34,965 bases of DNA from Ignavibacteriota bacterium (GTDB lineage: Bacteria; Bacteroidota; Ignavibacteria; UBA10030; UBA6906): NCBI GenBank assembly GCA_016218065.1, contig JACRFA010000038.1:1-34965 (forward strand), written 5' to 3'. Below the pieces are notes generated by a model that worked only from the letters and a program-made list of their open reading frames with translations, was not told where the DNA came from and did not search any database. Shown piece by piece: positions 1 through 34,965 of the stretch. The position numbers were made by a program, and so were the translations under genes. The number at the start of each line of letters is the position of its first letter. Positions within the stretch are counted from its first letter, which is position 1.

Positions 1-178
1 CTCCATCGACTAGGCTATCTTTTTGTAAGCTGCTTCGCAACAGAGCTTCCCACTGTTACACCGAACAGAATCAAACTGCTGCGCCTTGGCTTTCATGTCA
101 GTGCATCGCGTAGGGTAACATCTATTTATGAGGCAACGGGGTGAACGGAACAATCTACTAATTCTTGGGAGGTGAACG

Positions 179-2380
179 ATGAAGAGTGCCAGACTATTTC
201 TGACGTGCCGAACATTCCTCATGATGGCAGCATGTCTGCCGAAGCCAACGCTTGCACAAAGCGGCAGCGAGCCACCGGATTCGACAAAGCCCGCGTATGA
301 AATTCCACAGATCGATGTTATCGGACGGGCGCCGGGGATGCTCGATCGCGTCCCAGGATCAGCAAACATCGTCTCCAGCGCCAAGCTTCAACAGCTTGCG
401 CCAATATCGGGCAACGATGTCTTTCGCACGGTCACCGGTCTGCATGCCGTCGATGAAGAAGGCGTCGGTTTGCGGCTGAACCTTGGCGTGCGAGGACTCG
501 ATCCGGATCGGAGTCGCGGCATCCTGATGCTGGAAGATGGCGTGCCGATCTCGCTCGCTCCCTACGGCGAACCGGAAATGTACTACACGCCGTCGATTGA
601 CCGGATGGCGAGGCTTGAAGTTCTCAAGGGAAGCGGGTCCATCTTGTTTGGACCGCAAACCATCGGCGGCGTCATCAACTACATTACCGCTGATCCGCCG
701 TCCGAGCCATCGGGAACCGTCAGTTCCCGCGTGGGAGGCGATGGCTTCTTCACGACGCTCGTGAAATACGGAACGACGTCGGGCAATGTCGGGGCGCAGG
801 TAAATCTCCTCCGGCGTCAAGCCGACAACATCATCACCACCCGGTTCCGCATCAACGATCTCTCCACAAAACTTCGCTTTCTGTTGGGCGCGCAATCGTC
901 GCTCGGCGTCAAGGTGTCTGCCTATGACGAAAGCTCCAATTCGACGTATGTCGGACTCACGCAGACGATGTACGATCGCGGAGAGTACTTCACGAACATC
1001 GCGCCTCACGACGAGCTGCTCATCCGCCGTTACGCCGGAAGTGCAACGAACGATTATGTCTTCAGCCCGGCGATCACTCTGCGCACGACAGTATTTGGTT
1101 ACACAACAAGCCGCAACTGGCGCCGACAGGAATTCGGACGAGCAAGCAACACGACCAACCGCACCGGCGTTGTCTTTGGCGACACGACTGTCGCAGGCGG
1201 CGCCCTCTACATGCGGAATCAAGCCGGCAACCGCAACAGACAATTCGAAGTCGCGGGCATCGAGCCGCGCTTCTCCATGAGCTACTCCCTTGGCGCGATG
1301 CGCAACGAGCTTGATCTCGGTTTCCGATTCCTGTATGAGCGCGCATTCGAGCAGTTGATTCTCGGCACGACATACAAATCGTCATCCGGCAACATGCGCG
1401 AAGATGAAATCAGAACCGGATACGCACGCAGCGCGTTCGCTCAGAACCGACTCTACATTGCCGAGAACCTCATTGTCAGTCCGGGGATTCGCCTCGAGTC
1501 GTTTTCCTACGATCGCAACATCATGCGCGGACAATTCGGCGGCGCGGTGCGCGACACAAGCATCATTGCCGGAAGCGATCTTTTTCAGGTCATACCGGGA
1601 CTTGGTGTGAGCTATCAACTCGGCGAAGGTTCGTCCGTATTTGCCGGTGTGCATCGCGGCTTTGCTCCGCCTCGCGTCAAAGACGCGATCACCAGTGACG
1701 GCAAGCCATTGAATCTTGACGCTGAGTTGAGCTGGAACTATGAACTCGGCGCGAGAATCTCTCCTTCGCCTGCGCTCACATTCGAGCTGACGGGATTCTT
1801 GCTCGACTTTTCGAATCAAATCATCCCCGTTTCACAATCATCCGGCGGCACAGGTACGGGTCTCGTGAACGGCGGGCGAAGTCGTCACATCGGCGCCGAA
1901 GCAGGATTCACGTTTGACGTCGGCCAAGTTCTCTCATCCGACTACAGCGCGGCGCTCAGCGCAAACGCTACAGTCGTGCGCGCAACCTACAGCGCAGACA
2001 GGTTCATTGCGCAAGGCGCCAACAAAATCAACGTGAAAGGAAACTCGCTGCCGTACGCGCCCAGGTTGCTTGTTACGGGGTCGCTTTCTCTGGCCGCGCC
2101 ATTTGGCGCCGGTTTGCAGTTCACCGGAAACTACGCGGCAAAGCAATTCACCGACGAGTTCAACACCATCGCAGCGACACCCGACGGCTTGATCGGCGAA
2201 ATTCCCGCACACTTCGTTATGGATGTTGCTGCACGTTACGCCTTTGCGCCGCTTCATTCTGTGCTCTCTCTTTCTGTGAAGAATGTTTTCGACAAACGAT
2301 ACATCGCATCGCGAAGACCGACGGGCATCAAAGTGGGATTACCCCGGTTCATCACCGCGGGGATTGAGATCGGATTGTGA
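179..2380 (+). CDS. TonB-dependent outer-membrane receptor, FecA-like
   Basis: A 733-residue outer-membrane receptor that probably imports a ferric chelate using TonB energy. A Sec signal peptide (about residues 1-26, ending TLAQ) is followed by a possible TonB box (IPQIDVIGR, about 43-51). The plug domain contains GVRGLDPDRS, LMLEDGVPIS and VLKGSGSILFGPQTIGGVINY, the pattern of FecA-type plugs. The rest is a 22-strand-type barrel ending in an aromatic/hydrophobic terminus (FITAGIEIGL). Length is normal for the family. The ATG at 179 is fixed by a strong GGGAGGTGA at 167-175. No FecR/FecI regulator is visible here. Iron as substrate is an inference from the family and from bacterioferritin downstream; other chelates or cobalamin-like ligands remain possible. 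Confidence 0.9.
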   Translation: MKSARLFLTCRTFLMMAACLPKPTLAQSGSEPPDSTKPAYEIPQIDVIGRAPGMLDRVPGSANIVSSAKLQQLAPISGNDVFRTVTGLHAVDEEGVGLRLNLGVRGLDPDRSRGILMLEDGVPISLAPYGEPEMYYTPSIDRMARLEVLKGSGSILFGPQTIGGVINYITADPPSEPSGTVSSRVGGDGFFTTLVKYGTTSGNVGAQVNLLRRQADNIITTRFRINDLSTKLRFLLGAQSSLGVKVSAYDESSNSTYVGLTQTMYDRGEYFTNIAPHDELLIRRYAGSATNDYVFSPAITLRTTVFGYTTSRNWRRQEFGRASNTTNRTGVVFGDTTVAGGALYMRNQAGNRNRQFEVAGIEPRFSMSYSLGAMRNELDLGFRFLYERAFEQLILGTTYKSSSGNMREDEIRTGYARSAFAQNRLYIAENLIVSPGIRLESFSYDRNIMRGQFGGAVRDTSIIAGSDLFQVIPGLGVSYQLGEGSSVFAGVHRGFAPPRVKDAITSDGKPLNLDAELSWNYELGARISPSPALTFELTGFLLDFSNQIIPVSQSSGGTGTGLVNGGRSRHIGAEAGFTFDVGQVLSSDYSAALSANATVVRATYSADRFIAQGANKINVKGNSLPYAPRLLVTGSLSLAAPFGAGLQFTGNYAAKQFTDEFNTIAATPDGLIGEIPAHFVMDVAARYAFAPLHSVLSLSVKNVFDKRYIASRRPTGIKVGLPRFITAGIEIGL

Positions 2381-2451
2381 CGCCGCCTTTGGCATCGCGG
2401 TAAATCGGAGAGACACTTCACCTCTTCGCGTTCTTTGTTATTACTAACACC

Positions 2452-2489
2452 AGCGTGCTCGATCACTCCCACGAGAGATCGAGCACGCT
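2452..2489 (+). terminator. Long perfect hairpin, probable terminator after the TonB receptor gene
   Basis: Arms AGCGTGCTCGATC (2452-2464) and GATCGAGCACGCT (2477-2489) pair over 13 bases around a 12-base loop. It lies 72 bases after the receptor stop. There is no T-run (TAAACGAAAAG follows), so it may stabilise the mRNA end or act as a non-canonical terminator. It could also be a dyad operator for the next gene. Confidence 0.55.
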
Positions 2490-2624
2490 TAAACGAAAAG
2501 GTCGTCGCAAGCAACTCTTGCGTCGCTTTTCACATTCACAGTCAATCATCCAAGGCAGGGGCGCGAGATGGAATGAACCGCATGTGACGACCTGATATTT
2601 CTAACATCAAACAGGAGAATCATA

Positions 2625-3446
2625 ATGCGTACCTTGTATTCCTTTTCAATCTCTATACTGCTGATGCTGCTCACTGCAAATGTGCACGCGCAGGAATCTT
2701 TTTCCACTGCCATCGAGGATAATTCCTTCTTCATCGAAGAAGCTTACAATCAGGAGACGGGAATCGTCCAGCATATTTCTAATGCGTTCTATTTCTCAAA
2801 ACCGTCGAAAGATTTTTCGTACAGCTTCACGCAGGAGTGGCCGGTCGGAAGCCAGACTCATCAGTTGAGCTATACTATTCCGTACTTGTCGGTTGCATCA
2901 GGAAGTGCAGCCGGATTAAGCGACATCTACGTCAACTATCGGTATCAGCTCGTTAGTCCGGAAGATCATGCCTACGCGTTATCGCCACGAGTATCACTCA
3001 TTCTCGCGACGGGAAACCAGGACAAGGGACTCGGCAACGGCGTGCTCGGCTATCAATTCAATCTGCCGTTCAGCCACCGGATTGCCGAGCAGTGGGTATA
3101 TCATCTGAACGCCGGCTTCACTGTGCTCCCAAGCGTGAAGGCCAGTCTCCCCACGGGCGAGGTGAAGAAGAATCTTCTCTCCTACAGCGCGGGCGGAAGT
3201 CTGATTTGGCTTGCAACAGAAAAATTCAATCTCATGTTGGAAATGCTGATGAACAATTCCGCGGAAATAGGAAACAATGGAACGATTGAACGCGCCGCCG
3301 AGACAATCGTCAATCCGGGATTTCGCTTCGCGATCGATATTGGTTCGCTCCAAATTGTTCCGGGCGTTTCGCTCCCAGTCGCCTTCACGAACAGCCTCAC
3401 GAGAGTAGGCGCGCTCGGTTATGTTTCGTTCGAGCATCCGCTGTGA
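2625..3446 (+). CDS. Predicted outer-membrane beta-barrel protein (MetA/transporter-like)
   Basis: A 273-residue exported protein. A clear signal peptide (MRTLYSFSISILLMLLTANVHAQ) is followed by alternating hydrophobic/polar strands such as HQLSYTIPYLSV, DIYVNYRYQLV and RVSLILATGNQDKGLGNG. The last pattern is typical of the putative outer-membrane proteins grouped with MetA of phenol degradation. The C-terminus (ALGYVSFEHPL) fits a barrel strand. An AGGAG precedes the ATG. The gene lies between an iron-type receptor and bacterioferritin, all on the same strand with spacers of 137-244 bases, so co-function is possible but not proven. The substrate is unknown. Exported barrel: fairly sure. Family assignment: tentative. 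Confidence 0.7.
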   Translation: MRTLYSFSISILLMLLTANVHAQESFSTAIEDNSFFIEEAYNQETGIVQHISNAFYFSKPSKDFSYSFTQEWPVGSQTHQLSYTIPYLSVASGSAAGLSDIYVNYRYQLVSPEDHAYALSPRVSLILATGNQDKGLGNGVLGYQFNLPFSHRIAEQWVYHLNAGFTVLPSVKASLPTGEVKKNLLSYSAGGSLIWLATEKFNLMLEMLMNNSAEIGNNGTIERAAETIVNPGFRFAIDIGSLQIVPGVSLPVAFTNSLTRVGALGYVSFEHPL

Positions 3447-3583
3447 GAGGATTTCATTTTCGAATCGACGGGAGACGATTCTTGCTTCACTTTCATTCGT
3501 TGATTCCTTACTATTCGTAAACCGTGGCGGTGCGTAGCTTCATCGCCGCCACATCATATCACACACTAAACAGCGAGGGATTT

Positions 3584-4066
3584 ATGAAAGGAAATGAGAA
3601 GCTCATCGGCATCCTTAACCAGTTGCTCGCAGACGAACTCACGGCGATCAGCCAGTACATGGTGCACTCCGAACTTTGCGACAATTGGGGTTACGAGAAG
3701 CTGCACAAGGCCATCGAGAAGCAGGCCATGGACGAGATGCATCACGCCGAATGGCTGATTCAACGGGTCATCTTCCTCGAAGGCATGCCGATCGTAACGA
3801 AGCTCAATCCCATGAAGATCGGGCAGAACGTGCCCGACATTATCGGCAATGATGAAGAAGCGGAGCAATCGGCGGTGAAATCATACAACGATGCCATCCG
3901 CTTCGCGCAGAACAACGGCGATCAGTCGACGGCAGATCTCCTGATCAAGATTCTGAAGATGGAAGAAGGGCACGTTGATTGGGCCGAGAAGCAACACACG
4001 CAGATCAAACAAATGGGGTTGGAAAACTATCTCGCGAATCAGAGTGAGGGCGCTGCGGAGAAGTAG
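3584..4066 (+). CDS. bfr: Bacterioferritin
   Basis: A 160-residue cytoplasmic iron-storage protein that oxidises Fe(II) and stores ferric mineral in a 24-mer. All ferroxidase ligands of E. coli Bfr are in register: E18, E51, H54, E94, E127 and H130. M52, the haem-binding methionine, is also kept, so this is a haem-type Bfr rather than plain ferritin. The N-terminus MKGNEKLIGILNQLLADEL matches the family start, so the ATG at 3584 (GAGGGA just upstream) is chosen over an upstream GTG at 3524. Neighbours suggest a role in iron or oxidative-stress handling. No bacterioferritin-associated ferredoxin is seen nearby. Confidence 0.95.
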   Translation: MKGNEKLIGILNQLLADELTAISQYMVHSELCDNWGYEKLHKAIEKQAMDEMHHAEWLIQRVIFLEGMPIVTKLNPMKIGQNVPDIIGNDEEAEQSAVKSYNDAIRFAQNNGDQSTADLLIKILKMEEGHVDWAEKQHTQIKQMGLENYLANQSEGAAEK

Positions 4067-4264
4067 TCCGGCAAGCAACCAAAGATCCAGAAGCGTGCTC
4101 AATGACCTTTCGCGAAGAATGCGCACGCGTATCCACGAAGAGCAGGAATTTTTCAACATCTTGATCGAGAATCGCGCGAACGGCAAACGGACGCGCGATT
4201 CTCTTTCGTGGGCGGCGGTCTTCACTTTCACAATTCAAAACCAAAACAGAAGAAGCATTGCATT

Positions 4265-5491
4265 ATGAGTGAGCTGATAAACAATTCGATTGCGCGGAAA
4301 ACGAAACTCAAAGAACTCATCCTCAAGCTCCACGCCGGCGCATCGGAGCAACAAGTCCGACAAGAACTGCTGCAGACGCTCAGCAGCATTCCCTACGGCG
4401 AAGTTGTTGAAGTCGAGCAGGAGTTGATGAGCGAAGGCCTGCCCCAGCACGAAGTGCTGAGGCTCTGTGACGCACACTCTGCGGTGCTACGCGGCGCCAT
4501 CGACCTCTCGACATCAAAGGGAATTCCTCCGGGGCATCCCGTTGATGTGATGATGCACGAGAACAAGGAACTCCTGAACGTCGCGCAACAGCTTGATGTT
4601 CTTCTCTCCGGAGAATCGCTGACCGCGAGTGAAAACATCGCAGAACTCATTCTCGCGCTGCGAAGCCACTTCAATAACCTGTACGATGTGGACAAGCACT
4701 ATCAACGCAAAGAGTACCTGCTGTTTCCCTATCTCGAGAATCTCGGCATTACAGGTCCGCCTAAGGTGATGTGGGGAAAACACGATGAGATCCGCGACCA
4801 ACTCAAGGGAAGCATCGAGGCGTTGCAAGCGCCGGGCATCAGTCAGGAGGAACTCGTTGCATTGGCAGAAGTGCTGCTGAGACCGGCCATCAGAGGCGTG
4901 GCAGACATGACCTTGAAAGAAGAGCAGATTCTCTTCCCGATGTCGCTCGACGCGCTGACGGAAGCGGACTGGTACGAGATCAGCAGGCAGTCGCTGGAAA
5001 TCGGCTTTTGTCTCTATGATCCGCCGACCACGTGGCGGCCTGCCTGGGCAGCGGAAGGAGACGACATGAACAAATCGGGAAACACCATTCAACTGTCGTC
5101 CGGAAACTTCACCGTGGAGGAGCTTCACGCGATTCTCAACACGCTGCCTGTTGACATCACGTTCGTGGACAAGAATGACAAAGTGAAGTACTTCTCGCAG
5201 AACAACGATCGCATTTTCCGGCGCAGCCGCGCAATTCTCAATCGCGACGTGCGGAATTGTCATCCGCCGGCGAGCAGCCACATCGTGGATAAGATCATCG
5301 AAGACTTCAAGAACGGCAGAGAATCGCGAGCGCCCTTCTGGATCAATTTGGGAGGGAAGATGGTGCACATCGAGTACTTTGCCCTGCGGAGTGAAAAGGG
5401 AGAGTACCTCGGAACGTTGGAAGTGTCGCATGACGTCGCACCGTACAGAAAGCTGGAAGGCGAGCAACGAATTCTCTCTTACGCGAGGTAA
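4265..5491 (+). CDS. DUF438 - hemerythrin-like - PAS protein
   Basis: A 408-residue soluble protein with three parts. The N-terminal DUF438 helical segment is at about 1-95 (LKELILKLHAGASEQQVRQEL). The hemerythrin-like four-helix domain is at about 95-250, with candidate di-iron ligands in MMHENKEL, HYQRKE (H145-E150), GKHDEIR and LKEEQILFP. The C-terminal PAS domain is at about 290-400 (LPVDITFVDKNDKVKYFSQ, then GEYLGTLEVSHDV). Family members are thought to sense or handle oxygen or NO; that role is inferred here. The ATG at 4265 gives the usual MSELINN-type start. Two bases separate it from the next gene, so the two are co-transcribed. Confidence 0.85.
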   Translation: MSELINNSIARKTKLKELILKLHAGASEQQVRQELLQTLSSIPYGEVVEVEQELMSEGLPQHEVLRLCDAHSAVLRGAIDLSTSKGIPPGHPVDVMMHENKELLNVAQQLDVLLSGESLTASENIAELILALRSHFNNLYDVDKHYQRKEYLLFPYLENLGITGPPKVMWGKHDEIRDQLKGSIEALQAPGISQEELVALAEVLLRPAIRGVADMTLKEEQILFPMSLDALTEADWYEISRQSLEIGFCLYDPPTTWRPAWAAEGDDMNKSGNTIQLSSGNFTVEELHAILNTLPVDITFVDKNDKVKYFSQNNDRIFRRSRAILNRDVRNCHPPASSHIVDKIIEDFKNGRESRAPFWINLGGKMVHIEYFALRSEKGEYLGTLEVSHDVAPYRKLEGEQRILSYAR

Positions 5492-5493
5492 TC

Positions 5494-6030
5494 ATGGAAA
5501 AGCAGCAACTCATAATCAGTCCGAAAACCAAAGTCCTGCAATTGATCGAAACGTATCCGCAGCTTGAGCAAGTGCTAATCGATTATGTGCCGGCGTTCAA
5601 GAAACTGAAAAATCCGATACTGCGAAACACGGTTGCGAAAGTTGCCACGCTGCAGCAGGCAGCCGGCGTTGGCGGCGTGAAAGTGAGCGAGTTGATCAAT
5701 CGCTTGCGCAAGGAAGTCGGGCAGGAGTTGTTTGCCGATGATATTGAAAGCGCGTACAACACAACGAAGCCCGCGTGGTTCGACGCGAACCTCGTGACGC
5801 AAGAGCTTGACGTGAGACCGATGCTGGAAGCGGGCGAGCATCCGGTGAATCAGGTGATTCCCGAACTCCACAAAATGCCCGCCGGCAGGATCTACAAACT
5901 GATCGCGCCGTTCTTGCCCGCGCCGCTGATCGAAAAAGCCTTGAGCCTCAAACTGCAACACTGGGTTGTGAAAGAACAGGAGGAACTTTTCACGGTGTAC
6001 TTCTACAAGCCGGGTCAGTCGGGGCAATAG
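5494..6030 (+). CDS. DUF1858 - DUF2249 protein
   Basis: A 178-residue cytoplasmic protein. The N-terminal DUF1858 helical domain (about 5-70: ISPKTKVLQLIETYPQLEQVLIDYVPAFKKL) is the domain also found at the N-terminus of ScdA/YtfE-type repair proteins. The C-terminal TusA-like DUF2249 fold is at about 98-175 (LDVRPMLEAGEHPVNQVI, then LPAPLIEKALSLKLQHW). It starts two bases after the DUF438 gene with GAGGTAATC as ribosome binding site, a common pairing in anaerobes. A joint role in NO or iron-sulfur stress is inferred from domain associations only. No DUF2249 active cysteine is evident. Confidence 0.8.
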   Translation: MEKQQLIISPKTKVLQLIETYPQLEQVLIDYVPAFKKLKNPILRNTVAKVATLQQAAGVGGVKVSELINRLRKEVGQELFADDIESAYNTTKPAWFDANLVTQELDVRPMLEAGEHPVNQVIPELHKMPAGRIYKLIAPFLPAPLIEKALSLKLQHWVVKEQEELFTVYFYKPGQSGQ

Positions 6031-6067
6031 CTGTGACGTCGCGAGAGAAACACAAACAAGGCATCAC

Positions 6068-6245
6068 ACATTCCCCTCTGCGTAATGGCACGTGCGTGAG
6101 TGAGAGGGGAAGCAGAAGGCCTGCCCGCCTCAGAGAACACCATAAGCAGGCGGGGGTGTGTCGAAAACAAGTACGTCACACCCCGACCGCTAAAGCGGCC
6201 ACCCCTCTCTCCGACACGCGTGCCCACACGGCAGAGGGGAATCCA
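6068..6245. repeat. Nested-hairpin repeat element A
   Basis: About 178 bases bounded by imperfect inverted arms. 6068-6109 (ATTCCCCTCTGCGTAATGGC... GAGAGGGG) pairs with 6204-6245 (CCCCTCTC... GGCAGAGGGGAAT). Inside lie further hairpins: GCCTGCCCGCCT with AGCAGGCGGGG, GGGTGTG with CACACCC, and CCGCTAAAGCGG. No credible open reading frame. The nesting resembles a MITE or REP-like element, possibly a decayed one. Confidence 0.6.
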
Positions 6246-6296
6246 TGATCGGTGAACTATCAACTGTCAACGAAATATGTTGACATTTTTTTTGAT

Positions 6297-6410
6297 TGTC
6301 ATTCTGTCCCGACGGTGTCGGGACCAACTTCTTTCCATGTTGGGACGGAGTGAATGCCGCTTCGCAGGCATTCGCCTCTGGGATCCCGACTATGTCGGGA
6401 CAGAATGACA
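6297..6410. repeat. MITE/REP-like element B with perfect 17-bp terminal inverted repeats
   Basis: Terminal arms TGTCATTCTGTCCCGAC (6297-6313) and GTCGGGACAGAATGACA (6394-6410) are perfect complements. Each end also forms its own small hairpin (CCCGACGGTGTCGGG and CCCGACTATGTCGGG). A third hairpin, GAATGCC with GGCATTC, sits in the middle. It is non-coding. No clear target-site duplication was found. Confidence 0.75.
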
Positions 6411-6570
6411 TTGTTTATGCACTTTCCTATGGGGAATCTCTACAAAACAATAAGCGTATCCCTTGTATCTTGCAGTCCACTTTTGTAGTATTCAGTCGTT
6501 CCGTTCTTTCTACCTTCAATAACCCACCATAGTTACCTCAACAAATCAATGGAGGTCATGTGACCGGCAA

Positions 6571-6732
6571 GAAATTCTGGCCTACGGCACGTACGGTGCA
6601 ATGCCGGTTCCGTATTCGTTCGCGCTGAAGTGGTTCCTTTCGGGACTTGTTGAATATCTGGTTGCCGGCGCTGTTCTAGCGGCTGTGTATGGAAAGCAGC
6701 CGCAGGTTTCAAAAGCGACGGCGGCAATATAA
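6571..6732 (+). pseudogene. 3' remnant of a small membrane-protein gene
   Basis: The frame reads EILAYGTYGAMPVPYSFALKW... then FLSGLVEYLVAGAVLAAVYGK, ending at TAA 6730-6732. An ATG at 6601 would give 43 residues with one convincing membrane helix and a basic tail. The stretch before the ATG also reads like protein, back to a stop at 6520-6522. This looks like the C-terminus of a longer integral membrane protein (DUF1761-like flavour, uncertain) that lost its 5' part. It lies just after the repeat elements, consistent with a rearranged junction. A genuine 43-residue protein is less likely. Confidence 0.4.
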
Positions 6733-6797
6733 TCCTTGGTAGGGCGCAAGAAAAGGCGTCGTCATAGACTAAATTGCTAAGAAAGGGGAACTACAAC

Positions 6798-7352
6798 ATG
6801 GCATGGATCAATGAATTCAGGAATCGCTTAGACAGATTTGAATCCTCGGTTCCTTCAGTCGGAGATGAAATCCCCATTTCAATCAAGATTCGAATCGACT
6901 CAGGTTGCTATAGTCGCGGATGTTGTCCTGCTGCATATAGGATTATTGACCGCAAGCTTTCTGACCTTCGTAAAGATTCAGAGCGGTTCGAGTTTGAAGA
7001 ACATGAAACAGGACCTGAAATATTAGTATATCTTGCTGTAACTGCGGCGGGCTTAGGTCTTGCTAAAAGCATTATCGAATTAGTGACGACAATAATCAAG
7101 GCTCGTACTGAAGGGAGAAAAAAGGGTGATCGACACGATGATCCCATCACTATTATTGTCAGGCGCCTTGATAGTCTTGATAGTGGGGATTCTCTTCTTG
7201 AGGAGCGTTTAATAACCTTCCATCAGAATGAATCGGTAACGGATGATTTGATTGAAAAGATAATCCTTGATGGGAGCGATAAGCTTGTTCAAGCAGCAGT
7301 AACGAAAAAGCGAGCTGCATCAAGGAAGAAGACTATTCGTCCAAAGAAGTAA
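6798..7352 (+). CDS. Hypothetical protein with one membrane segment
   Basis: A 184-residue protein I do not recognise. The ATG at 6798 is preceded by AAAGGGGAA; a TTG at 6774 would add eight residues. The N-terminal half is polar with a Cys-rich turn (SGCYSRGCCP, about 36-45). A single hydrophobic helix (ILVYLAVTAAGLGLAKSIIELVTTII, about 75-100) follows, then a very basic stretch (KARTEGRKKGDRHDD), a short beta-like segment (ITIIVRRLD) and a lysine/arginine-rich tail. The layout is reminiscent of small effector-associated adaptor proteins of conflict systems, but that is only a resemblance. Base composition is more AT-rich than its neighbours and it stands alone between repeats, suggesting acquisition by transfer. 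Confidence 0.6.
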   Translation: MAWINEFRNRLDRFESSVPSVGDEIPISIKIRIDSGCYSRGCCPAAYRIIDRKLSDLRKDSERFEFEEHETGPEILVYLAVTAAGLGLAKSIIELVTTIIKARTEGRKKGDRHDDPITIIVRRLDSLDSGDSLLEERLITFHQNESVTDDLIEKIILDGSDKLVQAAVTKKRAASRKKTIRPKK

Positions 7353-7742
7353 GCGTTTGGCTTGCGCCCTAACCAGGGATGAACCTGACGGAAATACTGA
7401 GTACGAAATAATGCCCTCGGCTGGCTAACCAACGGCTCCCCGATAGAAAGCATCGGGGTTCCGCTCCAGACCAGCGGGATGCAAAAAGCGCATCTCGCAC
7501 AACACGCTCAACAAGAAAAGCTGACCCCGACAAAATGCGTCGGGGCGGTGTACGATGCGGAGAGTTTACGTTGCGGCAGGTTAGCCTACACGCCATCGGT
7601 TCCTACGATGGCAGCCTGATGGCCGCTGCTTTGCCGGATCGATGCCGATGACGATTTTTCCCTCGACAAAGGCTCAACGTGGACGAAGTTTTGGCGAGCA
7701 TGGAGCGATTCATTGCAAATCAACTGAAAGAGATTGGATGTC
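7353..7742. other. Gene-free interval with two GC-rich hairpins
   Basis: No supported gene. Two hairpins of the same style occur: CCCCGAT/ATCGGGG (7438-7444, 7452-7458) and CCCCGAC/GTCGGGG (7525-7531, 7539-7545). They sit between GGCTAACC (about 7422-7429) and GGTTAGCC (about 7580-7587), which are exact complements. A short frame at 7658-7741 (ending [19 protein letters not shown]) could be a leftover 3' end of a gene, but I cannot identify it. Confidence 0.4.
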
Positions 7743-10229
7743 GTGAGTGAACTGACAGAAACGAGACTTCGCATCATTGCGACCACATGTAGTCTGCTGC
7801 TGCTTTGCGCGTGCGCGGCTGCGCAGAATTCAGACGGCGCACTGAAACTTTGGTACCGGCAACCTGCTGAGACATGGAACGAAGCGTTGCCTATCGGCAA
7901 TGGAAGACTTGCTGCGATGGTCTTCGGCAATCCGGCGATGGAACGGTTGCAGTTGAATGAAGAAACCATCTGGACCGGCCAGCCTCACAACAACATTGTG
8001 GAAAGTCATAGCCTTGTGATTCCACAGCTTCGCCGACTGTTGTTCGAAAAAAAGTATGCACAGGCGCAAGCGCTCGCGAACGAAAAACTCAAGGCGATCC
8101 AAAACGGAATGAGCTACCAGCCTGCCGGAGATCTTTGGCTGCAATTTCCCGGTCATGAGACGGCGACCGGCTACTCACGCGACCTGAACATCGGCAACGC
8201 CACTGCATCCGTGAGCTATAATGTTGCGGGCGTGCGTTACACTCGAACAGCCATCGCATCCCTGGCCGGCGATGTTATCGCGGTTCACTGCAAGGCGAGC
8301 AAAGTGCATGCGCTCGCGTTCACGGTGTTGCTGAATTCCATCCACCAAAACAAAAAGATCTTTGTGCAGGATGGATTGCTGATCTTGACGGGAATGCCGG
8401 GCGTTGCAGAGAAGCTTGAACCGAAAATCCAATTTGAAGTAGATGTAGCAGTATCAACAAACGGCTCGGTTTCTTACACCGACACATCCGTTACTGTTGC
8501 ATCAGCCACAGAAGCGACGATCTATGTTTCGGTTGCAACCAACTTCAAGAACTACCGTGACGTATCTGATGACCCGCATGCAAAAGCGATTGCGCATTTG
8601 AAAAAAGGCATGCAGAAGGATTTCTCAGACCTGTTGGATGAACATATCAAAGCATACCGGAAATATTTCGACCGCGTGAACCTTGATCTGGGCAGCAGTG
8701 AACAAGCAGCGTTGCCGACAGATGAACGTCTGAAAAATTTCAGTGCGCAATTCGATCCTCAGTTGGTTTCGCTGTACTTCCAATTCGGACGCTATCTGAT
8801 GATTGCAGGTTCACAGCCGAATGGCCAGCCAACAAATCTTCAGGGAAAGTGGAACGACAGAACAAATCCACCGTGGGACAGCAAGTACACGATCAACATC
8901 AACACGGAAATGAATTACTGGCCCAGCGAGATCACGAACCTGTCTGAGCTGGGCGAGCCTTTGATCAGCATGTTGAAAGAGCTTTCGGCGACGGGAAGAG
9001 AAAGCGCCGACAAGATGTACAACGCGAGAGGATGGGCGGCGCACCACAACACCGACCTATGGCGTATCACCGGTCCAGTTGATGGAGGTTTCTACGGCAT
9101 GTGGCCGATGGGCGGCGCGTGGCTCTGCAGGCATTTGTGGGAACACTATCAGTTTACCGGCGACAAGAATTTTCTGCGTGAGATATATCCTGTGCTCAAA
9201 GGCGCTGCGACGTTTTATGTGGACGCGTTACAACACGAGCCTGACCATAACTGGTTGGTTGTTACTCCATCAATGAGCCCGGAGAATTCTTATATGAAGG
9301 ATTCTGCCGGCAACGCGATCAGTTTGACGTACGGCGCGACCATGGACAACCAGATAGTGTTTGAACTTTTCTCCAACACAATCCGTGCGGCCGGCGTTTT
9401 GAACATCGACGCGTCGTTTGCCGATACAGTGCAGCGAAAGAAGAATTTCCTGCCGCCTATGCAAATTGGACAGTTCGGGCAATTGCAGGAATGGATTCAT
9501 GATTGGGATAGAGAGAACGACAAGCACAGACATATCTCCCATCTGTACGGACTCTTTCCCTCCAACCAAATTTCACCTTACAGGAATCCTGAGTTGTTCG
9601 CTGCAGCCAAGAACACATTGCTCAGTCGCGGCGACATTTCTACCGGATGGAGCATGGGATGGAAAGTAAATTTCTGGGCGAGGATGAAAGATGGCAACCA
9701 CGCATATCAGTTGATCAAGAATCAATTGACTCTGGTTCCCTCTGATAGACAGAAGGGAGATGGAGGTACGTACCCAAACTTGTTTGACGCGCATCCACCT
9801 TTTCAGATTGATGGCAACTTCGGTTGCACGGCAGGCATTGCAGAAATGTTGCTGCAAAGTCACGATGGCAGCATTGAAATTCTGCCGGCGCTGCCCGATG
9901 AGTGGAAAAGCGGCAGCGTGAAAGGATTGATCGCGAGAGGCGGGTTCACCGTGGACATCGAGTGGAAGAACAACAAAGTCACGCGGCTTTCTCTCTTCTC
10001 AAAGCTGGGAGGCAATTGTAGAATAAGAATCGACGCTGCAGCGACGCCGCTCAGGAGTGATCTGGTTCTGGCCAAGGGAGAGAATCAGAATTCTTTCTTT
10101 TTCGTTGATGAGATTGCAGCCCCGCTGATCAACAAAAATGTTTCGTTGCAGCAACCATCAGTCCGACCTACTCATGAGTACGATCTGCCGACGCAAGCGA
10201 GTGGTTCTTATGAGATCTCTTTTGAATAG
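7743..10229 (+). CDS. Glycoside hydrolase family 95 (alpha-L-fucosidase-like)
   Basis: An 828-residue exported glycosidase, predicted to release fucose (or galactose, seen in some GH95 enzymes) from glycans. Family hallmarks are [57 protein letters not shown] and HHNTDLWR. By comparison with Bifidobacterium AfcA the catalytic set appears present: N385/N387 in the NIN motif, E514 in SPENSY and D690 in QIDGNFG (mapping inferred). The GTG at 7743 gives a signal peptide ([20 protein letters not shown]); TTG 7734 would add three residues. The cysteines could make it a lipoprotein, though the lipobox is not canonical. It is monocistronic, with no SusCD pair or other glycan genes nearby. Confidence 0.92.
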
Positions 10230-10291
10230 AAGTGCGAGTGTGAGAGAGGCACGTTTTCCTTGCCTCCCAACAGAATTCGAGGTACCTTTTG

Positions 10292-10486
10292 ATGAGTGAA
10301 GAACCGGCAGGAGCATCAATGAAACAAGAGACTCTTGCTCTGCTGAAGATACTCACTCGGAGCCAACAAGATATCCGGCGAGGTAAGCTTAAGACGCTGG
10401 ACGCAGCCCGCGCTTCACTCGAACGCCGAATCCGGAATTTCAAGAATGAACAAGAGGCCACATCCCGCCCGAACTGGATAATGTAG
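10292..10486 (+). CDS. Putative antitoxin fragment of a type II toxin-antitoxin pair
   Basis: A 64-residue reading frame with ATG at 10292 and TAG at 10484-10486. The helix LALLKILTRSQQDIRRGKLKTLDAARASLERRIRNF resembles the toxin-binding C-terminal region of short Phd/RelB-type antitoxins. A DNA-binding N-terminal domain is not evident, so it may already be truncated. It overlaps, in another frame, the toxin remnant that follows. Function is inferred from that neighbour. Confidence 0.45.
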   Translation: MSEEPAGASMKQETLALLKILTRSQQDIRRGKLKTLDAARASLERRIRNFKNEQEATSRPNWIM

Positions 10487-10626
10487 GCGTTTCGCAATTT
10501 CGTGAAGTGAGATTTAAGCCGTACAGAATCTTCTACAGCGTTGAGCAAATAAACGTCAATGTCCACTGCGTTCTTGACGGCCGACGGGACATGCAGACTC
10601 TGCTCCACGAGCGTTTGCTCCGTTAG
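10450..10626 (+). pseudogene. Truncated RelE/ParE-family toxin
   Basis: The frame from 10450 to TAG 10624-10626 encodes 58 residues without an in-frame start: GHIPPELDNVGVSQFREVRF, KPYRIFYSVEQINVNV, HCVLDGRRDMQTLLHERLLR. This is the C-terminal half of a RelE/ParE toxin: the G-x-x-x-P-E-L entry, the R-E-x-x-F-x-P-Y-R-I-x-Y strand, and the terminal GRRD..LL..RLLR helix. The N-terminal helices are missing and a TGA (10447-10449) closes the frame upstream. A deletion seems to have fused antitoxin and toxin remains in different frames. Confidence 0.7.
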
Positions 10627-10657
10627 ACCAGCAACACACAACGAACCCTAATCAGCC

Positions 10658-12313
10658 ATGAAACGCTTCGCCTCATCCTTCACCTCAACCTTACTCTCAA
10701 CTTTCTTCCTGCTCTTCGTCCTCTCCTCCGTCTCCTTCTCGCAGACCACAACCATCGGCGGTGTTGTGAGAGACAGCGTAACGCTGGCAGTGCTCGACTC
10801 GGCACGCGTCGATATCGTCAACGCAGCAAACAGCAGCGAACACTATACGGTATTCACAAACAATTTCGGCGTTTGGTCGCACACATTTATTAGCAACGGC
10901 GTCGATGACCGCGACGGACTGCCGACTTCGTTCTCGCTCGAACAGAATTATCCGAATCCATTCAACCCATCGACGAACATCGGGTTCTTTGTTCACAGCG
11001 GCGGGACAGTGACGCTGCGGGTGTACTCTGTACTAGGACAACTGCTCGATGCGCGCAGCACGACTCTTACGCCCGGCGGGTATAACATTCCGTGGACGAG
11101 CAAAGGCGCGGCCGGAGCGTTGTTTTACTCTCTTGAAATGAACGGACAGCGCCTGACACGAAAAATGATTCAGCTCGACGGAGGCGCTTCCGGTGGACTC
11201 GGCGATCCGACACTCACGCACAGTGTCGCTCCCGTATCGCCATCCGACCGAATGCTGGCAGACTATCGCGTTACGGTTTCGAAGTTCGGCTACGAGCCTG
11301 ATTCGACCACGGTTCCTCTCGCCAACAACTCGAACATCGACTTCCGCATTCAGACGATTCATCGCCGGGCGTTTCTCATCGATCTGCACAACGATGTGAT
11401 GGAGATTGCCGTCGGCGGCTATCAGCTCGGAGTCCGACACACGACAAATCACTCCGACCTTCCGCGGTTCTTCGACGGCGGCGTTGACGCGCAGATGTTC
11501 GCCATCTGGCCTAGCCCGACACAGTTTCCGTCTGCAGGCTATGCGCGCTCGATTCAGATGATCGATTCGTTCGACGTGCAAGTGACGCGCAACGCACCGT
11601 TGTTCGCCCAGGCGCGCACATCTGCCGAGATTGAGCAGGTCGCCGCATCGGGGAAGATGGTCGGCATTCTCGGCGTCGAAGGCGGACACGCCATCGAAGA
11701 CAATCTGAACAAGCTGATCGCATTGTACCAGCGCGGCGCTCGCTATCTCACGATCACATGGAACAACAGTACATCGTGGGCGACTGCTGCCGCAGACGCA
11801 CAATCGGCAACGCGGGGACTCTCCGAGTTCGGTCGTCAGGTCATCAGAACGATGGACTCGCTCGGCATGATCATCGACGTGTCGCACACAGGCATCAAGA
11901 CCATCGAAGACATTTTGCAAACCTCGACCAAGCCGATCATCGCCAGTCATTCGGGCGCCCGCGCACTTCGCAATCACTATCGCAATCTCACCGACGCGCA
12001 GCTCACCGCGATTGCACAGCGCGGCGGCGTCGTGGGCGTGGTGTTCTATCCTCCATTCCTCTCCGCATCATCGACCGTCAACATCGACACCGTCATCCGG
12101 CACATCGACTACATCAAGAACCTCGTCGGCATCGATCACGTCGCTTTAGGCTCTGACTTTGATGGCATTGAAGTGACACCCGTCGGACTTGAGAACGTCA
12201 CGAAATTTCCTAGCTTGACTCTGGCACTACTCCGACGCGGGTACACATCCACCGACGTGAAAAAAATTCTGGGGGAGAACTACATGCGTGTGTTCAGAGT
12301 TGTTTGTCAGTAA
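10658..12313 (+). CDS. Exported M19 (renal-type) dipeptidase with an internal T9SS-type sorting domain
   Basis: 551 residues. A signal peptide (to about 28, VSFSQ) is followed by the start of a carboxypeptidase-regulatory-like fold (GGVVRDSVTLAVLDSARVDI). A sorting-domain module comes next (about 92-172: FSLEQNYPNPFNPSTNI, VYSVLGQLLDA, GALFYSLEMNGQRLTRKMI). The regulatory fold then seems to resume (DYRVTVSKFGYEPDSTTV). The peptidase M19 domain is at about 240-551. Its zinc ligands are all present: H244 and D246 (IDLHNDV), E341 (VEGGHAI), H410 (DVSHTG), H431 (ASHSG), plus D500 (GSDFDG). It should hydrolyse dipeptides outside the cytoplasm. The sorting signature is normally C-terminal and cleaved; here it is in the middle and nothing like it is at the C-terminus (MRVFRVVCQ). 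Confidence 0.88.
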   Translation: MKRFASSFTSTLLSTFFLLFVLSSVSFSQTTTIGGVVRDSVTLAVLDSARVDIVNAANSSEHYTVFTNNFGVWSHTFISNGVDDRDGLPTSFSLEQNYPNPFNPSTNIGFFVHSGGTVTLRVYSVLGQLLDARSTTLTPGGYNIPWTSKGAAGALFYSLEMNGQRLTRKMIQLDGGASGGLGDPTLTHSVAPVSPSDRMLADYRVTVSKFGYEPDSTTVPLANNSNIDFRIQTIHRRAFLIDLHNDVMEIAVGGYQLGVRHTTNHSDLPRFFDGGVDAQMFAIWPSPTQFPSAGYARSIQMIDSFDVQVTRNAPLFAQARTSAEIEQVAASGKMVGILGVEGGHAIEDNLNKLIALYQRGARYLTITWNNSTSWATAAADAQSATRGLSEFGRQVIRTMDSLGMIIDVSHTGIKTIEDILQTSTKPIIASHSGARALRNHYRNLTDAQLTAIAQRGGVVGVVFYPPFLSASSTVNIDTVIRHIDYIKNLVGIDHVALGSDFDGIEVTPVGLENVTKFPSLTLALLRRGYTSTDVKKILGENYMRVFRVVCQ

Positions 12314-12440
12314 GCATCACGCCAGAAACGTGGAAACAGCTTTGCGCTCTCAATTCTGAAAACGCTTCTCTCAAAAATGCCAAAGCCGATGTTGGTGTCC
12401 GCATAATCAAGCCGATTTGGGCAGAAATCTGGAGGCATAC

Positions 12441-12512
12441 ATGTTGCGCTCTCTCACCAAGGCCGGAAAATACTCACTGCTGAAGCTTCCATCATGCATG
12501 AACTTTCGATAG
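12441..12512 (+). other. Possible 23-residue leader ORF overlapping the hypA start
   Basis: The ATG at 12441 follows GGAGG (12431-12435) at good spacing and reads MLRSLTKAGKYSLLKLPSCMNFR to TAG at 12510. It overlaps the start of hypA (12494) in another frame. hypA itself has only a weak site (TGAAG), so reinitiation from this leader is conceivable. It could also be chance. Confidence 0.3.
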
Positions 12513-12853
12513 CACAGAGTGTTGTCGATATCGTGCTGCAACACGTTTCGGCAGACGAGGCGCATCGCGTGAAGGCGGTGTTTCTTAAGGTGGGAGACTT
12601 AGCAGGCGTCGTGCCTGATTCTTTGGAATTCGGCTTCACAGCAATTACCGCAGGAACCGCGCTGGAGAACGCGAAGCTCAGGATTGAGCGCATCCCGTTC
12701 ACGATACGATGCTTGCGATGCGGAGCGACATCCACGCAGGAGATCGGCATCTCCATCTGCGCACAATGTGGAAGCTTGGAGACGACAACAATCGGTGGCA
12801 CAGAACTGCATATCACAGAGATTGAAGTAAACGATCCGGAGGAAACATCATGA
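12494..12853 (+). CDS. hypA: Hydrogenase nickel metallochaperone HypA
   Basis: A 119-residue nickel chaperone that works with HypB to load Ni into the hydrogenase large subunit. It begins MHELSIAQSVVDIV; H2 and the adjacent E3 are the nickel-site residues. The zinc-binding ribbon has two CxxC pairs, C73/C76 and C89/C92. Length matches the family. It opens the hyp-hox gene cluster and overlaps hypB by ATGA, so the two are translationally coupled. A promoter must lie in 12314-12493, but no convincing consensus was recognised there. Confidence 0.95.
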   Translation: MHELSIAQSVVDIVLQHVSADEAHRVKAVFLKVGDLAGVVPDSLEFGFTAITAGTALENAKLRIERIPFTIRCLRCGATSTQEIGISICAQCGSLETTTIGGTELHITEIEVNDPEETS

Positions 12854-13515
12854 GCGTGATTACGATCGAGCGAAAGGTGCTGGAGAAGAACGACGAGGTT
12901 GCGCGTCAGAACCGGACTGCATTCGCGCAGCGGAACATCTTCACGATCAATCTGGTCAGTTCGCCGGGCGCCGGCAAGACGAGTCTTGTCGAGAAGACGC
13001 TGGAGACGCTGAAAGGCCGCGTGAACATTGCGGTCGTCGAAGGGGATGTGCAGACGGATTTGGATGCGCAGCGTGTCGCAAAATATTCCGTGCCCGTGGT
13101 GCAGATAGTCACCAACGGCGCGTGTCATCTGGAAGCGAAGCTCGTGCAGGACGCCCTGGTGAATCTCAATCTGACCAATATCAATCTGCTCATTATCGAA
13201 AACGTCGGCAACCTTGTGTGTCCGGCGAACTACGATCTTGGCGAACACGCGAAGGTGGTTGTTGCGAGCACAACAGAAGGTGATGACAAGCCGCTGAAGT
13301 ATCCGGCGATGTTTAGGAACGCATCGGCGCTCATCATCAACAAGACGGATCTTCTTCCCTACCTGCCGTGCAGCATCGACGCGCTAAAGCTCAACGCGCT
13401 CAGCATCAACCCGTCGCTCGAGATTTTCGAGACTTCATGCACGACAGGCAAAGGAATTGAACCGTGGTGCCGCTGGCTTGAAAAGCGATCCGTCAAAGAG
13501 ACCGGCGCACGCTGA
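12850..13515 (+). CDS. hypB: Hydrogenase/nickel-insertion GTPase HypB
   Basis: A 221-residue SIMIBI GTPase that drives nickel insertion into the HoxH precursor. The P-loop SPGAGKTS lies near residue 40. Further motifs are EGDVQTDLDAQR, the metal-site NGACHLEA, ENVGNLVCPANYDLGE, and the base-specificity NKTD. The N-terminus lacks the CxxCGC motif and any histidine-rich nickel-storage tract found in some HypB proteins, so it probably relies on HypA for nickel delivery. GGAGGAAA precedes the ATG. Neighbouring hox genes follow within 25 bases. HypC, D, E and F are not in this window. Confidence 0.95.
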   Translation: MSVITIERKVLEKNDEVARQNRTAFAQRNIFTINLVSSPGAGKTSLVEKTLETLKGRVNIAVVEGDVQTDLDAQRVAKYSVPVVQIVTNGACHLEAKLVQDALVNLNLTNINLLIIENVGNLVCPANYDLGEHAKVVVASTTEGDDKPLKYPAMFRNASALIINKTDLLPYLPCSIDALKLNALSINPSLEIFETSCTTGKGIEPWCRWLEKRSVKETGAR

Positions 13516-13539
13516 GATGAAAACGAACAGATCATACCT

Positions 13540-14058
13540 ATGAGTCGAGTAGAATCAAAATCAACCCATCCATCCGGAGACAACCGATTCAAGCTTCTTG
13601 ATCGCGCCATAACGAAGCACAACGCGACCGGCAATGCGCTTATCGAAGTGTTACACGCCGCGCAAGGGATTTTCGGTTATCTCGAAAACGATCTTCTCAT
13701 CTACATCGCCCACAAACTCAAGCTCCCACTCAGTCGCGTCTATGGCGTTGCGACGTTCTATCATTTCTTCCGTCTGAAGCCGAACGGCAAGCATGCGTTT
13801 GTACTCTGCACCGGAACAGCATGCTATGTGAAGGGCGCCGGGGCAATTCAACAGAAGCTCGAACATCATTGCAACGTGAAGTTCGGCGAGACCACGCCCG
13901 ACAAGAACATCTCGCTCATCTCGGCGCGCTGCGTCGGGTCATGCGGACTTGCGCCGGTCGCGGTACTCGACAACGCCGTCGTCGGCAAACTGACGCCCGA
14001 GACCGCCTTACAGCGCGTGAAGCAATGGGAAGAAAAGTCTGAGGAGGTTCCGTCATGA
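13540..14058 (+). CDS. hoxE: NAD-linked hydrogenase diaphorase subunit HoxE (NuoE-like)
   Basis: A 172-residue thioredoxin-fold [2Fe-2S] subunit related to NuoE of complex I. Cluster cysteines are C90 and C95 ([11 protein letters not shown]) and C131 and C135 ([10 protein letters not shown]). It passes electrons between the diaphorase module and either the hydrogenase or an external carrier. The five-subunit HoxEFUYH form contrasts with HoxFUYH enzymes lacking HoxE. It overlaps hoxF by four bases (ATGA), with GAGGAGG-type purines inside its own 3' end serving as hoxF ribosome binding site. It could be mislabelled nuoE in isolation; the context settles it. Confidence 0.92.
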
Positions 14059-15689
14059 CACTCGAAGACCTGAACGAGCTTGCCGAAAAGGAACTTGAGC
14101 GGCAGAAGAATTTTAAGAATCGACTCCTCTATTGTTCGGCCGCCGGTTGCGTTTCATGCGGCAGCAACGCGACGCGCGACGCGTTCAAGAAATCGCTGAA
14201 GGAGAAAGGTCTCGACAAGGAAGTTGAAGTGCTCGGCACCGGCTGCATGGGACTGTGCGGTGAAGGCCCGCTCGTCAAAGTCGGATCGGATGATACACTC
14301 TACCAGCGTGTTGATGAGAACGCTGCAGCGCGCATCGTTGATGAGCATCTGCTCAACGCCAACAAGGTTGCAGAGAACCTGATTAACCCTGACGATCCGT
14401 TCTTTGCTTCGCAGATGAAGATCGTGTTGGAGAACTGCGGCAAGATCAACGCGGAGAGCATCGAAGAGTACATTGCAGCCGGCGGCTATCAGGCGCTGGC
14501 GAAGGCGCTCACGGAAATGTCGCAGGACGAAGTGATCGACGAAGTGCGAAAGAGCGGACTCCGCGGCCGAGGCGGCGCGGGATATCCGACCGGACTGAAG
14601 TGGGGCATCGTCCGCAAAGCCAAGGGCGATCAGAAGTACGTTATCTGCAACGCGGATGAAGGCGATCCCGGCGCGTTCATGGATCGCAGCGTGTTGGAGG
14701 GAGATCCGCATCGCATTCTGGAAGGCATGGCGCTCGCAGGCTACGCCGTCGGCGCGAGTCAGGGCTACATCTATGTTCGCGCAGAGTATCCGATGGCCAT
14801 CGAACGGCTGAAGCTTGCGATCAAACATGCAGAGCGCCTCGGATTGCTCGGCAATCGCATCTTCGAGTCGCAATTCAACTTCCGCATTGACTTGCGCATT
14901 GGCGCCGGCGCGTTCGTGTGCGGAGAAGAGACGGCGCTCATCCGTTCGATTGAGGGGCGTCGCGGCCGTCCGCGTCCGCGTCCTCCGTATCCTTCCGAAA
15001 AAGGATTGTTCGGCGCACCAACGTTGCTCAACAATGTGGAAACGTACGCGAACATCGCGCCCATTATCAATCGCGGCAGCGCCTGGTTCGCAAGCATCGG
15101 AACGCCGAAGAGTACAGGCACAAAAGTGTTCGCGCTCGCAGGCAAGATCAAGAACACAGGACTCATCGAAGTGCCGATGGGTATTCCGCTGCGCAAGATT
15201 ATCTTTGATATCGGCGGCGGGACTCCTGAAGGAACGGAATTCAAAGCAGCTCAAACCGGCGGACCATCGGGAGGCTGCATTCCCAATGACCACCTGGACA
15301 TTCCTGTCGATTATGAATCTCTCGCCACCGTTGGTTCCATCATGGGCAGCGGCGGAATGATCGTGATGGATTCGGAGTCGAGAATGGTCGACGTTGCCAA
15401 GTACTTCATGGAGTTCTGTGCCGATGAATCGTGCGGCAAGTGTGTTCCCTGCCGCGTCGGCACGAAGCACATCTATCTGCTGCTCGACAAGATTTCCAAC
15501 GGCAAGGCAACGCAGGATGACATTGCACTGCTCGAAGAGTTGTGCGTGATGGTGAAGGAAACAAGTTTGTGCGGACTCGGGCAATCCGCCCCGAACCCCG
15601 TGCTGTCAACGCTCCGCTTTTTCAGGCATGAATATGAGGAGTTGTTGAAGCCGGCTTTACATTTTGAGCAAAGCGAAAAATCGCGATGA
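14055..15689 (+). CDS. hoxF: Hydrogenase diaphorase subunit HoxF (NuoF-like, NAD(H)/FMN)
   Basis: 544 residues. An N-terminal thioredoxin-like [2Fe-2S] domain ([13 protein letters not shown], then [11 protein letters not shown]) precedes the NuoF core. Core motifs are [14 protein letters not shown] (about 170-183; NADH/FMN site), [14 protein letters not shown] and [20 protein letters not shown]. The [4Fe-4S] cysteines are in [10 protein letters not shown] (about 458-466), with the fourth in SLCGLGQ (about 506). It oxidises NADH or reduces NAD+ for the hydrogenase. Length fits HoxF of cyanobacteria and other group 3d enzymes. A 121-base spacer with a weak hairpin (TTAGTC/GACTAA, 15700-15718) follows before hoxU. 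Confidence 0.95.
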
Positions 15690-15810
15690 TAGGATTTTGT
15701 TAGTCCCTTTGTGACTAAACGCGAGTTACCTTATATGGCGTCAATAACAAATACTTATTTGAACGAACGCGGGTAGCAGATTCTTCGCTTCGCTCAGAAT
15801 TGAAAAACAC

Positions 15811-16545
15811 ATGGCAATCTTAACTCTTACAATCAACGGCGAACACGTGAGCGGCAAGGACGATGAGTCGCTGCTCGACATCGCTCGCCAACACGATGTC
15901 CACATCCCCACACTGTGTCACCTCGACGGCCTATCGGATGTCGGCGCGTGCAGGTTGTGTCTGGTGGAAGTCGAAGGCCAATCGAAGCTCTTTCCGGCGT
16001 GCACGACGAAGCCGCAGGAGGGCATGGTCATCCGTACAGACACCGAGCGTCTGAAAAAATATCGCCGCACAATCATTGAACTGCTCGCGTCGGAAGGGAA
16101 CCATCAGTGCGCAGTCTGCGTGGTGAATAATCATTGCGAGCTGCAGAATCTCGCGTATGACGTCGACTTGCAGTACGTTCGCTTCCCGTATCTCTATCCG
16201 AAGAAAGAACTCGACGCGACACACGAAGATTTTGTGATCGATAGAAATCGTTGCGTACTCTGCACGCGCTGCGTTCGTGTCTGCCATGAAGTGGAAGGCG
16301 CACACACGTGGGATATCGCGGGCCGCGGCATCGACTGCACGATCATCGCCGACATGAATCAGCCGTGGGGTACGTCGGCAAGTTGTACATCGTGCGGAAA
16401 GTGCGTGCGCGTATGCCCGACCGGCGCGTTGTTTGAGAAGGGACAAACTGTTGCAGAGATGGAGAAGCAGCGCGACTTTCTGAAGTACATTGTTCACGCC
16501 CGCCAGAAACGCGAGTGGGTGGCGGAACAGATCGAAGAAGAATAG
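15811..16545 (+). CDS. hoxU: Hydrogenase diaphorase subunit HoxU (NuoG N-terminal-like)
   Basis: A 244-residue iron-sulfur subunit wiring HoxF to HoxY. In order: a plant-type [2Fe-2S] domain ([15 protein letters not shown]... PACTTK), a His-Cys3 [4Fe-4S] motif ([15 protein letters not shown]), and a two-cluster ferredoxin domain ([13 protein letters not shown] and [17 protein letters not shown]). It has the normal HoxU length and lacks the long molybdopterin-like region of NuoG, as expected for group 3d. The stop at 16543 is followed by an AT-rich palindromic spacer before hoxY. Confidence 0.95.
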
Positions 16546-16551
16546 AAACAG

Positions 16552-16619
16552 AATTGACCATTGACTATTGATTGTTGACAGTTGATCGTTAACGAATAGT
16601 CAATGGGCAACGGTCAATT
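16552..16619. repeat. AT-rich palindromic spacer between hoxU and hoxY
   Basis: Inner arms CATTGACTATT (16559-16569) and AATAGTCAATG (16595-16605) and outer arms AATTGACC (16552-16559) and GGTCAATT (16612-16619) form a large imperfect stem. The same words (TTGACTATTG, TTGATCGTT, GTTGACAGTTGAT) recur near 6251-6285 (complement) and 19754-19786, so this is a repeated type of spacer. Confidence 0.6.
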
Positions 16620-16664
16620 GTTAATTCCTAATTGTGAACGTTGAATTGTGAATGGTGAATAAGA

Positions 16665-17201
16665 ATGAAGCCAAGAGTCGCTACGGTGTGGCTGGGAGGA
16701 TGCTCCGGCTGCCACATGTCGTTTCTCGACATGGATGAACGGCTGATTGAGCTGGCAGACAAAATCGAGCTTGTGTATTCGCCAATTGCTGACGTGAAGC
16801 AATTTCCAATGAACGTCGATGTCGCGCTTGTCGAGGGTGCAGTCTCCAACAACGAGAACGAAGAGTTGGCGCATCTCATCCGCCGGAATGCAAAGTTCGT
16901 GCTGTCGTTCGGCGATTGTGCAACGACGGGCAATGTGACCGCGATGCGCAATCAGTTCAGTCCCGACGAGATCATCCATCGAGCATACGTCGAGCTTGCC
17001 GAAGCCGATCCGACAATTCCGTCGGAGTTCATGACTATCGCGAAGCTGCTGCCGCAGGCAAAGCCGCTGCACGAGGTGATCCCGGTCGACGGATTTCTTC
17101 ACGGTTGTCCGCCGACTCCCGATCAGATCTGGTTTGCGGTGAGCGAGTTGCTTGCGGGCAGAACGCCGGTGTTGCCGAACGCGTATTTGCGCTATGGATG
17201 A
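16665..17201 (+). CDS. hoxY: NiFe hydrogenase small subunit HoxY
   Basis: A 178-residue cytoplasmic small subunit carrying only the proximal [4Fe-4S] cluster, as in group 3d. Ligand candidates are C13 and C16 ([11 protein letters not shown]), the cysteine of [10 protein letters not shown] and that of [11 protein letters not shown]. There is no twin-arginine signal and no medial or distal cluster domain, which fits a soluble NAD-linked enzyme. The ATG at 16665 lies in AATAAGAATG with a poor ribosome binding site. A 295-base gap holding a MITE-like element separates it from hoxH. Confidence 0.94.
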
Positions 17202-17237
17202 AGAGCGTTCACCGCGATTGAGATGCAATTGAACTAA

Positions 17238-17376
17238 CAGGATGCTGAAAAAGAAAGAACCGATCCACGAAGAACACGAAGGTGCACGAAGACTCTTCTG
17301 ATACTAGCAAAAAGCACTTCTTAGTGTCCCTTCGTGAACTTCGTGGATAAGAATAGCGGGGTTTTTCAACAACCTG
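17238..17376. mobile_element. MITE-like element between hoxY and hoxH with 4-bp target duplication
   Basis: Imperfect terminal repeats CAGGATGCTGAAAAAG (17238-17253) and GTTTTTCAACAACCTG (17361-17376) are flanked on both sides by CTAA (17234-17237 and 17377-17380), a likely target-site duplication. Inside is a second inverted repeat, ATCCACGAAGAACACGAAG (17263-17281) against CTTCGTGAACTTCGTGGAT (17330-17348), with 17 of 19 bases pairing. It is non-coding, 139 bases. Confidence 0.65.
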
Positions 17377-17391
17377 CTAATTGGAGGTGAA

Positions 17392-17469
17392 ATGGAGAAT
17401 AGCAACGCGTTGCCAATATCTGGTGTCGTGAGGGGCTGGGTCACGCTGCGCTCCGATACTGAAATGTAG
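17392..17469 (+). other. Possible 25-residue ORF upstream of hoxH
   Basis: The ATG at 17392 directly follows a strong TTGGAGGTGAA and reads MENSNALPISGVVRGW, VTLRSDTEM to TAG. hoxH starts 27 bases later and has only a weak ribosome binding site. It may be a leader peptide, or the original hoxH ribosome binding site displaced by rearrangement. It is not recognised. Confidence 0.3.
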
Positions 17470-17496
17470 CTTAACTGTGAATTGATCAAGAAAGAA

Positions 17497-18924
17497 ATGT
17501 CCAACGTAATCACAATCGAACCCGTCACCCGCATTGAGGGTCACGCAAAGATCACAATTCAGCTGGATGAGAAGGGCGAAGTGCGGGACGCTCGGTTTCA
17601 CGTCAACGAATTCCGCGGCTTTGAAAAATTCTGTGAAGGCCGCCTGATGTGGGAGATGCCCGGCATTACGTCGCGCATCTGCGGCATTTGTCCCGCAAGT
17701 CACCTCGTGACGTCGGCGAAAGCCGGCGACGATATTCTCGCTATCGGCATTCCAGAAACAGCCGAGAAACTTCGCCGCTTGATGACTCTCGGCCAGTGGG
17801 TGCAGTCGCATGCATTGAGCTTCTTCCATCTCTCGTCGCCCGATTTTCTGCTCGGCTTCGACTCCGAACCTGCGAAACGGAATGTGTTCGGGCTGATGGA
17901 AGAACACAAGGATTTTATCCGGCGTGGAATTCGTTTGCGGAAGTTCGGACAGGAAATCATCGAGCTGCTCGGCGGAAGAAGAATTCACACGCCCTGGGCG
18001 GTTGCAGGCGGTGTACGCGAACCGTTCGATGAGGAGAGGAAAGCGAGACTCCTCGCCTGGATTCCTGAGGCGAAAGAAACCGCCCGCATGGCGCTGGATG
18101 TGTTGAAGAAGATTCACGAGCAGTACGCGCATGACATTCCGAATTATGGCAACTTCCGTTCGTTGTACGTGGGACTCGTGAGCGACGACGGCGGGCTGGA
18201 GTATTACGGCGGCGCACTGCGCGTGCGCGACGGCGACGGCAATACGATTGCCGACAAGATCGATCCACGCAAGTACTACGAACATTTCGGCGAACGATCG
18301 GAGTCCTGGTCGTACCTGAAATTCCCTTACTACAAGAAGCTCGACTACAGCCGCGGCATGTACCGCGTCGGCCCGCTCGCGCGTATCAACATCTGCGATT
18401 ATATCGAGACGCCGCTTGCCGAAGCCGAGCGCAGGATCTTCAAAGCCATCGCAGGCGACGTGGAAGTGATGAACAACTCGTTCTACTATCACTACGCTCG
18501 GCTGATCGAGATTCTGTTTGCCGTCGAGAAGATCGAGATGCTGCTGAACGATCCGATCATTCTGGGCGAGAATGTGCGCGCCAAGGCGATGATCAACAAG
18601 AGAGAAGGCGTCGGGGTGTGTGAAGCGCCGCGCGGCGTTCTCTTCCATCACTATTGGGTTGATAGCGACGGCGTTATCAAGAAAGTGAACATGCTGATCG
18701 CGACGGCCCAGAACAATCTCGCGCGGAACAGAACAGTCCGCCAGCTCGCGATCCAGTATCTCGATGGAAAGAAACTGACGGACGGCATGCTCAACCGCAT
18801 CGAAGCGGGGATTCGTTGCTACGATCCGTGTCTCTCCTGCTCAACGCATGCCGTCGGACAGATGCCGCTGCACGTGCAGCTCGTGGACGCGGCGAACAAT
18901 GTTGTGGATGAATTCACACGATGA
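17497..18924 (+). CDS. hoxH: NiFe hydrogenase large subunit HoxH
   Basis: A 475-residue catalytic subunit holding the NiFe(CN)2CO centre. The N-terminal pair is C62 and C65 ([11 protein letters not shown]). The C-terminal pair is C445 and C448 (DPCLSCSTH). H451 precedes a 24-residue tail ([10 protein letters not shown]... DEFTR) that should be cut off by the maturation protease encoded next. The [16 protein letters not shown] start is typical. ATG 17497 is preferred over TTG 17482. The sequence belongs with group 3d (HoxH) enzymes. It overlaps hoxW by ATGA. Predicted cytoplasmic, producing or consuming H2 with NAD(H). Confidence 0.95.
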
Positions 18925-19433
18925 CCAGAACACTCGTCATAGGATTCGGCAATACCTTGCGGGGTGACGACGGCGCGGGACAACTCGCTGCGGCCCGGAT
19001 CGCTGAACTCCACCCGGACCTTACCTGCTTCTCGCTGGTCGAGCTTACTCCCGAACTCGCCGACACAATGTCGGTGTACGACAGAGTGGTGTTCATCGAT
19101 GCGAGTGTCGGCATAGAGACTCTGCGCTGGCACGTTCTCCGGCCAAGTGTTGAGAGGACGCAGCCACGCTCGCACGCACTCACGCCCGGTGATCTCCTCC
19201 AGCTCACGATCGAGCTGTTCAATTCCGCGCCACAGCAGGTGGAACTCGTTGAGATTCCGGCATCGCAATTCGGTTTTTGCGAGGAAATGTCGATTCACAC
19301 CAGAAGTATGATCGAGAATTTTGTCGGTCTGTTCGGAGAGACGATGGACTTGCACGCCGGCGATGTGGCGTACCTCGTATCGGCGCACGTGTCGGATAGT
19401 TCGCAGTCAGTCATTCCATCGACTGCCAATTAG
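18921..19433 (+). CDS. hoxW: Hydrogenase maturation endopeptidase HoxW
   Basis: A 170-residue M52-family protease that removes the HoxH C-terminal tail after nickel insertion. Nickel-sensing residues of the family are visible: the acidic residue of [10 protein letters not shown] (about 12-21), the aspartate of VFIDASVG, and the histidine of SHALTPGD. Length is close to HoxW/HybD (about 160). It starts inside the end of hoxH (ATGA overlap). Its TAG stop shares bases with the TAA stop of the opposing gene (TTAG at 19430-19433). Confidence 0.92.
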
Positions 19434-19720
19434 CACGCGCCTCGTTCAACCACCACTTCGCACGGCGATGCCGGCATCACCTCAATCGTTCCCGCTTGCG
19501 CGAACGGCTGCATGAACCGCTCGACGCTGCTCTTGTCGTTTGCCTCCAGAATCAGGAACAGCATGTGCCGACCATCCGCAACAGCCTCAGAGCGAACGTT
19601 GACACCGAACTTCTCTGCGTTTTCTTTTGAAAGATGCATCAGCAGCATCGACGCCATCGTGCTATCCTGCGCGGGGCATCGTTCCGCCGGATGCATGTGT
19701 TTGACAACGTATAGCGGCAT
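19430..19720 (-). CDS. Conserved small protein, dimeric alpha-beta-barrel type
   Basis: A 96-residue protein starting MPLYVVKHMHPAERCPAQD, preceded by GGAGGAGGGG, which fixes the ATG at 19720 (an upstream frame would add MLEEEEGF). It contains HLSKENAEKFGVNV, a beta strand MLFLILEAND, and a C-terminal [17 protein letters not shown] with paired cysteines. The fold pattern (two beta-alpha-beta repeats) resembles small ferredoxin-like/DUF3303-type proteins. Function is unknown. It is transcribed toward hoxW and overlaps its stop. Confidence 0.7.
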   Translation of the reverse strand: MPLYVVKHMHPAERCPAQDSTMASMLLMHLSKENAEKFGVNVRSEAVADGRHMLFLILEANDKSSVERFMQPFAQAGTIEVMPASPCEVVVERGAC

Positions 19721-19867
19721 GAACCCCTCCTCCTCTTCCAACATTGAACATTAAAAATTGATCGTTGATAATTGACTATTGTTGACTCAATGGCTCAATC
19801 CGACAACCCACAGACCCGTTACTCCAACACTCCATTACTCCACTGCTCCTCTCACCTCGCTTGGATC

Positions 19868-21028
19868 TCAGTATCTCGCCACGTCCGGATCAACGCGAAT
19901 TGCCCATTGATCAATCCCGCCCACGAGGTTCTTCACTTTCTTGAATCCTATCTGCTTCAGAAAGCCAACCGCCCTCGCGCTTCGCGGACCATGATGGCAA
20001 TGCACGACGATCTCCTTTGCCGAGTCAAGCTCGTTAACGCGCTGCGGCAGATCGTTCAACGGAATCAAATAGCCATGCATGTTGGCGATCTGATATTCAT
20101 GCGGCTCTCGCACATCGAGGACAAAGACATCATCGCCGCGATCCAGCTTTGCCTTCAGTTCTTCGACAGTGATCTCGTCCTCACGCGCCTCGCCGTTCGT
20201 CGGCTGCGGAGTGATGCCGCAGAATGCTTCATAGTCAATCAGATGATCGATCGTCGGATGCTCTCCACAAATAGGGCAGTTGGGATTCTTGCGCAGCTTC
20301 AACTCGCGGAACTGCATCGTGAGCGCATCAAGCAACAGCAGTCTGCCGATGAGCGGAGCGCCGATGCCGAGCAGCAGCTTGATCGTCTCGGTCGCCTGAA
20401 TTGTTCCGATGATGCCGGGCAAAACGCCAAGCACGCCGCCTTCGGCGCAACTCGGTACAAGTCCGGGCGGAGGCGGTTCGGCGTACAGGCATCGATAGCA
20501 TGGACCACGCTCCGCGTAAAAGACGGAAGCCTGACCTTCAAACCGGAAAATGCTGCCATAGACATTCGGCTTCTTGAGCAACACGCAGGCGTCGTTCACA
20601 AGATAGCGCGTCGGAAAGTTGTCCGTGCCATCGACGATAACATCGTAGTTCTTGAAAATATCCAGCGCGTTCTCGGATGTCAGTTGCGCTTGAACTGTCT
20701 CAACGTTCACGTGGGGATTGATGCCGTTGATTCGTTCCTTCGCCGATTCGAGCTTCGATCTTCCGACATCATTTGTCGAATGAAGAATCTGGCGTTGCAG
20801 ATTCGAATCATCGACCACATCAAAGTCCACAATGCCGATGTTGCCGATACCGGCGGCCGCGAGATAGAGAGCAAGCGGCGATCCTAATCCGCCGGCGCCG
20901 ATCAACAGGACGCTCGCCTGCTTGAGTTTCTTCTGTCCATCCAACCCAACTTCAGGCATGATCAGATGACGCCCGTATCGCCTCAGCTCTTCGCGGCTCA
21001 ATTGAGTTTCAGGACGAATCTCGATCAC
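19868..21028 (-). CDS. moeZ: MoeZ-type E1 activating enzyme with C-terminal rhodanese domain
   Basis: 386 residues. The N-terminal ThiF/MoeB adenylyltransferase (about 1-265) has the nucleotide loop GAGGLGSPLA, the DxDxVDxSNLQRQ motif, zinc cysteines (CYRCL and CPICG) and PSCAEGGVLG. The rhodanese domain (about 285-386) has active-loop C344 in CHHGPRS. It should adenylate the carrier C-terminal glycine and transfer sulfur to make a thiocarboxylate. It starts at GTG 21028, overlapping the carrier stop (GTGA). Its ribosome binding site GGAGG (21039-21035) lies inside the two glycine codons of the carrier. MoeZ rather than plain MoeB because of the fused rhodanese and the operon. Confidence 0.92.
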   Translation of the reverse strand: MIEIRPETQLSREELRRYGRHLIMPEVGLDGQKKLKQASVLLIGAGGLGSPLALYLAAAGIGNIGIVDFDVVDDSNLQRQILHSTNDVGRSKLESAKERINGINPHVNVETVQAQLTSENALDIFKNYDVIVDGTDNFPTRYLVNDACVLLKKPNVYGSIFRFEGQASVFYAERGPCYRCLYAEPPPPGLVPSCAEGGVLGVLPGIIGTIQATETIKLLLGIGAPLIGRLLLLDALTMQFRELKLRKNPNCPICGEHPTIDHLIDYEAFCGITPQPTNGEAREDEITVEELKAKLDRGDDVFVLDVREPHEYQIANMHGYLIPLNDLPQRVNELDSAKEIVVHCHHGPRSARAVGFLKQIGFKKVKNLVGGIDQWAIRVDPDVARY

Positions 21029-21306
21029 GCAGAACCTCCTGCAATCGATGGTATGATGCTGACCGTATCATGTTCACGAAGCACGGTGTTTTCTTTCTGT
21101 AAATATCTGATGTCTTCATCGTTCACATACACATTCACAAACGCCCGCAGCTTGCCGTCATCAGTATAGAGGTGTTTGCGCAGCGCATCGTAGTGTGTTG
21201 TGAGATGATGCAGCGCTTCCCCGACAGTGTTGCCCTCGGTGAGCACGGACGCTTGCTTGTCCGTGTAAGCACGCAGCGGAGTAGGAATCAGTATCTTCGT
21301 CGTCAT
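21025..21306 (-). CDS. cysO: CysO/ThiS-like sulfur carrier protein ending GGSA
   Basis: A 93-residue ubiquitin-fold carrier. Pattern: KILIPTPLRAYTDKQASVLTEG, then FVNVYVNDEDIRYLQKENTVL and DTVSIIPSIAGGSA. MoaD/ThiS/CysO carriers end in a free Gly-Gly; here two extra residues (S92, A93) follow G90-G91, so trimming is needed before activation. The JAMM protease encoded 27 bases upstream is the obvious candidate. Tails of this kind are known for QbsE-type carriers (GGCF). Role: deliver sulfide as thiocarboxylate to CysM. MoaD or ThiS function is less likely given cysM and the JAMM gene. Confidence 0.88.
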   Translation of the reverse strand: MTTKILIPTPLRAYTDKQASVLTEGNTVGEALHHLTTHYDALRKHLYTDDGKLRAFVNVYVNDEDIRYLQKENTVLREHDTVSIIPSIAGGSA

Positions 21307-21333
21307 TGTTTCTTCCTTCTGGTTCTTTGCCGC

Positions 21334-21771
21334 TTATGAAGCGATGGTTGCTTCGTGCGCAGCGATTGTTTCTTCATCAAACCCCGATCGATCATGCCTC
21401 AACAACCACGAGCGTGCCGCGCACGGCACTCCCTTCTCCACAGACACGATCAGATACGAAAACCAGGGCAACGCATGATCGAGATCGAACTGCGACGGCA
21501 CTGCCGGATGATCGGGATGAGAATGATACAGACCCAGAATCTGCACGCATTCTTTCGCAGCAAACTCCTCGGCGCGCTTGTAGTCATCCGGCCCGATCAG
21601 GTAGCGTCGCGTTCGCTCGTCGTCTTTCGTGTTCTGCAGTCCCACCACGTCGCATACAATCCGCGCCCCATTGATATCCGTGCCCAGTATGATGCCGCAA
21701 CATTCTTCAGGATATGTCTGCATCGCGTGAAGTTTGGCCTTATGCAAAGCAGTATGGTTCAGTTGAATCAT
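21334..21771 (-). CDS. mec: JAMM/Mov34 metalloprotease, Mec-like
   Basis: A 145-residue zinc isopeptidase/peptidase. The full JAMM signature is present: glutamate in YPEECCG (E22/E23) and H83-S-H85-x7-S93-x2-D96 (HSHPDHPAVPSQFD). In M. tuberculosis Mec releases cysteine from the CysO-cysteine adduct; in the Qbs system the homologue trims the carrier tail. Here it may do both, since the carrier ends GGSA. It starts one base after the cysM stop (TGA C ATG), so translation is coupled. Confidence 0.92.
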   Translation of the reverse strand: MIQLNHTALHKAKLHAMQTYPEECCGIILGTDINGARIVCDVVGLQNTKDDERTRRYLIGPDDYKRAEEFAAKECVQILGLYHSHPDHPAVPSQFDLDHALPWFSYLIVSVEKGVPCAARSWLLRHDRSGFDEETIAAHEATIAS

Positions 21772-21772
21772 G

Positions 21773-22708
21773 TCAGTTCTCCCACACGGAATCGTTCAAA
21801 TACTTCTCGCCCCCATCGGGGAAAATAGCAACTATCGACCCTTCATTCAAATCGCGAGCGACTGCCAGCGCCGCGGCAAGCGCTGCCCCCGATGAATTGC
21901 CGACAAGCAGGCCCTCTTCCCGCGCGAGACGTTTCGTCATTTCATACGCGTCTTCGGTAGAAACGTCGATGTTCGCGTCGGCGAGCTTGCTGTCGTAAAT
22001 GCCAGGCACGAGCGCTGTGCCGAGATGCTTCAGCCCTTCCAATCCATGCAGCGGCGAGTCGGGTTGAACGGAGATGCACTGAATGCCCGCGTTCAATTCC
22101 TTCAGTCTGCGGGCGACGCCGACGAACGTTCCCGTCGTGCCGAGTCCGGCGACAACGTGCGTGATCGCCCCGTCGGTCTGCCCGAAAATTTCCGGTGCCG
22201 TCGTTTTGTAGTGCGCCTGCCAGTTTGCAGGATTGTTGTATTGGTCGGGATAGAAGTAGCGTTCGGGATTCTTCTTCACGAGTCCGCGAACAAAGCGTTG
22301 CGCGCCATCGGTTCCTTCCAGCGGATCTGTGTAGATCACGTCTGCGCCGTAGGCTGCGAGCATCCGCTTGCGCTCGATGCCTGCGTTTGCCGGCACCGCC
22401 AGTTGCACGCGATATCCGAGCACAGCCCCGATCATCGCGTACGCGATGCCGGTGTTGCCGCTCGTTGCATCGAGAATGATTTTGTCTTTCGTCAGCGCGC
22501 CGCTTCGTTCTCCCTCACGAATCATGTTCAATGCGGCGCGATCCTTCACCGATCCGCCCGGGTTAAACCACTCGGCCTTCGCGTAGATCCTCACACCGGA
22601 GCGAACACTCCCTTTCACAATATTCTCCAGTCTGATCAGCGGCGTCTTTCCGATGAAGGAGAGAATTCGGTCATTCGTCGCAATGGACTTTGCTACTGCT
22701 CGCATCAT
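21773..22708 (-). CDS. cysM: Cysteine synthase CysM, carrier-dependent type
   Basis: A 311-residue PLP enzyme of fold type II. K55 in NPGGSVKDR is the Schiff-base lysine. TSGNTG (82-87), GLGTTGTFVG and the C-terminal LVGNSSGAA/IFPDGGEKYLND are standard. In mycobacteria CysM uses O-phosphoserine and CysO-thiocarboxylate; that preference is inferred here from the operon, not from residues I can prove. It is first gene of the four-gene operon. ATG codons at 22708 and 22705 are both possible starts. Upstream 574 bases separate it from divergent mutS. Confidence 0.92.
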   Translation of the reverse strand: MMRAVAKSIATNDRILSFIGKTPLIRLENIVKGSVRSGVRIYAKAEWFNPGGSVKDRAALNMIREGERSGALTKDKIILDATSGNTGIAYAMIGAVLGYRVQLAVPANAGIERKRMLAAYGADVIYTDPLEGTDGAQRFVRGLVKKNPERYFYPDQYNNPANWQAHYKTTAPEIFGQTDGAITHVVAGLGTTGTFVGVARRLKELNAGIQCISVQPDSPLHGLEGLKHLGTALVPGIYDSKLADANIDVSTEDAYEMTKRLAREEGLLVGNSSGAALAAALAVARDLNEGSIVAIFPDGGEKYLNDSVWEN

Positions 22709-23282
22709 AATAACTCAATGAACAGATTTGGTTTCGAAACTGGATGACAATTGAAAATGATGAAGGCTGCTGATGAACGTTCTCGTTCAACAACAGCAAC
22801 AACAGATGCAGCGGAGGGAAAGCGACATAAGGAGGCAATCCGGGCGAACTGCGGCGGGGCCGAAGGGCGGTATGTTGTTGGATCGTGGCATACAAAGAAC
22901 AATCTACGGTATTCAACGACACACTCACCGTTCAAGTTCCCAGCGCCAGAAATCCGATTTTGAAAAGGACGTTGCCTGCTACGTTCACCTGGACACGCCG
23001 GAGGCGTGTCCCTACTGGCAAAATCGAGAGAAAGAACTCTGCCGGGACCAGTCTGCCAGCTGGCAGACAGGGGCGACGGTCTTTGCTCCGAAGTAGTCCG
23101 CTCCGCTTCGCGGCATGATGCGTCGTCTTGACGGGGAACACCCGTCGGAAGCCCCCCAAAAAAAATACTGATGAAGCTCAGGGCTTGAAGCTCAACGCTC
23201 GCGTTGATTTTCGGAGTGATTTTCGGTTAATTGCGTTTGCTTACTTTAGTCCGTTCCACATTTCTTTTGGCCGTCGCCGCTC
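22709..23282. other. Divergent intergenic region between cysM and mutS
   Basis: Must carry promoters for both genes, but no consensus was convincing. It contains a perfect hairpin GGACACGCC-GGA-GGCGTGTCC (22991-23011) and the dispersed repeat listed separately. No supported coding frame. Confidence 0.6.
23036..23165 (+). repeat. Dispersed palindromic repeat, copy 1
   Basis: About 130 bases running from CTGCCGGG through GGCGACGGTCTTTGC, GCTCCGCTTCGCGGCATG, and GACGGGGAACACCCGTCGG to CCCCAAAAA. It matches the complement of 27826-27923 over most of its length, but has an extra piece of about 26 bases containing the perfect palindrome GTCTGCCAGCTGGCAGAC (23051-23068). Confidence 0.65.
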
Positions 23283-25922
23283 ATGTCAACTCCCCTGATG
23301 AAGCAATACGCGCAAGTGAAGGCGAAGTATCCCGACACGATACTTCTCTTTCGCATGGGGGATTTTTACGAGACGTTCGAGGACGACGCCAAGACTACGT
23401 CGAAGGTGCTTGGCATTACCCTCACCAGACGCGGCAACGGCGCGGCAGGCGACATTCCGCTCGCGGGCTTTCCTTATCACGCGCTCGACGCGTATTTGCC
23501 AAAACTGCTGAAGGCCGGCTATCGCGTCGCGGTGTGCGAGCAACTCGAGGATCCGAAGTTCGCCAAAGGGATCGTCAAGCGCGACGTGATTGAAGTCGTG
23601 ACGCCCGGCGTCGCGTTCTCCGACAAAGTTCTCAATCAGAAACAGAACAACTATCTCGCCGCAGCGGCGTTGCCCTCCGCGCTTGCGACTGCAACCGATA
23701 CTGTTGGACTCGCGTTCGTCGATGCATCGACGGCGGAGTTCAACGTCACGGAACTGCCGCTCAAACAGCTCGCCGAACAGATCGCGGCCATCGGGCCTGC
23801 GGAGCTGCTCGTTCAGAAGCGCGACCTCGCGACGCTTCAACAACTTTTGAAGGACGCCTACAGGGGACTCTACACCAAGATCGAAGACTGGGTCTTCACG
23901 TTCGACTACGCCTACGAGCAACTCATCTCACAATTCAATACACAGTCACTGAAGGGATATGGCGTCGAAGAGATGAGGCTCGGCGTAACCGCTGCCGGCG
24001 CGGTGATGAACTATTTGCAGGAGACGCAGAAATCCAACCTTCTTCACATCAAGAAGGTCACGCGCTTCGATGTTGGCGACTATATTATTCTCGATCCGTC
24101 AACGAAGCGAAATCTCGAAATCACGTCCTCCATCGCCGGCAACGATGAGGGAACGCTTTTCTCCGTGCTCGACAAAACCGAGACGCCGATGGGCGGACGC
24201 ATGCTAAAGCGGTGGATCAATCAGCCTTTGAACAAGCTTGACGCGATCAGACAGCGGCTGGCTGCTGTCGATGAACTGGTGCGGCAAAGAGAGGTCAGAG
24301 GTCAGACGTCGGAGGTTTTGTCAAGAATCGGCGACCTGGAGCGTCTGAACACGAAGATCTGTACCGGACGAGCGACGCCGCGCGATGTTATTGCACTGAA
24401 GTTCATCCTTCTCGAAATCGCGAATCTCAAGTCGCACACATCAACTCTCACATCCGACACGCTCGCGACAATTCACGCACGACTTCAGCCGCTCCCCGAC
24501 ATCATCACACTCATCGAAACGGCTATCGAGCCTGACCCCCCGATGGCGCTCGCCGACGGCGGCGTGATCAAGAAGGGATTCAACGCCGAGCTTGATGAGC
24601 TGCGTTCACTTGCGCTCAGCGGAAAAACCTGGATCGCCGAGATGCAAAAATCCGAGCGCGAGCGAACAGGCATCCCGTCGCTCAAAGTCGGGTTCAATAA
24701 CGTGTTCGGCTACTACATCGAAATCACCAACACACACAAGCAGAAAGCGCCCGCCGACTACATTCGCAAGCAAACGATGACGAACGCGGAGCGCTACATT
24801 ACGCCCGAGTTGAAAGAGTACGAGGACAAGATTCTGCATGCCGAAGAAAAGATGCTGGCGCTCGAAACGCAGCTCTTCAACGAACTTCGTCTGCGCATTG
24901 CCGAGCATGCCACTGCCATTCAAACCGACGCGCATCTGATTGCCGCGCTCGATTGCTTCCTGTCGCTGGCAACGACCGCCGCCGAGAGCAACTACGCCTG
25001 CCCCGAGGTGAACGACTCCAGCACGTTAGAGATCGTCGATGGCCGGCATCCGGTGATTGAGCAACTGCTGCCGCCCGGCGACAAGTACACGCCCAATAAC
25101 GTCATGCTCGATACCGAATCGAATCAGATTTTGATCATCACCGGCCCGAACATGAGCGGCAAGTCGAGCTACCTGCGCATGGCCGGTTTGATTGTGCTGC
25201 TCGCACAGATCGGCAGCTTTGTTCCGGCGAAGAAAGCGGTCGTCGGGCTTGTGGACAAGATTTATACGCGCGTCGGGGCGAGCGATAACATCGCGTCGGG
25301 CGAAAGCACGTTCCTCGTCGAGATGCACGAGGCGGCGCACATTGTCAACACGGCAACGAAACGCAGTTTGATTTTGCTGGATGAGGTCGGGCGCGGCACG
25401 AGCACGTTCGATGGCATCAGCATCGCGTGGTCGCTTACGGAATACTTACACGAACGCGTCGGCGCACGGACGTTGTTTGCGACGCATTATCATGAGTTGA
25501 ACGAGCTTGCCGATTGTTTTTCGCGCATCAAGAACTACAAGGTCGAGGTCCGCGAGTACGGCGACAAAGTGATCTTCCTTCACAAAGTCACGCCCGGCTT
25601 CGCCGATCATTCATACGGCATTCAGGTTGCGCAGATGGCGGGGCTGCCGGAGGAGGTGACGGAGCGGGCAAAACGCATCTTGAAGAATCTGGAGGGATCG
25701 GAGTTGACGGTGCACGGAGAAATCGTGGAGAAACCGGGAGCGGGAGAAGCGGAGAAGAAAAGGCGCAAAGGCCGGGTTGCGCCGGAGATGCAGATGACGT
25801 TGTTCGAAATGCGCGATGACGCGCTCCGCTCGGAGTTGCAGAAGATCGACGTGGAGAAAATGACGCCGTTGGAAGCGTTGCAGAAGTTGGCGGAACTGAA
25901 AAGTAGAATGACAAACGGCTAA
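23283..25922 (+). CDS. mutS: DNA mismatch repair protein MutS
   Basis: An 879-residue mismatch-recognition ATPase. The mismatch-wedge F28-Y29-E30 lies in RMGDFYETF. The clamp/lever region includes NVFGYYIEITNTHK. The ATPase domain has Walker A GPNMSGKS (621-628), LVEMHEAAHIV, Walker B LLDEVGRGTSTFDG (about 698-711) and ATHYHEL. The C-terminus ends in the usual MTPLEALQKLAELK helix motif. Length is normal for MutS1. MutL is not in the window. Its TAA stop overlaps the TAG stop of the opposing toxin gene (CTAA, 25919-25922). Confidence 0.96.
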   Translation: MSTPLMKQYAQVKAKYPDTILLFRMGDFYETFEDDAKTTSKVLGITLTRRGNGAAGDIPLAGFPYHALDAYLPKLLKAGYRVAVCEQLEDPKFAKGIVKRDVIEVVTPGVAFSDKVLNQKQNNYLAAAALPSALATATDTVGLAFVDASTAEFNVTELPLKQLAEQIAAIGPAELLVQKRDLATLQQLLKDAYRGLYTKIEDWVFTFDYAYEQLISQFNTQSLKGYGVEEMRLGVTAAGAVMNYLQETQKSNLLHIKKVTRFDVGDYIILDPSTKRNLEITSSIAGNDEGTLFSVLDKTETPMGGRMLKRWINQPLNKLDAIRQRLAAVDELVRQREVRGQTSEVLSRIGDLERLNTKICTGRATPRDVIALKFILLEIANLKSHTSTLTSDTLATIHARLQPLPDIITLIETAIEPDPPMALADGGVIKKGFNAELDELRSLALSGKTWIAEMQKSERERTGIPSLKVGFNNVFGYYIEITNTHKQKAPADYIRKQTMTNAERYITPELKEYEDKILHAEEKMLALETQLFNELRLRIAEHATAIQTDAHLIAALDCFLSLATTAAESNYACPEVNDSSTLEIVDGRHPVIEQLLPPGDKYTPNNVMLDTESNQILIITGPNMSGKSSYLRMAGLIVLLAQIGSFVPAKKAVVGLVDKIYTRVGASDNIASGESTFLVEMHEAAHIVNTATKRSLILLDEVGRGTSTFDGISIAWSLTEYLHERVGARTLFATHYHELNELADCFSRIKNYKVEVREYGDKVIFLHKVTPGFADHSYGIQVAQMAGLPEEVTERAKRILKNLEGSELTVHGEIVEKPGAGEAEKKRRKGRVAPEMQMTLFEMRDDALRSELQKIDVEKMTPLEALQKLAELKSRMTNG

Positions 25923-26176
25923 CGGTAAACTTCCTTGCGATCAGCGACTTCTATAACATTAACAATTAGCTCCGCATCAAATATTTCATAGATTATTCTA
26001 AAACGACCTTGACGAACTCGGTAGAAATCTGTTTTGCTTCCTTTGAGTTTCACGCATCCTCGTGGGCGCGGATCGGTTGCGAGTGTTTGAATTCTCTTGT
26101 CCACGAACTCAAAATCGCGGTCAGGCAGTTTGTCCAAATCTTTTTGGGCCGATTTGGAGATCTTAACTGTGTACAT
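25919..26176 (-). CDS. RelE/ParE-family toxin
   Basis: An 85-residue type II toxin, probably a ribosome-dependent mRNA endonuclease. Features: YTVKISKSAQKDLDKLPDRD, GCVKLKGSKTDFYRVRQGRFRIIYEI and the terminal VADRKEVYR. The arginine-rich R-V-R-Q-G-R-F-R-I-I-Y strand is the RelE/YoeB hallmark. ATG 26176 overlaps the antitoxin stop (TGATG); GTG 26179 would add one residue. Complete, in contrast to the truncated toxin at 10450. Confidence 0.9.
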   Translation of the reverse strand: MYTVKISKSAQKDLDKLPDRDFEFVDKRIQTLATDPRPRGCVKLKGSKTDFYRVRQGRFRIIYEIFDAELIVNVIEVADRKEVYR

Positions 26177-26445
26177 CACCGGCGGGATTTGGTGTTGGCC
26201 AAGCGTTTCTTGCGATACGTCGAGTATTCGATGGAAGGTTCATTGCGACGACGCTCTGCCGATTGAATGTCACGCAGATCTTCAAACGCATTCAGCAGGC
26301 GTTCGTAGTCTTTGAGGGAGAGAATCACCGCCTGCGGTTTTCCTTTTTCCGTGACATATTTGATTTCTGGCTCTCTGAATTCCATCTTCATAATGATGTT
26401 CTCCGTGGCTGTGTCCAAGAAAGAGATTTTATCGTCCAGAATCAA
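26176..26445 (-). CDS. Phd/YefM-family antitoxin
   Basis: About 89 residues. The core IKYVTEKGKPQAVILSLKDYERLLNAFEDL is the Phd/YefM fold. The C-terminal RRNEPSIEYSTYRKKRLANTKSRR is the disordered toxin-binding tail. The start is uncertain: TTG 26445 gives a full N-terminal strand, while ATG 26391 would remove it. It should neutralise the toxin encoded next and autorepress the operon through a site in 26446-26547, which was not pinpointed. Confidence 0.82.
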   Translation of the reverse strand: MILDDKISFLDTATENIIMKMEFREPEIKYVTEKGKPQAVILSLKDYERLLNAFEDLRDIQSAERRRNEPSIEYSTYRKKRLANTKSRR

Positions 26446-26547
26446 CCGGTGCGTTATCGTTGAGGAATTGATGCGGAGAACATACCAGAAATGCGAATAT
26501 CAGAATTGCATCACCATCATTCAGAACATTTAGCAATCTCCTAGCGA

Positions 26548-27261
26548 ATGATCACCGCACTTCTCATCGGAACAGTGATCGGTCTCGTACTTTCCATTCC
26601 GCCAGGACCGCTCGCTCTTGCATTCATGAAGAAAGCCGTCAGCAGACAATACTCCGACGCAATGCTGGTTGCCACAGGAGCGGCCGTCATGGACGTCTTC
26701 TACAATCTGCTTGCAGCGTTTGCGTCGTCAGCCATTGTCCTGACGCTGAGCGACGTGTTTCTTCAAAACCGTTGGCTGTCGATTGTCTTTCAACTCCTGT
26801 GCATCATTGTTCTCGCGGTGCTTGGAGTCCGGCATGTACGCGACAAGCACAATCCGACCGCCGAGCGTCACTACGTCGAGCGCGAGCGTGCGCAGGAAGA
26901 ACGCGCGAAGCGAATCGGACACGGTTCCCCGTTCTTTCTGGGAACCCTGATTGCGTTCACCAATCTCGCGACGCCAACCTTTCTCCCCTCAATGATTGCC
27001 GTGCTCAGTTATCTGCACGCAGAGAAAGTCTTTCCACACAGCGTCTCATCAAATTTTTCCTACTCCATCGGTTTCGGCATCGGCACAACCATTTGGTTTT
27101 TTCTGGTGTTGCGTTTTGTCATGAAGCATCAGGAGAAGCTCACCCCGGGATTTATTACCGCCGTTTATCGCATCGCCGGCGTCGCGTTCATCATCTTCGC
27201 GCTTCTGCTGGCATATAATGTCATGAGTTCCTACGTCCTCTCAACTCCTCCGCTCGCATGA
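26548..27261 (+). CDS. LysE/RhtB-family exporter-like membrane protein
   Basis: 237 residues with about six membrane segments. N-terminal LIGTVIGLVLSIPPGPLALAFMKKA carries the PPGP motif of LysE-type translocators. A polar cytoplasmic loop (HVRDKHNPTAERHYVERERAQEERAKR) sits in the middle. The family exports amino acids or related small molecules; the substrate here is unknown. It overlaps the next gene by four bases (ATGA), implying a shared function or at least co-expression. Confidence 0.8.
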   Translation: MITALLIGTVIGLVLSIPPGPLALAFMKKAVSRQYSDAMLVATGAAVMDVFYNLLAAFASSAIVLTLSDVFLQNRWLSIVFQLLCIIVLAVLGVRHVRDKHNPTAERHYVERERAQEERAKRIGHGSPFFLGTLIAFTNLATPTFLPSMIAVLSYLHAEKVFPHSVSSNFSYSIGFGIGTTIWFFLVLRFVMKHQEKLTPGFITAVYRIAGVAFIIFALLLAYNVMSSYVLSTPPLA

Positions 27262-27782
27262 GATACGCAGCTCTTGCATTCAGACTTCTGTTCCTCAGCA
27301 TCGCGTGTTATCTGCTTTGGTTTCTCGCCTTCGAATACTCTCCGGCTGATCCGCTCGGATTCCAACCGCCGTTTTTTCTCTGGATCATCGACACGATCAA
27401 CCTGTTCATTCACGAGGCGGGACATTTGTTCTTCCGCCTGTTCGGGCAGACGCTGTATTTTCTCGGCGGCTCGCTCACGCAGTGTCTGATTCCGCTCGTG
27501 CTTGCGATCGTTACGTGGCGCGAAAAGCCGCATCAAGCGGCGTATCCTCTCTTTTGGTGCGGAGAGAATCTTGTGAACGTCAGCGTCTATGTTGCCGATG
27601 CGCCGTACAAAAATCTGAAGCTGATCAAAGAAGGATTGATTCACGACTGGCATTGGCTTCTCTCCGAACATCTCGACTGGGCGGAGCCGCTGGCGCTCGC
27701 GCTTCGCGGGCTTGGTCTGATCGTCTGCCTCATCTCAGTCGGAGCCATGGGATACTACGCGTTCATCCGTTTTCGGGAATAA
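27258..27782 (+). CDS. Integral membrane protein with HEAGH motif
   Basis: A 174-residue protein with about four hydrophobic segments (8-26, 42-66, 68-88, 148-168). H52-E53-A54-G55-H56 lies in a membrane-embedded helix (INLFIHEAGHLFFRLFG), the pattern of intramembrane zinc proteases and related families. A later cluster HDWHWLLSEH (about 127-137) could supply further ligands. I do not recognise the family; protease activity is not shown. It is translationally coupled to the LysE-like gene. Confidence 0.75.
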   Translation: MRYAALAFRLLFLSIACYLLWFLAFEYSPADPLGFQPPFFLWIIDTINLFIHEAGHLFFRLFGQTLYFLGGSLTQCLIPLVLAIVTWREKPHQAAYPLFWCGENLVNVSVYVADAPYKNLKLIKEGLIHDWHWLLSEHLDWAEPLALALRGLGLIVCLISVGAMGYYAFIRFRE

Positions 27783-27825
27783 CCTGAATTCCGATTTGTC
27801 AGACCGAAGTGGTTTGTGCAAGTTG

Positions 27826-27923
27826 TTTTTGGGCTGCCGACGGGTGTCCCTCGTCAAAACTGAACTGCATGGCGCGTAGCGGAGCCTTCTTCGTCGGTGC
27901 AAAGGCGGTCGCCCGGCAGTTTT
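27826..27923 (-). repeat. Dispersed palindromic repeat, copy 2 (inverted)
   Basis: The complement strand reads CTGCCGGGCGACCGCCTTTG, then GGCTCCGCTACGCGCCATG, GACGAGGGACACCCGTCGG and CAGCCCAAAAA. It aligns with 23036-23165 except for the internal palindrome of copy 1. It lies between the HEAGH-protein gene and the capA-like gene. Confidence 0.65.
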
Positions 27924-27965
27924 GTGCAAATAGAGTTTAGAGTTCGGGGCTGGTCGTGAATCTGC

Positions 27966-28035
27966 TGAGCGATTCGGCACGTCGCTCAACAGCACTCTGC
28001 CGACCAGGAGGATGACCATGCAGTATGCCGTTTGA
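27966..28035 (+). promoter_or_regulatory. Hairpin plus mini-ORF leader upstream of the capA-like gene
   Basis: A hairpin TGAGCGA/TCGCTCA (27966-27972, 27982-27988) is followed by an excellent AGGAGG (28006-28011) and ATG at 28018, which opens only MQYAV before TGA (28033-28035). The true capA-like frame begins after it. It may be a leader, or the sign of a frameshifted 5' end. Confidence 0.35.
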
Positions 28036-28058
28036 CTTTCGTCCGGCGCTTCCGTAAG

Positions 28059-29207
28059 ATGAGCACAACTTTTTCCCGCCGATCAACATCATACACAAGA
28101 AGAACCGATGAACTCAGACTTCACACTCTACACAGAAAACACATTTACGCGTTCCGCCAAGTGACCTCGACTCATTCACGTCATTCATTGATATTGCCCC
28201 GATGCATTCTCTCATGCATCATTGTTCTGCTCTCCGCGGCGGAAGCAAACGCGCAGACATCCGATTCGACGAACGTCGTACGCCTGATCGCCGTTGGCGA
28301 CGTGAATCTCGGCCGCTTCGTCGGCCAACAGATTCTGAAGGGCGATACGACATACCCGTTCGTGTTTGTCGCCGATACGTTCAAGCAGTACGACATCGTC
28401 TTCGCCAATCTCGAATCGACGCTCTCCGATCAAAAGGGAGAGACGCAGCATCCGCGCAACAATCTGATCTTCACAGGCCCGCCGACCGGCGCCCGGTCGT
28501 TGGCGCACGGCGGCGTGACTGTTGTTTCGACGGCGAACAATCACGCAATCGACTACGGCGTCAAATCGCAGCGCGAAACGATTCGCTATCTGAGTGAGTC
28601 GGGAATTGCATTTGCCGGAACAGCGCTCAACCCCGATGATCTCGCAAAGCCCGTCATCATCTCTCGCAACGGAATCGATATTGCTTTCTTCGCATGCACC
28701 GCTATCATGAACCGGACGGGCAACGAATGGAAGCAGTATGTGTGCTTTGCCGACACCGCGTTGCTGCTTCCGAAGATCCGGGTGTACCGCGATTCGGTGG
28801 ACTTCATCGTTGTCAGCTATCATGGCGGCGACGAGTATTCCGAACGACAGAACGCGAGGACTGAAGCATTCGCCCACGCGATCGTCAACGGCGGCGCTGA
28901 TCTGTTTCTCGGACATCACCCGCATGTGCCGCACGGCATTGAGAGCATCAATGGCAAGTACATCGTGTACTCACTCGGCAATTTCGTTTTTCGCCAGCCG
29001 CAGCATTACTGGACGCAGCGCAGCTTCGCGTTCGTCGCTGAAATCAGAAAGCAACGCGGCGCAACGCGCCTCGACTCGTTCCGATGCCTTCCCGTGATGA
29101 CCGGCTTTCAACCCGCGTTCGCGACCGATTCGCTCGAGGCAAAAGGTATTCTCGAACATGTCGCACAACTCTCTGATCCCTCGGTCGCGCTCGACATTCT
29201 TCGGTGA
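28059..29207 (+). CDS. CapA-family metallophosphatase-like protein, exported
   Basis: About 382 residues from ATG 28059. A TTG near 28186 would instead give a tidy signal peptide (LILPRCILSCIIVLLSAAEANAQ), and I cannot decide between them. The CapA/PgsA calcineurin-like fold follows: AVGDVNLGR, FANLESTLSD, VSTANNHAIDYG, FVVSYHGGDEY-type strand, GHHPHVPHGIE and YSLGNFVF. CapA proteins belong to poly-gamma-glutamate systems, but no capB or capC is present, so this is an orphan. Predicted periplasmic or surface-anchored. Confidence 0.85.
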   Translation: MSTTFSRRSTSYTRRTDELRLHTLHRKHIYAFRQVTSTHSRHSLILPRCILSCIIVLLSAAEANAQTSDSTNVVRLIAVGDVNLGRFVGQQILKGDTTYPFVFVADTFKQYDIVFANLESTLSDQKGETQHPRNNLIFTGPPTGARSLAHGGVTVVSTANNHAIDYGVKSQRETIRYLSESGIAFAGTALNPDDLAKPVIISRNGIDIAFFACTAIMNRTGNEWKQYVCFADTALLLPKIRVYRDSVDFIVVSYHGGDEYSERQNARTEAFAHAIVNGGADLFLGHHPHVPHGIESINGKYIVYSLGNFVFRQPQHYWTQRSFAFVAEIRKQRGATRLDSFRCLPVMTGFQPAFATDSLEAKGILEHVAQLSDPSVALDILR

Positions 29208-29274
29208 CCGCCTTCCCGCCAAGAAATCGAGGGTTTTCCTAAGAAAAGCGCCGCAATTTTGATTCTGAATTGTA

Positions 29275-29302
29275 TTGGCATTTCGTCCCCTTCATTTATA
29301 CT
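29275..29302 (+). promoter_or_regulatory. Sigma-70-like promoter for the C39-like peptidase gene
   Basis: TTGGCA (29275-29280), 16-base spacer, TATACT (29297-29302). Transcription would start near 29309, leaving a leader of about 70 bases before ATG 29381. The match is by eye. Bacteroidota often use a different -33/-7 consensus, so this is tentative. Confidence 0.4.
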
Positions 29303-29380
29303 TTGCTGCCCCGCAAATTCCGCGGCGGTGGACCGGGAGATGAGTAACAAGCTTTTTGATGAAAGAGAGATGTATAAAGT

Positions 29381-30244
29381 ATGGGGTTGAATCCTCAACC
29401 AAATAAATGGCAATGCGGTCCGTTCGCGCTCAAGCACGGACTCATCATGTTGGGCAAGTTTGTCAACGAGAAGAGTCTGACAAAAAAGGCGGGAACGACT
29501 TCCTGGGCAGGAACCGATGAAGTGATGATAGCTCGCGCCGCCCGCGCGCATGAGTGCAACGTTGAGCTGGTACGAGAAACAAGTCCGCTGCATGCACGAC
29601 GCGAGTTGCTGTACACACTCAAGCAGGGAAGTCCTGCGCTCCTCTGCGTCGATGGATGGGAACATTGGATCACAGTCGTCGGCGCGGAGAAAGGATACTT
29701 CATCTATCTCGACAGCAGCAAAGCGCCGATCGTGTGCATCGCAACATGGAAACAGCTGAAGAAGCGATGGCTCTATCAGGAGTTTGATGAAGCTGATCCG
29801 TCAAAGAAGCTGACGATGTACGATCTGCATCCGATCGTTCCGCGATTTCGCGTCAGGACGAAGGCGCGATTCTCCCTGGAGCGTGCTCGCTTCTTGCGGC
29901 GGCATGAGAACCACATCTTCGCGATGCATTGGGATGAATACTTCGAAGACCTGATGAAGATTTGCGCGCCGCGTACGCCGTTGAGCACACAAATTTTTCC
30001 GATGGGCGAGCTGCTGCGACGTCATGGCGAGATGATCAAGTCACAGGTAGCATACTGGCACGGAGCGGTGAAGCGCGAGCAGGTGGGAAAAATTTTGAGA
30101 AACATGAAATTCGTCGCCGACACGTACGACCTTGTCGTGCGCAAGGGAGATGAGAAACATGCCATCGCCGCACTTACCGCAAACCTCGCGCTCTGGGCAG
30201 CAAGCAAGTACGGCGTCGACGACGTCTATGGCAGCAACAAGTAG
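29381..30244 (+). CDS. C39-like papain-fold cysteine peptidase
   Basis: 287 residues without a signal peptide. The N-terminal half is peptidase C39-like: C12 in WQCGPFALKHGLIMLG, H95 in GWEHWITVVG and D111 in FIYLDSS form the expected triad, with GTTSWAGTDEVMIARAARAHE between. The C-terminal half (about 150-285) is helical and charged and is not recognised (RARFLRRHENHIFAMHWDEYFEDLM). No ABC transporter or double-glycine leader peptide gene is nearby, so a bacteriocin-export role is unlikely. It converges on the next gene with four bases between stops. Confidence 0.72.
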   Translation: MGLNPQPNKWQCGPFALKHGLIMLGKFVNEKSLTKKAGTTSWAGTDEVMIARAARAHECNVELVRETSPLHARRELLYTLKQGSPALLCVDGWEHWITVVGAEKGYFIYLDSSKAPIVCIATWKQLKKRWLYQEFDEADPSKKLTMYDLHPIVPRFRVRTKARFSLERARFLRRHENHIFAMHWDEYFEDLMKICAPRTPLSTQIFPMGELLRRHGEMIKSQVAYWHGAVKREQVGKILRNMKFVADTYDLVVRKGDEKHAIAALTANLALWAASKYGVDDVYGSNK

Positions 30245-30248
30245 TTCC

Positions 30249-30854
30249 CTACTTCTCTTCCAACTTCTCCGTCATCTCCTCCACAAGCTTCTCAACGGCT
30301 TCGCGCATCGCTTGCGCGTTCGGCGAGTTGTCCGCGTTGTTATCGGTGTTCAGGCTTCCCCACTCCGTTGAGACATCTGCGCCGACAGAGGCGTCTGTCT
30401 TGCTCCCTTCCGTTCTAAAGCTGTCGATCAGCTTTCCGTCCTTCACCGAAATCAAATCGCCTTGCAGTGTGATCTTCGCTGACACGGTGCGCAGCGATGA
30501 GCCAATCGATTGCCCGAACACACTGATGCCCCCAACGCCCGACGAGCTGCTGCTGGCATCGGCTTCAAGAATAGTTCCGATGACGACATAATCGACCTTG
30601 TTCTTCTTTCCCAACTCGATTGCAGCGTCAACATCGATCGTCGTCGCCTCGTCATCCTTGGGCTTCACCTGAATGAACTTCGGCGTGATCTTCTTGTTCT
30701 TCAAAAATTCCGACCGGATAAACTTCGCAACATTTTCTCCGAACTGCGCGCCAACGCCCGACGCATCTTCAAAAGGCAGAACGCCGATCTTCTGGGCGTG
30801 CAGCGTCGCGGCGAAAAGAACTGTTACGACAAGCGTGAGCAGACTGCGTTTCAT
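30249..30854 (-). CDS. CsgG/TolB-N-like exported protein
   Basis: 201 residues with a signal peptide (MKRSLLTLVVTVLFAATLHAQ). The body has the CsgG/FlgO-type nucleotide-binding-like fold: KIGVLPFEDASGVGAQFGENVAKFI, DVDAAIELGKKNKVDYVVIGTI, then an amphipathic strand region (RTVSAKITLQGDLISVKDGKLI) and a C-terminal helix (AMREAVEKLVEEMTEKLEEK). There is no lipobox, so it is probably periplasmic. GAGGGGA lies just upstream. It follows the gene at 30870 by 15 bases and is likely co-transcribed with it. Confidence 0.72.
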   Translation of the reverse strand: MKRSLLTLVVTVLFAATLHAQKIGVLPFEDASGVGAQFGENVAKFIRSEFLKNKKITPKFIQVKPKDDEATTIDVDAAIELGKKNKVDYVVIGTILEADASSSSSGVGGISVFGQSIGSSLRTVSAKITLQGDLISVKDGKLIDSFRTEGSKTDASVGADVSTEWGSLNTDNNADNSPNAQAMREAVEKLVEEMTEKLEEK

Positions 30855-30869
30855 ATTCCCCTCAGAAAT

Positions 30870-31691
30870 TTATTTGAGTTCCGTTAGCCATTGCTGTGCC
30901 GCGGCCCGTCCCGCCATCACCGTCTCCCGGCCGGCACGAAAACACATTTTCCAATTGTTCGATTTCGTTTCGTAATCCGGATTCACAAACTCCATCTTCC
31001 CCTCTTTGTTGCGCACGAGCTTTGCGGCGTAGTCAACATCCTTCGAGACTTCAAGAAACGTTGTGAGCCATTTCTTGATCATGGGTTTCGGATCGGTGGG
31101 ATATTGCTGTTCCCACTCCGCCAGCTTTTCCTGGTGCGTTTGCTTCTCCGCATCGAACGCCTGCTTCGAGTAATCGTCCATCTGATTGCTGAACATTGGA
31201 TTGTTCGGATCGTCGGCCTCTTTCAGCTGCTGCTTTTGCATCTCGATTGCCGAGCGCATCGACTCACGTTGCTCGGCCGGCAGCGACTTCAATGTCTTCT
31301 CCAACTCGGTGATGTTCTTCTGCAAATCTTGTTTGAACTCGGCTCTCATTTGCGCGGCCGATTTGGGCGGATCGGGAGGCTCAGGCTTCCGATCTTCCCG
31401 GTACTTCAGGTATTGCTTCTTGAAGTCTTCCGTCCGGACATAGTCCTTCGCGAACGCGACGACTTCGCGCACTGCCGTGACACGATCCCCCGCCGCGATC
31501 TTCTTCAATTTCACCGCATCGGGATACGAAAGGTATCCGCCGCTGATACTTGTCCACACAGATTGCCGCGCGATCTCGGCCGGAATGCCCACCTTTTCCA
31601 GCGAACGTATGGTGCGCACTTCCAGGACTTTGAACGCACAGATCGCAACAAACAGCATGGCAAAGAACGCGACGACAAGCGTCTTCCTCAT
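30870..31691 (-). CDS. Exported/membrane-anchored helical protein, unknown
   Basis: 273 residues. The N-terminal hydrophobic segment (LVVAFFAMLFVAICAF) acts as signal or anchor. The remainder is helical and charged, with a Pro-rich linker (KPEPPDPPKSAAQMR, about 103-117) and a coiled-coil-like stretch (KQDLQKNITELEKTLKSLPAEQRESM). The C-terminal third contains TTFLEVSKDVDYAAKLV and ends AAAQQWLTELK. I do not recognise a family. Operon with the CsgG-like gene downstream suggests a shared envelope function. Confidence 0.65.
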   Translation of the reverse strand: MRKTLVVAFFAMLFVAICAFKVLEVRTIRSLEKVGIPAEIARQSVWTSISGGYLSYPDAVKLKKIAAGDRVTAVREVVAFAKDYVRTEDFKKQYLKYREDRKPEPPDPPKSAAQMRAEFKQDLQKNITELEKTLKSLPAEQRESMRSAIEMQKQQLKEADDPNNPMFSNQMDDYSKQAFDAEKQTHQEKLAEWEQQYPTDPKPMIKKWLTTFLEVSKDVDYAAKLVRNKEGKMEFVNPDYETKSNNWKMCFRAGRETVMAGRAAAQQWLTELK

Positions 31692-31917
31692 GATAGCCTC
31701 CCAATGGGTTTGAGTCGTGATGGATTCTCTCTCAAGTTACCATTTGTTCATGGTACTTTCAATATCAGCGGCATAGAGTTGCAGGGCTTTCAATCTCGCT
31801 CTTGGCCCTTCGGGTTTTGCGAGAGATTCTGTTTCGGGAATCAGATTGATAATCATCCTTGACCTCTGTATTTTGGTGTGGAATCGAGTTAGTACATCAA
31901 TCATCATCAAAGAAAAA

Positions 31918-32589
31918 ATGTCCCAACCGCGGCGCGTATCACTTCAAAGAGTATCTCTTCGGATCATCAGTTTTCTCACATGCTCAGCTCTTTTGTTTTC
32001 GTGTAACAGCAAAGAAAGACAGATCATTGACGATAACGTTGCGCATCGAGCGGAGGCGGACGATTACTTCCGTAATAGTCCCGACTCGCCGTTCAAACGC
32101 GATACGGCTATTGCCTATCATGGCGTCAACTGGTTTCCGATCGATCCGCGCTATTGTGGAGAGTCGGTGCTGCATCGGTATGCGAACCCGGAAACCGTGA
32201 GCGTCTTCGGAACGAAAGGCGAAGAACGCAAGAATCTCCGCTACGGGTATTTCGAGTTCAAGATTCCGGGAGAGGGAGGCGACAGGAAGACTCTGCGCAT
32301 CAATGTGTACAAGTTCACGCCTCACGACAAGAAGCGTTACGAGCTGTACAGAAACAATCTGAGTCTCTGGTTCACCGACCTCACAACCGGAAAAGAAACG
32401 TATAACGTCGGACGCTATATCGAAATGGGAGAAGAGAATCCTGATCCGAATTTTGTGTATACTATCGACCTCAATAAGGCATTCAATCCCTATTGCGCGT
32501 ACAACGACAAGTACTCCTGTGCGATTCCGCGCAAGGAAGATCGTCTCGACATCGCTTTACGCGTTGGCGAGATGAAGTATCACGAGTAG
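31918..32589 (+). CDS. DUF1684 lipoprotein
   Basis: 223 residues. The N-terminus has a hydrophobic stretch ending in a good lipobox (LLFSC at about 30-34). The body fits DUF1684: FGTKGEERKNLRYGYFEFKI, GGDRKTLRINVYKF, and the signature AFNPYCAYNDKYSCAIPRKEDRL near the C-terminus, followed by LRVGEMKYHE. Function of the family is unknown. ATG 31918 is chosen because it gives a normal lipoprotein signal; an upstream frame would add an improbable extra helix. Confidence 0.82.
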   Translation: MSQPRRVSLQRVSLRIISFLTCSALLFSCNSKERQIIDDNVAHRAEADDYFRNSPDSPFKRDTAIAYHGVNWFPIDPRYCGESVLHRYANPETVSVFGTKGEERKNLRYGYFEFKIPGEGGDRKTLRINVYKFTPHDKKRYELYRNNLSLWFTDLTTGKETYNVGRYIEMGEENPDPNFVYTIDLNKAFNPYCAYNDKYSCAIPRKEDRLDIALRVGEMKYHE

Positions 32590-32664
32590 TTCACCTGCGG
32601 GCTTTCGGACGACTGAATACGAACCTCAAATTGACGACCAAAAATCCTACACACATTTTCCTCC

Positions 32665-33897
32665 ATGAATCAGCATCGACTGTATCGAACCATCGAAAAT
32701 CTGAGTGAGCAGAAGTTCCGTACCGACGAGCAACTGCTGAACAGCGTACTCGAACGGATTATTCACAACGAAGAAATCCCGATCAAGGGGGGACGCATCT
32801 GGAAACTCGAGCCAACGCAAGGCACGTTCCGCCTCATGACGCAGTACGGTGAGATTGAGCCGATCAAGAAGAATTTCCGTCTTCGCATCCTCAGCTATCC
32901 GATGTTTCTTCAGTTGGGAAAGAAGCAGACGATCGTCGCAACCGAGACGAACAAGTATCTTCGTCAGCGCGGCATCAAGCAATACTCGGCAACCGGAATC
33001 GGCGAGAAGGTTCCGTGGAAGGGCTATATGCTCTATCCGTATGTGATCGCGTTCAATGCCGAGTACATGAAGCAGGATGAAGCGTACGCGCTCAACATCA
33101 TCAGCAACGTGCTGACCTCGGCGCTGAAGAACAAGCGCATCGAGTCCAAAGCGGCGGCGCTGGAGAAGGACCTGGACAAGGCGCGAGAAATTCAGCGCAG
33201 CATTCTGCCTGAACATGAAATGCGCTTTCATCAGTACGAACTGTACGGCGTGTCGCTGCCCGAACGAGTGGTGGGAGGCGATTTCTTCGACTACATGCAG
33301 GCATCGGGCGACAAGGACCGGCTCGGCGTCGTGATCGGCGATGCTGCGAGCAAGGGACTTTCCGCCGCCGCGCAGGCGATGTATGTTTCCGGCGCGTTGC
33401 GGATGGGCGTGGAATATCAAACGAAGATGGACACGTTCATCGGCAACATCAACCGGCTGGTCAGCAGAACCTTTTCCGCCGAGCATTTTCTGTCGATGGT
33501 CTATGCGGAGTTTACGCCGAGCGACAAGGGCCTGATCTTTTACGTCAACGCTGGACACAGCACCCCCATTCTTCTCCACGACAAAACGGATGAAGTGGAA
33601 ATGCTTCCTGCAACCGGACAGATTCTCGGCCCCTTCCCCAGCGAACGTTACAAAGCAGATTTCACATTCATGAAGAAGGGCGACGTCCTCCTCCTCTACA
33701 CTGATGGCATTACTGATGCGACGAATGAAACCGGCGAGATGTTCGGTGAGCAGCGGCTTGTCAATATCGTAAAAGCAAACCGCTCGCGATCGTCAAAAGA
33801 ACTTTGTCAGCTGATTCTTGAGCAGGTGCAGATGCACAATCGAATGGTTGAGTATTCTGACGACAAAACCGTTCTGGCCATCAAGCGAGTGAAGTAG
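32665..33897 (+). CDS. PP2C/SpoIIE-type serine/threonine phosphatase with N-terminal sensor region
   Basis: 410 residues, cytoplasmic. The N-terminal GAF-like region (about 20-160) leads through a coiled segment (KAAALEKDLDKAREIQRSILP) to the PPM phosphatase domain (about 190-410). Metal-binding aspartates: D206 (VGGDFFDY), D226 (VIGDAASKG), D347 (LLYTDGITDA) and D399/D400 (YSDDKT). It belongs to the RsbU/SpoIIE group that dephosphorylates anti-sigma-factor antagonists. No RsbV/RsbW partner is adjacent, so the target is unknown. No clear ribosome binding site precedes the ATG. Confidence 0.9.
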   Translation: MNQHRLYRTIENLSEQKFRTDEQLLNSVLERIIHNEEIPIKGGRIWKLEPTQGTFRLMTQYGEIEPIKKNFRLRILSYPMFLQLGKKQTIVATETNKYLRQRGIKQYSATGIGEKVPWKGYMLYPYVIAFNAEYMKQDEAYALNIISNVLTSALKNKRIESKAAALEKDLDKAREIQRSILPEHEMRFHQYELYGVSLPERVVGGDFFDYMQASGDKDRLGVVIGDAASKGLSAAAQAMYVSGALRMGVEYQTKMDTFIGNINRLVSRTFSAEHFLSMVYAEFTPSDKGLIFYVNAGHSTPILLHDKTDEVEMLPATGQILGPFPSERYKADFTFMKKGDVLLLYTDGITDATNETGEMFGEQRLVNIVKANRSRSSKELCQLILEQVQMHNRMVEYSDDKTVLAIKRVK

Positions 33898-33914
33898 AGG
33901 AGAGTTGGAATCGA

Positions 33915-33953
33915 AGAGCCGCAATCCATGGGACTGCGGCTCTCTTCTTTTTG
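33915..33953 (+). terminator. Rho-independent terminator after the phosphatase gene
   Basis: Stem AGAGCCGCA (33915-33923) / TGCGGCTCT (33935-33943), 11-base loop, followed by CTTCTTTTTG. It lies 18 bases after the stop and also faces the end of the converging gene. Confidence 0.85.
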
Positions 33954-33974
33954 ACGGCGAGCAGAACGCTGCGC

Positions 33975-34880
33975 CTATTTCGTGATGACCATCTTGCGCG
34001 TCTCCGCAAATCCCGGCGCTTGTATGCGGTAGAAGTAGATGCCCGTCGGGAGTTCTTCTTTGTTGAACTGCACTTCGAATGTGCCCGCGCTTTGCACACC
34101 AGAAAACACATGCGCAACTTCCTGTCCTAACAGATTGAACACCGACAACCGCACGAACCCGCCCTTCGGAATTGTGTACGTGATCGTCGTGCTGGGATTG
34201 AATGGATTCGGAAAATTCTGTTCAAGAACCGCTTCTTCAACCTGCGGCTTCGCTTTCGGCTTCGACTCTACGATTGCAGTGAGATACGTAACGGAAAAGC
34301 GCCACGTCTGCGAGCTGAAGAGCGAATCGATGCCATCCGTCGCACGCACACGCCAATAGTACGCGGCTGACGCGCGCGGCAACTCGACCCGGAACGATGC
34401 ATCCGATCCCGCAAACATCTCGCGGCGTGCACCACTGTTGAACGTCTCGACTGTATCCATCTCAACAACATATCGAACAGTGTCGAGATCCGGATCGTGT
34501 GAAGGATTCCAGTCGAACGCGACAGCAGGACTCTGGTTGGTGAACACAAACGCGGAATCGTTCGCGGGCGCGCGAAGACTGAAGGTCTGGGGAGGATCGT
34601 TGACGTTGGCAACGTCCACGGTAAGAATCTGATTGACGGATCCCGCGCCGTTCTCAGCGCGGAGCACAACAAGGTGCTGGCCCTGCAGCGCCTGATCATT
34701 CGTCGGCGTCCAGGTAATAGTCCACGTTGTCGTATCGATCATCATTCCTTCAGGACAGGAAGCCAACGAGATCCATGGCGGCGTTCCCGCGAGCGTGGGT
34801 TTGTATGTGTAAGGAATGTCCTGCGTAGCAGTGATAGGAGGCGTAGAGGTAAACGACGCCGGCACCGGACGCAGCCGCAA
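33975..34880 (-). CDS. C-terminal part of a T9SS-sorted protein (Ig-like, Fn3-like, type-A sorting domain)
   Basis: About 301 residues open downstream of an in-frame TAG. In order: a cadherin-like/putative Ig domain (ATQDIPYTYKPTLAGTPPW, TWTITWTPTNDQA, about 17-95), an Fn3-like segment (FDWNPSHDPDLDTVRYVVEMD, YYWRVRATDG, about 115-200), a Lys/Pro linker (SKPKAKPQVEE), and a complete T9SS type-A sorting domain (LEQNFPNPFNPSTTI, LSVFNLLGQEV, GIYFYRIQ, RKMVITK). There is no start codon of quality at 34880 (TTG), and the protein homology continues past the stop at 34899-34901. So this is most likely the 3' part of a larger, interrupted gene. Confidence 0.75.
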   Translation of the reverse strand: MRLRPVPASFTSTPPITATQDIPYTYKPTLAGTPPWISLASCPEGMMIDTTTWTITWTPTNDQALQGQHLVVLRAENGAGSVNQILTVDVANVNDPPQTFSLRAPANDSAFVFTNQSPAVAFDWNPSHDPDLDTVRYVVEMDTVETFNSGARREMFAGSDASFRVELPRASAAYYWRVRATDGIDSLFSSQTWRFSVTYLTAIVESKPKAKPQVEEAVLEQNFPNPFNPSTTITYTIPKGGFVRLSVFNLLGQEVAHVFSGVQSAGTFEVQFNKEELPTGIYFYRIQAPGFAETRKMVITK

Positions 34881-34898
34881 GAGTCGGTTCGCGGAATT

Positions 34899-34965
34899 CT
34901 ACCCGTTCGTCAGATAGATATTACCATCAGGCCCGACTTCGATATCTGAAAAGCCGCTGCCGTAA
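34899..34965 (-). pseudogene. Upstream in-frame fragment ending at an internal TAG
   Basis: In the same frame as the preceding entry, the edge sequence reads GSGFSDIEVGPDGNIYLTNG, then TAG (34899-34901), then NSANRLLRLRP continuing into the downstream part. The DIEVGPDGNIYLTN motif is typical of PQQ-sugar-dehydrogenase/NHL-type propeller repeats, so the full protein is probably a secreted beta-propeller with a T9SS tail. It runs off the window. Confidence 0.6.

Follow-up and report, generated by a model that had tools for sequence, protein, structure and literature searches.

The window (the whole 34,965-nucleotide stretch of DNA that was analysed) encodes hydrogenase genes in the order hypB, hoxE, hoxF-like, hoxU, hoxY-like, hoxH-like and maturation protease, with a short repeat element located between the hoxY-like and hoxH-like genes. 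HoxE and HoxU scored above the NCBIfam cut-offs; HoxF, HoxY and HoxH were named from domain and position. The gene for the hoxY-like small hydrogenase subunit (PF01058) occupies 16665-17201 of the forward strand, with its stop at 17201, and that for the hoxH-like large subunit (PF00374) occupies 17497-18924 of the same strand. The longest open reading frame for hoxH opens at TTG 17482, but ATG 17497 was preferred as the start. The resulting gap between hoxY and hoxH is 295 nt, whereas the corresponding gap in relatives is usually short (no more than 20 nt in 42 of 72 loci; 80 hoxY loci were examined, and the eight at which our script found no HoxH motif were dropped). This bears out the claim of a first-pass annotation that the element splits two subunit genes that normally lie close together.

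The element spans 17238-17376 (139 bp, not assigned to a strand), is short and non-coding, and lacks an internal open reading frame of 100 aa or more. It is flanked on the left (17234-17237) and right (17377-17380) by identical copies of CTAA, a target duplication of the YTAR type that is seen in the sequence and matched by YTAR flanks at other copies. The placement, length and flanking CTAA given in the first-pass annotation (17234-17380) are thus confirmed by the sequence. The left terminal inverted repeat, CAGGATGCTGAAAAA, lies at 17238-17252 on the forward strand and the right one, CAGGTTGTTGAAAAA (as its reverse complement), at 17362-17376 on the reverse strand. They are identical at 13 of 15 bases. 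The repeats had been described as imperfect and 16 bases long; they are imperfect, but the match is 13 of 15, or 13 of 16 if the sixteenth base is counted. Including the flanking duplication, the outer arms comprise 21 nt and are 81% complementary. The nested second stem was also found: its left arm (17263-17292) and right arm (17319-17348), both given on the forward strand, form a 30-nt inner hairpin that is 83% complementary and is composed of inverted CACGAAG words. The predicted fold of the element alone is -47.8 kcal/mol (z -5.6; none of 200 shuffles equals it), and that of the element with flanks is -52 (z -4.4). With zero mismatches, the end pattern occurs in the window solely at the two ends of the element; at up to two mismatches there are four matches, versus 0.85 expected, and none of 100 shuffles gives four.

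Directly 3' of the element, at 17392-17469, there is a GGAGGTGAA site followed by a 25-codon open reading frame; no second DNA copy of this stretch was found in the congeners. We considered the remaining spacer (17377-17496) as a second repeat and rejected it, as a search of the three genomes of the genus found no significant further copy of it.

Both the ends and the interior of the element recur across the genome. A similarity search of this 5.17-Mb, 319-contig genome returned 68 matching pieces, and the YTARCAGGNTGTTGAAAAA end pattern (YTAR-CAGGNTGTTGAAAAA ends), allowing up to two mismatches, occurs 110 times genome-wide (54 + 56) versus once (1 + 0) for a reversed control. Among the 100 ends listed (of the 110), 24 pairs of facing ends lie within 500 nt of each other, where by our estimate about 0.26 would be expected. 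After the surroundings of the ends were fetched, pairs were called with looser limits, and 46 paired short elements were accepted from 74 loci examined. Most loci without an accepted pair carry members of the same classes that are truncated or decayed. An alignment of 16 class A copies (those with a CACGAAG interior, as in the hox element), which we selected, shows homology that spans ends, arms and loop.

The commonest 4-bp flanks of the paired copies are TTAG, CTAA and CTAG. The two flanks are identical in 17 of the 46 pairs and differ by one mismatch in 16, by two in nine and by three in four. Of the 31 clean-ended copies, 13 have an exact duplication; shuffled flanks give 5.2 on average, and none of 2000 flank shuffles reaches 13, although this test is somewhat biased in that the pairing score rewarded matching flanks. 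Imperfect flanks in 29 of the 46 paired copies imply that many copies are old or mis-paired, and the MITE population in this genome looks old. Genes transcribed in the same direction flank 29 of the 46 paired copies (28 called by script, plus the window's own, which was miscalled via an antisense open reading frame). Since most paired copies likewise lie between co-directional genes, the position of the element in the hox operon is ordinary for its family. The first-pass annotation, which proposed a MITE-like insertion, suggested searching for other copies with the same ends and CTAA flanks; dozens of copies with the same ends and YTAR (CTAA, TTAG or CTAG) flanks were found. Neither of the two findings that would speak against an insertion, a lack of other copies and retention of the same spacer in relatives, was made: copies are many and relatives are without the element.

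Sequences from elsewhere point to the kind of enzyme that would mobilise the element. The exact end pattern was found by pattern search on 39 contigs in IMG/VR. Two intact insertion sequences, L199 (1539 bp, encoding 367 aa) and L204 (1320 bp, encoding 365 aa), have the same ends with CTAG on both sides, and their proteins match the NCBIfam IS5 model NF033581 with 266 and 291 bits, respectively (cut-off 140). Nine further IMG/VR contigs carry short elements with the same ends, of 150-171 bp with duplications included. The target duplication of IS5 is YTAR (PMC10359306, in part), and the CTAA of the hox element fits this target. A transposase with matching ends, another proposed check, was thus found in other organisms but not in this genome. 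In this metagenome-assembled genome, a search with three Pfam families identified no autonomous partner. DDE_Tnp_1_6 is represented by one fragment, at a contig edge, and no DUF772 gene was found in any of the genus's three genomes. The one complete DDE_Tnp_1 gene in the genome, on contig C150, was rejected as the driver because its ends differ (CACTACTGTCCAACT type); at about 1-1330 of this locus (L157), a 389-aa DDE transposase gene is associated with CACTACTGTCCAACT ends that bear no relation to those of the MITE. Several ends in congener G001 coincide with contig breaks and lead into coding-like sequence, which in two cases includes MRGNDPKQAP (read by eye). Exact ends occur in only five of 296 genomes of the phylum, so the transposition system is patchy there.

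The interval 17238-17376 is almost certainly a MITE, an identification strongly supported by the dozens of copies, the YTAR flanks and the matching-end transposase in other organisms. The best explanation, to which we assign a probability of roughly 0.85, is a non-autonomous miniature transposon inserted by IS5-type transposition; judging from the sequences compared, mobilisation of this MITE by an IS5-type transposase is very probable. An IS5-family transposase that recognises CAGGNTGYTGAAAAA ends would cut and insert at YTAR sites and duplicate the 4-bp target (here CTAA). Such an enzyme, which this genome no longer encodes or whose gene was not assembled, probably moved this copy into the hoxY-hoxH gap, and the insertion would postdate the divergence of the species from its two sampled congeners.

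The same ends enclose a variety of interiors. Among the 46 paired copies, 19 have CACGAAG interiors, 22 are of the GTCATTCCGA type, three of the CCCCTTCTCT type and two of other types. In G001, two copies (L145 and L150) have the same ends around a CACAGAG hairpin. Genome G251 has the same ends with a GTCATTC-type interior, and G263 has one end followed by CGCAAAG-type sequence. CACGAAG hairpins also exist without terminal repeats (e.g., on contig C132). The occurrence of the same ends around unrelated insides suggests, from these sequence comparisons, that MITEs were made repeatedly around pre-existing hairpins. Several anonymous dispersed hairpins of Ignavibacteria-type genomes are thereby linked to a single transposition system, with IS5-type ends and YTAR duplications, and these ends carry differing cargo hairpins.

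An extra inner palindrome, CCTGC...GCAGG, was also seen in class A: most of the 16 aligned copies have it within the left arm of the element and two have one within the right arm, and the hox copy lacks the palindrome. On either side of it stands CACG (or CGTG), which gives it the look of a mobile insertion with a 4-bp duplication of its own; carriers in the alignment (A1) include L222, L239, L243, L247, L263 and L284, among others. Contig C208 (L365) of this genome also has CACGAAG hairpins in a tandem and inverted array that lacks MITE ends.

In the two congeners, G001 and G002, the orthologous hoxY-hoxH gap lacks the MITE and contains a CACAGAG-type hairpin instead; the spacer of isolate CHB1 (L065) matches that of G001 contig C29. 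The congener spacers do not align with that of the window, so an exact empty site is not demonstrable. The hoxU-hoxY gap of the window (16546-16664, no strand assigned) contains a second dispersed-type hairpin, with TTGACNATTGAC words, that is separate from the MITE, and hoxY in the window is thus bracketed by two such hairpins. The corresponding gap has a CACTGAG-type hairpin in G001 and a CACAAAG-type hairpin in G002. The congener hairpins (CACAGAG, CACTGAG and CACAAAG types) are located at 4535-4670 and 3920-4000 of L065, in L296 and at 11636-11834 of L369. Both gaps beside hoxY are therefore occupied by dispersed hairpins in all three species of the genus, and the families differ.

This pattern raises an alternative in which the element is a functional intercistronic hairpin, maintained by selection to tune message stability, with any dispersed family available for recruitment beside hoxY. 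An inverted-repeat score of at least 36 is reached by five of the six hox gaps, versus 13 of the 147 other gaps between co-directional genes (Fisher p 7e-5) and seven of 68 gaps in a length-matched background (p 3e-4), where the score is a simple one and the background gaps were sampled from 21 stretches only. When the gap reported here and the decayed inherited copy are set aside, four of four hox gaps reach 36. Against this, the pattern was spotted post hoc, and G001 and G002 share one of their hairpins by descent; it has decayed in G002 to a score of 19, the sole hox gap below 36. Beyond the genus, hoxY-hoxH hairpins that score at least 36 are rare (three of 72 loci, one of them a congener), and the hairpin was rejected as a conserved feature of hoxYH outside the genus. 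The excess of hairpins in the hox gaps is thus a lead rather than a result, given its post hoc recognition, the relatedness of the species and the 21-stretch background, and selection of this kind is an unlikely explanation for the element. The broader proposal is rather improbable: that IS5-type ends repeatedly packaged unrelated hairpins as interchangeable carriers and, in addition, that in this genus hairpins are retained in the two gaps beside hoxY, their family changing from one species to the next, because a structure there balances HoxY and HoxH (and upstream) message. If hairpins beside hoxY are under selection, they would constitute a natural test, comparable across three related species, of whether a hydrogenase operon takes up mobile hairpins as intercistronic regulators. 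As a separate observation, two unrelated hoxYH loci from Anaerolineae and Acidobacteria, L131 (3878-3951 and 4530-4707) and L141, have inverted repeats of other word families in both gaps beside hoxY.

The first-pass annotation suggested that the stem might terminate, slow or process the transcript and thereby shift the HoxY:HoxH ratio. A material effect of the inserted miniature transposon on hox expression is possible but somewhat doubtful. By analogy with other elements, transcript processing or stabilisation would be the likeliest effect, if any exists: reports on Correia and ERIC elements describe RNase III and message-stability effects (PMC2229807 and PMC10969869, each in part). The element is probably read through within the hox transcript, where it would form a long imperfect duplex. 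If it acts at all, this duplex might be cut by a double-strand RNase or might hold back 3' exonucleases, and the HoxY and HoxH messages could thereby decay at different rates. Within 16400-17700, we found no sigma-70-like promoter sites and no match to Rfam covariance models at E values up to 1.

Alternatively, the inner stem could terminate or attenuate transcription between hoxY and hoxH. The stem is long and stable, and GGGGTTTTTC follows it within the right terminal repeat, but this T run lies about 13 nt beyond the inner stem, inside the outer repeat. The interval 16400-17700 contains no intrinsic-terminator-like sites (shuffles give 1.4), making termination by the element unlikely. Full termination would also abolish HoxH, although hoxH is an intact open reading frame. 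Overall, it is quite improbable that the stem is there as a terminator or attenuator.

Spread by a Y1 (RAYT) transposase would make the element a REP-type palindrome rather than a MITE of the DDE type. Two Y1_Tnp genes are encoded in this genome, and the CACGAAG hairpins without terminal repeats (C132 and the C208 array) are compatible with such an origin. The terminal repeats and YTAR duplications, on the other hand, fit IS5-type transposition, and neither the CACGAAG motif nor the terminal repeat was found at any of the ten Y1 loci examined. Motifs near these ten genes are instead of the GTCATTC type (at two), the CACAGAG type (at one) and the CGCAAAG type (at two). As an account of the whole element this origin is very improbable, but RAYT spread may apply to the inner hairpin alone. 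Finally, a chance palindrome or an artefact of the 319-contig assembly is refuted by the copy survey, with its dozens of homologous copies in separate places with matching flanks; the folding z of -5.6 also speaks against it.

Miniature transposable elements of the MITE kind are well known, and the element inserted between hoxY and hoxH is a real MITE of an already known kind; the variety of its relatives' cargo and the hairpins in the hox gaps are leads. A limited search of open-licence literature found no report of MITEs in Ignavibacteria and, among the papers listed, none of a repeat between hoxY and hoxH. MITEs inside operons have already been described, for example Chunjie (PMC10969869, in part), as has a MITE that interrupts the hydrogenase gene hupL in Thiomargarita (PMC4853749, in part).

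Among known systems, the IS5-family insertion sequences (NF033581; L199 and L204) have the same 15-bp ends and the same 4-bp YTAR duplication as the hox element. The hox element differs in that it is only 139 bp long and encodes no transposase, and no autonomous copy was found in its genome; the comparison covered ends and duplication. REP/REPIN sequences with their RAYT are also dispersed intergenic hairpins, and two Y1 genes occur in this genome, but the hox element has terminal repeats and a duplication, and no association with Y1 genes was found. The Chunjie MITE of Geobacter uraniireducens is, from the part of its description available (PMC10969869), likewise short, present in tens of copies, inserted in an operon and accompanied by partial copies; it is 235 bp long, compared with 139 bp for the hox element. 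The Correia/NEMIS and ERIC elements resemble the hox element by description, in partial texts (PMC2229807, PMC10969869), as transcribed hairpin MITEs near genes; they are reported to affect message processing and stability, whereas the hox element has the IS5-type YTAR duplication. The BrickBuilt MITE of Porphyromonas gingivalis, as far as its partial text goes (PMC4596501), shares an interior of repeated short words, which in BrickBuilt form a 23-nt tandem minisatellite and in the hox element are inverted CACGAAG words.
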